From Prevotella sp. E13-17 (lineage in GTDB: Bacteria > Bacteroidota > Bacteroidia > Bacteroidales > Bacteroidaceae), in NCBI RefSeq assembly GCF_022024035.1, contig NZ_CP091787.1, positions 2,760,001-2,824,000 of the forward strand: DNA of 64,000 bases, read 5' to 3'. Position 1 is the stretch's first letter. The number at the start of each line of letters is the position of its first letter. Below are positions 1-64,000 of the stretch, piece after piece. Below the pieces are notes generated by a model. That model was not told where the DNA came from, did no database searches, and saw only the letters and a program-made list of their open reading frames with translations. The translations under genes were made by a program, and so were the position numbers.

Positions 1-350
1 TGCAACTTTCCAGATGCTTCTCCTCGTCATTCAAGTACCACACCGTGGTCCTACTACCCCGGCTATGCGTTGCCACACAACCGGTTTGGGCTCTTCCCCG
101 TTCGCTCGCCACTACTAGGGGAATCATTGTTTATTTTCTCTTCCTGCAGGTACTAAGATGTTTCAGTTCCCTGCGTTTGCCTCTGTACTCGTGTACAGAT
201 AACAGGCCTTCAGCCTGCTGGGTTGTCCCATTCGGAAATCCTCGGATCAAAGATTATTTGCATCTACCCGAGGCTTATCGCAGCTTATCACGTCCTTCAT
301 CGCCTCCGAGAGCCAAGGCATCCACCAGACGCCCTAACTTACTTTCGCCT
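1..350 (-). rRNA. 23S ribosomal RNA, 5' portion (truncated by window edge)
   Basis: Read on the minus strand, the segment ending near 350 begins with the conserved 23S 5' region (GTCTGGTGGATGCCTTGG, in the complement near 314-333). Only the first 350 or so nucleotides of the gene are present; the rest lies left of position 1. It is the last visible member of a 16S-tRNA-Ile-tRNA-Ala-23S operon. The exact mature 5' end is approximate. Peptides that can be read through this stretch are not genes. Confidence 0.95.
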
Positions 351-599
351 ATTATAAAGATTGAAAAATTGAAAGATTGAAAAATTGAATTCTTCAAATC
401 TTAAACTCTTCAATTCTCTATAGCTCATACCTTTAGCTGTATTGAGATTTAAAAATCTACTCAGTTCTGACTTAAAGTCTTTACTTACAGTCTTGTGTCA
501 CAATATGTCAAAGATCTCTTGAAGAAAATTGAAGAGCTAAAAAGTTGAAAGACTGAAGACTTCAATTCTTCCATTCTTTAATTCTTCCATTCTTCACAG

Positions 600-673
600 T
601 GGAGAATAACGGATTCGAACCGTTGACCCCCTGCTTGCAAAGCAGGTGCTCTAGCCAACTGAGCTAATCCCCC
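600..673 (-). tRNA. tRNA-Ala (anticodon TGC)
   Basis: The minus strand folds as a complete cloverleaf: a 7-bp acceptor stem with G-T wobbles, D arm TAGCTCAGTTGG, anticodon loop CTTTGCAAG with TGC, and T loop GTTCGAATC. It lies in the 16S-23S spacer, as in most Bacteroidales rRNA operons. CCA is not fully encoded. Confidence 0.97.
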
Positions 674-697
674 AATTTCAGAGTTTCATTTAGCTTG

Positions 698-771
698 TAG
701 TCCCAGGCAGACTTGAACTGCCGACCTCCACATTATCAGTGTGGCGCTCTAACCAACTGAGCTATAGGACT
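698..771 (-). tRNA. tRNA-Ile (anticodon GAT)
   Basis: The minus strand gives a full cloverleaf starting AGTCCTATAGCTCAG, with anticodon GAT in loop ACTGATAAT and T loop GTTCAAGTC. It is the first tRNA in the 16S-23S spacer, 24 bp upstream of tRNA-Ala in transcription order. Confidence 0.97.
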
Positions 772-883
772 GGCTTCAAGCTGTGGGCGCTACATCTGCG
801 CTCAGCTCATCTATTCTCTAGATATAAACAAAGTAAGTAGTAAGAAGCCTAGAGGTTAACTACGAACCTTTAAGACTTTCTTT

Positions 884-917
884 TGTTCAGGCCCCCATCC
901 CCCCTAACTTAGGGGGC
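884..917. repeat. Solo arm of a CCCCCTAACTTAGGGGG palindromic element inside the rRNA spacer
   Basis: The stretch GTTCAGGCCCCCATC followed by the near-palindrome CCCCTAACTTAGGGG is nearly identical to one arm of the intergenic elements at 12554-12676 and 31924-32047. It sits between the 16S 3' end and tRNA-Ile, so it is transcribed in the rRNA precursor. No opposing arm is visible here. Confidence 0.7.
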
Positions 918-939
918 AAAGGGAAGATAGTCATCTCCA

Positions 940-2470
<1,531 letters not shown>

Positions 2471-2732
2471 ATATGTTTGTATCTTTAGACTGAATCCCAA
2501 CCAACCTAAGCTGGAAAAGACCCATCTGTTATCTGTTTCAGAATGACTATCCAAAAAGTATCAAGTCTATCAACCTATATTATATATAGCATTGACGGTT
2601 CGTTTACTGTTACCCAAGTACCTCTCCATAAGGATTAGTACTCGCTTCTTGTACTACTTCTCTGTCTATGTAAATCTTTCAAAGAACTCTTTTTTGTTTT
2701 GCTTGTGAGGAGGTGTTCCTCGTAAGCGGATG

Positions 2733-2763
2733 CAAAGGTACGGCTTTTTTCGGAACCACCAAA
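2733..2763 (-). promoter_or_regulatory. Promoter of the rRNA operon
   Basis: The minus strand shows TACCTTTG (complement of 2733-2740) and TTTG (complement of 2760-2763) separated by 19 bases, the Bacteroidetes housekeeping -7/-33 pattern. It lies about 260 bp upstream of the 16S 5' end. The intervening leader (2471-2732) has no gene. Confidence 0.75.
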
Positions 2764-3077
2764 ACTTTTTCGAGAAAAATTTGAGAAATCATACAATTTT
2801 TATATTGGTCTTGATATATATCAATGTGGTGATTATACACTCTCCTTATATTATATATGCGCGCGAATGACGCCCCACCCTGAGCCGCCCGAGAATAAGA
2901 TGACTTTTACCTTGATTTTTCATCGAAATCGAAGTATGAAGCTACTCACGGGCCAAAAAGAAATAAAGAAACCTGGCATCAGACCCCAGATTCGTGCCTT
3001 CGCAACACAGAACAAAAAGGATGGCGGTGCGAAAGCACAGCTCTCGCAACCCAATACTCACGCTTTTGTAACTTTCG

Positions 3078-3231
3078 ACTTAAGTCAACAGATCTCACGA
3101 CTTAAGTCAACAGTTCTCACGACTTAAGTCGAAAGATCTCACGGCATAAGTCGTAAGATACCAAAGTACCACTATTGCATTGCAACAGTGGCGCTATAAA
3201 ACCGTAATAGTGGCCAAATAAGAAGAATAAG
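3078..3231. repeat. 22-bp-register array, 7 units (array 1)
   Basis: Cores start at 3078, 3100, 3122, 3144, 3166, 3188 and 3210, exactly 22 bp apart. The first three are ACTTAAG units with nearly identical spacers. The fourth is GCATAAG, and the last three switch to GTACCAC, GTGGCGC and GTGGCCA. The register is kept when the core changes. The preceding stretch 2770-3077 carries no gene that I can support. Confidence 0.75.
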
Positions 3232-3266
3232 TAGTGTTTTTGCCGATGAATAAGTTTTTCAATCTA

Positions 3267-3440
3267 TCATACGAAGCTATCCAATCGTTTCTTTATAGCC
3301 TCGAAATCAGTGTTCAAATCGAGAGTTCTGAACCTTTCATCGGTCAATTCCTTGCGCACCACAATACTCTTGATACGCTGATTGACCAACGCATTGGAAT
3401 AGAAGTTTCTTTTCTGCAAATAAAAAACCAGCACCTCGTT
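3267..3440 (-). pseudogene. Possible C-terminal gene remnant (unknown family)
   Basis: On the minus strand, a frame opened by a stop at 3441-3443 reads 57 codons ending in TGA at 3267-3269. It contains protein-like text such as NFYSNALVNQRIKSIVV followed by RKELTDERFRTLDLNTDFEA. There is no ATG, and the 5' part overlaps a perfect terminator hairpin, so this is at most the tail of a lost gene. I do not recognise the family. It could also be a chance open frame. Confidence 0.35.
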
Positions 3441-3453
3441 TCAAGATGCTGGT
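3422..3453 (-). terminator. Rho-independent terminator, minus strand
   Basis: ACCAGCA (3427-3433) pairs with TGCTGGT (3447-3453). Reading minus, the stem is followed by a T-rich run (complement of 3422-3427). It probably ends transcription arriving from the restriction-modification operon at 3690-6903. Confidence 0.65.
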
Positions 3454-3527
3454 TGTTATAGTGGGCGAAAATAAGGTTACTGATTATAGATAGTTTGAGG
3501 TTTTATGACGGAAGAAGTACGAAAAAG

Positions 3528-3559
3528 TTTGGAAGATAAGATAAATATACTTATCTTTG
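3528..3559 (+). promoter_or_regulatory. Promoter of a short non-coding transcript
   Basis: TTTG at 3528-3531 and TATCTTTG at 3552-3559 are separated by exactly 20 bases, a full match to the Bacteroidetes sigma pattern. No credible CDS follows; an intrinsic terminator does, about 65 bases after the expected start. Confidence 0.7.
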
Positions 3560-3565
3560 CAGTGC

Positions 3566-3660
3566 GAATGAGAGTTGCATATAGGCGCGATTACATCAAG
3601 CTCCGCAACCGTTCCTTATATACAAAGCCGTTGGTCGAGCACCTGCGGCTTTCGTTTTTA
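3566..3660 (+). ncRNA. Candidate small RNA of about 95 nt
   Basis: The unit is bounded by a strong promoter (3528-3559) and a strong intrinsic terminator (3624-3660). The start is inferred as about 6 bases after the -7 box. The transcript is short and lacks a convincing reading frame. It lies tail to tail with the Mrr-like nuclease gene (ends at 3690), so read-through would be antisense to the end of that gene. I recognise no known RNA family. Confidence 0.55.
3624..3660 (+). terminator. Rho-independent terminator of the small RNA
   Basis: AAAGCCG (3624-3630) pairs with CGGCTTT (3646-3652), with an inner GGT/ACC pairing in the loop, followed by TTTTT at 3655-3659. Confidence 0.8.
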
Positions 3661-3689
3661 ATAATTGAAACATGTACCAGGTACCTGTT

Positions 3690-4589
3690 TTATTCATTAT
3701 TACCCAAGAACGCGATGCGCTTCAGAGGCAACAAATTCTTGTCATCGTCAGACATTTTATCGTAGTACTCTTGCCACATGTCAATGAAGTCATTACCGTC
3801 AATCAAGCGAATGAACTCTCGTGAACTGGTGCTAGTATTACGAGCGTCAGGCGAGAAGGTGCCACTGGTCACAAAGAGAGCAATATCACCAGTACGCAGT
3901 ACGCCCAAGAGTGCTCGTATATCTGAAGCCCCAATTGCGGTCTCAGGCTTATGCTTTACCTGAACCTTGATACGAGGAGTCTGTGCCCCCAGCGGATCCA
4001 CATAAGCTATGATATCGATACCACCATCTTTGCCCTTGGGAGCAATGAAAGGAGTATGATAGCCCATAGCCCGAAGTAGAGCAGCAACCATATCCTGAAA
4101 CTCATAAGGACTCTTCGATACTATGAATTGCCGTATTCCTTCACGAGCGTCCGATTCCAGCAAATCAAGATTCATGCCATTGTCCTTTTCGGCAGTCTCA
4201 TCGTCTGGTTCTGTTTCAGGCTTTTCTTCTTTGGGATTCAGTCGTCGCCATTCATGATATGCATCATTGGCTATGTTCATCACCGCTTCAGGTGTCTTCT
4301 TCAAAGCTGCCTCACCTTCTGGTGTCAAATACCAATTACCATTCTTCTTCACGATGAAGCCTGCTTTCTGATAGTCAATGGAGTAGAACTGGAAGCTGTT
4401 CGTCCAACGAATATACTTCATTTTTCCTGCTGGTTCCTTTTCCCAATCCGTCAGTTCTACGTTTTCATTCACAAATGGATAGAGTTCCTTAGCGGGCATA
4501 CTACCACCACGGCGACTCATTTCCTTCATTACTGCGTATAGCGTCTTGGTAGCACAGGCTTTCGTCCTGCTGAATTTTTCTTTTGTCAT
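3690..4589 (-). CDS. Mrr-like restriction endonuclease
   Basis: A 299-residue protein. Residues 1-100 look like a winged-helix Mrr N-terminal region (ELYPFVNENVELTDWE, then YLTPEGEAAL). Residues about 155-280 form an Mrr_cat PD-(D/E)xK nuclease fold: FQDMVAALLRAMGY, GKDGGIDIIAYVDPLG, then KVQVKH supplies the expected D and QxK catalytic residues. Mrr-type enzymes cut modified or specific DNA. It is the last gene of a minus-strand operon, 11 bp after the DUF262-HNH gene and downstream of an adenine methyltransferase. It could be the type II cutter matched to that methyltransferase or a type IV enzyme; sequence alone cannot decide. Confidence 0.85.
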   Translation of the reverse strand: MTKEKFSRTKACATKTLYAVMKEMSRRGGSMPAKELYPFVNENVELTDWEKEPAGKMKYIRWTNSFQFYSIDYQKAGFIVKKNGNWYLTPEGEAALKKTPEAVMNIANDAYHEWRRLNPKEEKPETEPDDETAEKDNGMNLDLLESDAREGIRQFIVSKSPYEFQDMVAALLRAMGYHTPFIAPKGKDGGIDIIAYVDPLGAQTPRIKVQVKHKPETAIGASDIRALLGVLRTGDIALFVTSGTFSPDARNTSTSSREFIRLIDGNDFIDMWQEYYDKMSDDDKNLLPLKRIAFLGNNE

Positions 4590-4600
4590 ATCTCGTTGTT

Positions 4601-5776
4601 TTATCTATTCCCTTTTGCTCTGTTATGCGTCTTGCAAAGCATTTGGCAGTTTTCGATAGAAGTGCTACCACCATTGCTCCAAGCCGTCACATGGTCGGCA
4701 TCCATTTCTGTTATCTTATAGATCTTGGTGCGCACATTCTCATGTCCCTTTGCACATTCAGGACAGTTGCTGATGCCTTTCTCACGCGCTTCGTTTGTTT
4801 GACGTGCATAGACTGTTTTCTTCACGCTATCCTCAAAGACGCGTATATTTAGCAGACTATTCTCTATCTCACCGCCAAGCAGATATTCAAAAATACCACG
4901 TTTATTGGTCACGGCCTCGTCGGCATATAGCTCATTTACTCGTTGCTGCAAATGTGAAGGATTATAAGAATTGGCATGATATTTCTCATAAAACGCTCCC
5001 CATTCCAATCCTCTCATTTCACTCTTTGGCTCACCAAACAGAGTCTTTGCCCATTCAATTACGGTATCGAAATAGGTTTTCAGTTCTTCTATGCTATCCT
5101 CATTACGATGCTGACTCATGTAGCCGCCAACGTTTTCTTCTCCTTTTGCCACCCATACAAGCGCCTCATGAAGTATTTCCTGGCGATTAGCGTTCCCCTT
5201 AACATAACAGCTCCACTTTTGCAGTTGCGGATGGCGCGAGTTGCTGAAGGTTTCCTTTGCTTTTGTAACGAATGGTCCTGAATAGGTGGCATTCAGCAGT
5301 TCCTGCTTGTTTAGTGGCACACCAGCTATGTTGATAGTCTCAAACCATTCCTTTATTTCCTTCTCTGTACCATTACAGATGTAGATAAGGAGTTTATAGT
5401 TGAGTATTTTCTCTTGTTCTTCAGGGTTAAGTCCAGTGAAGTATTGCTCCATGCCAAACTTATCCTTTATAGCAAACTTTCCAGTAACAAATCTACCTAT
5501 ACTTGTAATACGCTGTTGCCCGTCAAGTATCTCATAGCGTCCAAATTCTGGTTCATTAAAATATATCAGTCCAATTGGATAGTCCTTCAGCATGCTTTCT
5601 ATGACAGCAACTTCTTTCTTTCCGTCATTTTCAGCATATAGGTAATTGCGCTGATACTCTGGCTGAATAGTCAGTTTTCCAGACCATCCGAACAGGCCTT
5701 TGCCTTCTAATTGATTATATACAAAGCCCTCACATATTTCTTTGACCGTAAGGTCGGTCATCAATGTCGTTTGCAT
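4601..5776 (-). CDS. DUF262 and HNH nuclease protein
   Basis: A 391-residue protein. The N-terminal half is DUF262, a ParB-like NTP-binding fold with the diagnostic YEILDGQQR motif, preceded by [11 protein letters not shown]. The C-terminus is a zinc-type HNH nuclease: NCPECAKGH, then [14 protein letters not shown] and [14 protein letters not shown]262 combined with a nuclease domain is known from GmrSD-type and BrxU-type modification-dependent restriction; here the partner is HNH, not DUF1524. It lies 2 bp after the methyltransferase gene and 11 bp before the Mrr-like gene, so the three are surely co-transcribed. A defence role is inferred from domains and context. Confidence 0.85.
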
Positions 5777-5778
5777 AG

Positions 5779-6903
5779 CTATTGTTTTTTGCGGATTATA
5801 ATTCTACCAAAAGGCTTTTGCGGATAGCCGTTTTCATCAATATAATAAGGCTGACCATCTCGCAGACTTTTGTTTAATTTTCTCAATTCACGAGGATATG
5901 GCTTAAAGCCAAGTTCTTTACCAGAATCCCCCTCAGCGTTACCAATAATTTCAAACTGGTCTGGACAGTATTTATCTAGGAATGTTCGTGGAACTCCCAT
6001 TAATCCATCATAGTCAGATGGAATTGCATCAGTGTAAGGAACATCGATTGCATCATAATTCTCATAATGGACATAGCCTTTACCTTTGATTTCTTTATGC
6101 TTTGAATAAAGGATATTATCCTCCATCGTCATTAAAGGAAGTGGTTCATGGCGTCGACCATGATCGATGTTGGTATACCAGCAACAATTGCGAAATTTTA
6201 CGAGATTCGTCTTTGCATCATAAACACCTTCCACATATTCTTTTGATGCCGTCTCTGGAATTCCAAAGAAAGCATTTCCTGCATTAAAGCCATTTCCTAA
6301 CCAAATCTTATTCGTTTTAATTAAAGGGAAAATCTCTTTATATGCTACCGCATTCATATTTCCGATGCACACAAATAATTTCCTAGATTCTATTACCCAC
6401 ATCATAAATTCTCGAAATAAAGAGAAAGGTGGATTAGTCACAATGATGTCGGCTTCATCTCGTAACGTCCTTACCTCATCACTACGGAAGTCGCCATCGC
6501 CTTCAAGATAATTCCAATGCAAGTCATTAATATTGAAACGTCCATCATTATTAATATCTTCATCAAGTACAAATATCTTTCCATTTGTCCGGCTCTTGTC
6601 CGCATCATAATAGGGACTATCAGTTTCAAAAAGTGTCGGTTGCCAGTCCTTTATCTTCTTCGATTCAACAGCATAGCTTGTACTGATAAGCTTTTTTATG
6701 CCAAATGTCTCAAAATTCTGTGCAAAGAACTTGGTAAAGTTACTCCATTCTGGATCGTCGCAAGGTAATAGCACTGTCTTACCACGAAATACATCTGGGT
6801 TGTATTCCAGGTAAGCATTTATTTCTTTCTGAATATCTGCATATTGTGTATAGAACTCATCGTTCTTTGCCGTCTTTGCATTTGCAAGGTTCGTATTTGC
6901 CAT
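5779..6903 (-). CDS. EcoRI-family adenine-specific DNA methyltransferase
   Basis: A 374-residue protein resembling the M.EcoRI family. The N-terminus [16 protein letters not shown] is typical of this family. [13 protein letters not shown] is the SAM-binding segment and [14 protein letters not shown] carries the catalytic NPPF of N6-adenine methyltransferases. It would methylate a short DNA site and protect host DNA. It is the first gene of the operon, but no EcoRI-like endonuclease follows; instead come a DUF262-HNH protein and an Mrr-like nuclease. A 10-bp inverted repeat lies directly upstream of its ATG (6909-6945) and may control expression. Confidence 0.88.
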
Positions 6904-6908
6904 GATTC

Positions 6909-6945
6909 GATTGATAGTTTTAAGTCATAGCATTGACTATCAATC
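6909..6945. promoter_or_regulatory. 10-bp inverted repeat upstream of the methyltransferase start
   Basis: GATTGATAGT (6909-6918) and ACTATCAATC (6936-6945) are perfect inverted copies with a 17-bp spacer. They end 6 bp before the methyltransferase start codon. A second hairpin, ATCACGCC/GGCGTGAT (6943-6950 and 6964-6971), overlaps the upstream arm by 3 bases. Placement suggests an operator or an RNA hairpin controlling the methyltransferase, but no controller gene is adjacent. Confidence 0.55.
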
Positions 6946-6963
6946 ACGCCAAGACGCAAAAAA

Positions 6964-7213
6964 GGCGTGATGCACCTTATTGCGTTCAGCTTCGAGGCAG
7001 CCTCGGAATGGAAACCCCGGCAGTCTTACAAGTATGCACCACACCTAAGTGTCAGTGCATTCGTATTTATAAGACTACACAAGATGTTCCACACAGAAAC
7101 ACCTCACCACGTATTATCTCGTTGCGTTTTTATTTCCAAGAAGTTTCCGAGGCTTTTGGCTGAACGCGAAATAATAGCGAATGCTTTTTGAAAGTTCGGA
7201 TTTCTCCCCGAAC
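6964..7213 (-). ncRNA. Candidate structured RNA of about 250 nt upstream of the restriction-modification operon
   Basis: Nested long-range pairings are visible. GCGTTCAGC (6982-6990) pairs with GCTGAACGC (7159-7167). GCCTCGGAA (7000-7008) pairs with TTCCGAGGC (7145-7153). AGTCTTA (7022-7028) pairs with TAAGACT (7070-7076), and ATGCAC (7034-7039) with GTGCAT (7055-7060). A promoter-like TACTTTTG on the minus strand (complement of 7220-7227), a 5' hairpin GTTCGG/CCGAAC (7194-7213) and a run of six T after a weak stem near 6959-6976 suggest minus-strand transcription. The rod with a large internal bubble recalls 6S RNA, but I cannot assign a family. No credible peptide is encoded. Confidence 0.55.
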
Positions 7214-7219
7214 TATCTG

Positions 7220-7227
7220 CAAAAGTA
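7220..7227 (-). promoter_or_regulatory. Promoter -7 box for the structured RNA / restriction-modification leader
   Basis: The minus strand reads TACTTTTG followed by C, matching TAnnTTTG. A TTTG on the minus strand lies at 7253-7256, with a spacing of 25, longer than the usual 19-21, so the -33 assignment is weak. Confidence 0.45.
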
Positions 7228-7301
7228 CAAATTATATTTGAAATTTAGGATTCAAAAGAGAAAAAAAATAAAAAAAGAATGTATCTCCTCCAAAACTATC
7301 C

Positions 7302-7409
7302 TTATACAACAACCGCTGTTAATTCTCTACCAATTTTGCGAATTGCCTTCAGAATACGTTTCATCTGATTTGGTCGCGCTTTCTTTAGACCATTTGCGTA
7401 TTGTGAAAT
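7302..7409 (-). pseudogene. Remnant of a small XRE/HTH regulator
   Basis: A 35-codon open stretch on the minus strand reads ISQYANGLKKARPNQMKRIL then KAIRKIGRELTAVVV and a stop at 7302-7304. This is the C-terminal half of the small helix-turn-helix proteins common in Bacteroidales: recognition helix, linker and an IHKIGQEL-like tail. A stop codon (7410-7412) directly precedes it and the helix-turn-helix N-terminus is missing in all frames, so it is a truncated relic. It shows that this accessory region has lost genes. Family assignment rests on the motif only. Confidence 0.5.
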
Positions 7410-7439
7410 TTAGTAACCAAACTTTAAACAGATTACATT

Positions 7440-7922
7440 ATGGGAGGTAACGGAGCATATGATAAATATCGTAGCTACTCACTAGACATTTATCAAAAAG
7501 ACAGATTTAAAGAAGTCGCAATGATTGGAAGCAATAAAGTTATAACGACTTCCGTTTATAATAACACAAGCATTCCTATGAATAGCTTCAATTCAAAGAT
7601 GTATTATGTTACATCACCAAAAGATCTGACCAAAATAGTTGCTATCGCATTCTATAGCGGACGGACTCATAAAATAGTTAAGTCCATCGACCTGGTTTAT
7701 GACAAGTCTGATAACCTCGTTCCATTTAAAGTGGTGAAGCGAAAAGGCAAGATTCACAAAGTGGGTACACATACACACAATTGGAATGGAAATAAAGAAA
7801 AAGGAGAGGCGAAAAGAAAAGCCCATGATAAGAATAATTTCTTTGAACCTTCGAAAACTGATATGAAGTTTATCAAGAAGGCACTAAAGTACAATCAAGA
7901 GCATAAAAAAAATAAATTATGA
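7440..7922 (+). CDS. Hypothetical protein, first gene of a two-gene operon
   Basis: A 160-residue, very basic protein without signal peptide or membrane segment. The middle carries GTHTHNWNG, a histidine-rich motif, and the C-terminus is lysine-rich (NQEHKKNKL). I do not recognise a family. Its stop codon overlaps the start of the next gene by 4 bp (ATGA), so the two are translationally coupled. The codon use is AT-rich like the rest of this accessory region and unlike the GC-richer housekeeping genes after 8395. A mobile-element or defence origin is plausible but not shown. Confidence 0.65.
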   Translation: MGGNGAYDKYRSYSLDIYQKDRFKEVAMIGSNKVITTSVYNNTSIPMNSFNSKMYYVTSPKDLTKIVAIAFYSGRTHKIVKSIDLVYDKSDNLVPFKVVKRKGKIHKVGTHTHNWNGNKEKGEAKRKAHDKNNFFEPSKTDMKFIKKALKYNQEHKKNKL

Positions 7923-8347
7923 TACGTAGAATATTAAAAAAGGACTTTTGGTGCCCTACGTTATGGAACGATGACACCAATTTGTATGAGGATCAACTGG
8001 GGTGGAATGATGCAAACCGATCGGATGCACATGCTCACGACTCATATAACATCTTGAAATGTTATCTGGATCGATTTGGATTTGACTTGGCACTATATCT
8101 GGTTGAAAAAGATGAGTTCTACTACATTGAAAACACTCAGCATAACGAAGTATTGAAACTCAAGAATCGAGATGACTGGGACGGTAAATACATCTTTGAA
8201 AGAGTAGAGTTCTCACATAGTCCAGAGCCAGAGCCTGATGTGATATATGAATATAAAGATAGCCGTGACCTTTGGAACAATCTGAAGATACACGAACTAT
8301 CTTTAAAAGAAGTCATTGAAAAATCTGTCGTTCTAATAATGCACTAA
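7919..8347 (+). CDS. Hypothetical protein, second gene of the operon
   Basis: A 142-residue acidic protein (for example SHSPEPEPDVIYEYKDSRD) with no signal peptide. It overlaps the upstream basic protein by 4 bp. A basic/acidic pair with coupled translation is a pattern seen in toxin-antitoxin and effector-immunity pairs, but also in ordinary operons. No family recognised. It converges on the GSCFA gene 48 bp further. Confidence 0.65.
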   Translation: MIRRILKKDFWCPTLWNDDTNLYEDQLGWNDANRSDAHAHDSYNILKCYLDRFGFDLALYLVEKDEFYYIENTQHNEVLKLKNRDDWDGKYIFERVEFSHSPEPEPDVIYEYKDSRDLWNNLKIHELSLKEVIEKSVVLIMH

Positions 8348-8394
8348 ACCTACTCTGCGCATTAGATAGGTCAGTTAACTCAAAAAGATAATTA

Positions 8395-9195
8395 TTAGAG
8401 AACCTTATGATAGCGTGCCAACAAGTCTTTCTCTTGTTGGTGCGTTTTTTCTATAAACTCGCGATAGGTATCGCTTTCTGGATGGAAAGGTCGATGACCT
8501 AAGGCCTCTTTGATGGGCTTCCATTCTTTCAGAAACTGCTTGGCGCTGTCGCTGAACAGCGTTTCTACCAGCTTCTCCCAGATATATTCTACGGCCTGTG
8601 TCGATGGATGAATCATATCGGGTTGATAGAAACGGTAGTCGCGCAACTCGTCGAGGACGATCTCGTAGGCGGGGAAATAGAAGGCGACACCGGGATTGCG
8701 AGCCACCAACTCGTGGACCGCCAACAACAATGTGGCCTTAGACAACTGGCTCTCGTGGAAGCCGTACTTCTGATAACGGATAGGACTGACGGTGAGAACA
8801 ACCTGAACGTCTGAACGTCTGGCGGAAAGCTCATCGACCACCTGTTGCAAGGCATCAACGCACTGCTGCACAGACAGTTCCTCTTCCTGGAAAAGACGCT
8901 GCGGACGCTTCTGACAGTTATCAACAATCTCGCCCGTTTCCTTCAGGCGATAGACGTGGTTGGTGCCCAACGTCAGAAACGCCACACGCGGTTTGGCGTC
9001 GGTTCGCATGACGGTGTGAAGCACCGATACGGGGTTGTACATCACACCGTAGGGATTGACAACGACCGGAAAGCGCTCCTCCTTGAAACGACTGCCGATG
9101 CTGTCAGCAAAGCAAGAGCCCACGAAGAGAATCTCTTCGAGGGGCTCAATGCTGAATGGATAGCTGGGAATATGAACCTTGGTTCTGAATTCCAT
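8395..9195 (-). CDS. GSCFA domain protein
   Basis: The 266-residue protein shows the family signature FVGSCFADSIGSRF near the N-terminus, LTLGTNHVY in the middle, VSPIRYQKYG and FYFPAYEIVLDELRDYRFY then DMIHPS. GSCFA proteins have an SGNH-hydrolase-like fold; their substrate is unknown. It is about 50 residues shorter than I would expect for the family, the gap falling between VLHTVMRT and the LTLGT strand. It lies 2 bp downstream of the YfhO-like gene and is surely co-transcribed with it. Confidence 0.85.
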   Translation of the reverse strand: MEFRTKVHIPSYPFSIEPLEEILFVGSCFADSIGSRFKEERFPVVVNPYGVMYNPVSVLHTVMRTDAKPRVAFLTLGTNHVYRLKETGEIVDNCQKRPQRLFQEEELSVQQCVDALQQVVDELSARRSDVQVVLTVSPIRYQKYGFHESQLSKATLLLAVHELVARNPGVAFYFPAYEIVLDELRDYRFYQPDMIHPSTQAVEYIWEKLVETLFSDSAKQFLKEWKPIKEALGHRPFHPESDTYREFIEKTHQQEKDLLARYHKVL

Positions 9196-9197
9196 AT

Positions 9198-11795
9198 TTA
9201 TTTTTGTTTCTTACGATAGGTAAAGAACAACAGTACCAGAACCAGAAGCGCGATGATGACCAACGAAACATAGGCAATGGCCTCGGTCGTGGTGATGCTT
9301 TGCGGGAAGAAGCTGAGCACAACCTCGTGCTCGCCACCCTCGATACGCATGGCACGCAGCACGTAGTTGACGCGTCCCAGTTCTACGGGCTGACCATCGA
9401 CGGTAGCCTCCCAACCGGGATAGTAGATTTCAGAGAACACCAGTACGCCACCCTTGCTGCTCTTAACCTGATATTTCAGCTGGTTAGGCTCGTAAGCCGT
9501 CATCTTCACCACGGCAGCCGTGTCGAGCGGCGAGGCCTGTCCGAGCACGTCGGCAAACTGCTTGTCGGCCACAGCCTCATGGCGAAGGTTGATGGTGCGC
9601 AGCGCGTTAATCTCGGCAGTGGCATTATCCACATAGCTCAGCTTATCAACAAACCAAGCATTGCCCTGTGCATAGGGGTTAGGACGGTAGAAGTTCTGCT
9701 GTGCCAAGAGGAAATACTTTGTGTTCAACATGTTGAGCACAGGCCACAAGCTGTCACCTGGTGCTTCTTGCAGTTCACCGTTATATTGCTGGAGCGCTGC
9801 AAACACCTGGCTGTGCTCCCTGCTGATATAATAGTCTATCAGGTCCTGATAGCGGCGAAGTTTGGCGGCATGATAGCCACCAATGCTCTTATGATAGTAT
9901 GACGTCTCGTTCTCGTTGAAGAGATTGCCAGCCAGATTCAGCACACGATAGTCGAGCGACGAGTCGTTCAGTATCTGACGGTCGGCATCGGTCATCGGAC
10001 GCACATAGCGGCGCTCCACCTTCTTGATGAACTGATGCTCGTCGTTAGGGTTCAGATAGCGACGGTTTACCTGCCACAGATCGACCAGACAGAGCACCAA
10101 AAGGACAGCCACGACAGGCAGTGCCTTCAACTTTTTGGCACGATAGAGCAACAGCATCAGCGTGCCAATGACAATGATGATGAACGAGCGCCAGCAGTCG
10201 GCCGTGAAGATAGCCTGACGTGCATGGCTCAGTGCCGTGAGCAAAGACTGCGCATCGGCAGGTGCAGGCAGGATGCCACTGGCCAGCTTGACCTCAGCAT
10301 CGGAATAGAAATCGAAGAACAGCGTAGGCATCAGTGCAAAGAGCAGTGCCATGCCGCCCGTTGCAGCAAAGGCACCATAGAGATAATAGATATTCTTGCC
10401 AGACAGCACCTCGGGCTTCTCAATCACCTCTTTGAGTGCCAACATGGCCAACAGAGGAATGGTAAACTCGGCGATGACAAGGATGGACTCGACGGCACGG
10501 AACTTGGCATACATCGGCACATAGTCGATGAAGAGGTCGGTCAGCCCCATGAAATTCTTACCCCATGCCAGCATGATGCTCAGAATCGTGGCTGCCAACA
10601 GCGCCCACTTCATGGGACCTTTGACAATAAACAGTCCGAGCACGAAGAGCATCAGCACAAAGGCACCCACATAGACAGGCCCCATCGTGCCATGAGCGCC
10701 AGGCTCCAAGCTCTCCTCCCAATACTGGGTGAAATAGATGGGCTGTCCGCCGGTGGCATCCTTGAAGTAGCCATTGGGATTAGCCAGCTCGCCAACCACC
10801 GCCAAGGCAGGTGCTTTCTGTCCGCCGCCCAGCTCCACCTGTTCTTTCTCCAGGATATCCTTGGCTGCCTCATCCTCCCATATCACGTGCGTAGAGGTGC
10901 CACCCTTCACATTCGGAACCAGCAAGCTCCAGGTTTCGCCGATGCCATAACTATAGTCGGTGATGTACGAACGCTCCAGTCCACCGGCAGTCTGATTGCC
11001 GGCATCGCCTTTCACCAGTTCGCTACCCCCACGCATGGTTTCCTGCGAATACTGCCAAGTGTGATACAGATTAGAAATATTAGCCAGAATGCCAAGCAGT
11101 CCGCCCACGACAACCACCGCCGTGGCCTTGCAGAAATGTGCCATCTGCCTCTTACGAACGGCATCAACGAGATAGGCAATGAGCATGAAGAGGATGACAA
11201 ATAAATAATAATAGGTCATCTGCACATGGTTGGCCTGCACCTCGAGAGCAGCGAAGATGCTCGTCACGACGGCACCCAACAGATACTTACCCCTGTAGGC
11301 CAGCACGATGCCGCCAATCATCGGCGGCAGATAGGCCAGCGCCATCACCTTCCAGATATGTCCGGCAGCAATGATGATCAGGAAATAAGTGCTGAATGCC
11401 CACAAGATGGAGCCTAACGCTGCCAGCTGCTGACGGAAGTCGAAGGCGCGCAACAGGATGTAGAAGCCCAGTAAGTAGGCAAACAGATACCACACGTTCA
11501 GCGGCAGCCACAGGTGATAGGCATCGGCCACCTTGCTGATGGCCTTATCGCTATTGTACGACGGTGACAACTGATAGGTGGGCATGCCCGAAAACAAGGC
11601 GTTGGTCCAACGAGTGCGATCACCCGTGCGCTCCATATAGTCGGCCTGCTCCTGACCAGCGCCCACGCCAGCAGAGATATCTCCCTGGTTCAGCACACGT
11701 CCCTCAAAGTCGGCCGGATAGAAATAGGCAAATGCCAACACAACAAAAAACAACACTGCCACTGCATCCAGTAGCCATGGTTTCAACGATTTCAT
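9198..11795 (-). CDS. YfhO family membrane protein
   Basis: An 865-residue polytopic membrane protein with more than ten hydrophobic segments, beginning LDAVAVLFFVVLAFAYFYP, a soluble C-terminal region around residues 600-830, and a last membrane helix. The soluble part contains VFSEIYYPGWEATVDGQPVE, the most recognisable YfhO stretch. YfhO proteins are GT-C-like membrane proteins linked to glycosylation of lipoteichoic acid or glycolipids in Firmicutes; the Bacteroidales role is not established. The minus-strand -7-like TAATTTTG lies at 11825-11832, about 30 bp upstream of the start. Confidence 0.88.
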   Translation of the reverse strand: MKSLKPWLLDAVAVLFFVVLAFAYFYPADFEGRVLNQGDISAGVGAGQEQADYMERTGDRTRWTNALFSGMPTYQLSPSYNSDKAISKVADAYHLWLPLNVWYLFAYLLGFYILLRAFDFRQQLAALGSILWAFSTYFLIIIAAGHIWKVMALAYLPPMIGGIVLAYRGKYLLGAVVTSIFAALEVQANHVQMTYYYLFVILFMLIAYLVDAVRKRQMAHFCKATAVVVVGGLLGILANISNLYHTWQYSQETMRGGSELVKGDAGNQTAGGLERSYITDYSYGIGETWSLLVPNVKGGTSTHVIWEDEAAKDILEKEQVELGGGQKAPALAVVGELANPNGYFKDATGGQPIYFTQYWEESLEPGAHGTMGPVYVGAFVLMLFVLGLFIVKGPMKWALLAATILSIMLAWGKNFMGLTDLFIDYVPMYAKFRAVESILVIAEFTIPLLAMLALKEVIEKPEVLSGKNIYYLYGAFAATGGMALLFALMPTLFFDFYSDAEVKLASGILPAPADAQSLLTALSHARQAIFTADCWRSFIIIVIGTLMLLLYRAKKLKALPVVAVLLVLCLVDLWQVNRRYLNPNDEHQFIKKVERRYVRPMTDADRQILNDSSLDYRVLNLAGNLFNENETSYYHKSIGGYHAAKLRRYQDLIDYYISREHSQVFAALQQYNGELQEAPGDSLWPVLNMLNTKYFLLAQQNFYRPNPYAQGNAWFVDKLSYVDNATAEINALRTINLRHEAVADKQFADVLGQASPLDTAAVVKMTAYEPNQLKYQVKSSKGGVLVFSEIYYPGWEATVDGQPVELGRVNYVLRAMRIEGGEHEVVLSFFPQSITTTEAIAYVSLVIIALLVLVLLFFTYRKKQK

Positions 11796-11876
11796 AATCT
11801 TGCAAGTTATTATTTATTTGGGCGCAAAATTACAAAATAAATTCGTACTTCCCACTTGATTTTAAAATATTTCAAT

Positions 11877-11884
11877 TAACTTTG
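11877..11884 (+). promoter_or_regulatory. Promoter -7 box of mtnN
   Basis: TAACTTTG, 24 bp upstream of the mtnN start. A partial -33 (CTTG, 11855-11858) lies 18 bases upstream. Confidence 0.6.
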
Positions 11885-11907
11885 CCGTCAAAATACAACA
11901 GAAAAGA

Positions 11908-12552
11908 ATGAAAATAGGAATTATTGTCGCAATGGACAAAGAGTTGCAGCAGCTGCAACAGGTTTTCAAAGACAGTGACGTAAGAGTAGAGAAATGCGGC
12001 ATCGGCAAAGTCAATGCGGCCCTTGGCGCCCAGCGCATGATCAACGAGTTCCAGCCCGACATCATCATCAGCAGCGGTTGTGCCGGTGGCAATGGCGATG
12101 ATATCAACGTGCAGGACATCGTGGTGAGCTCTGAACTGTGCTATCACGACGTCTATTGCGGCGCAGCCATCGATGACAACACCGTTTACGGCCAGGTGCA
12201 AGGTCTGCCCGCCCGCTATCAGACAGACCGCGAGTTGCTGCGCAAAGCCGTCAGTTTGCAGACTGAAGACATCAAGATTCATGAGGGTCTCATCGTGACC
12301 GGCGACTGGTTTGTGGATTCCAAGGAGAAGGCACGCGAGATTATCGGTCACTTCCCCGAGGCGAAAGCCATAGACATGGAGTCGTGCGCCATCGCGCAGA
12401 CATGTTATATTAATAAGGTGAAGTTCATTTCGTTCCGCGTGATCAGCGACATTCCCCTGCGCGACACCGACGCCTCGCAGTATCACGACTTCTGGAACAC
12501 CGTAGCAGAGCATTCTTTCCAAACAACCCGTGCTTTCGTAGAAAGCCTGTAA
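11908..12552 (+). CDS. mtnN: 5'-methylthioadenosine/S-adenosylhomocysteine nucleosidase
   Basis: A 214-residue cytosolic enzyme that hydrolyses MTA and SAH to adenine and the thio-sugar, recycling the by-products of SAM use. Family marks are MKIGIIVAMDKE at the N-terminus, the nucleoside-binding SSGCAGG, AIDMESCAIAQ with the ribose-binding Glu, and FRVISDIPLRD with the catalytic Asp. The next gene is luxS, so the pair supplies S-ribosylhomocysteine and converts it onward to homocysteine and AI-2. A palindromic intergenic element separates them. Confidence 0.92.
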   Translation: MKIGIIVAMDKELQQLQQVFKDSDVRVEKCGIGKVNAALGAQRMINEFQPDIIISSGCAGGNGDDINVQDIVVSSELCYHDVYCGAAIDDNTVYGQVQGLPARYQTDRELLRKAVSLQTEDIKIHEGLIVTGDWFVDSKEKAREIIGHFPEAKAIDMESCAIAQTCYINKVKFISFRVISDIPLRDTDASQYHDFWNTVAEHSFQTTRAFVESL

Positions 12553-12553
12553 A

Positions 12554-12676
12554 TGCCCATTAACTTAAGAGGCAAAGGGGTCTGAACAAGCGCAGACTCC
12601 ATAAACAAGTCAAACTACATAGGGGAACTGAAAACGCTTGTTCAGACCCCCATCCCCCTAACTTAGGGGGCATTAA
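12554..12676. mobile_element. MITE-like palindromic element between mtnN and luxS
   Basis: An inverted repeat of about 120 bp. The inner arms GGGGTCTGAACAAGCG and CGCTTGTTCAGACCCC are perfect. The right arm continues with the palindrome CCCCCTAACTTAGGGGG; the left arm has decayed at the same place. A related copy lies at 31924-32047. No coding capacity, so any transposase would act in trans. As RNA it would form a long hairpin between the two genes. Confidence 0.7.
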
Positions 12677-12680
12677 AGAA

Positions 12681-13175
12681 ATGGAAGTTATAAAGAGTTT
12701 TACAATAGACCATACCCACCTGAAACCCGGCATCTACATATCACGTGAAGACAAAGGGTTCACCACTTTCGACCTGCGCATCACCGAGCCCAACCATGAG
12801 CCTGCCGTGGCTCCTGCTGCCATGCATAGCCTGGAGCACCTGATGGCCACATGGTTTCGCAACAGCGAGGCCAAGGCCGACGTGGTATATGTAGGTCCGA
12901 TGGGCTGTCTGACGGGTATGTATATCATCATGACCGGCACCTATACGGTGGAGGACATGCGCCGACTGACCATCGAATGCTTGGAGTGGATACTCACACA
13001 AGACCACGTGCCAGCCACCGAACCACAGACCTGCGGCAACTATCTGCTGCACGATCTGCCCATGTGCCACTGGGAAAGTCGCCGATACCTGGACCGTCTG
13101 AAAAACGATTTCCACAGCGAATACACGAAATTGGAAGTCAAGTTGGAAGACGGGCGCATCTTTGCCGATGCCTAA
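12681..13175 (+). CDS. luxS: S-ribosylhomocysteine lyase, AI-2 synthase
   Basis: A 164-residue enzyme cleaving S-ribosylhomocysteine to homocysteine and DPD, the precursor of autoinducer 2. The metal site is visible: HSLEH (His49, Glu52, His53) and Cys118 in QTCGNYLLHDLP. The N-terminal IDHTHLKPGIY and VGPMGCLTGMY are also family marks. It follows mtnN, its metabolic supplier, after a 128-bp gap filled by a palindromic element. It ends in a strong terminator. Confidence 0.96.
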   Translation: MEVIKSFTIDHTHLKPGIYISREDKGFTTFDLRITEPNHEPAVAPAAMHSLEHLMATWFRNSEAKADVVYVGPMGCLTGMYIIMTGTYTVEDMRRLTIECLEWILTQDHVPATEPQTCGNYLLHDLPMCHWESRRYLDRLKNDFHSEYTKLEVKLEDGRIFADA

Positions 13176-13200
13176 AAAGACAACATTATAAAGACAAAAG

Positions 13201-13238
13201 ACATACTTGCCACCCGCTGGCAAGTATGTCTTTTTTTA
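13201..13238 (+). terminator. Rho-independent terminator after luxS
   Basis: ACATACTTGCC (13201-13211) pairs perfectly with GGCAAGTATGT (13219-13229), with a 7-base loop followed by CTTTTTTT. Confidence 0.9.
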
Positions 13239-13295
13239 CATTCGATACTTTTTTAAAAACAGAAAAAAGATATTTACGAAAAAACAATGTAAATA

Positions 13296-13327
13296 TTTGC
13301 ATAACACTTAAAAAAACATTACCTTTG
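13296..13327 (+). promoter_or_regulatory. Promoter of the lipoprotein gene at 13352
   Basis: TTTG (13296-13299), 20 bases, TACCTTTG (13320-13327): an exact match to the Bacteroidetes pattern, 24 bp before the start codon. It also shows that the true start is 13352 and not further upstream. Confidence 0.8.
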
Positions 13328-13351
13328 CCAAAATTTCAAACATACCTTAAC

Positions 13352-14479
13352 ATGAACAAACAAATAATGATGGTCATCGTGGCTGCAAGCCTGATGGTTG
13401 GCTGCGCACCAAAGATAACGACCGAGATGACTACGCAAGCACTGGCACCTAAAGCCACTAACCAGATCATGATACTAGGAGCCAAAGACACCATCCCCGA
13501 CGAAGCACGCGCCATTGGACAGATAAAGATCAACAGCCGACATTCATCGTTGCGAAAAAACTACACCAAGATACTGAACTTAGCTGTCAAAGAAACGGCA
13601 CAACAGGGAGGTAACATCCTGGTAGTGGACCATAGCGACATGGAGAAGAACACGCTAAAGGGCACGATGGCCTACTACGAAGGTGAAACAAACAGCGCAC
13701 TGACAATCTCGCCCAGACGCATCAAATGCCTGTTGGCCATGGGAACACAGCAGAATCAGTCACCCATACGGGCCATAAGCAAAGAACAAGAGCAAATGGT
13801 GAAGCAGCGTCAGGAGGAAGCTGCACAGCAGGAAATGAGCAAATATAGCACATTGGCTGAGGTAGAAGAGCAAAAAGATGTGCAAGATACGACTATACAA
13901 GAGAGCTCTTTTGAAGATGCAAGCGACTATTTCGACATCAAGGAAGAGAACGAAAAACGAAAAGGCGTCATCAAGATTAGTGGTGGTCCGATGTGGACGC
14001 TATCGAAAATGTACCTCTCGTACGACGGTAGAGGCTACTTCACAGGCGCCAGAGGTACTGCTTTCGACCTGTCTATCCACAGCATTGGAGACCTGTGGGG
14101 CTATGGCTTTGACCTGTATGGCAGCCAAACAAACCTTTCAATAGGCAACTACTTCAAAACTTCGAAAGAGAGTTATAACTTCATCTATGCCGGTCCTAAT
14201 CTGGTTATGGGCGGCACATTCGCACAACACTTCTATGCAGACCTTTCCGTGGGCATTGGCATCGGGTATTATCACGACAGTGGTTCCGACGAAGTGGGAT
14301 TTGGCATGAGGGAATCGGTGGGACTCGGTGTGATGCTGAACAACCACTTTAGCGTTGGCATTGATGCAGCTATACAGATGGCCACATTCAAACGACCAGA
14401 AGGATTCAACCAACCTGAGAACGAAGCTTATGGCTTTAAATGTGCAACAGTGATGCTGACACTACGCACACACTTGTAA
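13352..14479 (+). CDS. Predicted lipoprotein with C-terminal outer-membrane-like domain
   Basis: A 375-residue protein. The N-terminus has a lipoprotein signal ending in the lipobox LMVGC, so it is probably anchored to a membrane. Residues 40-130 form an exposed domain (AIGQIKINSR, GGNILVVDH), followed by a charged glutamine- and glutamate-rich linker (residues 145-200), then a glycine- and aromatic-rich region (IYAGPNLVMGGTFAQHFYAD, LGVMLNNHFSVGIDAAIQMA) like a small beta-barrel. No family recognised. The same frame is open far upstream through luxS, but the promoter at 13296-13327 and the signal peptide fix the start. It is likely co-transcribed with 14513-15199. Confidence 0.8.
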   Translation: MNKQIMMVIVAASLMVGCAPKITTEMTTQALAPKATNQIMILGAKDTIPDEARAIGQIKINSRHSSLRKNYTKILNLAVKETAQQGGNILVVDHSDMEKNTLKGTMAYYEGETNSALTISPRRIKCLLAMGTQQNQSPIRAISKEQEQMVKQRQEEAAQQEMSKYSTLAEVEEQKDVQDTTIQESSFEDASDYFDIKEENEKRKGVIKISGGPMWTLSKMYLSYDGRGYFTGARGTAFDLSIHSIGDLWGYGFDLYGSQTNLSIGNYFKTSKESYNFIYAGPNLVMGGTFAQHFYADLSVGIGIGYYHDSGSDEVGFGMRESVGLGVMLNNHFSVGIDAAIQMATFKRPEGFNQPENEAYGFKCATVMLTLRTHL

Positions 14480-14512
14480 GACTACAACAATAAACCGAAA
14501 AACATACTAAAA

Positions 14513-15199
14513 ATGAGAAAAAACAACGCGAGATGGATACTATGCATAGCCATGCTATTAGTATCACTAACAACCACCGCACAGAAGAAGTTCTGCATGA
14601 CCTATGAAGATTTCATGGACAACAAATGGGAAGAACTGGACTCTATACACATCAAGACCCACAGTAAGTCGCATCAGATGTGGTGGGGCGGCAGTGACTT
14701 TGCCTTCACCACGGGCAACAAGTCTATTGACAAACTACTGAAAAAAGAAGCCTTTGCCATCGCTATCGACGACACACTCTACGTGAACTGTCGCGACCTA
14801 AGATTCGAAGGAACACCCTTTGGCAATGGTTATGTGAAGGCCAGACGCATTGGCAAGCGCAGTCTGCTGATAGTAAACAAGATTATCGGAAAGAAAATAG
14901 CCCAGTCAGAATTCGTATCTGCCTATATGTTTGGCGCCATTGGCGGAGCCATCAGTGCCAGCAACCACATGAAACGTCAGGTATGTTACCTCATCTCGCA
15001 CGGTAGCAATGAGAAGGGTGTCATCGATCTGCGACTGATAAACGACAGACTAATGGAAAAGATGTTGAAGAATGATACCGATCTTTGCAACAAATACTAC
15101 TCGGAAGAAAAGGACAACAAACGAATGCTGGCCAGCCATATCATCCCCATCTTGGAGGAAGCCGGCCTGTTCGACCAGAAACACGACAGTCAGGAATAA
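14513..15199 (+). CDS. Exported hypothetical protein
   Basis: A 228-residue protein with a signal peptide (WILCIAMLLVSLTTTAQ, cleavage probably after TTAQ). The mature part includes a moderately hydrophobic glycine-rich stretch YMFGAIGGAISAS. Domain of unknown function. It lies 33 bp after the lipoprotein gene in the same direction and ends before a bidirectional terminator, so the two form an operon. No function can be assigned from sequence. Confidence 0.75.
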   Translation: MRKNNARWILCIAMLLVSLTTTAQKKFCMTYEDFMDNKWEELDSIHIKTHSKSHQMWWGGSDFAFTTGNKSIDKLLKKEAFAIAIDDTLYVNCRDLRFEGTPFGNGYVKARRIGKRSLLIVNKIIGKKIAQSEFVSAYMFGAIGGAISASNHMKRQVCYLISHGSNEKGVIDLRLINDRLMEKMLKNDTDLCNKYYSEEKDNKRMLASHIIPILEEAGLFDQKHDSQE

Positions 15200-15236
15200 G
15201 ACTGTAGCAAAAAAGGTCAGAATATCAGAATAAAAG

Positions 15237-15272
15237 AAGTGGCACAAAGGAATGAATCCTCTGTGCCACTTT
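15237..15272. terminator. Bidirectional terminator
   Basis: AAGTGGCACA (15237-15246) pairs with TGTGCCACTT (15262-15271). It sits between the convergent exported-protein gene and typA; short T runs follow on both strands. Confidence 0.8.
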
Positions 15273-15299
15273 TCTATTCCATCGAAAAGATGTATGTGC

Positions 15300-17102
15300 T
15301 TATTGCTTATTTGCCTTTTTGCGCTGGTCATGATCAAGGATCACCTTGCGGATACGCATAGACTTAGGTGTCACCTCTACCAGCTCGTCTTCCTTGATGT
15401 ATTCCAGACACTCCTCAAGCGACATGACGACTTTAGGAATGATACGTGCCTTATCATCGGTACCAGATGCACGGACGTTGGTGAGCTGCTTGGCCTTGCA
15501 GACATTGACAACCAAGTCGTTGTCATGCACATGTTCACCCACAACCTCGCCCATATAGACGTCTTCTCCTGGATCGATGAAGAACTTACCACGATCCTGA
15601 AGCTTATCAATGGCATAAGCAAAAGAGGTGCCCGTCTCAAGCGCAATCATCGAACCATTGACACGACGTTCAATCTCACCCTTGTAGGGCTGATACTCCT
15701 TGAAGCGGTGAGCCATGATAGCCTCGCCTTGAGAAGCCGTAAGGACATTGGTACGCAGACCGATGATACCACGTGAAGGAATGACGAACTCAATATTGGT
15801 GCGCTCGCCCTGACTCTCCATCGAAGTCATCTCGCCCTTACGACGAGTAACCATATCAATCATCTTCGAAGCGAACTCCTCGGGAACATTAATCGTGAGT
15901 TCCTCGACTGGTTCGTGTTTCACGCCATTAATCTCCTTATAGATAACCTGTGGCTGCCCCACCTGAAGCTCGTAGCCTTCGCGACGCATCGTCTCGATGA
16001 GCACAGAGAGGTGCAGCACACCACGACCAGAAACCACCCATTTATCGGTACTGTCCTCAAAAGGTCTTACACGCAGGGCGAGGTTCTTCTCCAATTCTTT
16101 TTCAAGACGGTCGTTGATATGACGTGATGTCACAAACTTTCCTTCCTTACCAAAGAAGGGAGAGTCGTTGATCATGAAGAGCATAGACATGGTGGGCTCG
16201 TCAATAGCGATAGGAGGCAGTGGCTCTGGGTTCTCTATATCACAGATTGTGTCGCCGATCTCAAACTTCTCGAGACCGATGACGGCACAGATATCGCCAC
16301 ATTCTACTTCGTCGATACGCTGATGTCCCATGCCATCGAAAGTGTGAAGCTCCTTAATCTTGGTTTTCTCCATCGAGCCATCACGATGCGCAATGGTGAC
16401 CTGCATGCCGTCTTTCAAGGTGCCGCGATGCACACGACCCACAGCGATACGACCTGTATAGCTGCTATAGTCGAGCGAGGTAATCAGCATCTGAGGTGTG
16501 CCCTCCAACTGTTTTGGTGCAGGGATCACCTCCACAATCTTGTCAAGCAGATAGGTAATGTCAGTGGTGGGGTTGTTGTAGTCTTCGCCCATCCAGCCAT
16601 TCTTAGCCGAGCCATAGACAACAGGGAAGTCCAACTGGTCCTCAGTGGCGTTCAGAGAGAACATCAAGTCGAACACCATCTCATAGACTTCCTCTGGACG
16701 ACAGTTAGGTTTATCTACCTTGTTGACCACAACAATAGGCTTCAAGCCAATCTCAAGTGCTTTCTGCAGCACGAAACGAGTCTGAGGCATGGGGCCCTCG
16801 AATGCGTCAACAAGCAACAAACATCCATCAGCCATATTCAAAACACGCTCCACTTCACCACCGAAGTCGGAGTGTCCCGGAGTATCAATGATATTAATTT
16901 TCGTTCCTTTCCAATTGATAGAAACGTTTTTAGAAAGAATAGTGATGCCTCGTTCGCGCTCCAAGTCGTTTGCATCAAGTACTTGGTTCGACAGGTTCTG
17001 TCCCTCACGGAAAAGATTTCCTGCGAGCATCATTTTGTCCACAAGCGTCGTTTTGCCGTGGTCAACGTGTGCGATAATCGCAATGTTTCTGATATCCTGC
17101 AT
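15300..17102 (-). CDS. typA: Translational GTPase TypA/BipA
   Basis: A 600-residue ribosome-associated GTPase of the EF-G/LepA superfamily, involved in ribosome assembly and stress adaptation. G1 is AHVDHGKTT (about residue 10), switch II DTPGHSDFGGEVERVL, G4 NKVDKP. The C-terminal region has the TypA signature GRGVLHLSVLIETMRREGYE. The frame is open 9 codons further upstream (MHPILRKII) but the promoter at 17127-17158 and homologue length favour ATG at 17102. Confidence 0.97.
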   Translation of the reverse strand: MQDIRNIAIIAHVDHGKTTLVDKMMLAGNLFREGQNLSNQVLDANDLERERGITILSKNVSINWKGTKINIIDTPGHSDFGGEVERVLNMADGCLLLVDAFEGPMPQTRFVLQKALEIGLKPIVVVNKVDKPNCRPEEVYEMVFDLMFSLNATEDQLDFPVVYGSAKNGWMGEDYNNPTTDITYLLDKIVEVIPAPKQLEGTPQMLITSLDYSSYTGRIAVGRVHRGTLKDGMQVTIAHRDGSMEKTKIKELHTFDGMGHQRIDEVECGDICAVIGLEKFEIGDTICDIENPEPLPPIAIDEPTMSMLFMINDSPFFGKEGKFVTSRHINDRLEKELEKNLALRVRPFEDSTDKWVVSGRGVLHLSVLIETMRREGYELQVGQPQVIYKEINGVKHEPVEELTINVPEEFASKMIDMVTRRKGEMTSMESQGERTNIEFVIPSRGIIGLRTNVLTASQGEAIMAHRFKEYQPYKGEIERRVNGSMIALETGTSFAYAIDKLQDRGKFFIDPGEDVYMGEVVGEHVHDNDLVVNVCKAKQLTNVRASGTDDKARIIPKVVMSLEECLEYIKEDELVEVTPKSMRIRKVILDHDQRKKANKQ

Positions 17103-17126
17103 AATTATTTTACGTAAAATCGGGTG

Positions 17127-17158
17127 CAAAGTTACAAAAAATGATAGTTTTAAGCAAA
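17127..17158 (-). promoter_or_regulatory. Promoter of typA
   Basis: Minus strand TAACTTTG (complement of 17127-17134) and TTTG (complement of 17155-17158), 20-base spacing. Confidence 0.8.
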
Positions 17159-17196
17159 TTTTTCACTTTTCACTTTTCACTTTTCACTTTTTTTTG

Positions 17197-17204
17197 TACC
17201 TTTG
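17197..17204 (+). promoter_or_regulatory. Promoter -7 box of rpsO
   Basis: TACCTTTG followed by CACCC, about 114 bp upstream of the rpsO start. The leader is long for this genome and may carry S15 autoregulation, which is known for rpsO in other bacteria; no matching structure was worked out here. Just upstream is a CACTTTT-type tandem run (17163-17190). Confidence 0.65.
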
Positions 17205-17317
17205 CACCCGCTTTTCGGAAAGTCCGAAGCATTCGACGACGTTTTGCACTCTGTGATTAAGGCGTCATGACGTCGGAAGAATGTCTGAGCAAAAAACGTA
17301 TTAATCACATTTCAATT

Positions 17318-17587
17318 ATGTATCTCGATCAAGCTAAGAAGCAAGAGATTTTCGGCCAGTATGGCAAGTCAACCACAGACACTGGTTCAGCTGAGAGCCA
17401 GATTGCTCTGTTCACCTACCGCATTAAGCACCTGACAGAGCACCTGAAGGCCAACCACAAGGACTTCGGTACTGCACGTTCACTGACCAAGATGGTAGGT
17501 CGTCGCCGCAAATTGCTGAAGTATCTCTACGATAACGACATCAACCGCTATCGTGCTATTGTGAAGGCTCTCGGTCTGCGTAAGTAA
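17318..17587 (+). CDS. rpsO: 30S ribosomal protein S15
   Basis: An 89-residue protein with the classic S15 text: TGSAESQIALFTYRIKHLTE, the RNA-binding turn KDFGTARSL and VGRRRKLLKYLYDND, ending ALGLRK. It binds 16S rRNA helices 20-22 and starts central domain assembly. The start at 17318 gives the standard length; an in-frame ATG at 17267 would add 17 unrelated residues. Its last 32 bp overlap the 3' end of folK on the other strand. Confidence 0.97.
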   Translation: MYLDQAKKQEIFGQYGKSTTDTGSAESQIALFTYRIKHLTEHLKANHKDFGTARSLTKMVGRRRKLLKYLYDNDINRYRAIVKALGLRK

Positions 17588-18023
17588 TCGGCAGCACTTC
17601 GCGAAGCGGAATCATGACAAACTCCCTCTCCTGCATCAGCGGGTGAGGGATTTTTAGTTCCGGTTCATTGATTGTCAGGTCATCGTAAAGCAGTATGTCT
17701 ATATCAATAGGACGATCCTGATATAGACAAACATCATGTGCCTGACGGATGGTGGCATGCGCTGATGTCTTCCCCAACAGGTGCTCGATGTGTTGAGTCT
17801 GGCGAAGGACCTCAAAAGGCGACAATGCCGTTTCCACGCGGATAGCACTATTAACAAAACCATTGGTCGATTGAAATCCCCATGGTTCGGAATAGAAAAA
17901 GGCTGATTGGCACACGATATGTCCAATCAGCCTTTCTATATATCCATAGGCCTGAAGAATATTCTCCTCACGCTGTCCGAGGTTTGACCCCAGACCTATA
18001 TAGACATTATGCAATTTAATCAT
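17556..18023 (-). CDS. folK: 2-amino-4-hydroxy-6-hydroxymethyldihydropteridine diphosphokinase
   Basis: A 155-residue enzyme adding pyrophosphate to the pterin in folate synthesis. [15 protein letters not shown] is the N-terminal signature; [12 protein letters not shown] and [16 protein letters not shown] are the ATP- and pterin-binding segments. It overlaps queA by 8 bp upstream and rpsO by 32 bp at the 3' end in the opposite direction. Confidence 0.95.
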
Positions 18024-19158
18024 CGAGCATCAGCATGGCATCGCCATAGCATCCAAACTTATAGTCATTCTTCAAAGCCAGCTTATAGGCTTCCATCACG
18101 AGGTCGTAACCACCGAAGGCTGTTGCTGCCATCAGCATGGTTGACTCGGGATGATAGAAATTAGCGATTAACGCATTGGCCAGTCCATACTCATAGGGAG
18201 GGAAGATAAACTTATTGGTCCAACCCTCAAACTCCTTCAGCATGCCATCGGTGCCCACAGCCGACTCGGTGGCACGAGCAGTGCTGATGCCAACGGCACA
18301 CACGCGACGACCATCAGCCTTGGTCTTGTTCACAATATCGCAAGCCTCAGCATTGATAATCATCTGTTCTGAGTTCATCTTGTGCTTGGTGAGATCTTCC
18401 ACCTCAATGGGATCGAAAGAGCCCAGTCCGCAATGCACGGTGATATAAGCAAAGTTATAGCCACGAATCTCCATCATCTTCATCAGCTCTCGACTGAAGT
18501 GAAGACCGGTAGCAGGCGCCGTAACGGCTCCCTCATGACGGGCATAGATGGTTTGAAACTGCTCCATATCCTCGGGCTCTGCCTTACGGCGATCAACGAT
18601 ATATCGGGGCAAGGGAGCCTCGCCAAGGGAGAACAGTTCGCGCTTGAACTCATCGTGAGGACAGTCGTAAAGGAATCGTAGTGTACGTCCGCGACTGGTC
18701 GTGTTGTCGATGACCTCTGCCACCATGGGGCCTTCGCCATCGAAGAACAGCTTATTACCTATTCTGATCTTACGTGCGGGTTCAACGAGCACATCCCAAA
18801 GACGCAGTTCCTCGTTGAGTTCGCGCAACAAGAACACTTCGATCTTTGCATCTGTTTTTTCCTTTGTACCATAGAGGCGTGCAGGGAACACCTGTGTATC
18901 GTTGAAGATAAACGTATCACCCTCGTCGAAATAGTCCACGATATTGCGGAAAGTCATGAACTCCTCAGTATCATTGCCTTCAGCATCCTTCTTAAACATC
19001 TCGATCTTTTCGCTCTTACGGTGTATCACCATCAGTTTACACTGGTCACGGTTATAGACGCGATCAATCGTACCATCCTCATTCTCGAATGCGCGATGAG
19101 GAGGATAGAGAGCGACCTGGCTCTCTGGTAGTTTAAATTTGAATTGTGATAACTTCAT
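18016..19158 (-). CDS. queA: S-adenosylmethionine:tRNA ribosyltransferase-isomerase
   Basis: A 380-residue enzyme transferring the ribosyl part of SAM to preQ1 in tRNA, giving epoxyqueuosine. Marks: [11 protein letters not shown] at the N-terminus, [49 protein letters not shown] and the C-terminal [19 protein letters not shown]. It is slightly longer than usual through two small inserts (for example [10 protein letters not shown]). It sits in a compact minus-strand block with truB and uppP upstream and folK downstream. Confidence 0.96.
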
Positions 19159-19169
19159 TATCGTGTATG

Positions 19170-19898
19170 TTAATTGTTTGCTGTTTCTTTACTTCTCAAA
19201 TCTTCTATATCCTGTTTTTCCAGCCACTCGTTGAACTCATCCAGCTTCACACAGTCCTCAATGCGCACTTGGCCCAAGCGGGTTCTGCAGAGAGCCGTCA
19301 GGAAAGCACCACTATTCAGTGCCTTTCCGATGTCGCGTGCCAACGAACGGATGTAAGTTCCCTTGCCACAAGCCACTCGAATGCTCATCTGCATGGTGTC
19401 AGGATTGAAATCGGTCAGCTCGATCTCATCAATTCTGACGGGCTTTGCCTTCAGCTCGACCTCATCACCTTTGCGCGCCAAATGATAGGCACGGTATCCG
19501 TCAACCATCACGGCCGAATAGACTGGGGGCACCTGCATGATATCGCCCTCAAACTGTTTCAGCACCTGAAGAATCAACTCGCGGGTGATATGCTTCGTGG
19601 GATAGGTCATATCCACCGTATGCTCGCGGTCGAACGACGGTGTCGTGGCTCCCAGTTGCAGGGTGGCAGTATATTCTTTACTCTGCAGTTGCAGCGACTC
19701 TATCTTCTTCGTAGCCTTACCTGTGCACAGTATCAGCACGCCTGTTGCCAGCGGGTCGAGCGTTCCGGCATGTCCTGTCTTCAGGCGTTTCACACGCAAC
19801 TTCTTCGACAACCGGGTGCGCACAAAAGCCAGTGCGCCAAACGACGACATACGATAAGGCTTGTTGACGTAAATAAAAGCTCCTTCGTGGAAGTTCAT
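19170..19898 (-). CDS. truB: tRNA pseudouridine(55) synthase
   Basis: A 242-residue enzyme making pseudouridine 55 in the T loop of tRNAs. The catalytic Asp is in [16 protein letters not shown]; the region [23 protein letters not shown] and the IRSLARDIG near the C-terminus are typical. ATG at 19898 begins one base after the uppP stop codon; a TTG at 19907 would overlap it and is less likely. Confidence 0.95.
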
Positions 19899-19899
19899 A

Positions 19900-20757
19900 T
19901 CAGTCAACCATTGCTAGTGAATGACCTGTCAACAGCAGTATGATGATAATGCTACCAACGATGATACGATACACCCCGAATGCCTTAAAGCCATATTTCG
20001 ACAGGAAGTTCACAAACCATTTCATGGCAAGCAGTGCCACCACAAAGGCCACCACACAGCCCAAAAGCAGCATGGTGATGTTGTGAGTTGTGGCCCACGA
20101 GGTATCTTCCTTGAACAAATCCAGCAGGTCAAGCAATGTTGCACCAGCCATGGTGGGTACAGCCAGGAAGAACGAGAACTCGGCAGCGCGCTTGCGGGTC
20201 AGCCCTTGCGTCATGCCTCCCACGATGGTTGCCATTGAGCGCGACACGCCAGGAATGACCGAGATGCACTGATAAAGGCCAATATTGAACGCACGCTTCT
20301 CGTTGACAGCATTCTCGTCGGTTCCCTTATTAAAGAGTTTATCGCAGAACAGCATGAAGATACCGCCCAAAACCAGCATGACTGCCACCACTTCTACACT
20401 GTCGAGCAACCAGTCAAGCAGTCCCGACTTCTTCGCCAACAGGCCAATAACAACGGCGGGCAACACGCCAACAATCAGCAACCAGTAGAAATTGAACCGA
20501 TGTTTCAACTTCTGCAGCAAGCTACTTCCTGCAGGCGCAGGACTATTGTCGAACTGAAAGAAATGCTTCCAGTAGAGGCATACCACCGACAAGATAGCGC
20601 CAAATTGGATGATGAACGTGAAGGCATGCACGAAAGGATCGCCCTGAGGCACACCCAACAGATTCTGGGTGATAATCATGTGACCTGTCGATGAGACAGG
20701 CAGAAACTCAGTGAGTCCTTCCACAATAGCTATGATGATGGTTTCAATCCAGGTCAT
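19900..20757 (-). CDS. uppP: Undecaprenyl-diphosphate phosphatase
   Basis: A 285-residue integral membrane protein (BacA family) that dephosphorylates C55-PP to recycle the lipid carrier of peptidoglycan and polysaccharide synthesis. Both catalytic motifs are visible: EGLTEFLPVSSTGH near the N-terminus and VIPGVSRSMATIVGG in the middle. Seven or eight hydrophobic segments. It overlaps the DUF3098 gene by 4 bp. Confidence 0.96.
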   Translation of the reverse strand: MTWIETIIIAIVEGLTEFLPVSSTGHMIITQNLLGVPQGDPFVHAFTFIIQFGAILSVVCLYWKHFFQFDNSPAPAGSSLLQKLKHRFNFYWLLIVGVLPAVVIGLLAKKSGLLDWLLDSVEVVAVMLVLGGIFMLFCDKLFNKGTDENAVNEKRAFNIGLYQCISVIPGVSRSMATIVGGMTQGLTRKRAAEFSFFLAVPTMAGATLLDLLDLFKEDTSWATTHNITMLLLGCVVAFVVALLAMKWFVNFLSKYGFKAFGVYRIIVGSIIIILLLTGHSLAMVD

Positions 20758-20996
20758 TCGGCCTCCTCCTTCTCATCCTTCGACTTATAGACAACGGCAT
20801 ATATCATCGACACGAAGCCCAGCAGACAAACCACTGGAGCCACCTTGATGCGACGAGCGCTGAAGATATCAGGATTAAAGGCGTCGGCTGTTGAGCTGTC
20901 GCCACCCATCAGAATAAATCCTATGATGACAATGAGCATGCCAACTGCCAACAGGATGTAGTTCATCTTTCCAAATGCAAAATCTCTCTTATTCAT
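20754..20996 (-). CDS. DUF3098 membrane protein
   Basis: An 80-residue protein with two transmembrane helices (YILLAVGMLIVIIGFILM and IKVAPVVCLLGFVSMIYAVV) and a charged tail. It matches my memory of DUF3098, a small Bacteroidetes family that sits between ftsX and uppP. Function unknown; the conserved context suggests a link to cell envelope growth. Confidence 0.85.
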   Translation of the reverse strand: MNKRDFAFGKMNYILLAVGMLIVIIGFILMGGDSSTADAFNPDIFSARRIKVAPVVCLLGFVSMIYAVVYKSKDEKEEAE

Positions 20997-21024
20997 GAGT
21001 TATTCAATCTTAGTTGCTATTTAC

Positions 21025-21903
21025 TTAAATCTTATACACCTCGTTGGCTGTCATGCGCAGGAACTTGTTGACCGACAACAACGTGCAGAACAGCATAATG
21101 AGGAAGCCAGCCAAGAACACGCCACAGGCAGTGATGGCCATCTCGCGCCACGTCAGGATGTCGGTAATGCCGGGCTCGTAGCGGAACAAGGCATAGACCA
21201 CGCCGCCAAGCACGATGCAAGCAATAAAAGCCGACAGCACTCCTATACAGAGCGAACTGCGCAAAAATGGTTTACGGATGAAGCCCCACGACGCGCCAAC
21301 CAGCTTCATCGTGTGGATTAAGAAGCGACTGGAATAGACACCCAGCCTCACACTGCTGCTTATCAACGAGTAACTGACAAAGATGAGCAGCAGCGACAGG
21401 ACCAGCAACACAACACTGATGCGCTGCACATTGCGATTGACGTCGTCTATCTGGTTCTCCATATAGGCCACATCCGTCACCTTGTCGTTGGTCATCAGTC
21501 GGTCGGATATCTTTCGCATGGAGTCGGTATCCACATAGTCGGCGTTCATCCGCACCTCCAGCTCGGCCTCAAACGGATTCACACCTGTAAACTCCTTGGG
21601 GTCGGCCCCCATCACTTCTGTCATGGTTTTCAGTGCATGCTCCTTGCTGATGTAAGTCACATGTTTGGCATAAGGCTGCGCCAAAATCATGTTGCCCAGT
21701 TCCACACCATCCTTGACAGACACTGTGTCGCCCAGCATCACGTTCATCGTCACGTTTTCACGCACAAAAGTAGAGAGGTTGCGGGCCGTCAATACAGATA
21801 GTACCACCAAGCCCAACATCACCAGCACCATTGTAGTGCTGATGCATAGTGTCACGACCTGCAAGCCATAACGGCGGCCGGTCTTCTTTTTTCTATTCTT
21901 CAT
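21025..21903 (-). CDS. ftsX: Cell division protein FtsX
   Basis: A permease-like protein of about 292 residues, the membrane partner of FtsE that couples division to peptidoglycan hydrolases. A cytosolic basic N-terminus (KNRKKKTGRRYG) precedes TM1 (TTMVLVMLGLVVLSVL), then an extracellular loop of about 120 residues, then three TM helices. The frame is open 24 codons further upstream, but a minus-strand TAACTTTG (complement of 21938-21945) lies inside that extension, so ATG at 21903 is preferred. Confidence 0.88.
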   Translation of the reverse strand: MKNRKKKTGRRYGLQVVTLCISTTMVLVMLGLVVLSVLTARNLSTFVRENVTMNVMLGDTVSVKDGVELGNMILAQPYAKHVTYISKEHALKTMTEVMGADPKEFTGVNPFEAELEVRMNADYVDTDSMRKISDRLMTNDKVTDVAYMENQIDDVNRNVQRISVVLLVLSLLLIFVSYSLISSSVRLGVYSSRFLIHTMKLVGASWGFIRKPFLRSSLCIGVLSAFIACIVLGGVVYALFRYEPGITDILTWREMAITACGVFLAGFLIMLFCTLLSVNKFLRMTANEVYKI

Positions 21904-22029
21904 TCGCTTTAAGGCGTAATACACCAAATTGTCTGCAAAGTTACGTCTTTTTTGGTAGTTTTGTACGACAAGCATGTTAAAAGGAGTTAAAGAGCCTCCT
22001 ACTTTTTACCAAAGCTGCCAGAAAAAACT

Positions 22030-22037
22030 TACTTTTG
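22030..22037 (+). promoter_or_regulatory. Promoter -7 box nearly touching the radical SAM start codon
   Basis: TACTTTTG lies only 8 bases before ATG 22046. The expected start of transcription is within about 3 bases of the ATG, so this mRNA may be leaderless. A clear -33 box is not seen. Confidence 0.5.
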
Positions 22038-22045
22038 CCGCCATT

Positions 22046-22810
22046 ATGAGCACGATTATTTATCCTTCTCCTATCTTCGGACCCATACACAGCCGTCGTC
22101 TGGGCACCTCGCTGGGCATCAACCTGTTGCCAGCCGACGGCAAGGTGTGCACGTTCGACTGCATCTACTGCGAGTGTGGTTTCAATGCCGACCACCACCC
22201 CCGCCTGCCTATGCCCCACCGCCGACAGGTGGCAGAGGCCCTCGAGGCCAAACTGCAAGACATGAAGCAGAACGGACCCACGCCCGATGTGCTGACATTT
22301 GCCGGCAATGGCGAGCCGACGGCCAATCCAGAGTTTCCCGAGATTATAGACGACACGCTGCGATTGCGCGACAAATATTTCCCTCAGGCAAAGGTATCTG
22401 TGCTGAGCAACTCGACCATGATTCACCGTCAGCCAGTTCACGATGCCTTGATGCGTGTGGACAACAACATCATGAAGCTCGACACTGTTGACCCCACATA
22501 TATTAATAAGGTCGATCGCCCCACTGGTCACTACGATGTGAATCAGATCATCGAAGACCTGAAGCGCTTCAACGGCCACGTCATCATCCAGACCATGTTT
22601 ATGCATGGTGACCATAGCGACAACACGTCAGAGACGTATGTGGGTCCGTGGCTCGAGGCCGTCAAGGCGATTGCCCCTCGTCAGGTGATGATCTACACCA
22701 TTGATCGCGAGACGCCCGACAAGCTTTTGCAGAAGGCCACCCACGAAGAACTCGATGCCATCCGCGACCGTGTGATTGCCGCAGGCATCCCCTGTCAGGC
22801 GTCCTACTAA
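22046..22810 (+). CDS. Radical SAM protein
   Basis: A 254-residue protein. CTFDCIYCECG is the CxxxCxxC cluster that binds the 4Fe-4S and SAM; FGPIHSRRLGTSLGINLLP upstream and LTFAGNGEPTANPEFPEI downstream are typical of a widespread group of radical SAM proteins of unknown substrate. The start at 22046 is chosen because a promoter -7 box lies at 22030-22037, inside the longer frame that opens at 21974. Divergent from ftsX. It ends before a periodic repeat array whose first units form its terminator. Confidence 0.88.
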   Translation: MSTIIYPSPIFGPIHSRRLGTSLGINLLPADGKVCTFDCIYCECGFNADHHPRLPMPHRRQVAEALEAKLQDMKQNGPTPDVLTFAGNGEPTANPEFPEIIDDTLRLRDKYFPQAKVSVLSNSTMIHRQPVHDALMRVDNNIMKLDTVDPTYINKVDRPTGHYDVNQIIEDLKRFNGHVIIQTMFMHGDHSDNTSETYVGPWLEAVKAIAPRQVMIYTIDRETPDKLLQKATHEELDAIRDRVIAAGIPCQASY

Positions 22811-22860
22811 GCAAAAGCAGTGCACTTCACATCAAAAAGCGCCACTTTGACGCCCCCATA

Positions 22861-22899
22861 GCGCCACTATTCGGATGGAATAGTGGCGCTTTTCTGCTG
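22861..22899 (+). terminator. Terminator of the radical SAM gene (array units)
   Basis: AGCGCCACTATTC (22860-22872) pairs with GAATAGTGGCGCT (22878-22890), followed by TTTTCT. Confidence 0.75.
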
Positions 22900-23074
22900 C
22901 AAAAGTGCCACTCTTGCATCGCATCCAGGGGCTGGAACTGGTCATTCTAGCCCCTGAAGCAGGTCGTTCCAGGGGCTGAATCAGGGTTCTCCAGGGGGTA
23001 GAAAATGTCATTCCAGGGGCTAGAATCGCCACAAGAGTGCTACTCTTGCATGGTCAGTGCATGACTTTTGCACC

Positions 23075-23111
23075 AAAAAAGTGCCACTATTCGCACGGAA
23101 TAGTGGCACTA
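23075..23111 (-). terminator. Terminator of the GH53 operon (array units)
   Basis: GTGCCACTATTC (23081-23092) pairs with GAATAGTGGCAC (23098-23109). On the minus strand the stem is followed by six T (complement of 23075-23080). Confidence 0.8.
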
Positions 23112-23126
23112 CAAGAAGTTAAAAGT

Positions 23127-24149
23127 TTAATCTCTAAAACCATCCATGATGGCGGTGGGAGCACCTTTACTGCTGAAAGCCCCCAACTTATAAGCGCCAG
23201 GCAGACTCTGCGGTTCCCAGTAGAAAACGCCACGACAACGCCCGTTGCACTCATTGCGAGCTTCACGGATGATACGTCTGAGCTGCTCCCTACCCTGCTC
23301 CATCACCTCTGGATGCTGCTCGTCCACCAAGAAGCCTGTCTCCACAATCATCACGTCGCGATTAAACTTCTCTGCGACGCGACGGATGTTGGCCATACAG
23401 TCCATGATACACTGGTCAGCATCAGGCTCGCGGTTGGCTTCCATCGCCCAATAGGGATAGAGCGACATGCCAATCATGTCGAACTTGCCGCCATATTTCA
23501 GCACGATGCCCAGGTTCTCGTCGTAGAGATGCGGATCGAAACCATTGTCCAGATGAACGATCACGACAGACTCTGGCGACACTTTCTTCACGGCATCATA
23601 GCCAGCACGGATGAATCCTGCATAGCGACGCGGGTGCTTTTTGATATGTCCCATATCCCAGAGCATACCGTTGCTGGTCTCGTTGCCCACCTGCACCCAA
23701 CGCGGTGTGACACCGTGTTGCTTCAAGAGCGTTATCACATCGGCCGTATGCTGGGCCAGCGCTCGGCGCATCTTGCGATAGCCGTACTTCTTCCAGGCCT
23801 CTGGAACAGGCTGTTTGCCTGGGTCTGCCCACGAGTCACTATAGTGGAAACAGAGCATCACATCCATGCCCAGGGCCTTTGCCCGCAGTGCTTTCTGCAA
23901 CACATCATCGCGTCCGCACCATCCATCCTTGGGGTTCACCCACACACGCAGTCTGACGGCTCCCATCTGATAGTCGGTCTTCAGCAACTCGATGAGTTCT
24001 CGCTGGCGTCCAGTATTATCGTAGAATTTCTGTCCATGCTGTTCCTGTGCCGTCAGCCAACCAATGTCGGCTCCCTTCACAAAGTCTCCTTGAGCCTGCG
24101 CACTGCCGAGTGGCAAGAGCAAGAACAGCAAGAGTATTAGAAGTTCCAT
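23127..24149 (-). CDS. GH53 endo-beta-1,4-galactanase
   Basis: A 340-residue secreted enzyme with signal peptide (LLILLLFLLLPLGSAQAQ). It hydrolyses beta-1,4-galactan of pectic arabinogalactan. GH53 marks: FVKGADIGWL at the mature N-terminus, VRLRVWVNP, the acid/base Glu in WVQVGNETSNGMLW and the nucleophile Glu in VMIVETGF. WEPQSLPGAYKLGAF follows near the C-terminus. It overlaps the DUF5020 gene by 13 bp. Confidence 0.92.
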   Translation of the reverse strand: MELLILLLFLLLPLGSAQAQGDFVKGADIGWLTAQEQHGQKFYDNTGRQRELIELLKTDYQMGAVRLRVWVNPKDGWCGRDDVLQKALRAKALGMDVMLCFHYSDSWADPGKQPVPEAWKKYGYRKMRRALAQHTADVITLLKQHGVTPRWVQVGNETSNGMLWDMGHIKKHPRRYAGFIRAGYDAVKKVSPESVVIVHLDNGFDPHLYDENLGIVLKYGGKFDMIGMSLYPYWAMEANREPDADQCIMDCMANIRRVAEKFNRDVMIVETGFLVDEQHPEVMEQGREQLRRIIREARNECNGRCRGVFYWEPQSLPGAYKLGAFSSKGAPTAIMDGFRD

Positions 24150-24832
24150 TTAACAGCCAATGTTGGGTTTACGAAGAACGACTTGTCGTTATATTCGTTA
24201 TAAACGAAGTTGTTGCTCAGCTCCACCTCGGTACCAACACTCAGATGCTCATTGAAGTTGTACCACAACTGAGGTTCGGTCAGCACAACCAGCTGTCCGT
24301 GGCCGTCGGCCTTCTCGCCACGCCAGAAATCAATGAATCCGGCAAAGCGCCAGTTGTCGGCGAAGTTCAGTCCCCAGACGCCGGTCAACTGCAAAGAGTG
24401 GTAAGCGTTTGTATAATCATAGCTCTTGAAGTAGCGCTTATACATCAACTGCACAGAGTAAGTCTTCGAGAAGTCAGCATTATGACCGTTCCAAGCACCA
24501 CCCAACAGAGCCGACTGCTGGAAGCTGCCGCCCTTGTTAAGGCCACCATCATACTCCACGTGGGCAGCAAAACCCTTGCTGCCGATATTGAACTCACGAG
24601 AGATTTCGGCGTAGGCAGCCTCCGTGAACTTACGGCTGAAGTCGATATCCACGAAGTAGAACCACGAACCCCACTTGTCTGCCTTAAACTGCTCCAGTGT
24701 CATGGTCACCTTCTGTCGGCCTGCCTCCTCATTAGAGTAGATATTACGACCGAAATCATAATGTAACTGTACATTCTGTGCACTTACGCACGTAGCGAGC
24801 ATCATCAGCGCGCTCAAAATTGTTTTTCTCAT
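24137..24832 (-). CDS. DUF5020 outer-membrane-like protein
   Basis: A 231-residue protein with signal peptide (ILSALMMLATCVSAQ) and alternating aromatic beta strands (LHYDFGRNIY, SLQLTGVWGLNFADNWRFAG, WYNFNEHLSVGTEVELSNNF), ending AVKWNF as outer-membrane barrels do. It resembles DUF5020, and nucleoside-channel-like barrels. Function unknown. It overlaps the GH53 gene by 13 bp and abuts the dipeptidase gene, so all three are in one operon. Confidence 0.82.
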   Translation of the reverse strand: MRKTILSALMMLATCVSAQNVQLHYDFGRNIYSNEEAGRQKVTMTLEQFKADKWGSWFYFVDIDFSRKFTEAAYAEISREFNIGSKGFAAHVEYDGGLNKGGSFQQSALLGGAWNGHNADFSKTYSVQLMYKRYFKSYDYTNAYHSLQLTGVWGLNFADNWRFAGFIDFWRGEKADGHGQLVVLTEPQLWYNFNEHLSVGTEVELSNNFVYNEYNDKSFFVNPTLAVKWNF

Positions 24833-25609
24833 TTAGTTTAATTGTTTAACAGGGAATGTAAAATAAGTATCTGGGAATGGCTCGTTCTTCAGTGTGAAGT
24901 GCCACCATTCGGAGTCAAGAGGATTGAAGCCATGACGCATCATGGCCTGGCGCAGAATCATACGGTTGGCGAACTGCTGTTCGGTGATTGAGCGTCCTTG
25001 CGGACTCTTGCTGTTATCACCGGTATATTCGCCAGTCTCTGGATTGCCGCAAAAGTCAGGATGGCTTTCAGGTCCGAACCAGTCGAACGTGCCACCCATA
25101 TCGAGTTCCTTTTCCGTCTTCATGTCGAAGAGTGTCAGATCCAGGGTGCTGCCACGTGTATGGCCGCTGCGCTCGTAAATATATTCTTGTTCGAACAGTA
25201 CGCTCTTGTTCAAGTCGGGATAGAAGTACTGCTTCATCAGTGTGTCTGCCACATCAGTAGCCCAGCGCACGAAGTGGTCCACTCCCTTCTGTGGGCGATA
25301 GGCATCATAGATTTTCAGTCGGTAGCCCTGTGCCATCACATCGTCGCTCACAGCCCGCAGACTGTCGGCAGCTACCTTGGTAAGCAGAGCTGTGGGTTGC
25401 TCGTAGCCATCAATGCGCTGTCCCACAAAGTTATACGTACCATAATAGCGTATCTCAAGAATAGCATCAGGCACCACGTCGGTCAGGTTCACAAACTGAC
25501 TACTGTCGGCTGTTGGCAACAACCGGCTGTCATTGTTTTCATTGCAGGCTGCCACAGCATAGATGCCGAGCATCAGCACTGCCAATCGGAAGTAATAAAT
25601 AGGTCTCAT
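24833..25609 (-). CDS. ddpX: D-Ala-D-Ala dipeptidase (M15, VanX/DdpX type) lipoprotein
   Basis: A 258-residue zinc peptidase. SGHTRGSTLDLTLFD provides the zinc His and Asp and EWWHF the catalytic Glu and last zinc His, as in VanX and DdpX. It would cleave D-Ala-D-Ala dipeptides; in this context a nutritional role is more likely than vancomycin resistance because no vanH or vanA is near. The N-terminus is a lipoprotein signal (LAVLMLGIYAVAAC). The start at 25609 is chosen because TACCTTTG (complement of 25637-25644) lies just upstream. Confidence 0.9.
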   Translation of the reverse strand: MRPIYYFRLAVLMLGIYAVAACNENNDSRLLPTADSSQFVNLTDVVPDAILEIRYYGTYNFVGQRIDGYEQPTALLTKVAADSLRAVSDDVMAQGYRLKIYDAYRPQKGVDHFVRWATDVADTLMKQYFYPDLNKSVLFEQEYIYERSGHTRGSTLDLTLFDMKTEKELDMGGTFDWFGPESHPDFCGNPETGEYTGDNSKSPQGRSITEQQFANRMILRQAMMRHGFNPLDSEWWHFTLKNEPFPDTYFTFPVKQLN

Positions 25610-25636
25610 AGTAAATGATTTCACAGAATTTAAGTG

Positions 25637-25644
25637 CAAAGGTA
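25637..25644 (-). promoter_or_regulatory. Promoter -7 box of the ddpX-DUF5020-GH53 operon
   Basis: Minus strand TACCTTTG followed by CAC, 28 bp before the chosen start. The best TTTG is 23 bases further, slightly long. Confidence 0.6.
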
Positions 25645-25678
25645 GTAAATAAATACCAATATCAACACAAATCAACGC

Positions 25679-25704
25679 AAAAAGGTGCTCATGGAGCGAG
25701 CACC
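25679..25704 (-). terminator. Terminator overlapping the stop of the GH27 gene
   Basis: GGTGCTC (25684-25690) pairs with GAGCACC (25698-25704). On the minus strand the stem is followed by five T. The stem includes the last codons and stop of the gene. Confidence 0.8.
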
Positions 25705-28367
25705 TTTTTACCGTCTTTTATCAGCAGTCCCGAACTGTTATCTCTTGCTTTCACGCCAGAGATACCATAAATCAGACCTGTCTGCTGACTTTTCTCACCG
25801 TTCTTGATACCTGTTTCAACGGGCAGTGGCTTGTAGCTGAGCGAGAAATTATCAAAGCAGCACCAGCTATCATCCTTGTGTCCACTGGCCTTCAGACCAA
25901 TGCGCAACGACGACTTTGTTTTCTGCGTATATTCCATCTCGTTCAGATAAAGTCCCTCTGCGAAACGCATCTCGGCAGCGTGCATACTGTTGGGATATCC
26001 ATTCAGATTGTCCACTCTGCCGTATTGCGAGGCCTCAGGCCACTCTTCCGAGTACAGCGACTTCACCTTTTCCATCTGGTTGTTCACGTAGAAATAGGCC
26101 TGCACGACTTCTGTTCCTGCTTTATACTTCCCATCGCCATCGTTCTTTTCTTCACGATAGAGGGCATGACACCTCACGGTATAGACACCCGGTTTCATGC
26201 CAGGAAGCATCTGATACATATCAAAGTCTTTATTGAACTCCTCGCCACAGCCAGAACGGTAGGTAGGACTGCCCATCCACCCCGTGTTAGATGAGAAGTC
26301 ATAGTTGCTGATGAGCAGCGTCATATCGAGCGACTCGCCCTCTTTGGGTTGGGCATCAGCAGCCTTCAGGTAGTTTTTTACAGCGGTCTTCAGTGCATTC
26401 AGTGCGCTGTTGATTGCATTTTGCGTTTCGGCTTGCGAGAGCATTGTCTCGGAAGTTGCCATTGAGGTGTTCAGTGTGTTCAAGGCCTCCGAGGCAATGC
26501 TGACCGTCACGTTCTTCTCTGCTGCGTCTTTCCACAACTGAAACTCTTCGCAGAGGGGGACCACGGCATCCACCGTCTTCAGCATATTTTCGACCTCAGT
26601 CAGCACACCAGTCTTCTCGCTGGCTGCCAACTCGGCATCTGTAGCTTTTGCAACCAGACTCATGACCTTCTGTGAGAAGGCTGCTGGAAGACTGCTTTTG
26701 GCTTCCAGTGATTGCAGACGCGAGGCAGCCTCGTCCAGTCGGCGGTCAAGAACCGTCGTCTCACCCACCTTTTCCACCGTCATACAGTCGATGTTGGGCA
26801 TCCAGGCATCTTCGTTATACAACTGGATACGGTTTGACCCGGCCTTCAGGGCCACCGTCATCTCATACTCTTTGAATTCGCCCCATCCAGGTGTCTGCAC
26901 ATCCACAGAGCCTGCAACGCCACCATTCACCTCGACGGTGAACGAGCGCTTGTCCTGAGAAGCCGTGCGGAAACGGACCACATAGTCGCCAGCCTCAGCC
27001 ACATAGACGTCTTTCCACTCCAGATAGTTGCTGCGACGACCTCCCAGCCAGCCGGCAAAGGCGCGTCCACTGGCACCATCGCCCGTCTGATAGTTGGCGG
27101 TGCCCAGAGCTTCGTTGTTGGCCACCTCCTGGTAATCGCCCAGATAGGCGGTCTCTGCTTCATAGATATAGCGGGGCAAACGCTGTTCGGCAGTCAGGGT
27201 ATAGATGCGGGTGCCATGGGCAGGCACCAGCACAGACAGGGCCTTTTCCATCGTTCCCAGATCCTGATGCTCGAACACATCGCGCACAGCGACCTTGCCA
27301 CCCAAGTCCAGCTCACCGAAGCTGACACTCATCTGCACGGGCTTGTCTGACGGATTATAGAGGGCCACGGCACGTGTCGTGCCATGAAGCGTCAGGATGT
27401 CTTTTGCCATGACATAGGTGTCGCCAGTGTGCTGCACGACATATGCCTGCAGACACAGAGGGTCTTGGTTCAGTGCAATGAGTTCTTTGTTCTTCAGAAG
27501 TTCCAGTGCACGTTCGTTAATTGTGGCCATGTTGCAACCAATCAGCAGCGGACTGGCCATGATGCACCACATGCCGAAATGGGTTTTATCTTCTTCTGCT
27601 GTCATCGAGCGGCCGACCTCCAGCATGTCCATATCGTTATAGCAGCCGTCATAGCAATAGGCCGACATGTAGAGGTTCTCGTTCAGGATGCCCTTCACCG
27701 ACTCCCATCCGTCGTAGATATCACCCGTGGTGCGCCACGATGTTGACACGTCGTGACACCATGTGCCGGGATAAGCCCAGCGACACAGGTTGTAGCGCAC
27801 GTCGCGCCCTGTGTTGACAATGGCGTCATGAATGCGGGTGTATTGTTTCTGCTCATTCAGTCCAAGGTGGTTGCCACCGCAATAGTCCACCTTGATAAAG
27901 TCAAACTCACACTCTTTGAAGTAATAGTCGCAGTCAATTTGCTCGTAGCCATAGAGACCGACATTGGTATTCTTCACGTCGCCATTGCTGATACTGCCAC
28001 AGGTGCAGTCGCCGGCATCACTATAGATGCCTGCCTTCAGACCCTTGGAGTGGATATAATCGCTCACCACCTTCAGTCCGTTAGGGAAGCGCTCAGGATG
28101 GATGCACACCTTACCTTCAGGCGTACGGCCATACTGGAAGCCATCGTCAATGTTGACATACTCGTATCCCACATCCTTCAGTCCCTGACTGACCATGGCA
28201 TCAGCCTGTCCTTTGATGATGTCTTCGGAGATGTGAACAGAAAAGGTGTTCCACGAACTCCAACCCATGGTGGGACCTTTCACGTTTTTCGGAGCCGCGG
28301 CTCCATCGTCTGCAAGTGCACCAACAGTTGATGCCACAGCAAACACTGTCAAAAAGAATTTTCTCAT
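25689..28367 (-). CDS. GH27 alpha-galactosidase with carbohydrate-binding and C-terminal domains
   Basis: An 892-residue secreted enzyme. After a signal peptide comes a GH27 barrel (residues about 30-395): GPTMGWSSWNTF, nucleophile Asp161 in FIKVDYCGG and acid/base Asp216 in WRTTGDIYDG. Residues 405-535 look like a CBM6/35 module (YEAETAYLGDYQEVANNEAL, GWLGGRRSNYLEW). Then a helical linker and a C-terminal beta domain. The end (LLIKDGKKVLAP) resembles the Prevotella C-terminal sorting signals of type IX secretion. With the GH53 galactanase next door this suggests plant galactan and galactoside use. Confidence 0.9.
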   Translation of the reverse strand: MRKFFLTVFAVASTVGALADDGAAAPKNVKGPTMGWSSWNTFSVHISEDIIKGQADAMVSQGLKDVGYEYVNIDDGFQYGRTPEGKVCIHPERFPNGLKVVSDYIHSKGLKAGIYSDAGDCTCGSISNGDVKNTNVGLYGYEQIDCDYYFKECEFDFIKVDYCGGNHLGLNEQKQYTRIHDAIVNTGRDVRYNLCRWAYPGTWCHDVSTSWRTTGDIYDGWESVKGILNENLYMSAYCYDGCYNDMDMLEVGRSMTAEEDKTHFGMWCIMASPLLIGCNMATINERALELLKNKELIALNQDPLCLQAYVVQHTGDTYVMAKDILTLHGTTRAVALYNPSDKPVQMSVSFGELDLGGKVAVRDVFEHQDLGTMEKALSVLVPAHGTRIYTLTAEQRLPRYIYEAETAYLGDYQEVANNEALGTANYQTGDGASGRAFAGWLGGRRSNYLEWKDVYVAEAGDYVVRFRTASQDKRSFTVEVNGGVAGSVDVQTPGWGEFKEYEMTVALKAGSNRIQLYNEDAWMPNIDCMTVEKVGETTVLDRRLDEAASRLQSLEAKSSLPAAFSQKVMSLVAKATDAELAASEKTGVLTEVENMLKTVDAVVPLCEEFQLWKDAAEKNVTVSIASEALNTLNTSMATSETMLSQAETQNAINSALNALKTAVKNYLKAADAQPKEGESLDMTLLISNYDFSSNTGWMGSPTYRSGCGEEFNKDFDMYQMLPGMKPGVYTVRCHALYREEKNDGDGKYKAGTEVVQAYFYVNNQMEKVKSLYSEEWPEASQYGRVDNLNGYPNSMHAAEMRFAEGLYLNEMEYTQKTKSSLRIGLKASGHKDDSWCCFDNFSLSYKPLPVETGIKNGEKSQQTGLIYGISGVKARDNSSGLLIKDGKKVLAP

Positions 28368-28483
28368 TATTACTATTATTTAGGTTGATAAAACTAAGAT
28401 CAAGTTATATTGGTTTTCAGTTCTTTGCAAAGCAAAGTTACATTAAAAATCCTTTAATCAGCCCTTCAACAAAAAAAAATGTG

Positions 28484-28491
28484 TAACTTTG
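28484..28491 (+). promoter_or_regulatory. Promoter -7 box of pfkA
   Basis: TAACTTTG followed by CTCCC, 40 bp upstream of the pfkA start. Confidence 0.6.
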
Positions 28492-28531
28492 CTCCCGATT
28501 TACGTAAATTAAACATAATTGCACATTTATT

Positions 28532-29509
28532 ATGACTAAAATAAAGACTATCGGTATCCTGACTTCTGGTGGCGATGCTCCCGGAATGAACGCTGCTATT
28601 CGTGCCGTGACACGTGCAGGCATCTACAATGGTTTCAACATCAAAGGCATCTATCGTGGATACGATGGACTGATCAAGGGCGATGTCAAGCTGTTCACCA
28701 CCGAAGATGTCAGTGGCATCATCAACCGCGGTGGCACCATTCTGAAGACGGCACGTTCGAAAGAGTTTATGACACCGGAAGGACTACAGCAGGCCTACGA
28801 GACCTGTAAGAAGGAAGAGATCGATGCACTGGTGGTGATCGGCGGCAACGGCTCGCTGACAGGTGCACGCAACTTCGGCATGGAGTTCGACTTCCCCGTC
28901 ATCGGTCTGCCCGGCACCATCGACAACGACCTCTATGGCACCGACTCTACCATTGGCTACGACACCACCATGAACACCATCATGGAGTGTGTGGACCGCA
29001 TCCGCGACACTGCCAACTCGCACGAGCGCATCTTCTTTGTCGAGGTGATGGGACGCGACGCTGGTTTTCTGGCGCAGAACTCTGCCATCGCCAGTGGTGC
29101 AGAGGCTGCCATCATCCCCGAGGACATGACCGATGTTGACCAGTTGTCGCAGTTCATGGGCCGCGGCATCCGCAAGTCTAAGAAGTCGTGCATCGTCATC
29201 GTCAGCGAGAGTCCTAAGTGCGGCGCACTCTACTATGCTGACCGTGTGAAGAAGGAGTTCCCCGAGTTCGATGTGCGTGTGTCAATCCTTGGTCACCTGC
29301 AGCGCGGTGGCACACCGTCTGCCCACGACCGCATCCTGGCATCACGAACCGGCGTTGGCGCCATCGAGGCCATCAAGCAGGGGCAGCGCAACGTGATGGT
29401 GGGCATCCGCAACAACGAGATTGTCTATGTACCCTTCTCTGAATGTATCCGCACCGACAAGCCTTTCGACAAGAAGCTCATCAAGGTGCTCGACGAACTA
29501 AGCATCTAA
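28532..29509 (+). CDS. pfkA: 6-phosphofructokinase
   Basis: A 325-residue glycolytic enzyme. [17 protein letters not shown] is the phosphate-binding N-terminus, [11 protein letters not shown] the nucleotide site with Gly at the position that is Asp in PPi-dependent enzymes, which points to ATP as donor, and [11 protein letters not shown] the catalytic loop. [15 protein letters not shown] is the effector/substrate segment. The frame is complete. greA follows 18 bp downstream in the same direction, so the two are likely co-transcribed. Confidence 0.96.
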
Positions 29510-29527
29510 TCACTGGGGGAACTACCT

Positions 29528-29992
29528 ATGGAATATATGTCACAAGAGGGCTACGACAAGCTCGTAGCCGAACTGCGTCATTTGGAGAATGTGGAACTGC
29601 CACAGGTGAGGGATGCCATCGCCGAGGCACGCGACAAAGGCGACCTCAGCGAGAACTTCGAATACCATGCTGCCAAGCGTGAGCAGGGGCGACTGCTCAG
29701 CCAGATACGGTTCCGCCAGCGGGTGCTCGAGAATGCCCGTGTCATCGACAAAGCTGTACTGAACAACGATGGCATTGGATTGCTGAATAAAGTAGAGATG
29801 ACCAATCTGGCCAACAATGCCCGCATGACCTACACCATTGCCAGTCCGCATGAGGCCAACCTGCGAGAGGGTAAGATATCTATCAAGTCGCCCATCGCCC
29901 AAGCTCTTCTCAACAAAAAGGTGGGTGACATCGTCGAGGTGCATGTGCCAGCAGGCATTCAACGCTTGCGAATAGAGAGCATCAGCTTATAA
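29528..29992 (+). CDS. greA: Transcription elongation factor GreA
   Basis: A 154-residue protein. The N-terminal coiled coil carries the acidic tip GDLSENFEYHAAK, which enters the polymerase secondary channel to stimulate cleavage of backtracked RNA. The C-terminal FKBP-like domain is intact, with ISIKSPIAQALLNKKVGD near the end. The last 45 codons are duplicated at 36448-36588. Confidence 0.95.
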   Translation: MEYMSQEGYDKLVAELRHLENVELPQVRDAIAEARDKGDLSENFEYHAAKREQGRLLSQIRFRQRVLENARVIDKAVLNNDGIGLLNKVEMTNLANNARMTYTIASPHEANLREGKISIKSPIAQALLNKKVGDIVEVHVPAGIQRLRIESISL

Positions 29993-30176
29993 GCATCAGA
30001 ACATGTCCTTCTGTTCCCCCACAGACCTCTGACTTATCAGCAAGGCAAAGTGGTCAGTCTCTCTTTGGAACTGGGGATTTGAGACTATCGGTTTTGTCAC
30101 CGCTGTCTGTTACTTTTCGGCGGCAAAGGTACAATGATTCCGTCAAACGGGCTTTTCTATTTAGTCCAACTTTTGT
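29993..30176. other. Intergenic region between convergent greA and nhaD
   Basis: 184 bp without a gene. On the minus strand TACCTTTG (complement of 30124-30131) matches the -7 box, but no -33 is at the right distance. If used, it would give a transcript antisense to the end of greA. No clear T-tailed hairpin was found for either neighbour. Confidence 0.4.
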
Positions 30177-31520
30177 TTAAAAGATGTATGTCTTCTCTAC
30201 CCAATAGCACAGGATGCCGGCTATATAGCCCACGAAGGCAATCCAAGAGATGTGACGCATGTACCAGCCGAAGGTGATCTTCTCCAGCCCCATGACCACC
30301 ACACCTGCAGCAGAGCCGATGATGAGCATCGAACCGCCCACACCGGCGCAATAGGCCAGCAACTGCCAGAAGATGCCATTGACGGCCATATCACCAGTAG
30401 GAGCCACGGGATACATACCCATGCATCCAGCCACCAGAGGCACATTGTCTACAATCGACGAGAGCATACCGATGATGCCAGTGATGAGATAGTGATTGCC
30501 GTCGAATGTCTCGTTCAGTCCTTGTCCCAGCATGGTCAGCACACCGATGGTCTCCAGACAGGCTACAGCCATCAGGATACCCAGGAAAAAGAGGATGGTA
30601 GACATATCGATGCGCGACAGCATCTGAGAGACACGCTTCTGCATGGCTCCTTTCTCCTCTGGCTCCTTCAGGTGGGCATAGAACACTTCCGTCACCGTCC
30701 AGAGCACGCCAAGCACGAGCAGGATGCCCACAAACGGCGGCAGATGGGTGATGCTCTTGAAGATAGGCACGAAGATGAGTCCGCCAACGCCCAGAAAGAA
30801 GATGACCTTACGCTGCGTGGCCGTGAGGTCGCTAGCCTGCACGGTCTGTGCCTGCTCGGCGGTGAAGGTCAGGCTGCCCTTCAGCGTGAGCGAGAGCACA
30901 TAGGCTGGTATGACCATCGAGACGATGGATGGGATGAGCAGTTCGCTGATGACACCCAATGCTGTGATGACACCCTTGTTCCAGAGCATGATGGTGGTAA
31001 CGTCGCCAATAGGCGAAAAGGCTCCACCCGAATTGGCAGCAATGATGACCAGCGAGGCATAGATGATGCGGTCCTTGTGGTCGCTGACCAGCTTTCGCAG
31101 AATCATGATCATCACGATAGAGGTGGTCAGGTTGTCGAGGATGGCCGAGAGGAAGAAGGTCATGAAGGTGATGCGCCAGAGCAGGCCGCGCTTGCTGTGG
31201 GTGTGCATCACGTCGCGCACAAAGTTGAAGCCGCCGTTCTGGTCTACCAGTTCCACGATGGTCATGGCACCCATCAGGAAGAACAGCGTGGTGGAGGTAG
31301 AGCCCAGATGACGCTCGATGACCTCGCTGACCACAGCGGCCAACTGTTCGCCAATGGCCGTCGGCAGATAGCTGTCTGGCGAAATCATGAACAGAGTCCA
31401 AGTTGCCACCAGCATCAACAAGGCAATGGCTGCCTTGTTGATTTTGGTGACGCTCTCAATGGCTATGAAGAGATAGCCGATGCAGAATACGATGACAATC
31501 GCTAACGTCAGTGTACTCAT
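30177..31520 (-). CDS. nhaD: Sodium:proton antiporter NhaD
   Basis: A 447-residue polytopic membrane protein of the NhaD/ArsB ion transporter superfamily, exchanging Na+ for H+. Visible marks: the opening VFCIGYLFIAIESVTKINKA, FLSAILDNLTTSIVMIMILR, NSGGAFSPIGDVTTIMLW and SIVDNVPLVAGCMGM, the two half-membrane loops. About eleven or twelve hydrophobic segments. It is 3 bp downstream of a small gene at 31524 and co-transcribed with it. Confidence 0.93.
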   Translation of the reverse strand: MSTLTLAIVIVFCIGYLFIAIESVTKINKAAIALLMLVATWTLFMISPDSYLPTAIGEQLAAVVSEVIERHLGSTSTTLFFLMGAMTIVELVDQNGGFNFVRDVMHTHSKRGLLWRITFMTFFLSAILDNLTTSIVMIMILRKLVSDHKDRIIYASLVIIAANSGGAFSPIGDVTTIMLWNKGVITALGVISELLIPSIVSMVIPAYVLSLTLKGSLTFTAEQAQTVQASDLTATQRKVIFFLGVGGLIFVPIFKSITHLPPFVGILLVLGVLWTVTEVFYAHLKEPEEKGAMQKRVSQMLSRIDMSTILFFLGILMAVACLETIGVLTMLGQGLNETFDGNHYLITGIIGMLSSIVDNVPLVAGCMGMYPVAPTGDMAVNGIFWQLLAYCAGVGGSMLIIGSAAGVVVMGLEKITFGWYMRHISWIAFVGYIAGILCYWVEKTYIF

Positions 31521-31523
31521 GAC

Positions 31524-31913
31524 TTAGATCAGTTTGGTGAAGGGTTCCACATCCTTGCCTTCATAGAAGCGAGGCTCGAATACAGGCTTGTATTGGAAGT
31601 CGGCGAAGCGGAACAGTTGGAGGGCGCAGAACTGGTGGTCGTCGCTCAGGCAGAGCTCCAGCCGGAAGTTGCCGTTGGCACCAGCCACGGGCTTGCCCTT
31701 CTGCTGGATTTCGGCAGCCATCTTGTCGAGCGGCATGTCTAAAAGACGCGCTACGCGCTCTCCCTCCGAGGGACTATACTCCAAGATGATGGCCTTGGCC
31801 AGACTCTGTGTAGGCGTATAAATGGCCTTGGTGGAAAACAGTGATTTCTTGATCTCGATATGCTGATATGCGGAGAGGGCAGCAGCCATCTCCAAGTTTT
31901 TGATACTTGACAT
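31524..31913 (-). CDS. Conserved-looking hypothetical protein upstream of nhaD
   Basis: A 129-residue soluble protein with no signal peptide (SIKNLEMAAALSAYQHIEIK at the N-terminus). Compact, with mixed alpha/beta composition and a C-terminal aromatic segment (FADFQYKPVFEPRFYEGKD). No family recognised. The 3-bp spacing to nhaD suggests a shared transcript. Directly upstream lies a palindromic element (31924-32047). Confidence 0.7.
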   Translation of the reverse strand: MSSIKNLEMAAALSAYQHIEIKKSLFSTKAIYTPTQSLAKAIILEYSPSEGERVARLLDMPLDKMAAEIQQKGKPVAGANGNFRLELCLSDDHQFCALQLFRFADFQYKPVFEPRFYEGKDVEPFTKLI

Positions 31914-31923
31914 AGTTGTAGAA

Positions 31924-32047
31924 GCCCCCTAAGTTAGGGGGATGGGGGTCTGAACGACCACCCTTTAATTGATTAAATGTATTGTATTTTGTTAAACTCT
32001 TTCGGGTCTGCTAGTTCAGACCCCTGTTGTCCCCTAACTTAGGGGAC
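31924..32047. mobile_element. MITE-like palindromic element
   Basis: The left arm contains CCCCCTAAGTTAGGGGG, then GGGGTCTGAAC. The right arm has GTTCAGACCCC, then TCCCCTAACTTAGGGGA, in inverse order. About 55 bp of AT-rich sequence lies between. Same family as 12554-12676. No coding capacity. Confidence 0.75.
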
Positions 32048-32052
32048 TTTAT

Positions 32053-32460
32053 TCAACGAATGATGTGCCTCAGTGCGATGACGTAATAGTCGCACGAGGC
32101 CGACAGGCAGAAGGGAGCCGTTTCCAGACGGCATCTGCTGTCGTAGTAGGAATAAAGGGGTGTGACTTGATGCTGCCGGTTGGCAAAACTGCCAAAGGGC
32201 GTGACAGTTCTTTCCGTCTTGGAACCTTGGGTAGGAAGGACACGCAGAGGACGGGAACTGCAGATGCGGTAAATTTGCGAGGCATCTGTCAGTGTGGCTT
32301 CCTGTTGATGCTGATGTTGCGGAGCCAGGACGGACGATTGGCGATGCTGATAGGATTCTGTGACAGCCGCATCATTATGGTTCTGCCAGTTTAGCAAAAC
32401 CGTCAAGCAAACGGCGCAAAGAGCCGTTACTATTTTTGCAATTATCAGAGTCCGTCTCAT
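32053..32460 (-). CDS. Hypothetical small protein with N-terminal membrane helix
   Basis: A 135-residue protein. Residues 5-25 (LIIAKIVTALCAVCLTVLLN) form a signal anchor; the rest is polar with a histidine- and glutamine-rich stretch and five cysteines. Minus-strand TACCTTTG (complement of 32469-32476) lies 8 bp before the ATG, so the mRNA may be nearly leaderless. No homologue recognised; a real gene is supported mainly by the promoter and signal anchor. Confidence 0.55.
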   Translation of the reverse strand: MRRTLIIAKIVTALCAVCLTVLLNWQNHNDAAVTESYQHRQSSVLAPQHQHQQEATLTDASQIYRICSSRPLRVLPTQGSKTERTVTPFGSFANRQHQVTPLYSYYDSRCRLETAPFCLSASCDYYVIALRHIIR

Positions 32461-32510
32461 TCTGGCAGCAAAGGTACTAAAATTATCTGTAATAAAAGAA
32501 CTCTATCATA

Positions 32511-32542
32511 AAAAAGAGAGCAACACCCGATAGGATGCTGCT
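32511..32542 (-). terminator. Terminator after hsp20
   Basis: GAGCA (32518-32522) pairs with TGCTC (32538-32542), with further partial pairing inside. The minus strand continues TCTTTTTT. It lies 31 bp after the hsp20 stop codon. Confidence 0.6.
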
Positions 32543-32572
32543 CCCTTTATTTATGCGGTTAATCAATGTCCG

Positions 32573-32998
32573 TTACGAGACCTCAATGGCCTTGGTGACT
32601 TTCTCCTTCGGCTCGGTCTTCGGCATCGTGATGGTCAGGATGCCGTCCTCCACCTTGGCAGAAATCTTGTCCTTCACAACATCGTCAGGCAGCACGTAGT
32701 TCTGCTCGTAGTTAGAGTAGCTGAACTCACGGCGCAGATAGTGATGATGCTTGTCCTCATGCTTGTGTTCTTGTTTGTTCTCAATGGCGATGGTGAGGTT
32801 GCCCTCGTCATTGATGCCTATGCGGCAATATTCCTTCTTGATGCCTGGAGCTGCAAGTTCCATCGTGTAGGCCTTCTCACTCTCCTTGACATTGACTGCG
32901 GGTGCTGTACTGTTGGCACGAGGCATGAAATCAGTGTTAAAGAAATCATCAAACATTGTTGGGAACCAACCATTGCTTTTCATTAATCCGTTCAACAT
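32573..32998 (-). CDS. Hsp20/alpha-crystallin small heat-shock protein
   Basis: A 141-residue cytosolic chaperone that holds unfolding proteins. The alpha-crystallin domain is clear: PAVNVKESEKAYTMELAAPG, then YVLPDDVVKDKISAKVEDGI and the IxI-like C-terminal part LTITMPK. ATG 32998 is chosen because an AGGAGGT lies 7 bases upstream; the frame also opens at a TTG two codons earlier. The stretch HKHEDKHHHYLRREF is a histidine-rich insert of the B5-B6 loop. Confidence 0.93.
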   Translation of the reverse strand: MLNGLMKSNGWFPTMFDDFFNTDFMPRANSTAPAVNVKESEKAYTMELAAPGIKKEYCRIGINDEGNLTIAIENKQEHKHEDKHHHYLRREFSYSNYEQNYVLPDDVVKDKISAKVEDGILTITMPKTEPKEKVTKAIEVS

Positions 32999-33005
32999 AA
33001 TCAAT

Positions 33006-33012
33006 ACCTCCT
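33006..33012 (-). promoter_or_regulatory. Strong Shine-Dalgarno of hsp20
   Basis: Minus strand AGGAGGT, 7 bases before the ATG. This is unusual here: nearly all other genes in the window lack such a site. The leader 33013-33286 further upstream holds no gene. Confidence 0.75.
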
Positions 33013-33286
33013 AATTATACTTTTGGTTTAACTTATTTGTTCTTTGACCTTTCGGTCGAGTCTGCTTTCGCTCGGAAGATTCAAAGCTCGCTTTAATCTT
33101 CTCTCGCTTAATCGCAGCCTTGATTGCCTCGGCTTTCGCTTCAGCTTTCACTTATAGATAAGCAAAGTACATGCCTACAGAACGAATCCGTGCCAGAATG
33201 ACAATCGCGAAAGTCAATCTGGCACGGAATTTAAACTCGCTTAAACTATGCTGACAATTCTTTAAACTCAGTTAAACATTGAGGTG

Positions 33287-33655
33287 TTAACTTAATTCTT
33301 TCCCAAAAGGTGAAAGGGCCAGCTTTGACAGCCTAAAGTGCATCTTTCCGAATGGGATGCCAATGATGGTGATGCAAAATATGAGACCGTAGAAGATGTG
33401 GGTGAGCCATATCCAGATGCCGCCAACGAAGAACCACAGCACATTCATGAAGATGCTCAGACAGCCTGGTTGTGATGGTTTCCATTTCACCTTCGTACCG
33501 AACGGCCAGATGGCCAGCATACCCAGTTTCAGGCTCTGCAAGCCAAAGGGGATGCCGATGATGGTTATCATCAGTATCAGTCCTGCGATGAAATACTCCA
33601 AGGCTATGTGCAGGCCTCCGAATATGATCCAGATGATGTTTCCTAATGTCTTCAT
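33287..33655 (-). CDS. YccF family inner-membrane protein
   Basis: A 122-residue protein made of two similar halves, each with the YccF hallmark ITIIGIPFG (at about residues 31 and 96) and a following WPFG or SPFG. Three or four hydrophobic segments. Function unknown in the family. It stands alone on the minus strand. Confidence 0.9.
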   Translation of the reverse strand: MKTLGNIIWIIFGGLHIALEYFIAGLILMITIIGIPFGLQSLKLGMLAIWPFGTKVKWKPSQPGCLSIFMNVLWFFVGGIWIWLTHIFYGLIFCITIIGIPFGKMHFRLSKLALSPFGKELS

Positions 33656-33746
33656 TGATCTGATTTCCTTTTAAAAGTTTCTATCTGTTAGACGCATGAA
33701 AGACAAGAAAAGTTCTTGCTTAGGCAAGCGGCAAAGCCGAGTGGCA

Positions 33747-33950
33747 TCATTCTTCTTTTGTAAATTTGTAAATTGCCCACGTAGGAAGGATGACCAATAG
33801 CAGCGAAGCAATCTCGACAAAGATATACGAGTCAAAATAATCAACCAATGTCTGGAACTTCAGAACTCCATCTATAAGAAAGACCAAAAGGCCAAACCAA
33901 CAGATAAAGAAGATGGTTGCGTAATTGATTTTTCTTTTCTTTAATTTCAT
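33747..33950 (-). CDS. Small membrane protein
   Basis: A 67-residue protein with two transmembrane helices (YATIFFICWFGLLVFLIDGV and IFVEIASLLLVILPTWAIY) and basic ends. It lies 24 bp downstream of the acetyltransferase gene and is likely co-transcribed. No family recognised. Confidence 0.65.
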   Translation of the reverse strand: MKLKKRKINYATIFFICWFGLLVFLIDGVLKFQTLVDYFDSYIFVEIASLLLVILPTWAIYKFTKEE

Positions 33951-33974
33951 TTGATGATTCCACTAAATTGGAAT

Positions 33975-34598
33975 TTATTTGTATAGTCGATTTATCTCTT
34001 CTTGCAAATTGGAAAGGAACATTCCTGCGTGAGCACCATCCATCTGTGTATGGTGGAACTGGAAAGATATAGGAAGTTCGTACCGGAACCATCTCTTTCT
34101 GTATCGTCCCCATATCATAAACGGGTTATTGAAAATCCCGCTATTCATGCCAACGGCCCCGTCTATCTCAGTTTCTATAATGGCCGATGTGCCAATAACC
34201 ATACACTCATCCGACAAATCCCTGTCAGTGCGACTTTCAGCAACCTTCAGTGTGTATTCCATATACTGCTGACTGAACACTTCTATGTTTTCGTTGAAGA
34301 GGATGTCACAAGAAGAAACCTCGCCCTCTTTGTTCTTGACGATGGTGTTGACTGCAAGACAGTCGTACTGCATTAGCTTGTCGCCGACAGGCAGTAGATA
34401 GAACTCTTTGACGGAAGAAGCGGCTTTGCCGATACACCAGTCCAGCAGCATGTTGAACTTGTATCCCTTCTTCCGGCTTATTCTTACCAATCGCGTAACA
34501 TCAATCGTCTTGAAGAACGTGACCATCGGATTTGGAGCCTTCATCCATAACTCGAAGGCTTGGGCGCGACTGGTGTCTTTTGGATTTACTTCACGCAT
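33975..34598 (-). CDS. Chloramphenicol acetyltransferase-like enzyme
   Basis: A 207-residue protein of the CatA-type trimeric O-acetyltransferase family. The catalytic motif HHTQMDGAHAG contains the active His and structural Asp; FNMLLDWCIGKAASSVKEF near the N-terminus is typical of CAT-like proteins. It may acetylate chloramphenicol or another hydroxyl compound; many chromosomal relatives have no proven drug activity. ATG 34598 is preferred, since a minus-strand TAATTTTG (complement of 34668-34675) lies upstream and the frame beyond has only a TTG. Confidence 0.8.
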   Translation of the reverse strand: MREVNPKDTSRAQAFELWMKAPNPMVTFFKTIDVTRLVRISRKKGYKFNMLLDWCIGKAASSVKEFYLLPVGDKLMQYDCLAVNTIVKNKEGEVSSCDILFNENIEVFSQQYMEYTLKVAESRTDRDLSDECMVIGTSAIIETEIDGAVGMNSGIFNNPFMIWGRYRKRWFRYELPISFQFHHTQMDGAHAGMFLSNLQEEINRLYK

Positions 34599-34679
34599 AA
34601 ATTCCGATTTATCTGCCTTATTATTAAACTTTGTTCTTTTCCGTGAAAAGCGAATAAATTCGAGCGGCAAAATTAGTCA

Positions 34680-34964
34680 TTTCCGCTAAAATCCGTGAAT
34701 TTTGTGTAACCTCGTGCCTGATTTTAGGATGATTTATGAATTCTGGGATGACATGATGGATTTACGGAAAGCAAAGAATATCAGGTGATGGAACTTTTTC
34801 GATGCTTGAGCATCCCCAATTAACGGGGATGCGGTGGACTCCGACCTTTGCTCGCCTGAGCACCTACGGAGCGCAAGAAGCCAAAGGGGCAAACATACAC
34901 GCGTAATTAACCCTAACTTAGGCCAGTCCCTTACAAAGGGGCTTCAAATTTTCATGCCATCGAC
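34680..34964. other. Intergenic region with hairpins and an eroded palindromic arm
   Basis: No gene. GCATCCCC (34810-34817) and GGGGATGC (34825-34832) form a perfect 8-bp hairpin, preceded by GATGCT/AGCATC. At 34911-34949 the text CCCTAACTTAGG resembles the arms at 884-917 and 31924-32047 but is shorter and decayed. Confidence 0.5.
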
Positions 34965-35531
34965 TTACTTTATCGTTTCTCCGTATGCCTTGCCCATCTT
35001 TACACAGTCGCCGATGATGTCGCCTGTGCGCAGATACTTATAGGTGGGCATCTCGAAGAGCACGGGTTTCAGTTTCACATAGTCAGGCTTGCCCTTCTCA
35101 TCGAGTTTGTCCTCCTCAACGTATGTGTTGAGAACAGTGCAAATGTAGTTCTTGAACCCATCAATCTCGTAGGTATCAATAACCTCACATTCCATCACGA
35201 GCGGTGACTGCTCAATGACAGGCATGCCTGCCTCGCCCAGATGATAGGGGAAGATGGCCGATTTGTCTGTCTTGGCTCCGCTGACGGTGCCCGTATAGTC
35301 GGCGGCAGAAACAAAAGCCTCGTCAATGATGTTGATGGAGAGCCGCTTCGTCTCGTCGATGGCCTTCACGCTGTGGTGTGAAGAATGTATGCTCAACAAG
35401 AGCTTCGAATGGCTGACGATGCCGACATGGGCTACGAGGAGCCAGTTTACCTTTCCCCCTTCTCCTACAGTCCCTACAACTGTGGCTGGCGTGGGATAGA
35501 GTGCCAGTTTCTGTCCGATGTTCTGTTTCAT
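34965..35531 (-). CDS. Flavin reductase family protein
   Basis: A 188-residue FMN-binding split-barrel protein. ALYPTPATVVGTVGEGGKVN at the N-terminus and LLLSIHSSHHSVKAIDETKRLSINI are typical of the flavin reductase/flavoredoxin family, which transfer hydride to flavin or act as electron carriers. The substrate cannot be read from sequence. It lies next to a broken flavodoxin gene, a possible redox partner. Confidence 0.88.
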   Translation of the reverse strand: MKQNIGQKLALYPTPATVVGTVGEGGKVNWLLVAHVGIVSHSKLLLSIHSSHHSVKAIDETKRLSINIIDEAFVSAADYTGTVSGAKTDKSAIFPYHLGEAGMPVIEQSPLVMECEVIDTYEIDGFKNYICTVLNTYVEEDKLDEKGKPDYVKLKPVLFEMPTYKYLRTGDIIGDCVKMGKAYGETIK

Positions 35532-35577
35532 ATTTGTTTCTTATATTTGTTTTTTGAATAACAGTTTCATTGGCGTT

Positions 35578-36285
35578 TTATTCTACGACTCGTTTCTTGC
35601 CATTTATAATGTAGATGCCTTTTGAAGGCTTCTGCTTTACTAACCGTCCGGCTATGTCGTAGATGCGGGTGTGGGCTGATGTGGTAGTTTTGACCTCACT
35701 GATACCCGTCACGGTATTATAGTTAATGGCAGTAAGCCAAGTCTGAATCAGCGATGAGCGGTTGGAGTGACTGGAGTGGTTGATCCAAAGATTCTCACTG
35801 AAGTACTTACCGTCAGGAACCAATCGCTTGCAATCGGCAACCACGCCATTGATGTCACTGCTGGAACTTGACACGATCAGTCCTATGTTCTTGCCAGCCA
35901 TCTGCCCTCCGTAGTTGAAGAGATAGGTCTGCATCGGAGCCGCCATTTGGCTCCACCAGAGGGGTGTGACGATAATAATAGTTCCGTAGTCGCTCTGCGA
36001 TGTGCTCACGGGGTCGATGGCAGGATAGCTGCCGGCATCGTTGGGAGCAGCCTTGATAGCATTGAGCAACTGCGTACCCAGGGCTTAGCCGTTGGCCTCG
36101 TACTTCAGTCCCTTCTCGGCGGGCTGAATTTCCAGCACGTCAGCTGCAATCTGACTAGTCAGTGTGGTCACAATCTCACGGCAGTTGTTCGTGTAACTGT
36201 AGTACACCACAAGTGTCTTTGCCGATGCCGTTGTACACAACAACATGAACAGCGAGAATATCATCACGATATAATTCCTTTTCAT
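35578..36285 (-). pseudogene. Exported flavodoxin, broken by an in-frame stop
   Basis: One continuous minus-strand frame starts with a signal peptide (IVMIFSLFMLLCTTASA), then KTLVVYYSYTNNCREIVTTL, the flavodoxin phosphate loop with its usual T/S-N pattern. At KYEANG the codon TAA interrupts, and the frame resumes at once with ALGTQLLNAI. The second half contains IIIVTPLWWSQMAAPMQTYL and the end ARIYDI-type segment GRLVKQKPSKGIYIINGKK, a Prevotella type IX secretion-like tail. No frameshift is needed, only one nonsense codon (about 36082-36084). Confidence 0.8.
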
Positions 36286-36417
36286 ATTCGATATGTTTTT
36301 TATTTGTTGTTTCATTGTCGTTTATTGATGCTGCAAAGGTATGATGTTTCCATCAAATAACGGCTACACGATTTACGGATATATCAACCTATTTTACGGA
36401 ATCTCGAATATTTGTCG

Positions 36418-36425
36418 TACCTTTG
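36418..36425 (+). promoter_or_regulatory. Promoter -7 box before the greA fragment and kinase gene
   Basis: TACCTTTG followed by CC. Transcription would run through the greA fragment into the kinase gene at 36610, making the fragment part of the mRNA leader. Confidence 0.6.
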
Positions 36426-36447
36426 CCAGCGAATTACGAAGAACGGT

Positions 36448-36588
36448 GTGGCCAACCTGCGAGAGGGTAAGATATCTATCAAGTCGCCCATAGCACAGGC
36501 TTTGCTCAACAAGAAGGTGGGCGACATCGTCGAAGTGCGTGTGCCGGCAGGCATACAGCGGCTTCGCATAGAGAGTATCAGTCTTTAA
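36448..36588 (+). pseudogene. Duplicated 3' end of greA
   Basis: After GTG, 45 codons and the stop match the C-terminus of GreA (29528-29992) almost perfectly: ANLREGKISIKSPIAQAL, VGDIVEVRVPAG, then IQRLRIESISL. Only synonymous-type differences and one H to R change are visible. The sequence before 36448 is unrelated, so this is a truncated copy lacking the coiled-coil domain. Confidence 0.85.
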
Positions 36589-36609
36589 CTTCATTATGTA
36601 ACCTTGGCC

Positions 36610-38697
36610 ATGATAAAAAGACTTCTGCTACCGACCGTCATCGTGGTGCTGGGACTCGCATCCTGCACCAAAGACAAGCATTCTACATGTATGCTGGAGG
36701 AAGGCATACCGCATCATGCCGACTCCGTTATCCAAACTGTTGGCGACACGCGCAACGTGCCACTGATCTTGTCAACCATCGACAGTCTGGAACAGGAAGG
36801 AGAGTTATCAAAGGTCAGGGTCATCTTCTACAAGACCATTGCTTATAACCTCAGAGAGGAGTATCGCACATCGTTTGCACTCTACGAACAGCTAAACAAC
36901 ATCAACTTGAAGAAGCTGACGGACCTGTGCGACGTGGAGTGCTATGTTTATTCCTACAACAACTACGTACGTCTGCTCTGCGAGATGAAGCGCTACGACG
37001 AGGCTCTCAACGTGGCATTCACCGTAGACAAGAAGCTGAAGGCGGCTGGTCATAACTCTTTCATCGACCACCACGACATTGCTCAGATCATTGGCAACTG
37101 TCAGCTGAACCTGGGACATACACAAAAGGCGGCCGCCAGCTATCAACGAGCACTGCAAGGCATACACAACCGACTGAGTATTCACAGCGACCCGCTGGAC
37201 TACCGCGAGTGCCAGAAAACGATGAATGCCATTGCTCGCATCTATATCGAGAAAGCGCTCTATAACGAGGCTGCACCATGGATTCAGCGACAAGACTCGC
37301 TCTATCTCCTGGCCGACAAGCATCCTCATAGGGATAGCGTCTTTCAAGACGAGATGAAAGCGGAAATCTGCTATTGCAAGGCATTGCTGGCTCATGCACA
37401 AGGCCGTAACGACGAAGCAGAAAAGGCCTACAACGACTACCTGTCAACGCAGACTTCTAAGGTGACAGGCAACATCATCAACAACAACGAATACCTATTG
37501 CAGACGCAACGCTACAGCGAGGCGGCCGACAACTATCGTCTGCTGGATCAATATATGCTCGAAGGCAATCTGGAAAACGACCTCGAGAATATTGGTCGCT
37601 ACTACATCCCGAAATATCAAGCTAACATGCTGGCCGGCAGGATCGACTCGGCACTGAGCATCGCCAACCGCGTGGCTCAGATCTACGACTCGGCACTCAA
37701 CCAGCAGAAGCTGAGCCTGGCGGCTGAAGTGGCTGCCGTCTATGACATTCAGGGCAAGGAGCGCCAGATAGCCGAACAGCGGTCGAAGCTCTATCAGATG
37801 CGACTGGTGGCCATCACGGTCTGCCTGTTCCTGATTGCCGTCTCCTTTGGCATCATCACCCTCAACCACCGCAACCACCTGAAGAAGTTGAGACAGGAAC
37901 ATCGGAAACTGGAGGATGCCTACGACAAGCTGGACACCACCAACCACCAGCTCATAGAAGCCAACAAGCGTGCTGAGGAGTCGGCAAGGATGAAGACGAA
38001 CTTCATTCAGCAGATATCACACGAGATACGCACGCCACTGAATATCCTGACGGGCTTCACCCAGGTGCTGGCCAGCCCCAACATCGAATTGGGCGGTGAG
38101 AACCTGCAGGACATCAGCAAGAAGATGGTGGAAAACAGCAAGCGCATCACCGACCTGATAGACAAGATGCTGGACCTCAGCGACACCAACCACGAGATAT
38201 GCGACTGCTGCCAGGACAACGTCATGCCCATCGAGATAGCAACGCAGGCCGTCGAGGAATGTGGCATCAAAGAGGCCTCGCACCTCAACTTCGACATCAA
38301 GTTGTCGCAACAGGCCGAGGCGCAGCACCTCATCACCAACAAGACACATGCCGTCAAGGCGCTGACCCTGATACTCGACAATGCCCGCAAGTTCACCCGC
38401 CCGGCCGAGGCCACAGGCGTGTCTGTAGGCAGTCGCAAGGAGCGCGTCACACTGCAGATAGAGGTGGCCAATAATCAGATATGCTTCATCGTGGAAGACA
38501 CCGGCATTGGCGTGCCACCCGAGGAGGCCAACCACATCTTCACCGAGTTTGTGCAGCTCAACGAGTACTACGACGGCACGGGCATCGGCCTCTCCATCGC
38601 CCGCTCGCTAGCCAGAGGTTTGCATGGCGACGTCATCCTGGACACCACCTACACCGCCGGCGCAAGGTTTGTGCTAACACTCCCCATCAACCACTGA
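36610..38697 (+). CDS. TPR-containing sensor histidine kinase (lipoprotein-type N-terminus)
   Basis: A 695-residue protein. The N-terminus is a lipoprotein-like signal (LLLPTVIVVLGLASC). Residues 30-380 are helical repeats of TPR type, followed by one membrane helix (about 397-417), a coiled coil, the H box ISHEIRTPLN (His near residue 471), N box LILDNARKFT, G1 VEDTGIGV and G2 GTGIGLSIARSL. TPR-sensor kinases of this layout are common in Bacteroidetes. No receiver domain or response regulator is adjacent. ATG 36610 is used; the frame opens two codons earlier at TTG. Confidence 0.9.
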   Translation: MIKRLLLPTVIVVLGLASCTKDKHSTCMLEEGIPHHADSVIQTVGDTRNVPLILSTIDSLEQEGELSKVRVIFYKTIAYNLREEYRTSFALYEQLNNINLKKLTDLCDVECYVYSYNNYVRLLCEMKRYDEALNVAFTVDKKLKAAGHNSFIDHHDIAQIIGNCQLNLGHTQKAAASYQRALQGIHNRLSIHSDPLDYRECQKTMNAIARIYIEKALYNEAAPWIQRQDSLYLLADKHPHRDSVFQDEMKAEICYCKALLAHAQGRNDEAEKAYNDYLSTQTSKVTGNIINNNEYLLQTQRYSEAADNYRLLDQYMLEGNLENDLENIGRYYIPKYQANMLAGRIDSALSIANRVAQIYDSALNQQKLSLAAEVAAVYDIQGKERQIAEQRSKLYQMRLVAITVCLFLIAVSFGIITLNHRNHLKKLRQEHRKLEDAYDKLDTTNHQLIEANKRAEESARMKTNFIQQISHEIRTPLNILTGFTQVLASPNIELGGENLQDISKKMVENSKRITDLIDKMLDLSDTNHEICDCCQDNVMPIEIATQAVEECGIKEASHLNFDIKLSQQAEAQHLITNKTHAVKALTLILDNARKFTRPAEATGVSVGSRKERVTLQIEVANNQICFIVEDTGIGVPPEEANHIFTEFVQLNEYYDGTGIGLSIARSLARGLHGDVILDTTYTAGARFVLTLPINH

Positions 38698-38711
38698 TTC
38701 TTTCTGCCATC

Positions 38712-38843
38712 GCGCCCCTTTCGCCACCCAATAGTGGCACTCTGGCGCAGCCCAACCGCCACTTCTGCTCTGCAATAGTGGCACTATTGCATCGCTATAG
38801 TGGCACTATTGCCAACCGAAACCGCCCAAACCACAATAGCCTT
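38712..38843. repeat. 22-bp-register array, 6 units (array 3)
   Basis: Cores at 38712 (GCGCCCC), 38734 (GTGGCAC), 38756 (CCGCCAC), 38778 (GTGGCAC), 38800 (GTGGCAC) and 38822 (CCGCCCA) are 22 bp apart. Spacers repeat ...ATTGC. The core is the same as the outer units of array 2. It begins 15 bp after the kinase stop codon. Confidence 0.75.
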
Positions 38844-38910
38844 CTGCCGAGGTTTGTGCCATATTTTGTTAAATATAGCTGCAATTATATGGAAAGCGAT
38901 GATTTGTGAG

Positions 38911-38918
38911 TAACTTTG
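38911..38918 (+). promoter_or_regulatory. Promoter -7 box of the NifX-like/MBL pair
   Basis: TAACTTTG followed by CAC, 40 bp before the start of the NifX-like gene. No well-placed -33. Confidence 0.6.
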
Positions 38919-38958
38919 CACAAATATTATCACTTGAACAAATTATAATGTTGAAATA

Positions 38959-39360
38959 ATGACGAAGTTAATAGCAATACCTACACGCGACGGCATGGTT
39001 GACGACCATTTCGGACACTGCGCTTATTATAGCATAGTAACACTCGATGAACAAAATCAGGTAGTAAAACAAGAGCGACTAGACTCGCCTGAAGGATGTG
39101 GCTGCAAATCGAACATAGCATCAGTTATGCAAGAGATGGGCATCACCCTGATGCTGGCTGGCAACATGGGGATGGGAGCCTACAACAAGCTGTCTGCTCA
39201 CGGCATCACTGTGGTCAGGGGATGTCATGGAACAATTGAGGATGTGCTCCAGGCCTATCTGAATGGTGAACTGAAAGACTCTCTTGAAGCCTGCAATCAT
39301 CACGACTGCAACAACCACGAAGAGAAGCCTGTGTATGTGATGCCGACATTAGGCAAGTGA
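38959..39360 (+). CDS. NifB/NifX family iron-molybdenum cluster-binding protein
   Basis: A 133-residue protein with the dinitrogenase Fe-Mo cofactor biosynthesis fold: IAIPTRDGMVDDHFGHCAYY, then MLAGNMGMGAYNKLSAHGI. GCGC and the C-terminal CNHHDCNNHEE could bind metal. Members occur widely in anaerobes without nitrogenase, so nitrogen fixation is not implied. It is followed 13 bp later by an MBL-fold hydrolase, a pairing seen in other anaerobes. Confidence 0.88.
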   Translation: MTKLIAIPTRDGMVDDHFGHCAYYSIVTLDEQNQVVKQERLDSPEGCGCKSNIASVMQEMGITLMLAGNMGMGAYNKLSAHGITVVRGCHGTIEDVLQAYLNGELKDSLEACNHHDCNNHEEKPVYVMPTLGK

Positions 39361-39373
39361 TTTGCATCGAAGC

Positions 39374-40177
39374 ATGGAATGGACGGTATTATCAGATAAC
39401 AGGACCATCAATCCAGCTTTTGAAACAGAGCATGGTCTTTCTATCCTTCTCGAAACGGAGAAGCACTGCATCCTGCTCGATACGGGAGCCAGCGACATAC
39501 TGATCCGCAATGCAGAGCGATTAGGGAAAGATCTCAGCAGTGTTGACTATGTATTTATCTCACACGGACATAGCGACCATGCAGGAGGACTGAAGCATTT
39601 TATGGACATCAATAAGAAGGCAAAGGTCATTGTCTCTCCCGATGCCATCAGCGGCATGTTTTATTCTAAACGCCGCTATCTGCACTCGATTACCACCGAA
39701 TGGCCAGAATTCCCGCAAGAACGGTTGCTGCAGATTAATCATAGTGGTAGCATAGGCGACGACATCTATGTCATAGCACACATACCCCACATTCATCCAA
39801 TGCCAGAAGGCAATCAGCATCTTTTCGTTCAAGACAAGCAGGGGCAGTACGTTCATGATGATTTCCGCCACGAGCTGGCTTTGTACACAAAAGGCTTGTT
39901 GTTTACAGGATGTGCTCACAGCGGGTTGGAAAACATCCTTGCAGCATGTCCGTTGCCGGTAAAGATGGTTGTCGGAGGATTTCATCTGCTCGACAATCAT
40001 GAGGACGAAGTCAAACTCACAGCACTTTCCTGCAGGTTGACGGAAGCCTATCCTCAGACACATTTCTACACCAGCCACTGCACTGGTGATGCAGCGTTTG
40101 CCATTCTGCAAGACGTGATGAGAAACAAAATACATCCATTTTCTTGCGGAACGCAAAATGTAACACGTTTCTGTTAG
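39374..40177 (+). CDS. MBL-fold metallo-hydrolase
   Basis: A 267-residue protein. The metal motif SHGHSDHAGG is complete, preceded by LLDTGASD and followed by the later ligands GCAHSGLEN and GGFHLLD. It resembles the group annotated as methanopterin-related (dihydropterin aminobenzene) hydrolases. Start ATG 39374; a TTG at 39362 would add four residues. Co-transcribed with the NifX-like gene. Confidence 0.85.
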   Translation: MEWTVLSDNRTINPAFETEHGLSILLETEKHCILLDTGASDILIRNAERLGKDLSSVDYVFISHGHSDHAGGLKHFMDINKKAKVIVSPDAISGMFYSKRRYLHSITTEWPEFPQERLLQINHSGSIGDDIYVIAHIPHIHPMPEGNQHLFVQDKQGQYVHDDFRHELALYTKGLLFTGCAHSGLENILAACPLPVKMVVGGFHLLDNHEDEVKLTALSCRLTEAYPQTHFYTSHCTGDAAFAILQDVMRNKIHPFSCGTQNVTRFC

Positions 40178-40242
40178 TCGTTTTTGACCACTACTTGACT
40201 TCCGCAGTAGTCTTCTTACGTGGGTACAAAGTTATATAGTGT

Positions 40243-40283
40243 GCGGAGAGAGAGGGATTCGTGCTCGACCCGAAGGGGCGCTT
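40243..40283. repeat. Copy A of the tRNA-Ser 3' end (putative attachment site)
   Basis: The 19-mer GCGGAGAGAGAGGGATTCG (40243-40261) is identical to the 3' end of the tRNA-Ser gene at 44437-44455. The following 22 bases (GCTCGACCC, AAGGGGCGCTT) match copy B at 44306 but not the tRNA. It opens an AT-rich 4.1-kb segment. Confidence 0.75.
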
Positions 40284-40710
40284 GCGGAGAGAAACAAAGC
40301 AAGAACTCCCGACCGGGGGTGGGATAACTGATTACCATCTTGAAGATAATATCCTCACCATCAACCAAAATACGGCATGGTGCGAACAGGAAGGATTTCG
40401 GGAGTGTATTGAAAAGAAATACCCATCAATCAAAGTTTACTATCAAGAGCAAGAACCTGGATGTGACGTATTCTATACAAATGATTCCAGCGGTACGTAT
40501 TTCCCTGACCGCTATTCTCTTGACTCCTATGATGATTGGTACTATTGGGAAAAAATCGAAGATGCAGCCAAATTTGTATCAGGAATTGTCGGGCATGAGG
40601 TGGAGCAAACAGTAAAAGCTATCGACGAAGCACTGGAGGATTATATGGAAGAGCATGAGGATGAAGACATATTCTATTCTTTCCATGAGTTCACAATTGT
40701 AGAAGACTAA
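40261..40710 (+). pseudogene. 5'-truncated gene at the island border
   Basis: The open frame starts inside the tRNA-Ser-like repeat (GTG, then repeat-encoded residues), and only from about ITDYHLEDNILTINQNTAW onward does it look like a natural protein. That part has a small ferredoxin-like alpha/beta look (YYQEQEPGCDVFYTNDSSGT) similar to proteins found on plasmids and conjugative elements, and an acidic tail. The normal N-terminus seems to have been replaced by the attachment repeat. Family not firmly recognised. Confidence 0.5.
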
Positions 40711-40834
40711 TTTCAATAGAAGAGGTATATACTAAAAACGGTGTTATATCTCTTCTTTTTTTTCTTTGTGTGCCAAAAATTACATTTTTCCTGCATTTTT
40801 TATACATGATGAATCTAAATTCAAAATAAATTCG

Positions 40835-40842
40835 TACCTTTA
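40835..40842 (+). promoter_or_regulatory. Possible promoter -7 box of the structured RNA
   Basis: TACCTTTA followed by CCC; one mismatch from TAnnTTTG. No clear -33. Confidence 0.4.
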
Positions 40843-40847
40843 CCCTC

Positions 40848-41150
40848 ACAAACTGAAAGCCCCCGTTGTAAGGGTGGTGAGGTAAGTATATATATGATTG
40901 GTGTTACGACGCTGATTTGACACGCCAAACTCGCAACTTGGACGGTCTTGGCCATTAAGGTCTGGATCTCTAGTCAAAAAGCAATAGTGACATCACTCTG
41001 GGTATGAATATAGGTGTTTCATCGTTATGTTTAATGATGTTATAGTCACTTATCATATTCGGTGTGGGTGTTCGCATTGCTTATCCTGACTAGAGAGGTA
41101 ATGCGAGACCTGGCGTGTGGGATAAGTGAAGTTGAAGCCCACACTTTTTG
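40848..41150 (+). ncRNA. Candidate rod-shaped structured RNA with terminator
   Basis: Five nested helices stack in order. ACACGCCA (40920-40927) pairs with TGGCGTGT (41111-41118). CTCGCA (40930-40935) pairs with TGCGAG (41102-41107). CTCTAGTC (40968-40975) pairs with GACTAGAG (41088-41095). AAGCAAT (40979-40985) pairs with ATTGCTT (41076-41082), and AGTGAC (40986-40991) with GTCACT (41045-41050). An intrinsic terminator follows: GTGTGGG (41115-41121) with CCCACAC (41138-41144), then TTTTT. The terminator stem competes with the closing helix of the rod. No protein is encoded in 40711-41219. Confidence 0.6.
41138..41149 (+). terminator. Terminator of the structured RNA (3' half and T tract)
   Basis: CCCACAC followed by TTTTT; its partner GTGTGGG is at 41115-41121. 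Confidence 0.75.
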
Positions 41151-41219
41151 TATATATCAAAATTCCTAAAGCTATTAACAGCCACGTTTGGGCTTGACAC
41201 GGCATAAAAAACTACTAAA

Positions 41220-41720
41220 ATGAAGAATTTAATTTTTATTTCTGTATTGTTACTTTGTTTTGTAAATGGTGAGGCATATGGACAGGGGTATGATGAAATC
41301 AAAAAGCTAATTAAGCAAGGTTATGTTGATTCAAATTTCTCAAAGTTATATACTAATCTAGACGGTGAGAAAATATACAAATTTGAGGATGAAGAAAATA
41401 TAGCATTTCAAGGAAGGGCTTGTTGGAAAACAGAAATGCGATACATATTGTTTGGTGATGACAATTCTATGGGTATAATTACAGCAGTTACTTTTGACCT
41501 CATTACACCTGATGGGGGACATGGAAAAAGGGTATACAAGGCGGGGCCAAAAGGAGAAGAGTGTCGTTACATTTTAGTTAAAGGGATTATCTATAAATGG
41601 GAAAAAGAAGATTATAGCGACCTTCATGAATACCTATTATTTGATAGTGACAAAAACATTCTAACGTCTATAGACAAAAAATTAACATATAATTTGGTGA
41701 ATAAAGATTTCAGCAAATAG
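41220..41720 (+). CDS. Exported hypothetical protein
   Basis: A 166-residue protein with a clear signal peptide (FISVLLLCFVNGEAYG). The mature part is rich in charged and aromatic residues (GRACWKTEMRYILFGDDNSM, RYILVKGIIYKWEKEDYSD). No family recognised. It starts 70 bp after the terminator of the structured RNA, so it may be controlled by read-through. AT-rich codon use sets it apart from the flanking chromosome. Confidence 0.65.
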   Translation: MKNLIFISVLLLCFVNGEAYGQGYDEIKKLIKQGYVDSNFSKLYTNLDGEKIYKFEDEENIAFQGRACWKTEMRYILFGDDNSMGIITAVTFDLITPDGGHGKRVYKAGPKGEECRYILVKGIIYKWEKEDYSDLHEYLLFDSDKNILTSIDKKLTYNLVNKDFSK

Positions 41721-41863
41721 CCTGATTAATAGCACAAATATAGAATTCTGTGAGAATTTCTATATTGGCTAGGAATGGAACATAAATACTCTATGAGCAA
41801 GTATGTAGTCAAAGAGAGAATACGAATAAGAATATTAATTGCAATTTTAAAAATACACTGAAT

Positions 41864-43243
41864 ATGAAAAGAATAATTGTTTCATTAGTAGCTACGCTAA
41901 CATCTAGTTTCGCATTTTGTCAAGAGCCGACAACGGTACAAAAAGAAAACTTGAAAGGAAATGTGTTTTCTGTAATGACCTCGAAGTATGATTATTCAGA
42001 AAATTTTGGTAATCCTACAGAGGGTAAACTTCTGGACTTAACAGTTACAATCTTTGATAATTACGGGCGGGCTGTCCTATATAATTATGATACTAGAAGT
42101 ATGGGAAGAGCATACGGACTTGTAAAGTATACAACAGATGGCGAAAACAGTGTCGCAAACATTTCTATGTTATCATCTGACAAAAATATTAAAGAACTGA
42201 GTTCTATAAACGAATTGATTAACAATCATTTTTTGAGGGAGAAATATTTCGTAAAGAGAGAGATTGCTTATAATAACAATATTGTAGTAAGACATGATAT
42301 ATTTTGGAGATCTATGCCGACTTCGAAATACCGACTCAGTTTTAGCAAGAGAGCAAAACTTATAGGTAATGGCACATACGAATGTAAATTATATCATGGG
42401 AATGGAGAATCATATATGGACTTTAAGGAAACTTATGATCCAAATGGACAGTTAATTGAATTAGATAATAACAGACAATTTAATAATGTTTATTCTTATG
42501 ATAAAACTATAGAAATAGCTGATGCAGGAAAATACGATTATAACAGCAAAGGACAATTAGCATCATATATACCACAGAAGAAAAACACTCGCGAAAAGAA
42601 GGAATACGTTTACAATGACAATGGTGATATTATTCAAATAAACACCTTAGTATCTAAAGATAAATCGGACGTATATAAAAAAACTGGAGAAGTAATTTAT
42701 AATGATTACAAATATGACGAAAATGGCAACTGGGTTTATCGTGTTAAATCCAATGGAAAAAAAACTTTGTATATCGAAAAACGGCAAATAGAATATTGTA
42801 AAACCTTAGAAGAAATTGATTCAAAAGTTCAGGATTTGTATTCGAAACTTCCTGTAAATGATATGAAAGCTGCAGAAGAATTTTCAGATTTCTATGAAAA
42901 GTACCTCAAAGGGGAAGGTTATACTGGCCAGATACCACTGATTGAATATGATTCAAAATATGCCACAGTGAAAAATGCAGATAAAGCATCAGTTGTTGTT
43001 ACCGTAGATTTTAGTGATGCCAATTGTTTGGGCAGACAACATTTGAGATTAACCATGCCTGAGAAATACTCTTTCAAATTGAGAAAATTAAGTGATGAAA
43101 TTGAATACGAAGGATCAAAAGAAGAGTTAAAATACGAATATAAAGATGGAAAATTGATAATGAATAACGAAGAGTACGTTATTGATACTTCGACTGGCGA
43201 GATGAAAAATATTACAAGAAATTTTATATTAAAAAAAGAATAG
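41864..43243 (+). CDS. Exported hypothetical protein with Rhs-like tyrosine repeats
   Basis: A 459-residue protein. Signal peptide (IVSLVATLTSSFAFCQ), then repeated Y-D-x-x-G type units: YDPNGQLIEL, YDYNSKGQLASY, YNDNGDIIQI, YDENGNWVYRV. These are the repeats of Rhs/YD proteins, here few in number, and may form a beta sheet. The C-terminal 150 residues lack them. The role is unknown; without an obvious toxin domain or secretion partner there is no evidence for an effector. Followed by a terminator. Confidence 0.7.
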   Translation: MKRIIVSLVATLTSSFAFCQEPTTVQKENLKGNVFSVMTSKYDYSENFGNPTEGKLLDLTVTIFDNYGRAVLYNYDTRSMGRAYGLVKYTTDGENSVANISMLSSDKNIKELSSINELINNHFLREKYFVKREIAYNNNIVVRHDIFWRSMPTSKYRLSFSKRAKLIGNGTYECKLYHGNGESYMDFKETYDPNGQLIELDNNRQFNNVYSYDKTIEIADAGKYDYNSKGQLASYIPQKKNTREKKEYVYNDNGDIIQINTLVSKDKSDVYKKTGEVIYNDYKYDENGNWVYRVKSNGKKTLYIEKRQIEYCKTLEEIDSKVQDLYSKLPVNDMKAAEEFSDFYEKYLKGEGYTGQIPLIEYDSKYATVKNADKASVVVTVDFSDANCLGRQHLRLTMPEKYSFKLRKLSDEIEYEGSKEELKYEYKDGKLIMNNEEYVIDTSTGEMKNITRNFILKKE

Positions 43244-43266
43244 CTCTAAGTATAAATGTTGTCACG

Positions 43267-43295
43267 GCCATCTTCACTTCTGAGGATGGCTTTTT
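43267..43295 (+). terminator. Rho-independent terminator
   Basis: GCCATC (43267-43272) pairs with GATGGC (43285-43290), followed by TTTTT. Confidence 0.75.
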
Positions 43296-43403
43296 GTATA
43301 ATTCTGCCCCCCTACCCAATAACAGCCTTTAACATTTTTACAACAGCCAAAATTCCAAATCGCTAAAACGCGGTTCATCGCCATTCAACCCCTTACTATT
43401 GAT

Positions 43404-43700
43404 ATGTTGATAAGGAGCTTAATGTCTTTGTTTGGATCTGTTAGAGGCCAGACAGAGCGGCAGGACACAAAGCTTGCACCTGTCGTTACCGCCAAAGCGA
43501 GCAGATTGGGTAATTATGAGCCAGACATAATAGCCATTACTAAAAAGTGGGGCGAATTGAGAAACGGACTCTGCATAGAAACCACGCTGCAAGAACTACT
43601 GACCATTGTACCACGTCATCGTCCTAGGATAGATGCTTATAATGGCCTACGAAGTCTGCTGCGTGACAAATACGGGGTAACACTATTAATTAACGCATGA
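43404..43700 (+). CDS. Small hypothetical protein, first of a coupled pair
   Basis: A 98-residue protein. The C-terminal half (TTLQELLTIVPRHRPRIDAY, NGLRSLLRDKYGVTLLI) looks like a small helical DNA- or protein-binding domain. The stop codon overlaps the start of the next gene by 4 bp. No family recognised. Confidence 0.55.
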   Translation: MLIRSLMSLFGSVRGQTERQDTKLAPVVTAKASRLGNYEPDIIAITKKWGELRNGLCIETTLQELLTIVPRHRPRIDAYNGLRSLLRDKYGVTLLINA

Positions 43701-44137
43701 CTAGAGACATTCTAATTTATGGAGGACTATGTGCTATCAGTCTTGACATGATTGAGGGAAATGGCGACATAGCGAAAGGTTTGAACGATGAATACGAAAA
43801 TCGTACTAATATTAAAGTGAGATTCGATGCTCTCACAACAGGCAACCAGGGAGAGGTTCTATTAGTCTTTCTGATGGGTGGTGATTGGAACAACAAGAAC
43901 ATCAATCAAAACTATGTTGACATCGGTCAAGCGTATATCATTACTGGTGACAATGGCGAAGACAATCTTCCGTACCCGTTCGTTGGTGACTTGAAGTATA
44001 AAAAACTTCTAGCCATTGATTACTTTGAGAAGATGTGGAGGAAGAATTCAGATGCGATAGGGGGAGATCTATTCGTCTTGAAAGATATCTGGTACACGGC
44101 AAACGGTATGTATGTTTTGGTGAAGTTTGAGGTATAA
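43697..44137 (+). CDS. Hypothetical protein, second of the coupled pair
   Basis: A 146-residue protein (GDWNNKNINQNYVDIGQAYI, PYPFVGDLKYKKLLAIDYFE). No signal peptide or family recognised. Overlap by ATGA implies coupled translation with the upstream gene. The pair sits at the right edge of the tRNA-Ser island, a usual cargo position. Confidence 0.6.
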   Translation: MTRDILIYGGLCAISLDMIEGNGDIAKGLNDEYENRTNIKVRFDALTTGNQGEVLLVFLMGGDWNNKNINQNYVDIGQAYIITGDNGEDNLPYPFVGDLKYKKLLAIDYFEKMWRKNSDAIGGDLFVLKDIWYTANGMYVLVKFEV

Positions 44138-44305
44138 AGCATCTAGGTTATAAACAGTATATCGTCATAGATATACAGAAATTTGCTGATTTGCCCCTTT
44201 TAGCCCTTAAATAATCTTAAATGTTTGAGGGGGAGCAGAAAGAGGGAGCAGATTTTTAAGAAACTATGAAACCCGCTGAAAATCAGCTGGTTTCATTTTG
44301 ATTAA
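44138..44305. other. Non-coding right edge of the tRNA-Ser island
   Basis: No gene. GGGGGAGCAG and AGGGAGCAG repeat 12 bp apart (44229-44251), possibly arm-type recombinase sites. GAAACC (44268-44273) pairs with GGTTTC (44289-44294), with an inner GCTGA/TCAGC stem, a strong hairpin. Confidence 0.45.
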
Positions 44306-44346
44306 GCGGAGAGAGAGGGATTCGCGCTCGACCCAAAGGGGCGCTT
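44306..44346. repeat. Copy B of the tRNA-Ser 3' end (putative attachment site)
   Basis: The same 19-mer as copy A plus the same following 22 bases (two differences). It lies 113 bp before the real tRNA-Ser and bounds the island on the right. Confidence 0.75.
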
Positions 44347-44399
44347 TCACAAAGCAAAGCGACTGAAAGAACGTGAGAACCCGGGTCGCATACGCAAAC

Positions 44400-44429
44400 A
44401 AAAAAGACGTCAAGTAATGCTTGACGTCT
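44400..44429 (-). terminator. Terminator of tRNA-Ser
   Basis: AGACGTCAAG (44405-44414) pairs perfectly with CTTGACGTCT (44420-44429). The minus strand continues with five or more T. Confidence 0.85.
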
Positions 44430-44437
44430 CTTGTTTG

Positions 44438-44522
44438 CGGAGAGAGAGGGATTCGAACCCCCGGTGCCTCTCAGCACGGCGGTTTTCAAGACCGCTGTAA
44501 TCGACCACTCTACCATCTCTCC
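44438..44522 (-). tRNA. tRNA-Ser (anticodon TGA)
   Basis: An 85-nt class II tRNA on the minus strand: GGAGAGATGG acceptor start, anticodon loop CTTGAAA with TGA, long variable arm, T loop GTTCGAATC, and acceptor end matching. The 3' end is duplicated at 40243 and 44306, so it is an integration target. Confidence 0.97.
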
Positions 44523-44549
44523 AGTGCTCGAACTGCTTCAAAGCGGGTG

Positions 44550-44581
44550 CAAAGGTACGAGTAATTTTTCACTCCTGCAAA
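44550..44581 (-). promoter_or_regulatory. Promoter of tRNA-Ser
   Basis: Minus strand TACCTTTG (complement of 44550-44557) and TTTG (complement of 44578-44581), 20-base spacing. Confidence 0.8.
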
Positions 44582-44596
44582 TTTTTAAGCAACTTT

Positions 44597-44627
44597 TTTG
44601 CAATATCACTGTAAATTTGTAACTTTG
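44597..44627 (+). promoter_or_regulatory. Promoter of mutS2, nearly touching the start codon
   Basis: TTTG (44597-44600), 19 bases, TAACTTTG (44620-44627). The ATG is at 44632, so the transcript is expected to start within a base or two of the start codon. Confidence 0.75.
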
Positions 44628-44631
44628 CACC

Positions 44632-47229
44632 ATGATTTATCCGAATAATTACGAACATAAAATTGGGTTCGAAGACATTCGTTCGCTCTTGCGCGGCCAT
44701 TGTCTCAGCTCATTGGGACGTGAGAAAGTTGACGAGGTACATTTCTCTGATTCTGCCAATGAGGTGAACGAATGGCTGGAACAGATTCGCGAGTTCCGCC
44801 GACTGCAAGAGACCAAAGACGACTTTCCACTACAATATTTCTTCGATGTGCGTGAGGCTGTGACACGCATCCGCATGTCGGGCACCCACTTTGAAGAGCA
44901 AGAACTCTTCGACCTGCGACGTTCGTTGGAGACCATCTGCAACATCGTAGCATACTTGAATAAGGACGGCGAGGAAAAAGGCGAGACAACGACCTACCCC
45001 TACCCCGCCCTGCAACGACTGACGACCGGCATCACGACATTTCCTGCCATGATTCGTCGCATCGATTCCATTATTGATAAATACGGAAAAGTAAAGGATG
45101 GTGCCACCATGACGCTGGCCAGCATCCGCCACGAGCTGGCCAAGACCGAAGGCAGCATCTCGCGAACCTTATATAGTATATTGCATAGTGCCCAGCGCGA
45201 AGGGCTGGTAGATAAAGATGCAGCCCCAACGATACGCGACGGTCGCCTGATGATACCTATTGCCCCAGGACTGAAACGCAAGATCAGCGGCATCGTGCAC
45301 GACGAGAGTGCCACCGGAAAGACCGTCTTTATCGAGCCCACAGAAGTGGTGGAGGCCAACAACCGAGTCCGCGAGCTGGAAGCCGAGGAACGCCGCGAGA
45401 TTATACGCATCCTCACTGTATTCTCTGACGAGGTTCGTCCTCACGTGAAAGACATCCTCGCCTCGTACCAGTTTCTTGCCCAGATAGACCTCATCAGGGC
45501 AAAGGCAGAGTTAGCTAAAGCACAGAAAGCCTACGAGCCAACCGTTGCCGACACGCCACACATTGACTGGATCCAAGCCGTACACCCGTTGTTGGCTCAC
45601 TCTTTAGAGAAGCAAAACAAGAAGGTTGTGCCGCTGGATGTCACCCTGCTTGGCAGTATGAAAAACGCCGAAGGTGCTTCCATCCTCATCATATCCGGTC
45701 CGAATGCGGGCGGAAAATCGGTTTGTCTGAAGACCGTGGGACTGTTACAGTACATGTTGCAGTGCGGTCTGAGCATCCCTTTGAGCGAGCGTTCTGCTTG
45801 TGGCATCTTCAAGAACATCATGATAGACATTGGCGACGAGCAGAGCATCGAAGACGACCTGTCAACCTACTCCAGCCATCTGATGAACATGAAACAGATG
45901 ATTCGCAACTGCAACGAGCACACCCTGCTGCTGATCGACGAGTTTGGCGGTGGAACTGAGCCACTGATTGGCGGTGCCATAGCCGAGGCCGTGTTGCGAC
46001 AGTTCTGGAAAAGACATGCCTTTGCCATCATCACCACTCACTATCAGAACCTGAAGCACTTTGCCGATGATCACAAAGGAGTGGTCAACGGCGCCATGCT
46101 CTACGACCGTCATCAGATGAAAGCACTCTTCCAACTGAGCATCGGTCAGCCTGGCTCATCGTTTGCCATTGAGATAGCCCGCAACACAGGACTGCCCGAG
46201 GAGGTGATCAACGATGCCTCAGAGATTGTTGGAACAGAATATATCCAGAGCGACAAGTACCTGCAAGACATTGTCCGCGACAAGCGCTACTGGGAAGGCA
46301 AGCGCCAAACCATCCATCAGCACGAGAAACGACTGGAGCAGAAAGGCGAGAGACTGGAGGCAAGCATCGAAGAGATAGAGCAAGAGCGCAAACAGATTCT
46401 GCGCCGTGCCAAGGAACAAGCCGAGGAACTGCTGGCCCAGACCAACAAGAAGATAGAGAACGCCATCCGCGAGATTCGCGAGCAACAAGCCGAGAAAGAG
46501 GCCACACGCCGTATCCGCGAGGAACTGGAGTCCTTCAAACAGCAGGTCACCGACATCGACACACGTGCCAACGACGAGATGATAGAACGCAAGATGCGCC
46601 AAATACAAGAGCGCAAGAAGCGAAAGGAAGAGAAGAAGAAGAAAGCTGCCCTCTCTGACGCCACGGCAGATGCCATTGCACAATCACTCAAGACGCCAAA
46701 CGCTACCCAAGCGCCCACAGCGTCGGCTCCCATCACCGTCGGCAGCACCGTGCGTATCAAAGGGCTCACCTCACTGGGAGATGTCGAGAAGATCGATGGC
46801 AAAATGGCTACCGTCATCTTTGGCGGCATGCGAACCAAGATGCGAACAGACCGCCTGGAGACGGTTTCGGAACAAGAAAAGGCCAAAGCTAAAGCCAATG
46901 CCGAGCAAGCTGCCAACAAGCACGAAGGACTGACCATCAAGACCTCGCGCATGACACGCAACACCATCGACGAGCGCAAGACCAACTTCCGCCAGGATAT
47001 CGACGTCCGCGGTATGCGTGGCGACGAAGCCATCAATGCCGTCACCTATTTTATCGACGACGCCATCCTGATGGGCGTGTCGAGCGTACGCATTCTACAT
47101 GGTACAGGCAGCGGTATTCTGCGCCAACTCATCCGTCAATACTTGGCTACCGTGCCGAATGTCAGCCACTTCCGCGACGAGCACGTGCAGTTTGGAGGTG
47201 CCGGCATCACCGTCGTCGAACTGGATTAA
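44632..47229 (+). CDS. mutS2: Endonuclease MutS2
   Basis: An 865-residue protein. The MutS core and clamp (KRKISGIVHDESATGKTVFI), Walker A GPNAGGKS, and Walker B LLIDEFGGGTEP are followed by a coiled coil (residues about 560-670), a KOW-like segment (GSTVRIKGLTSLGDVEKI) and a C-terminal Smr nuclease domain with HGTGSGILR. MutS2 acts against recombination intermediates and rescues collided ribosomes in some species; it is not the mismatch repair MutS. Promoter predicts a leaderless mRNA. Confidence 0.96.
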   Translation: MIYPNNYEHKIGFEDIRSLLRGHCLSSLGREKVDEVHFSDSANEVNEWLEQIREFRRLQETKDDFPLQYFFDVREAVTRIRMSGTHFEEQELFDLRRSLETICNIVAYLNKDGEEKGETTTYPYPALQRLTTGITTFPAMIRRIDSIIDKYGKVKDGATMTLASIRHELAKTEGSISRTLYSILHSAQREGLVDKDAAPTIRDGRLMIPIAPGLKRKISGIVHDESATGKTVFIEPTEVVEANNRVRELEAEERREIIRILTVFSDEVRPHVKDILASYQFLAQIDLIRAKAELAKAQKAYEPTVADTPHIDWIQAVHPLLAHSLEKQNKKVVPLDVTLLGSMKNAEGASILIISGPNAGGKSVCLKTVGLLQYMLQCGLSIPLSERSACGIFKNIMIDIGDEQSIEDDLSTYSSHLMNMKQMIRNCNEHTLLLIDEFGGGTEPLIGGAIAEAVLRQFWKRHAFAIITTHYQNLKHFADDHKGVVNGAMLYDRHQMKALFQLSIGQPGSSFAIEIARNTGLPEEVINDASEIVGTEYIQSDKYLQDIVRDKRYWEGKRQTIHQHEKRLEQKGERLEASIEEIEQERKQILRRAKEQAEELLAQTNKKIENAIREIREQQAEKEATRRIREELESFKQQVTDIDTRANDEMIERKMRQIQERKKRKEEKKKKAALSDATADAIAQSLKTPNATQAPTASAPITVGSTVRIKGLTSLGDVEKIDGKMATVIFGGMRTKMRTDRLETVSEQEKAKAKANAEQAANKHEGLTIKTSRMTRNTIDERKTNFRQDIDVRGMRGDEAINAVTYFIDDAILMGVSSVRILHGTGSGILRQLIRQYLATVPNVSHFRDEHVQFGGAGITVVELD

Positions 47230-47312
47230 TCCTCACTTGATATAAATCAATAAATCATTTGTGCACGCACACAAAACTTTTCTTCTTCAATTGTTTTTCA
47301 GAAGAATCTTCA

Positions 47313-47320
47313 TAACTTTG
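47313..47320 (+). promoter_or_regulatory. Promoter -7 box of the lytic transglycosylase
   Basis: TAACTTTG followed by CACC, 96 bp upstream of the chosen start. Confidence 0.55.
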
Positions 47321-47416
47321 CACCGCGATTCAGGATAACAAGCGTTCCCCGCGACGGGCATGCGCACTGTAAGCAAAGAAACGAGGGCCTTGGCAAAGCC
47401 CCTTAAAATAGAGTAT

Positions 47417-47851
47417 ATGAAAAGATTTGTGAAGCTATTAAGTCTGAGCTTATCGATTCTAACCCTGATGCCCCTTAGTGTTGGGGCAGCCACAAGAAAC
47501 GAGAGCTCAGCCCCGTTTGATTGGAGACCAGTGATGGAAGCCATCATTCAGGTAGAGAGCGGAGGAAACCCACGCGCCGTGAGTGGGAACTCGGTAGGCG
47601 CCATGCAGATCACTCCTATTTGCGTGAAGGAATGCAACAAGATTCTGAAGAAACTTGGCCGTGATTTGCGATACACGATGAATGACCGCTATGATGTCAA
47701 GAAGTCGAAAGAGATGTTCCTCCTGATTCAGTCGTATCACAACAAGTCGAACAACGTCGAAAAGGCTATACGTTCGTGGAATGGCGGTCCCCGCTACAGC
47801 AAAAAAGCGACAAACCGCTACTATCAGAAAGTGATGCGTTGCATAAAGTAG
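47417..47851 (+). CDS. Small SLT-type lytic transglycosylase
   Basis: A 144-residue exported protein with signal peptide (LLSLSLSILTLMPLSVGAA). The domain begins VMEAIIQVESGGNPRAVSGN, with the catalytic Glu in VESGG, then SVGAMQITP and AIRSWNGG, the usual SLT motifs. It would cleave glycan strands of peptidoglycan. It is short, little more than the catalytic core. ATG 47417 gives the signal peptide at the N-terminus; an upstream ATG at 47360 would bury it. Confidence 0.85.
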   Translation: MKRFVKLLSLSLSILTLMPLSVGAATRNESSAPFDWRPVMEAIIQVESGGNPRAVSGNSVGAMQITPICVKECNKILKKLGRDLRYTMNDRYDVKKSKEMFLLIQSYHNKSNNVEKAIRSWNGGPRYSKKATNRYYQKVMRCIK

Positions 47852-47950
47852 GCATTGTCGGTTTCGGTGGTTACAGCCCATCAACAGGAAACCTAAAAAA
47901 TGCCCGCAAACGTTCAAAAGAGAACAATTTGCAAGAAGATGCTATAGACA

Positions 47951-47996
47951 AGTCCGATTGACAGGAACAAAACTGTCAATCGGACTTATTTTTTAG
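47951..47996 (+). terminator. Rho-independent terminator
   Basis: AGTCCGATTGACAG (47951-47964) pairs perfectly with CTGTCAATCGGACT (47973-47986), followed by TATTTTTT. Confidence 0.92.
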
Positions 47997-48003
47997 TTAA
48001 AAA

Positions 48004-48034
48004 TTTGTTAAGAAGAAAAAAATGTGTATCTTTG
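48004..48034 (+). promoter_or_regulatory. Promoter of the truncated ftcD-like gene
   Basis: TTTG (48004-48007), 19 bases, TATCTTTG (48027-48034), 46 bp before the ATG. Confidence 0.8.
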
Positions 48035-48079
48035 CAGATGAATGCTACCTAAAACAAATGAAATAACGTTATATTTGAC

Positions 48080-49300
48080 ATGACCACCGAAGAAAGAATT
48101 ATTACGAGCGCGCCCAACAATGATACGGAGCACCGCAAAACAATCATCAATTTTCATCTCAACACAACCTCTGTCCGCAGTGCTAATGCCATTGCCGGCG
48201 ATGTTTCTGAATCAGGAAGACCCATGCGCGAAGGTAATCAACCCACTGGTGCCATCATCTACGACGACCAAGGGCGACCCTTGATGAAGCCCGGTACGCT
48301 GAAATGCACCGAGGCAACAGGCAGCTATGTCGATGAACATGGCATTGCCGAACTAACAATGACTATCACCGATCTGGATGTCACGCCGCTCCACATCGCC
48401 TTCGACGAGGTTTGCCGCTGTGCTCAAAGCCGTGGCATCCGCGTCACTGGGACAGACATTGTAGGTGTTGTCTCAAAGAAAACGTTGATTGATGCGGGAA
48501 AATACTTCCTTGAAAAGCAGCACCGCTCTATTGGTGTCCCGGAAGATGACATTATCAAAATTGCCATCAAGTCGATGGGACTCGACGAACTGAAGCCTTT
48601 CAACACGCGCAAGCAGGTGATTGAATACCTCATGGAGGACGAAAAGAACGGCAACGACCATGCAACTTGCAGACTTGTCAACATGCCCGTGAAAGCATTC
48701 ACCGAAGAAATCACTCGCGAGAAGCCCACTCCTGGCGGCGGAACCATTGCCGCCTACATGGGCACGCTGGCTGCAGCCTTAGGAACCATGGTTGCCAACC
48801 TATCCTCTGCCAAGATTGGGTGGGACGAACGGTGGCAAGAATTCTCAGATTGGGCAGCCATGGGACAAGAACTGACGAGAAAACTGCTCCAACTGACAGA
48901 CGAGGATGCCACCGCCTATGACAGACTAAGGACTGCCATTGGCTTGCCCCATTTTAGCGAACAAGAGAAAGCCATACGGGCAGAAGCCATTCAGGAGGCC
49001 ACCCTATATGCCACCCAAGTGCCACTACGCATCATGAAAGCCGCCATGCAAGCATTTATCATCTGCAAGGCAATGGCCAAAGAAGGCAATCCTGCCAATG
49101 CCAGCGATGCAGGTATTGGAGCACTGGCAGCCCGTGCTGCAGTCATTGGTGCTGGACTGAAGGTGAAAATAAATGCTGCTCAACTGAAAGATCGCACAAC
49201 AGCCAAGGCACTCATCGCCGAAGCTCAGGATCTCATCAGCCGTTCCGACCTTCATGAGACAGAAATAATGGATATCGTCAACGACAAGCTCTCATTTTAA
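48080..49300 (+). CDS. Formiminotransferase-cyclodeaminase lacking the N-terminal domain
   Basis: A 406-residue protein. After about 25 new residues it enters at INFHLNTTSVRSANAIAGDV, the linker of the formiminotransferase, and continues with its C-terminal subdomain (VTGTDIVGVVSKKTLIDAGK) and a complete cyclodeaminase domain (KPTPGGGTIAAYMGTLAAAL). The N-terminal subdomain with the catalytic His, about 180 residues, is absent. No such sequence lies upstream, where a terminator and a good promoter are found. The cyclodeaminase step could still work; formiminotransfer probably not. Either a re-started truncated gene or a pseudogene. Confidence 0.8.
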   Translation: MTTEERIITSAPNNDTEHRKTIINFHLNTTSVRSANAIAGDVSESGRPMREGNQPTGAIIYDDQGRPLMKPGTLKCTEATGSYVDEHGIAELTMTITDLDVTPLHIAFDEVCRCAQSRGIRVTGTDIVGVVSKKTLIDAGKYFLEKQHRSIGVPEDDIIKIAIKSMGLDELKPFNTRKQVIEYLMEDEKNGNDHATCRLVNMPVKAFTEEITREKPTPGGGTIAAYMGTLAAALGTMVANLSSAKIGWDERWQEFSDWAAMGQELTRKLLQLTDEDATAYDRLRTAIGLPHFSEQEKAIRAEAIQEATLYATQVPLRIMKAAMQAFIICKAMAKEGNPANASDAGIGALAARAAVIGAGLKVKINAAQLKDRTTAKALIAEAQDLISRSDLHETEIMDIVNDKLSF

Positions 49301-49959
49301 AACTTCTTCCAAAGGGGATCTGACGGCAGTGGTGCCTCTACACTGATGAGCTGTTTCGACACAGGATGCACAAACTCCACCCTGTGCGACTGCAACGAGA
49401 TACTGCCATCCGCATTGCTACGTTTGGCACCGTATTTCAAGTCTCCCTTGATAGGACAGCCTATGGCCGACAGCTGACAGCGTATCTGATGGTGCCGTCC
49501 CGTCATCAGTTGCACCTCCACCAGCGAGTAGTTGTCGCCACGACTCAGCACCCGATACTCCAGCTGTGCCTTCTTCGAGCGAGGCACCTCGCGCTGGTAT
49601 GCATAGCTTTTGTTCTGCTGCTCGTTGCGCGTCAGCCAATGCGTCAGCATGTCTTCTTCTTTTTCAGGACAGCCCTGCACCAGTGCCCAATAGGTCTTGT
49701 GCACCTGTCCCTCGGCAAACATCTTGTTCAGACGTGTCAGCGCCTTCGACGTTCGGGCAAAGACCACGAGTCCGCTCACCGGTCGGTCCAACCTGTGAAC
49801 CACTCCGAGAAACACCTCGCCAGGCTTCTGGTATTTCTCTTTGATATAGTCTTTCACTATATCCGAAAGCGGACGGTCGCCAGTCTTATCGCCCTGCACG
49901 ATCTCCCCACTCTGCTTGTTTACTATGATAACATGGTTGTCCTCGTAAACTACTTCCAT
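49297..49959 (-). CDS. RluA-family pseudouridine synthase
   Basis: A 220-residue enzyme. The catalytic motif VVHRLDRPVSGLVVFARTS contains the RLD Asp; NHVIIVNKQSGEIVQGDKTG is the typical N-terminus and VQLMTGRHHQIRCQLSAIG the C-terminal motif. It modifies uridine in rRNA or tRNA; the target cannot be read. ATG 49959 is preferred to one five codons earlier. It overlaps the end of the FTCD gene by 4 bp, convergent. Confidence 0.9.
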   Translation of the reverse strand: MEVVYEDNHVIIVNKQSGEIVQGDKTGDRPLSDIVKDYIKEKYQKPGEVFLGVVHRLDRPVSGLVVFARTSKALTRLNKMFAEGQVHKTYWALVQGCPEKEEDMLTHWLTRNEQQNKSYAYQREVPRSKKAQLEYRVLSRGDNYSLVEVQLMTGRHHQIRCQLSAIGCPIKGDLKYGAKRSNADGSISLQSHRVEFVHPVSKQLISVEAPLPSDPLWKKF

Positions 49960-49972
49960 AGTTCTTTTAATC

Positions 49973-49997
49973 AAAAAGCCCCTCCTTGGTGGAGGGG
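49973..49997 (-). terminator. Terminator of fabG
   Basis: CCCCTCC (49979-49985) pairs with GGAGGGG (49991-49997). The minus strand continues CTTTTT. Confidence 0.8.
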
Positions 49998-50019
49998 TTG
50001 GCGTAGGATTCTTTCTGAC

Positions 50020-50757
50020 TTACATATTCATACCGCCATCAACCTGGATGACCTGTCCGCTGATATAGCTTGACATGTCTGAAGCCAGGAAGGTAGCACA
50101 GTTAGCGATATCCTCAACAGTACCGCCACGACGCAAAGGAATCTTGTTGCACCACTCCTTGCGCACCTCTTCGGGCAGAGCCTGAGTCATTGCGGTGTCG
50201 ATGAAACCAGGAGCAATGGCATTAGCACGGATACCCTTGGGACCCATCTCCTGACCGATAGACTTGGCCAGTGCAATCAGTCCAGCCTTTGAGGCGGCAT
50301 AGTTGGCCTGACCAGCATTGCCATGAACACCGACAACCGATGCCATGTTGATGATCGAACCACCACGCTGACGCATCATCACGGGCACACAAGCATGGAT
50401 GAAGTTGAATGCCGACTTCAGGTTGACGGCAATCACAGCATCCCACTGCTGCTCTGTCATGCGCAGCATCAGTCCGTCTTTCGTGATACCTGCATTGTTC
50501 ACCAGAATATCTATAGAACCAAATTCCTCCTTGACAGCCTTCACCACTTCCTCTGTCTGAGCAAAGTCTGCTGCGTTCGAAGCATAGCTCTTTGCCTTTA
50601 CGCCCAGAGCTGCAATCTCCTGCTCGGTCTCTTCGTTGACTTGCAGGTCGGTGAATGCAATGTTTGCGCCTTCAGCGGCGAACTTCAGTGCGATAGCTTT
50701 ACCGATACCGCGTGCTGCACCAGTGATCAGTGCAGTCTTACCTTCTAACAATCCCAT
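50020..50757 (-). CDS. fabG: 3-oxoacyl-ACP reductase
   Basis: A 245-residue short-chain dehydrogenase of fatty acid synthesis. TGAARGIGKA binds NADPH; NNAGITKDGLMLRM, the Ser-Tyr-Lys triad (NMASVVG, YAASKAG) and IAPGFIDTAMT are the FabG marks. A TetR-type regulator gene lies 25 bp upstream on the same strand, as in many Bacteroidales. Confidence 0.95.
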   Translation of the reverse strand: MGLLEGKTALITGAARGIGKAIALKFAAEGANIAFTDLQVNEETEQEIAALGVKAKSYASNAADFAQTEEVVKAVKEEFGSIDILVNNAGITKDGLMLRMTEQQWDAVIAVNLKSAFNFIHACVPVMMRQRGGSIINMASVVGVHGNAGQANYAASKAGLIALAKSIGQEMGPKGIRANAIAPGFIDTAMTQALPEEVRKEWCNKIPLRRGGTVEDIANCATFLASDMSSYISGQVIQVDGGMNM

Positions 50758-50782
50758 TTTTCGTTTTTAATTATTTAGATTA

Positions 50783-51376
50783 CTAATTCTTACTCTTCTT
50801 TCCCAATGCACCATACACGAACTTGGCCACCTGCGGCTTCGTCGCCTCCTCGGTCATGCCTCGAGCCAGACGACCATATATATAAGGTACTTCCAGGCCT
50901 TTGATACAATAGTGGGTAATATCGGCCACCAGGTCAACATTGTCTATGTCGAACTCGCCATCTTCCTTACCCTCGGCAAACACCTTGCGAAACAGTTCCA
51001 CCTCGGCATCGTCGAAATGACGGCGCACCTTCTCCACCATCCATATATTACGAAAGAACTCGGCACGCAGGTTTCCATTGCGTACCACCGTCTCGCGAAT
51101 CATGCTCAGATGGGTATAAATCAGTTCAATGACCTTTTCTTGCGGACTAATCTTGCGTGCAGCCACCTCATCGAGCTTGTCACTCAATCGTTCCAGCTCT
51201 GTTTCGATGACGGCATAGTAAATATCCTCCTTCGACTTAAAATAGGTATAAAGCGTACGTCGCCCTTTGCCAGAAGCTTGGGCGATATCGTTCATTGTCG
51301 TATTCTCAAGACCATTCTTTGCAAACAACTGTCTTGCTACGTCAACTAGTAATTGTCGGGTTTTGGATATTGACAT
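50783..51376 (-). CDS. TetR family transcriptional regulator
   Basis: A 197-residue repressor. The N-terminal helix-turn-helix is clear: LFAKNGLENTTMNDIAQASG, GRRTLYTYFKSKEDIYYAV. The C-terminal ligand domain is not conserved. The first gene of an operon with fabG, it may control fatty acid synthesis. Minus-strand TACTTTTG (complement of 51398-51405) lies 21 bp upstream of the start. Confidence 0.9.
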   Translation of the reverse strand: MSISKTRQLLVDVARQLFAKNGLENTTMNDIAQASGKGRRTLYTYFKSKEDIYYAVIETELERLSDKLDEVAARKISPQEKVIELIYTHLSMIRETVVRNGNLRAEFFRNIWMVEKVRRHFDDAEVELFRKVFAEGKEDGEFDIDNVDLVADITHYCIKGLEVPYIYGRLARGMTEEATKPQVAKFVYGALGKKSKN

Positions 51377-51475
51377 TGCACACTAATTTAGTATGTGCAA
51401 AAGTACGGCTTTTATTTTAAACAGCCAAGCTTTTAGGCGGAAAAGATGCCAAAAATGAAAAAAGATACAGAAAAA

Positions 51476-51507
51476 TTTGGCTATTACAAAAAATAGTCGT
51501 ACCTTTG
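51476..51507 (+). promoter_or_regulatory. Promoter of tRNA-fMet
   Basis: TTTG (51476-51479), 20 bases, TACCTTTG (51500-51507). Confidence 0.8.
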
Positions 51508-51553
51508 CAGCCGCAAATGAGGGATACCCCTCATCAAAGCATAGAAATCACAT

Positions 51554-51626
51554 CGCGGAGTGGAGCAGTTGGTAGCTCGCCAGGCTCATAACCTGGAGGT
51601 CGCATGTTCGAGTCCTGCCTCCGCAA
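51554..51626 (+). tRNA. tRNA-Met (CAT), initiator type
   Basis: A cloverleaf with D arm GAGCAGTTGGTAGCTC, anticodon loop CTCATAA and T loop TTCGAGT. The first base C faces A at the end of the acceptor stem (C1-A72 mismatch), the mark of initiator tRNA. One T-stem mismatch is present. A terminator follows directly. Confidence 0.93.
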
Positions 51627-51633
51627 CTCTCAG

Positions 51634-51660
51634 AAGCCAGTCCGTCCGACTGGCTTTTTT
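51634..51660 (+). terminator. Terminator of tRNA-fMet
   Basis: GCCAGTC (51636-51642) pairs with GACTGGC (51648-51654), followed by TTTTTT. Confidence 0.88.
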
Positions 51661-51742
51661 CGTTTTGCTTCGGCAAGACTCTTCACATGCTCCTGGTCGC
51701 AGTTCTTCCGGAGATCAATAGTTTTTTCGTAGGAATTCTTTT

Positions 51743-52050
51743 AAAAACCACAATGCCATCAAAAATGGTGGTTTGACGCCTGAAAAGTGGCGGTATGACG
51801 ATGCAATACCTTTGGTTTGATGATGTCATTCGGTAAGTTTTACTCCGCATCCAGCCCCTGAAAAGGTCAAATCCAGGGGCTGGATGTGGTCGTTTCAGCC
51901 CTTGGATGCGGTCGGTCCAGGGGCTGAAAACAGGCTTTCCAGGGGCTGGAACAGAAATGATTGCTTGGGTTTTAGACTTCAAAACTGCAACTTTCAGACT
52001 CTAAAACCACTACTCCTATACTTCAGAAATAACGCTCCAAGACTCTGGAT
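51743..52050. repeat. 22-bp-register array, about 14 units (array 4)
   Basis: Units start every 22 bp from 51743 to 52029. 51765, 51787 and 51809 share TGG..GGTTTGACG-like text. 51853, 51875, 51897, 51919 and 51941 are AGCCCCT, AGGGGCT, AGCCCTT, AGGGGCT and AGGGGCT, as in array 2. 51963, 51985, 52007 and 52029 share AGACTTC/AGACTCT at the same place in the unit. No gene lies in 51661-52381. Confidence 0.8.
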
Positions 52051-52149
52051 TGGAAACAAAAGGAATCGTCACTTTTGACAACTATTTGCGCAAAAAAAGA
52101 ACAAATAATTTATAAAAACCGACGGAAACAGAAAGTTTTTTGCTTTTAT

Positions 52150-52182
52150 TTTGCTTTTGTTTGACTTTTTTTGCTACTTTTA
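52150..52182 (+). promoter_or_regulatory. Probable promoter of the upxY polysaccharide operon
   Basis: TTTG (52150-52153), 21 bases, TACTTTTA (52175-52182); the last base deviates from TTTG. It opens a leader of about 190 bases before upxY. Confidence 0.5.
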
Positions 52183-52360
52183 CAACGATTTTCCGCATTC
52201 TCTGTTGGATAATTGTCGTTTTAAGCGACTATTTGAAAACAAAACAGCTCACGCCGTGCTGAGAGAGGCGAAGTCTTCGGACGGAGTCGAACGAGGCGGG
52301 CTGCATCGGAAAAGCCGCAAGGCGATTCCGCCAGAGGTGGGAAGCGGGGAATGACATAGA

Positions 52361-52381
52361 AAGGCGTTTACGACGCTTTTT
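52361..52381 (+). terminator. Terminator-like hairpin just before upxY
   Basis: GGCGT (52363-52367) pairs with ACGCT/ACGCC-type GACGC side (52373-52377) around TTACG, followed by TTTTT. A leader terminator is expected in loci controlled by an UpxY antiterminator, but it could also only mark an upstream transcript end. Confidence 0.5.
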
Positions 52382-53095
52382 GTGTCAAGCATCGAGCTAA
52401 CGCAAAAAACGTTCGATTTGAGCACATTGTCTAATGTGGAAACTGGACGAGGCCAGGCAAATCCTCCGAGTGTCAGGCTTGCCCCTGATACCATCCCCGA
52501 AGCCAAAAGCTCACAAACAGGGGCGTCGGTGAAATATGTGCCTGCACCAGACAAGCGCTGGTATGTGTTCCGCGCCTCTTACGGCAGAGAAGATAGAGCA
52601 TCGGACTATATCGTAGCCGACGGCACATTTGTCTATATCGCTAAGCGTTACACTCACAAGTTGGTAAATGGTAAACAAAAGAAGGTTTTGGAGACTTTAA
52701 TCCCGAACCTTCTTTTCGTATATACCACAGAAGACAAAGCCAAGGAATATGTAAAGGACACTCCCGCTCTATCTTATCTCACCTATTACTACAATCACTT
52801 TGAGTTGGACGATGACCAGAAGAATCCTCCGTTGACTGTTTCCCACAAGGAGATGGAGAACTTCATCATTGCCACCTGCAACCAGAGTGAGCATCTGAAG
52901 TTTGTCACCGAATCGCAGTGCCATTTCAAGGGCGGCGAGACGGTCGAGGTCATCGACGGCATGTTCAAGGGAGTCGAGGGGAGGGTGGCTCGTGTGTCGG
53001 GCCAGCAGCGGGTGGTTATCTCTTTGACTGATGTCGGACTCATTTCAACCGCATATATACCAACCGCCTTTCTGAGAATAAAGAATGAAGAGTGA
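52382..53095 (+). CDS. UpxY-type transcription antiterminator (NusG paralogue)
   Basis: A protein of up to 237 residues. KRWYVFRASYGREDRASDYI is the NGN domain start; PNLLFVYTTEDKAKEYVK follows; the KOW domain is KGGETVEVIDGMFKGVEGRV. UpxY proteins let RNA polymerase read through long capsule operons in Bacteroides and mark the first gene of such a locus. The start is uncertain: no ATG exists before the NGN domain; GTG 52382 gives the longest form, while GTG near 52436 or 52532 would give a length closer to relatives. Confidence 0.88.
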   Translation: MSSIELTQKTFDLSTLSNVETGRGQANPPSVRLAPDTIPEAKSSQTGASVKYVPAPDKRWYVFRASYGREDRASDYIVADGTFVYIAKRYTHKLVNGKQKKVLETLIPNLLFVYTTEDKAKEYVKDTPALSYLTYYYNHFELDDDQKNPPLTVSHKEMENFIIATCNQSEHLKFVTESQCHFKGGETVEVIDGMFKGVEGRVARVSGQQRVVISLTDVGLISTAYIPTAFLRIKNEE

Positions 53096-53098
53096 AGA

Positions 53099-54799
53099 AT
53101 GAAGAATGAAGAAGGTTTAGCTCGGCGGCCCGAAGGGGAAAGCCAATTTGCTACCGCTGTAAATAAAATTACTGTTACCTCACCGTTGCTGCCCGACCTC
53201 GAAGAGTTTCACGGACTGCTGAAAGAGATTTGGGCGAGCAAGTGGGTGACGAACATGGGACAGTTCCACCGTCAGTTGGAACGCGCCCTTGCCGAGTACC
53301 TGAAAGTGCCCTATATCAGCTTGTTCACCAACGGAACCCTGCCGCTCCTGACGGCCCTTCAGGCTCTACACATCAAGGGTGAAGTCATCACCACGCCCTA
53401 CAGTTTCGTGGCCACCACCCACGCCATCTGGTGGAACGGCTGTACGCCGGTGTTTGTGGATATTGAGGAAGATACATGCGGCATCGACCCAGAAAAGATT
53501 GAAGCCGCCATCACCCCTCGCACCACAGCCATTTTGCCAGTGCATTGCTATGGCCATCCGGTGAAGATGAAGCGCATACAAGAGATTGCTGACCAATACG
53601 GCCTGAAGGTCATCTATGATGCTGCACATGCCTTTGGGGTGGAAGTAGCCCCCCAGCCCCCTAAAGGGGGTGCTATGGACGGCGCAGCCACTCCCCCTTT
53701 AGGGGGCTGGGGGGCTGCTACTGGGCGAGTTCAACATTCTGCAGATCCTGTCTATTATGGGAAATTGAAAGATTATGCAAAAGAGAATCGGAATCATCCT
53801 ACCGATGCCGAGGAGCTACTATGGAACATTCTTAGTGGGAAAGGCCTTGACGGAGTGAAGTTCCGCAGGCAACATATAATAGGTCAGTATATAGCTGATT
53901 TTGCTTGTATAGACAAGGGGCTTGTCATAGAGTTGGATGGTCATCATCATAGCTTACCTCCTGTTTGTGAGGACGACGCTATACGAACCGAGTATTTAAA
54001 TAATGAGGGCTATAAGGTTATCCGTTTTACAAACGAACAAGTCCTTCATCATCTTGACGACACTATAAAACAAATTCGTTCAGCTCTCCAAGCTCCCCAA
54101 GCCCCCCCACCCCCTAAAGGGGGAGCTACGTACGGCGCAGCCACTCCCCCTTTAGGGGGCGGGGGGGCCGGTCGGGGGGCTTGCTCTGTTTTGTCCTTTG
54201 GCGATATGAGTACCCTATCTTTTCATGCCACCAAGGTGTATAACACGCTGGAGGGCGGGGCTCTCGTGGTGCATGATGAGGAAACCAAGAAGCACATCGA
54301 CCATCTGAAAAACTTCGGGTTTGCAGGAGAGACAGAGGTGGTGGCTCCTGGCATCAACAGCAAGATGGACGAAGTGCGAGCAGCCTACGGGCTGCTTAAC
54401 CTGAAGCAGGTGGATGGCGCCATCGAAGCCCGCCGCAAGGTGGCACTGCGTTACCGTGAGGCACTTCGAGGTGTTCCCGGCATCCGTTTCTTTGAAGATA
54501 TGCCTGGTGTCCGCCACAACTACAGCTATTTTCCCATCTTCGTCAGTGCCAAGGAATATGGCATGACACGCGACGAGCTCTACTTCAAGTTGCAAGAGCG
54601 GGGCATCTTCGGCAGACGGTACTTCTATCCGCTCATCAGCACCTTCAACACATACCGCAATCTGCCATCCGCAGCCCCTGCTAACCTGCCCGTGGCTACA
54701 AGGATTGCCGACGAGGTCATCTGTCTGCCCATGCACCACGCACTGAGTGAGGAGGATATTGAAAGAGTTGTGAGTGTAGTGAAAAATCCCAAAAAGTAA
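53099..54799 (+). CDS. DegT/DnrJ/EryC1 aminotransferase carrying an inserted DUF559 nuclease domain
   Basis: A 566-residue protein. Residues 20-182 and 363-566 together form a normal PLP sugar aminotransferase of about 370 residues: FTNGTLPLLTAL, TTPYSFVATTHAIWWNG, DAAHAFGVE, then STLSFHATKVYNTLEGGA with the PLP lysine (Lys379). Residues 183-362 are foreign: a palindromic segment (PPKGG...TPPLGGWGA), a full DUF559 endonuclease-like domain (213-330), and a second palindromic segment. The insert splits the enzyme just after the PLP-binding Asp/His strand, yet the frame stays open. Whether the enzyme works is unknown. It sits between upxY and an MBOAT gene. Confidence 0.88.
   Translation: MKNEEGLARRPEGESQFATAVNKITVTSPLLPDLEEFHGLLKEIWASKWVTNMGQFHRQLERALAEYLKVPYISLFTNGTLPLLTALQALHIKGEVITTPYSFVATTHAIWWNGCTPVFVDIEEDTCGIDPEKIEAAITPRTTAILPVHCYGHPVKMKRIQEIADQYGLKVIYDAAHAFGVEVAPQPPKGGAMDGAATPPLGGWGAATGRVQHSADPVYYGKLKDYAKENRNHPTDAEELLWNILSGKGLDGVKFRRQHIIGQYIADFACIDKGLVIELDGHHHSLPPVCEDDAIRTEYLNNEGYKVIRFTNEQVLHHLDDTIKQIRSALQAPQAPPPPKGGATYGAATPPLGGGGAGRGACSVLSFGDMSTLSFHATKVYNTLEGGALVVHDEETKKHIDHLKNFGFAGETEVVAPGINSKMDEVRAAYGLLNLKQVDGAIEARRKVALRYREALRGVPGIRFFEDMPGVRHNYSYFPIFVSAKEYGMTRDELYFKLQERGIFGRRYFYPLISTFNTYRNLPSAAPANLPVATRIADEVICLPMHHALSEEDIERVVSVVKNPKK
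53647..53716. repeat. Palindromic element, copy 1
   Basis: The left arm AGCCCCCCAGCCCCCT, AAAGGGGG is repeated inverted at the right (CCCCCTTT, AGGGGGCTGGGGGGCT). The centre reads GACGGCGCAGC. 70 bp; encodes APQPPKGG and TPPLGGWGA. Confidence 0.85.
54100..54182. repeat. Palindromic element, copy 2
   Basis: Same family as copy 1: CCCCCTAAAGGGGG, a centre TACGGCGCAGC, then CCCCCTTTAGGGGG and a longer G-rich end. It encodes APPPPKGG and TPPLGGGGAGRG. Confidence 0.85.
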
Positions 54800-54820
54800 A
54801 AGACAATAAAGAAACGCATT

Positions 54821-56263
54821 ATGCTTTTCAATTCTCTTGAGTTTCTTATTTTCCTGCCTATAGTATTCCTGCTCTATTGGTTCGTTTTTCGTGGACGACG
54901 ATGGCAAAACCTATTGGTAGTCGTTGCGAGCTACGTATTTTATGGTTGGTGGGACTGGCGTTTCCTACTGCTGATAGCCTTTACTTCGCTTTGTAGCTAT
55001 GGAAGTGGCAGGTTTTTGGAGCACTATGAGGGTCAACGACGGAAACAACAGTTGATAAGCGCACTAAACATCGTGCTAAACCTCGGCATTCTCGGCGTTT
55101 TCAAGTACTACAACTTTTTCGTTGAGAACCTGGATGCGCTATTCAGAACTATAGGATGGCATTTAGACGGGGTGACGATGAACATCATTCTGCCCGTCGG
55201 CATCAGTTTCTATACCTTTCAAGCACTTAGTTATACGATTGATGTCTATAAGAAAAAGTTGCCGGCTACCCATGACATAGTAGAGTTCTTTGCTTATATC
55301 AGTTTCTTCCCGCAGTTGGTGGCAGGACCTATTGAACGGGCAACGAATCTGCTGCCCCAGTTTCAGCGGCAACGCCACTTCGACTATGCCAAGGCCGTGG
55401 ATGGCATGAGGCAGATGCTTTGGGGATTCCTGAAGAAAATGGTCGTTGCCGATAATTGCGCAACAGTAGTCAACGACTATTATCCGCAATATTCAGAACT
55501 TCCAGGAATAACGCTTCTCCTTCTTGGCATTCTGTTTACAATTCAGGTCTACTGCGACTTTTCTGGCTATTCGGACATTGCCATCGGTTGTGCGCGGTTG
55601 TTCGGCTTCAATCTGATGCGCAACTTCAACATCCCCTTCTTCTCGCAAAGCGTGCCTGAATTCTGGCGACATTGGCATATTTCGCTGACCACATGGTTTC
55701 GTGACTACGTTTTCTTCCCTCTCGGTGGCAGCCGGTGCAGCCAATGGAAAACCGTCCGTAACGTATATATCGTCTGGGGCATCAGCGGCCTGTGGCATGG
55801 CGCCAACTGGACCTTTGTCTGCTGGGGACTTATCCATGCCACTCTGCTTGTTATCTACACACTGTTAGGCATCAATACCAAATATAAGAATATAGTGGCA
55901 TACAACCGTTATCTGCCAAGCATCAAAGAAACATTGCAAATGGTATTGACATTCCTCCTTTTTGCCATGAGCATGATCGTCTTCCGTGCCGAAAACATGG
56001 GGCAGGCAGTTGACTATCTGACGGCGATGGTAACCAATAAGTTTTTTGATGCGACAATGCTTCAGGGGAAACAACCTTTGTGCTTCGCCCTGTTGCTTCT
56101 TAGCGTAGAATGGCTGCAAAGAGACAAACTACACGCATTGCAGTTCACGGACATAAAGCCTTTCAAATACAGATTTGTCCGTTGGAGTGTATATTACGTC
56201 ATTCTATTGGTCATATTCAAATACGCCGGTTCAAGCCAAACATTTGTATATTTTCAATTCTGA
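54821..56263 (+). CDS. MBOAT family O-acyltransferase
   Basis: A 480-residue polytopic membrane protein of the AlgI type. FLIFLPIVFLLYWFVFRGR opens it; FYTFQALSYTIDVY, FFPQLVAGPIERA and the catalytic-region WRHWHISLTTWFRDYVFFPL are AlgI-like, with the active-site His in LWHGANWTF. It moves acyl groups (often acetyl) across the membrane onto a polysaccharide. The SGNH-like protein directly downstream is its usual partner. Confidence 0.93.
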   Translation: MLFNSLEFLIFLPIVFLLYWFVFRGRRWQNLLVVVASYVFYGWWDWRFLLLIAFTSLCSYGSGRFLEHYEGQRRKQQLISALNIVLNLGILGVFKYYNFFVENLDALFRTIGWHLDGVTMNIILPVGISFYTFQALSYTIDVYKKKLPATHDIVEFFAYISFFPQLVAGPIERATNLLPQFQRQRHFDYAKAVDGMRQMLWGFLKKMVVADNCATVVNDYYPQYSELPGITLLLLGILFTIQVYCDFSGYSDIAIGCARLFGFNLMRNFNIPFFSQSVPEFWRHWHISLTTWFRDYVFFPLGGSRCSQWKTVRNVYIVWGISGLWHGANWTFVCWGLIHATLLVIYTLLGINTKYKNIVAYNRYLPSIKETLQMVLTFLLFAMSMIVFRAENMGQAVDYLTAMVTNKFFDATMLQGKQPLCFALLLLSVEWLQRDKLHALQFTDIKPFKYRFVRWSVYYVILLVIFKYAGSSQTFVYFQF

Positions 56264-56269
56264 ATAGCG

Positions 56270-57178
56270 ATGAAAAAATTCCTCACATATTGCGCTATTT
56301 TTTGCTTGCCTGTCCTGATTTGTGCTTTTCTCGCAGAGTATCTGACAAGACAAGTCCCCAATCCATACAAATACAAATATGAGTGGATGCAAAAACATGC
56401 AGAAGACGTTGAAATCCTGGTCTTGGGCAGCTCACAAACATTTTATGGCGTTCGACCAGAATTGTTTGAAGGCAAAGTGTTTAATCTAGCCAATGTCAGT
56501 CAAGGAAACAAGCAGAACCTCTTCTTGCTGAAATATTGGGCTGACAGATATAAACAGTTAAAAACGGTCATCATCCCCATATCTCTATATACTTGGTTTA
56601 CGCCTGGATTGGAACAAGGTGTAGAATCGTATCGTTGCAGATATTATAAAATTTACATGGATTGTGACCTGTATTCCGATTGGTCGCTCAACAATCTGGA
56701 ATTGTCTGATAGGCGGACGGCATTAGGGAAATTGGAAAAATACTTTTCTGGCGACAGTTCTCTTGGCTGTGACAAGTTTGGATGGGGCAACATATACAAA
56801 CTGTCGGAGAAGAATATGGGGAAATGGGATGATGAGACTGAAGTTGAGACTGCCGTCAAAATGAACACTGCCGGAAACTGGGATTATATAGAGCCGAACT
56901 ACAACCTACTGAAAGAGATAGCAGAATTCTGCCAAAGCTGGAACATCGAACTGATTCTTGTTACCCCTCCCTGCTGGACTTCATATAATAAAAAATGTGA
57001 TAGCAAACAACTAGCAAAAATGTATGAGCTGACACACAAATTCCAACAGGAATACCATCTGACATATCTGGATTACCTGAAAGACCCGCGCTTTGACGCT
57101 GATGACTTCTATGACTGCAACCATTTGTCGGATGTTGGAGCCATCAAGTTTACAAAGATACTTATTGGGGATATATAA
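56270..57178 (+). CDS. SGNH-hydrolase-like exported protein (acyltransfer partner)
   Basis: A 302-residue protein with an N-terminal membrane anchor (YCAIFCLPVLICAFLAEYL). VLGSSQTFYGVRPELF has the GxS block of SGNH-like proteins and YDCNHLSDVGAIKFTK the C-terminal Asp-x-x-His block. Proteins of this kind (AlgJ/AlgX/DltD-like) complete acyl transfer with MBOAT enzymes. It lies 6 bp after the MBOAT gene. Confidence 0.78.
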   Translation: MKKFLTYCAIFCLPVLICAFLAEYLTRQVPNPYKYKYEWMQKHAEDVEILVLGSSQTFYGVRPELFEGKVFNLANVSQGNKQNLFLLKYWADRYKQLKTVIIPISLYTWFTPGLEQGVESYRCRYYKIYMDCDLYSDWSLNNLELSDRRTALGKLEKYFSGDSSLGCDKFGWGNIYKLSEKNMGKWDDETEVETAVKMNTAGNWDYIEPNYNLLKEIAEFCQSWNIELILVTPPCWTSYNKKCDSKQLAKMYELTHKFQQEYHLTYLDYLKDPRFDADDFYDCNHLSDVGAIKFTKILIGDI

Positions 57179-57238
57179 AACAATATGCAAATCGAAAGAG
57201 GAAATACAGCAAATTCTTAACGAATACGATATATTGTA

Positions 57239-58480
57239 ATGAAGAGTGATGAACTAAAAGGTAAACGGCTTGCTGTATTCGGTGCCAATAATGTGGTGGA
57301 CGAAGTCACTGATTTTGCTCACCGACACGGCATTGTCTTGATTTCTGTAGGCAACGTGCCGGAGGCTCCGATCCATCAGGTTACCGATGAACAGTATTAC
57401 CTGGACTGCACAGAAGAGGCTACAATGCTGCCCTTCTTCAAGGAGAAACACATCGATGGTCTGTTGTCATGTTCCGGCGAGATGGTTATCCGAAAGACGG
57501 TTGGATTCATCGGCAAGACGGGATTTCACTATTATGCCACGCCTGGACAGTGGGATGTGCTGATGAACAAGCAGCATTTCAAGGAGGCATGTCTTCGCTA
57601 CGGCATGCCTGCCATACCAGCCTTCCGCTTAGAGGACAAAGACATTCCCTTCCCCGTCATCGTGAAGCCTGTGGACAATGGCGGCTCATTCGGCATTACT
57701 GTCTGCCATAGCCGGACAGAGATGGAAGAGGCCATCGCCAAAGCCGTCCGGCACTCTACCGTGGGCGAATACCTCTGCGAGAAGTTCATAGAGGGCCCTT
57801 ATTTCCAGTTTGAGATATGGCGGCAAAACGGGAAGTCGTTTTTTCCCTATACCAAGGGACGTGTGTTCTACGATGCCATCGGCACCTCTCCCCAACAGCC
57901 GTTCTTAGACCTTTACCCTTCGCCTGAGGCTGACATCATCAAGAGGCTTTATGAACCCATGTCGCGATTGTTCGACGACCTTGGCATCGACAATGGTTCC
58001 TGTATGTTCCAGGGTATCATCAGTGACGGCGTGCCTTATATCATGGACAATGCTTTCCGCCTGAGCGGAGGCATGGACTTTCGTGTGGTTCACGAGGACA
58101 AGGGTATCGACCTTGTTGCCTGCTATATGCAACATGCGCTGACGGGGCAGTTTGGCGACGACTTCTCAGCACTTTCAGAGCCTCTTCACAGTCGGTATGC
58201 CACTGTCTGCATCGGCCTGAAGAATGGTCATATCACCCGCATCAAGGGAATAGACGCAGTGAGACAATTGCCCTTTGTCTATAGTCTGTACCAATATTAC
58301 CATGAGGGCGACACCATGCAGCACTCCGGCCTCTTCCTGCAAGTGCTGTGTCGCATCTTTGTGCGAGCCAACAGCCGGCAGGAACTTCAATCAAACATCA
58401 ACACCATTCTTGGCCTCATTGAAGTGGAGGGAACTGATGGTAACTCCCTGCTCCGTGATTATCCAAGTGCATTTAAATAA
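57239..58480 (+). CDS. ATP-grasp domain protein
   Basis: A 413-residue enzyme. FPVIVKPVDNGGSFGITV and FIEGPYFQFEIWR are ATP-grasp segments; the N-terminal GKRLAVFGANNVVDEV is a pre-ATP-grasp Rossmann-like part and GSCMFQGIISDGVPYIMDNA supplies the metal ligands. Such enzymes ligate a carboxylate to an amine. In this locus it may make an amide-bearing sugar substituent, but the substrate is unknown. Confidence 0.85.
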   Translation: MKSDELKGKRLAVFGANNVVDEVTDFAHRHGIVLISVGNVPEAPIHQVTDEQYYLDCTEEATMLPFFKEKHIDGLLSCSGEMVIRKTVGFIGKTGFHYYATPGQWDVLMNKQHFKEACLRYGMPAIPAFRLEDKDIPFPVIVKPVDNGGSFGITVCHSRTEMEEAIAKAVRHSTVGEYLCEKFIEGPYFQFEIWRQNGKSFFPYTKGRVFYDAIGTSPQQPFLDLYPSPEADIIKRLYEPMSRLFDDLGIDNGSCMFQGIISDGVPYIMDNAFRLSGGMDFRVVHEDKGIDLVACYMQHALTGQFGDDFSALSEPLHSRYATVCIGLKNGHITRIKGIDAVRQLPFVYSLYQYYHEGDTMQHSGLFLQVLCRIFVRANSRQELQSNINTILGLIEVEGTDGNSLLRDYPSAFK

Positions 58481-58485
58481 TAATA

Positions 58486-59379
58486 ATGTTACATATTATG
58501 AAAGAGAATCAAGCCCCCTTGCTAGCCCCCCAGCCCCCTGAAGGGGGAGCTTCTAAGAGCGCAGCCACTCCCCCTTCAGGGGGTCGGGGGGCTGGTCCCT
58601 ACATCGCCATCATGCAGCCGTACTTCTTCCCTTACATCGGCTATTGGCAGCTCATCCATGCTGCCGACTTGTTTGTGGTTGGCGACAGTGTTCACTATAT
58701 CAAGCATGGCTGGATTAACCGCAACCGCATCTTGGGCGAGGGTGGCCAGCCTCAGTACTTCGGCATTGAAGTAAGCCACGCCTCCTGCAACCACCTCATC
58801 AGCGAGACGAAACGGGTGGTCAGCCGCAAACAGGCAGAATACCTCTGTCGGGTGCTGAAGTTCTACTATGGCAAAGCACCACACTACAACGAAGCGATGG
58901 AAGTCATCAAGCCTATATTGCTGGACGAAGAACCCGACCTGACGCGCTATCTCGTCAGCGGCTTGCGGACCGTGGCTGACTATCTCGGCATCACGACGGA
59001 GTTCCGTATGCTCTCGGAGGTGTCAGACCGCTGGGAGTACAGAGCACCCGAGATTATCAGTCGCACGTGCGAGCATTTCGGCATTACCGACTATATCAAT
59101 CCCTCAGGTGCCGGAATGGGCTATTACGACAAGGATGCTTTCCGCGAGATGGGCATCAACCTCCAGTTCCTGCGGCGCGACGAGGACATATGGTATAGGC
59201 AAGGCAAAGAGCAAGCCCCCCGGCCCCCTGAAGGGGGAGTGGCTGCGCGCTTAGAAGCTCCCCCTTTAGGGGGCTGGGGGGCTTGCTCTTTCGTTCCCGA
59301 CCTGAGCATCATCGACCTGATGATGTTCTGCTCACGCGATGAGCTCCACGACATTCTGAATCGTTATCATTTCTTATGA
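58486..59379 (+). CDS. WbqC family protein with two in-frame palindromic inserts
   Basis: A 297-residue protein. The WbqC core starts at YIAIMQPYFFPYIGYWQLIH and runs through YINPSGAGMGYYDKDAF to SIIDLMMFCSRDEL. WbqC-like proteins belong to polysaccharide loci and may add amino acids or sugars to glycans; activity is not proven. Residues about 13-36 (APQPPEGG...TPPSGGRGAG) and 243-267 (APRPPEGG...APPLGGWGAC) are encoded by palindromic elements: the first lengthens the N-terminus, the second lies before the last conserved motif. ATG 58486 or 58498 may be used. Confidence 0.85.
   Translation: MLHIMKENQAPLLAPQPPEGGASKSAATPPSGGRGAGPYIAIMQPYFFPYIGYWQLIHAADLFVVGDSVHYIKHGWINRNRILGEGGQPQYFGIEVSHASCNHLISETKRVVSRKQAEYLCRVLKFYYGKAPHYNEAMEVIKPILLDEEPDLTRYLVSGLRTVADYLGITTEFRMLSEVSDRWEYRAPEIISRTCEHFGITDYINPSGAGMGYYDKDAFREMGINLQFLRRDEDIWYRQGKEQAPRPPEGGVAARLEAPPLGGWGACSFVPDLSIIDLMMFCSRDELHDILNRYHFL
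58524..58593. repeat. Palindromic element, copy 3 (in WbqC N-terminus)
   Basis: 70 bp, the same length as copy 1. Arms AGCCCCCCAGCCCCCT, GAAGGGGG and CCCCCTTCAGGGGG; centre TTCTAAGAGCGCAGCC. Confidence 0.85.
59213..59285. repeat. Palindromic element, copy 4 (inverted, in WbqC C-terminus)
   Basis: The centre (GGCTGCGCGCTTAGAAGC) is the reverse complement of the centre of copy 3 with one change, so this copy is inserted in the opposite orientation and is still open in the host frame. Confidence 0.85.
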
Positions 59380-59383
59380 TTAG

Positions 59384-61921
59384 ATGGCTGAATCGCTGAA
59401 ACAGAAAACGGTGAAGGGCTTGGGCTGGTCGGCATTGGACAATGCCGCCCGCTATGGCATGCAGTTCGTCATCGGCATTGTGCTGGCTCGTCTGCTGTCG
59501 CCCGACGACTACGGTCTGCTGGGACTGGTGGGCATCGTCAACGTTGTCTGTACGGCATTGGTCAATGGCGGTTTTACTACAGCACTGATACGCAAGAAGG
59601 ATGCCACCGAGGAGGACTATAACACCGCCTTCATCTGCAACCTCTTGATGAGCCTGCTGCTCTATACCGTGATATTCCTCTGTGCCCCGTTGATTGCCGA
59701 CTTCTTCGGGCGCGTCGAGTTGACGGCTTTGGTGCGGGTATCGTCGTTAGGTCTGATCATCGGTGCCTTAGGCATGGTGCAGCAGACACGCCTGACCAAG
59801 CGCATTGACTTCAAGACGCAAACGAAGATTACGATTGCAGCCACTGCTTTGAGCGGCATCATAGGCATTGGCATGGCGCTGACGGGCTTTGGCGTATGGT
59901 CGCTGGTAGCCCAGCAGCTCACTTCACAGGTCGTGACCACCATGCTGCTATATATATATAATAGGTGGATACCCGGACTGCGCTTCTCGATGGAAAGTTT
60001 TCACGATTTGTTCGGATTCGGCTGGAAGATGATGTTGAGCGGAGTGCTTGATTCGGTGTGGAAAGAGTCGTACCAAATGGTCGTGGGCAAGGTTTACACG
60101 CCTGGAGCATTGGGACAATACACCCGTGCCAAGCAGTTCTCCTCGCTGTTTTCGAGCAACCTGACCGCTGTCATCCAGCGCGTCACCTATCCCGTACTCA
60201 GCAATATCCAGGACGACAGGCAGCGTATGGTCTCTGCTTATCGGCGCATTATCAAGGTCACGATGTTTGTCACTGCCACGGGAATGTTTTTCCTTGCAGC
60301 CATTTCGGAACCGATGCTCTATTGTCTGATTGGCCCCCAATGGCATGAGGCTTCGACCTATCTCCCGCTGATTTGTCTGAGCAGTACGCTTTACCCGCTC
60401 CATGCCATCAACCTAAACATGCTGCAGGTGCAAGGACGCAGCGACCTATTCCTCGGTCTGGAAATCGTCAAAAAGCTGATTGGCCTTATTCCTCTTGCGG
60501 TATGCGTCTTTTGGGGAATTATGCCCATGCTCTATGTGAATCTTGCCGTTGGAGTCGTGGCATATCTCCTTAATTCGTATTATTCAGGCCGCCTGATAGG
60601 CTATAGTTCGTGGATGCAGGTAAAAGACATTGCCCCTTCTTGTCTGGTTGCCGCCATTGTAGCCGTCAGCGTATTTTTCGTCAAGTATCTTCCTGTAAGC
60701 TATTGGGTGATATTGCCGCTACAGATAGTAACGGGGGCCGCCGTCTTCATGGTGTTGTGCCAGCTGACAAGAAACCCGGAATACATAGAGATGAAAACGA
60801 TGCTTGCTGTATATAAAAGCCCCCCTGCCCCCCCTGAAGGGGGAAATCCGACGCACAAGCCTCCCATTAGGGGGGACAGGGGGGCTTTTAAATGGATGGT
60901 CTGCACAAGGTGTGTCACTTTCAACCAAGCACCCTATATCGAGGATGCCATGAATGGCTTCACGATGCAGCAGACCACATTCCCATTTGTCTGCACGATT
61001 ATTGACGATGCCAGTACCGACGGCGAGCCGGAAGTCATCCGCCAATATCTGCAGGAACATTTCGACTTGGAAGACAAATCTGTAGTACGTAACGAAGAAA
61101 CAGACGACTACGTGCTTTGTTTCGCCCGGCATAAGGAAAACCGGAATTGCCACTTTGTTGTGCTGTGGTTGAAATACAATCACCACAGCATACATAAGTC
61201 GATCATGCCGTATATTGCAGCATGGAAGGAAAACTCGAAATACTATGCGCTATGCGAGGGCGATGATTACTGGACGAGTCCCCAAAAGCTGCAGCGGCAA
61301 GTTCAGTTCCTTGAGCAGCATGACGATTATGTCATGTCGTACTCGCAAGCTGCGGTTCGCAGCGGCGACGACATTGTGGGGCTTAGAAAGTTCAAGACAT
61401 GCGACTTCGAGTCGATTATCTGTTTCAATGGAATAACGACCTTAACCGTTTTATTCAGGGAGGAACTGAGGAAACGGTTTGGGGATGAGATTAGACCGAT
61501 AGCCCCCGGTGGTTGGCTGATGGGCGACTATCCTATATGGCTCTATCTGAGTCTGAAGGGTAAAATCCATTATATCGCAGAACCCTTGGGCGTGTATCGG
61601 CTGCAGTCTGAAAGTGCTTCTCATAGCGCAGATTTGCAAAAATCGTTGGACTTTGCTGATAATGTCTGCCAAGTAAGACTGTTTTTCATGGACTATGCGG
61701 AAAGAATAACGGGAGTTCGAAATGCGAAGTTGAGAAAGAAGGTAGCGGTCGAGAATATGAAAAGATTGTTGTCGGTCTATTATTCCTTTAATGATTTTGC
61801 AGGCGCAAAGAATTATTTGGAAGGAAATAGGAAAAAACTTTCATTCTTGTCTTTTTTTATATTGAAACTGAAAGTCATTAAGGAAAGTTATATTGCTGGA
61901 TGGAAAAACGTATATCGATAA
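59384..61921 (+). CDS. Flippase fused to a family 2 glycosyltransferase through a palindromic element
   Basis: An 845-residue protein. Residues 1-476 are a Wzx-type lipopolysaccharide flippase (MATE-like, about 12-14 helices): GLGWSALDNAARYGMQFVIG, VLARLLSPDDYGLLGLVGIV. Residues 477-502 (SPPAPPEGG, KPPIRGDRGAF) come from palindromic element copy 5. Residues 505-845 are a GT2 glycosyltransferase (VCTIIDDASTDGEPEV, ALCEGDDYWTSPQKLQ). The two are normally separate genes. An ATG at codon 505 (60896) could also start the transferase alone. It overlaps the next gene by 22 bp. Confidence 0.88.
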   Translation: MAESLKQKTVKGLGWSALDNAARYGMQFVIGIVLARLLSPDDYGLLGLVGIVNVVCTALVNGGFTTALIRKKDATEEDYNTAFICNLLMSLLLYTVIFLCAPLIADFFGRVELTALVRVSSLGLIIGALGMVQQTRLTKRIDFKTQTKITIAATALSGIIGIGMALTGFGVWSLVAQQLTSQVVTTMLLYIYNRWIPGLRFSMESFHDLFGFGWKMMLSGVLDSVWKESYQMVVGKVYTPGALGQYTRAKQFSSLFSSNLTAVIQRVTYPVLSNIQDDRQRMVSAYRRIIKVTMFVTATGMFFLAAISEPMLYCLIGPQWHEASTYLPLICLSSTLYPLHAINLNMLQVQGRSDLFLGLEIVKKLIGLIPLAVCVFWGIMPMLYVNLAVGVVAYLLNSYYSGRLIGYSSWMQVKDIAPSCLVAAIVAVSVFFVKYLPVSYWVILPLQIVTGAAVFMVLCQLTRNPEYIEMKTMLAVYKSPPAPPEGGNPTHKPPIRGDRGAFKWMVCTRCVTFNQAPYIEDAMNGFTMQQTTFPFVCTIIDDASTDGEPEVIRQYLQEHFDLEDKSVVRNEETDDYVLCFARHKENRNCHFVVLWLKYNHHSIHKSIMPYIAAWKENSKYYALCEGDDYWTSPQKLQRQVQFLEQHDDYVMSYSQAAVRSGDDIVGLRKFKTCDFESIICFNGITTLTVLFREELRKRFGDEIRPIAPGGWLMGDYPIWLYLSLKGKIHYIAEPLGVYRLQSESASHSADLQKSLDFADNVCQVRLFFMDYAERITGVRNAKLRKKVAVENMKRLLSVYYSFNDFAGAKNYLEGNRKKLSFLSFFILKLKVIKESYIAGWKNVYR
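60814..60890. repeat. Palindromic element, copy 5 (at the fusion point)
   Basis: Outer arms TAAAAGCCCCCCTG and CAGGGGGGCTTTTA are perfect inverted copies; inner CCCCCCCTGAAGGGGG on the left and a decayed partner on the right. The centre differs from copies 1-4. Confidence 0.8.
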
Positions 61922-63066
61922 TATTTGAATCGGATATTTATGCCCAGTACGGTGTATTCAACTCCGTACGCAATCGGGTTTTGTATTTAAGTAAAATATC
62001 AGATTACGTCATAGATGTTTATATCGTTACAAAATACCTTCCATGGTATCTGCGCTTATTACGCAATATTAATAAACAGGACAGGAAAAAAGAAATCATT
62101 CTTGATGGAATAACTTATCACATATTGTGGTATCGCAAATCCATTTTGGAACATATCATAACAGAATGGTTTAGATTGCCTCCCTATTTTCTGAATCGGT
62201 TTATATGTAGAATGGCAAAGGAAATGCGCAACTATGATTTCCTGTCTGTCCATTCTGGTTTAGCTGGCAAAATAGCACAAAAAACAAAGGAACTCTATCA
62301 TATACCATATTGTATAACTTGGCATGGCTCAGACATACACACGCATCCATTCCAAAGCAAATTGGCTTTTGCGCAAACAAAGTTATTGCTTAATAATGCA
62401 TACTGCAATTTTTTTGTGTCACAGGCATTATGTGACAAAGCCACAACGATAACAGACAGTTTTCGGAGTGAAATACTGTATAATGGGATTAGTAGTAAAT
62501 TCTGTTGCTATAGTGTTGAAGAAAAGAAAAAACTAAGAAAAACAAAAGGTGTGCCTGACGGGAAAAAAGTAGTTGCCTTTTGTGGTGCATTGTTAGATGT
62601 AAAGAATCCACTATCATTGCCACCTATTTTCAAGTCTGTGATGGATAATAGGGAAAACAATTTGATTTTTTGGATAATAGGTGATGGCCCTTTAAAACCA
62701 CAAGTGGAGAGTGAGGTGGAATCCCTTCATCTGCCATGCGTTTTTTGGGGTAACCTCCCTGCAGAAGAAATGCCTGTAATGATGAATTGTATCGACGTTT
62801 TAGTACTTCCAAGCAAAAAAGAGGGGTTGCCTCTCGTAGTGATAGAGGCATTGGCTTGTGGCTCAAATGCTGTTGGTAGTAATGTTGGGGGGATAAAAGA
62901 AGCGGCAGGTGAAGACAATGTATTTGATTTGGATGATAGTTTTGTTAGTCAAATATCAACTCGTATAAATTATTTGCTTCATCATACTGTTGAACAGCCT
63001 TTAAATGAAGTGTTTGACTGGAAAAAAACAGCAAGCAAAGAAAAAAGTGTTTATGACGCCATTTAG
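61900..63066 (+). CDS. Family 4 glycosyltransferase
   Basis: A 388-residue GT-B enzyme. ITWHGSDIHTHPF, VVAFCGALLDVKNPLSLPPI, IGDGPLKPQVESEV and the donor-binding PSKKEGLPLVVIEALACG with the conserved Glu residues are GT4 marks. It adds a sugar to the growing polysaccharide unit; donor unknown. ATG 61900 lies 22 bp inside the previous gene, implying coupled translation. The base composition is clearly more AT-rich than the genes before it. Confidence 0.9.
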   Translation: MEKRISIIFESDIYAQYGVFNSVRNRVLYLSKISDYVIDVYIVTKYLPWYLRLLRNINKQDRKKEIILDGITYHILWYRKSILEHIITEWFRLPPYFLNRFICRMAKEMRNYDFLSVHSGLAGKIAQKTKELYHIPYCITWHGSDIHTHPFQSKLAFAQTKLLLNNAYCNFFVSQALCDKATTITDSFRSEILYNGISSKFCCYSVEEKKKLRKTKGVPDGKKVVAFCGALLDVKNPLSLPPIFKSVMDNRENNLIFWIIGDGPLKPQVESEVESLHLPCVFWGNLPAEEMPVMMNCIDVLVLPSKKEGLPLVVIEALACGSNAVGSNVGGIKEAAGEDNVFDLDDSFVSQISTRINYLLHHTVEQPLNEVFDWKKTASKEKSVYDAI

Positions 63067-63067
63067 A

Positions 63068-64000
63068 ATGACAAAGATGATCAGATACATATTGCTAATT
63101 ATATGCTTGTTGATATATATTTATAACATCCAACTGCTAGCAATACCTATTGCTGCGAAGACATTGTTAGCTGTTCCTGGGTTTATTTATTTCCTTACAG
63201 ACAAAAAAAGCAAGGTAACATACCAGAAGTTGCAAAAGTACATTAAACTATTTGGCGTCGCACTTCTACTTTTTTTATGGGGTCTTTTCACAATGGTCAT
63301 TAACGGGTCTGACGAAATGCTTTATCTCGCATATATCAAGAATTTCCTCTTGTGGTTTTTTGAAGTTTATTTTCTTTGCCATTTAGCCAAAAGCTTAGTA
63401 AGCTCTTTCCTTGACCTGTGTAAAATCATCACAATAGTGGTTGCATTTGAAAGTTTATTAGCTCTCTGTTTGAAGTTTAATCCTTCATTTGCTGAGATAG
63501 TTAGTAATATAGTAGAAATGAAAGTGTATCAAGTTAGTTCCGATAATTATATGGATACAAGTGATATGACGGACTTTTCACGAATCATCGGTTTTGGTAA
63601 TGCCGTATACTTTGGTGTTTTGACATCTTGCACGCTTGGTTTGATTTCGTGTGCATACGTATTATATCACAGCAAAAGTATTTTTATTTATATCGTTTGC
63701 TATAATATCATATCAATTGTTTCTATTATGACAGCACGCACTGCGGTCGTTCCCATTGTACTCGGATTGGCTCTGGTATTGTTTTATCATGCGAAAGAAC
63801 GTAATGGCCATGTCATCAGAACAACCATTTTGATTTCCTTGAGCGCATTTGTAACAATTCACCTTGCTCTGACATTTTTACCAGACGACATGCTTGAATG
63901 GCAGATGAAATTATTTGGAAATATGACTGAAAATTCAGAATCAGAGCATTTGCTAAAATGGCTAATAAATACGAAATTTGAGGATAAAACATTATTTATA
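63068..64000 (+). CDS. Polysaccharide polymerase-like membrane protein (truncated by window edge)
   Basis: The frame from ATG 63068 runs open to the end of the window (311 codons, no stop). It is very hydrophobic with about ten membrane segments: YILLIICLLIYIYNIQLL, then GVALLLFLWGLFTMVINGSD, SIMTARTAVVPIVLGLALVL. The layout resembles Wzy/O-antigen ligase proteins, where a large periplasmic loop follows near the C-terminus (NMTENSESEH). It begins 1 bp after the GT4 stop codon. Confidence 0.75.
   Translation, partial: MTKMIRYILLIICLLIYIYNIQLLAIPIAAKTLLAVPGFIYFLTDKKSKVTYQKLQKYIKLFGVALLLFLWGLFTMVINGSDEMLYLAYIKNFLLWFFEVYFLCHLAKSLVSSFLDLCKIITIVVAFESLLALCLKFNPSFAEIVSNIVEMKVYQVSSDNYMDTSDMTDFSRIIGFGNAVYFGVLTSCTLGLISCAYVLYHSKSIFIYIVCYNIISIVSIMTARTAVVPIVLGLALVLFYHAKERNGHVIRTTILISLSAFVTIHLALTFLPDDMLEWQMKLFGNMTENSESEHLLKWLINTKFEDKTLFI

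Follow-up and report, generated by a model that had tools for sequence, protein, structure and literature searches.

It is commonly assumed that a selfish element within a coding sequence is tolerated only if it is spliced out, as inteins and introns are. The window analysed here, a stretch of 64,000 nucleotides from Prevotella sp. E13-17, contains an aminotransferase gene in which a nuclease domain stands in frame between two palindromes. How did a nuclease with its palindromes come to lie inside an enzyme, and can the enzyme work with it? The reading preferred here, to which we give a probability of roughly three in four, is a family of REP-like mobile elements whose nuclease drives their spread and which persist in genes by being translated, unspliced.

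Anatomy of the insert

The open reading frame (ORF) at 53099-54799 on the plus strand comprises 566 codons without a stop. Pfam recognises DegT_DnrJ_EryC1 in two stretches and, at residues 222-330, DUF559 (PF04480) with 110.3 bits against a curated cut-off of 20.6 (E 5.7e-32), which places the domain firmly in this family; apart from the host families only DUF559/MTES_1575 were matched. In a phmmer comparison with PDB 2po3, residues 38-187 and 366-561 pair with 35-184 and 187-379 of the chain, and the extra material of about 176-178 residues lies entirely at one point. Among solved structures the DUF559 domain matches the Vsr/EDxHD-like fold, and its conserved residues are E238, D267, E278, D280 and H284. 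The two palindromic units at its sides (69 nt each, 91 % alike) are both inverted pairs of a C-rich tail plus CCCCCTAAAGGGGG hairpin and give 23 stop-free codons in the host frame. By eye the element ends in the window are of the form GCCCCCC..., those elsewhere of the form GACCCCACCCCCGA / CCTCACCCCC. The features on the plus strand are as follows.

53099..53647 (+), N-terminal part of the host DegT/DnrJ/EryC1/StrS aminotransferase, residues 1-183 (ORF, Pfam, PDB 2po3 match)
53648..53716 (+), left mini-element, inverted pair GCCCCCCAGCCCCCTAAAGGGGG...CCCCCTTTAGGGGGCTGGGGGGCT, 69 nt = 23 codons (APQPPKGGAMDGAATPPLGGWGA) (sequence, repeat search)
53762..54088 (+), DUF559 (Vsr-like PD-(D/E)XK) nuclease domain, residues 222-330 (Pfam, structure neighbours)
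54101..54169 (+), right mini-element, 69 nt = 23 codons (APPPPKGGATYGAATPPLGGGGA), 91 % like the left one (sequence, repeat search)
54174..54187 (+), extra right-hand end GGGGGGCTTGCTCT, identical to the mini-element end at 59276-59289 (sequence read directly)
54185..54799 (+), C-terminal part of the host aminotransferase, frame resuming at SVLSFGDMSTLSFHATK (empty homologues, PDB match)

The original prediction of a DUF559 nuclease bracketed by palindromes and inserted in frame at 53645-54184 is thus borne out by the ORF, the Pfam matches, the repeats and the pairing with 2po3.

Empty sites in relatives

An uninterrupted aminotransferase gene, each time a single open frame, is present in five genomes of the same genus (G028, G025, G008, G010 and G019), as had been expected of an insertion; a DUF559 segment carried by all homologues is not what was found. 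The empty gene of G028 is 84 % and 80 % identical on the two sides of the insertion point with 6 bp between the matches, and the other four show a like pattern. Empty genes read, for example, GVEV-NGE-SVL at the place where the window has GVEV, the insert and SVL. Judged from these alignments, a three-residue turn of the host is swapped for the insert; the predicted in-frame insertion at residues 182/363 therefore stands, but not as a clean entry. Comparison with the nearest empty genes established no target-site duplication, because these are only ~80 % identical.

Palindromes and mini-elements in the own genome

Solo palindromes had also been noticed nearby, and three nuclease-free pairs do lie within 7 kb.

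58525..58593 (+), mini-element without nuclease, in frame near the N-terminus of a WbqC-like ORF, 58486-59379 (repeat search, ORF, Pfam)
59215..59283 (+), mini-element without nuclease, in frame near the C-terminus of the same WbqC-like ORF 58486-59379, arms reaching 59206-59291 (repeat search, ORF)
60811..60893 (+), mini-element in frame between the flippase and glycosyltransferase parts of ORF 59384-61921 (repeat search, ORF, Pfam)

In ORF 59384-61921 a flippase and a glycosyltransferase are joined into a single open frame through the mini-element, which suggests that mini-elements are able to fuse neighbouring genes.

An exact search of the 3.45 Mb genome for the palindrome CCCCCTNAAGGGGG gave 9 sites, all of them inside this 7.2 kb region of the window, and the backward-pattern control gave 0 exact matches in the same genome. 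Five DUF559 genes are present. A second palindrome pattern has 27 sites, read in 18 stretches; 9 of the 27 lie within stop-to-stop frames of at least 150 codons on either strand and 18 do not. Several of these sites are translated in frame, with peptides like LTPSPSPSGEG.

Some further repeats were seen in the window. Another palindrome family, around CCCCCTAACTTAGGGGG, has direct and inverted copies at 893-918, 12647-12672, 31924-31955 and 32023-32048, and a DUF559 locus of a relative (L055) is flanked by nearly the same sequence. Clusters of 22-nt period with CACTATT / AGTGGC units occupy 3036-3218, 22840-23111 and 38713-38812, and 81-nt CCAGGGGCTGGAA repeats are found at 22923-23025 and 51871-51951.

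Association of hairpins with DUF559

A simple test counted perfect C-rich hairpins with arms of 7 at most 300 bp from the domain, with a control at 900 bp. In the own genome such a hairpin occurs in 8 of 10 DUF559 flanks (0/10 in the control), at the loci of relatives in 62/92 against 2/92 (46 of 56 loci, those with full flanks), and at plasmid loci, 12 fetched of 41 records, in 17/24 against 2/24. For the named loci (79 of 80) the count is 76/158 flanks against 2/142 at 900 bp. By copy type, hairpins are found in 64/98 standalone and 82/158 embedded flanks, the other 76 of the 158 embedded flanks having none. The plasmid loci belong to Pseudomonadota, Cyanobacteriota and Deinococcota, and the association of nuclease and hairpin is seen in four phyla. 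One Sphingomonas locus (L303) has a DUF559 gene with hairpin ends between sufB and sufC, and two Deinococcus plasmids (L298, L306) have a DUF559 gene in an hpa gene cluster.

A stricter inverted-repeat test reached a score of at least 20 at 21 of the 80 named loci and at none of 63 far controls, the remaining 59 loci scoring under 20. Among the relatives, 17/49 loci lie above the 99th percentile obtained with cross-locus pairs; this control is strict, as ends from different genomes resemble one another. A viral origin was considered and rejected: the 76 relatives on viral contigs are 27-47 % identical, the 44 with full flanks have no excess of hairpins (3/88 against 1/88 at 900 bp), and the inverted-repeat test gave 1/46. 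Lacking the excess, these relatives were used as negative control.

Across 60 genomes the number of DUF559 genes and that of second-pattern sites are moderately correlated (Spearman 0.46, p 2e-4), and within the own genus (n=36) the value is 0.43 (p 0.009), kinship being ignored in both. Fewer than 4 such sites are found in 17 of the 28 DUF559-bearing genomes, and at least 4 in 3 of the 32 genomes that have no DUF559. G027 (79 % complete) contains 39 exact CCCCCTNAAGGGGG sites and G045 (91 % complete) seven palindrome sites, both with no DUF559 match. Taken as a whole, DUF559 genes elsewhere are strongly associated with palindromes, as foreseen. One correction applies within the own genome, where the remaining four DUF559 genes adjoin hairpins of related but different sequence.

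Distribution across host genes

A search of 5.8 billion proteins, restricted to chimera-sized matches, yielded 267 proteins. Among the 120 of these that were listed, DUF559 is combined with DegT, MetRS, methionine synthase, CinA, urocanate hydratase, CoA-transferase, tryptophan dioxygenase, adenine deaminase, GcpE and other domains. At least 554 relatives were confirmed in named bacterial genomes, and 63 of the best 80 lie in open frames of 356-1468 residues; this sample leans to embedded copies since the query was built from embedded ones, and the pattern by which the 80 loci were fetched contained E-x-D. In less biased samples, open frames of at least 300 residues hold 18 of 59 rows from 60 relatives (three rows being weak partial matches), 26 of the 150 best-scoring rows for the order (295 genomes) and 49 of the 150 best-scoring ones for the phylum (395 genomes), a long frame alone being no proof of embedding. 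DUF559 was found in 222 of these 395 genomes. The in-frame residence proposed for the window thus recurs in relatives, order, phylum and named genomes.

Altogether 26 host-gene groups contain DUF559 in frame, chiefly in Bacteroidota, among them MetH, UvrA and three related class I synthetases (MetRS, IleRS and LeuRS). The grouping rests on an HMM applied to six frames, which kept 255 of 261 sequences; four were reassigned by hand from MetH/MetRS. The 6 dropped ones, including P0078 with a split domain, fell below the score or length limit, which is where decayed copies would fall. Hosts were named by Pfam, PDB matches and NCBIfam, otherwise by reading the sequence; we take further hosts to be NAGK, RNase H, ABC-F, HsdM, WecB, GH31, GNAT and MaoC-like proteins, and presumably a helicase, a mod methyltransferase, GltB and a mannosidase. 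The MetH form exists also in Flavobacterium cucumis DSM 18830 and Winogradskyella sediminis DSM 28134.

The insertion point varies within some hosts: five were seen in methionine synthase, two each in LeuRS, UvrA and IspG, and three or more in DegT-like enzymes. Two DUF559 domains share one ORF in five cases (L107, L109, P0015, P0017, P0045). Five DegT chimeras (P0048, P0071, P0072, P0078, P0098) have a split DUF559 match; what separates the two parts resembles a palindrome lying within the nuclease, and these copies may therefore have lost activity. At L140:3563-6577, RdgB/Ham1 with DUF559 inside and PorZ stand in one stop-free frame. In a FastTree phylogeny of the 255 domains, which rests on ~110 columns and in which many insertions at one site are inherited and not independent, the host label changes 43 times (the minimum possible is 26) and the state embedded/standalone 13 times.

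Probable function of the chimeras and conservation of the nuclease

LeuRS, IleRS and guanylate kinase (Gmk) are essential enzymes. In four genomes that are 96-99 % complete the sole LeuRS above the NCBIfam cut-off is a stop-free DUF559 chimera, and the same is true of the sole IleRS in two genomes and of the sole guanylate kinase in two. With no further copy of the gene concerned (leuS, ileS or gmk) over the cut-off in any of these eight genomes, such chimeras very probably work. The insert sits between residues that are near each other in the chain of the solved hosts (242/248 in MetRS 1rqg, 529/540 in IleRS 8c8w, 139/144 in CinA 6mr3).

The active-site Asp/Glu/Asp is invariant in all 199 embedded domains kept for analysis, an invariance that is partly built in because the fetch pattern held E-x-D and 6 of 261 sequences were dropped. 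Of 389 pairs computed for dN/dS, the 22 with usable dS are all MetH; their median is 0.22 for DUF559 and thus higher than the 0.11 of the host, and close pairs give values near 0.1 for DUF559.

Proposed mode of spread and alternative explanations

The full element consists of a DUF559 (Vsr/EDxHD-like) frame between inverted palindromic ends, each made of a C-rich tail and a C-rich/G-rich hairpin, and its short derivatives are inverted end pairs that lack the nuclease, in the manner of REPINs. The nuclease may nick or cut at the hairpins, and repair or replication would then copy the element to other places; nuclease-free end pairs could spread in trans. A copy within a gene would persist only where it has entered in frame and the host tolerates it, in a loop, turn or domain linker; this is feasible since one frame is free of stops throughout the palindromes, linkers and nuclease. 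In the unspliced product the palindromes would form disordered linkers that tether the nuclease as an additional domain. Residence in an essential gene would protect the element, since its imprecise loss would harm the host. Of the earlier proposal that this is a mobile element carrying its own nuclease, the recurrent in-frame residence is observed, whereas we infer that the nuclease drives the mobility.

Another enzyme of the cell, e.g. a Y1 transposase of the RAYT/IS200 type, might move the palindromes with DUF559 as a passenger between two of them. The palindromes do outnumber the DUF559 genes and occur with no DUF559 match in G027 and G045, but this explanation is unlikely: the same nuclease family lies between hairpins in four phyla although the palindrome sequences differ, and a passenger is not expected to keep its active site in every embedded copy analysed or a dN/dS near 0.1 in close pairs. 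Recruitment of DUF559 by various enzymes as a useful extra domain, that is, ordinary domain fusion, would suit the insertions in the MetH linker, MetRS and DegT, which are conserved and common to many organisms. It leaves the lack of an evident common function among 26 host groups, the several sites per protein, the double inserts, the palindromic ends, the nuclease-free mini-versions and the empty orthologues unaccounted for, and we regard it as extremely improbable.

An intein- or intron-like element, removed after translation or from the RNA, would fit the in-frame position in essential enzymes, and the nuclease fold is known from a homing endonuclease, I-Bth0305I, which we take to be of the EDxHD type. 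This highly improbable possibility was rejected: within 70 residues after the domain the intein C-terminal motif His-Asn-Cys/Ser/Thr occurs in 0 of 184 two-sided inserts, no Rfam family reaches the gathering threshold in 53000-61500, and in AlphaFold predictions the host fold stays intact with the insert present. Nor is there a Hint splicing domain among the Pfam matches of the window chimera and seven others. That no splicing motif would be visible had been noticed before, and with neither intein motif nor ribozyme the insert is expected to stay in the protein. Very-short-patch mismatch repair, with the palindromes as sites of accidental action, is suggested by the structural neighbourhood of Vsr and DUF559 and by VsrA of Caulobacter, which has a DUF559 domain and for which the accessible text reports SOS induction when a cytosine methyltransferase is missing (PMC12907096). 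It is quite improbable, as a housekeeping gene would explain neither the nesting in 26 host groups nor the element-like ends nor five copies in the own genome. An artefact of assembly or annotation, for which no supporting point was found, is negligible: the own genome is a single contig, near-identical chimeras occur on several contigs (8 for P0001, 6 for P0004), and the MetH form recurs in the two DSM strains.

The mobile element driven by its nuclease remains the preferred reading. On balance it is also probable that a Vsr-like nuclease mobilises REP-like hairpins in several phyla and resides in Bacteroidota as a translated, unspliced and catalytically competent domain in essential enzymes, which would in addition explain the spread of in-frame palindromes.

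Comparison with known systems

An enzyme-bearing element is apparently translated here as part of host proteins, even where the gene is indispensable; this seems to be a novel mode of selfish existence within functioning proteins. If true, DUF559, still of "unknown function" in Pfam, would obtain a role and REP-like repeats an enzyme, the movement of in-frame palindromic elements as in Rickettsia would become testable, and essential leucyl-, isoleucyl- and methionyl-tRNA synthetases would carry an active selfish nuclease. Such inserts also show one natural way in which proteins acquire whole domains together with linkers. For annotation it is a warning that chimeras can bear the name "very-short-patch-repair endonuclease" (P0029, P0055, P0105).

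The view that no such system has been described found nothing against it in the open-access literature, with most subscription journals and bioRxiv outside the scope of the search. In the titles and abstracts covered, DUF559 or COG2852 is tied neither to palindromic elements nor to in-frame insertion; "DUF559" and "palindrom" co-occur in two papers, whose subjects, as far as the accessible text goes, are CRISPR/secretion (PMC8861277) and NAD metabolism (PMC9454445).

REPINs are inverted palindrome pairs that form mini-elements, and the dispersed palindromes found here also occur as inverted pairs. Further likeness exists to the REPtrons of REP/RAYT systems with their short dispersed palindromes, a tag plus hairpin and an enzyme gene flanked by palindromes, as the accessible part of the source describes them (PMC3733652). 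Their enzyme is an HUH/Y1 transposase, whereas here it is a DUF559 PD-(D/E)XK nuclease, and full enzyme-bearing elements lie in frame inside protein genes. The element is a member of neither REP/RAYT nor the inteins: Pfam finds no Y1 (HUH) transposase between the repeats of the window ORF, and the GTAG/CGTC tag at the foot of the hairpin is absent by eye, the tail being C-rich, which separates it from REP/RAYT. Inteins with homing endonucleases differ by their splice motif and splicing domain, neither of which was found in the chimeras scanned, and the element has palindromic ends and many unrelated sites. With MITEs it has in common that enzyme-free mini-elements share the ends of the full element, but here the ends are themselves hairpins, a target-site duplication did not show up and the element contains no DDE transposase.

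Rickettsia palindromic elements (RPE) are likewise palindromic and in frame within unrelated protein genes; as described in the accessible text, they have a conserved peptide and a nuclease is not mentioned (PMC10969869). By this description they are set apart from the present elements, which carry an enzyme, have hosts mainly in Bacteroidota and, unlike RPE as described, offer a mechanism of spread through that enzyme. Vsr and the DUF559 protein VsrA of Caulobacter are presented as repair enzymes, with palindromes and nesting in host proteins not mentioned in the text available (PMC12907096). By analogy, the element would work like REP/REPIN with another enzyme, like RPE with an enzyme added and like the homing endonuclease of an intein without the splicing.
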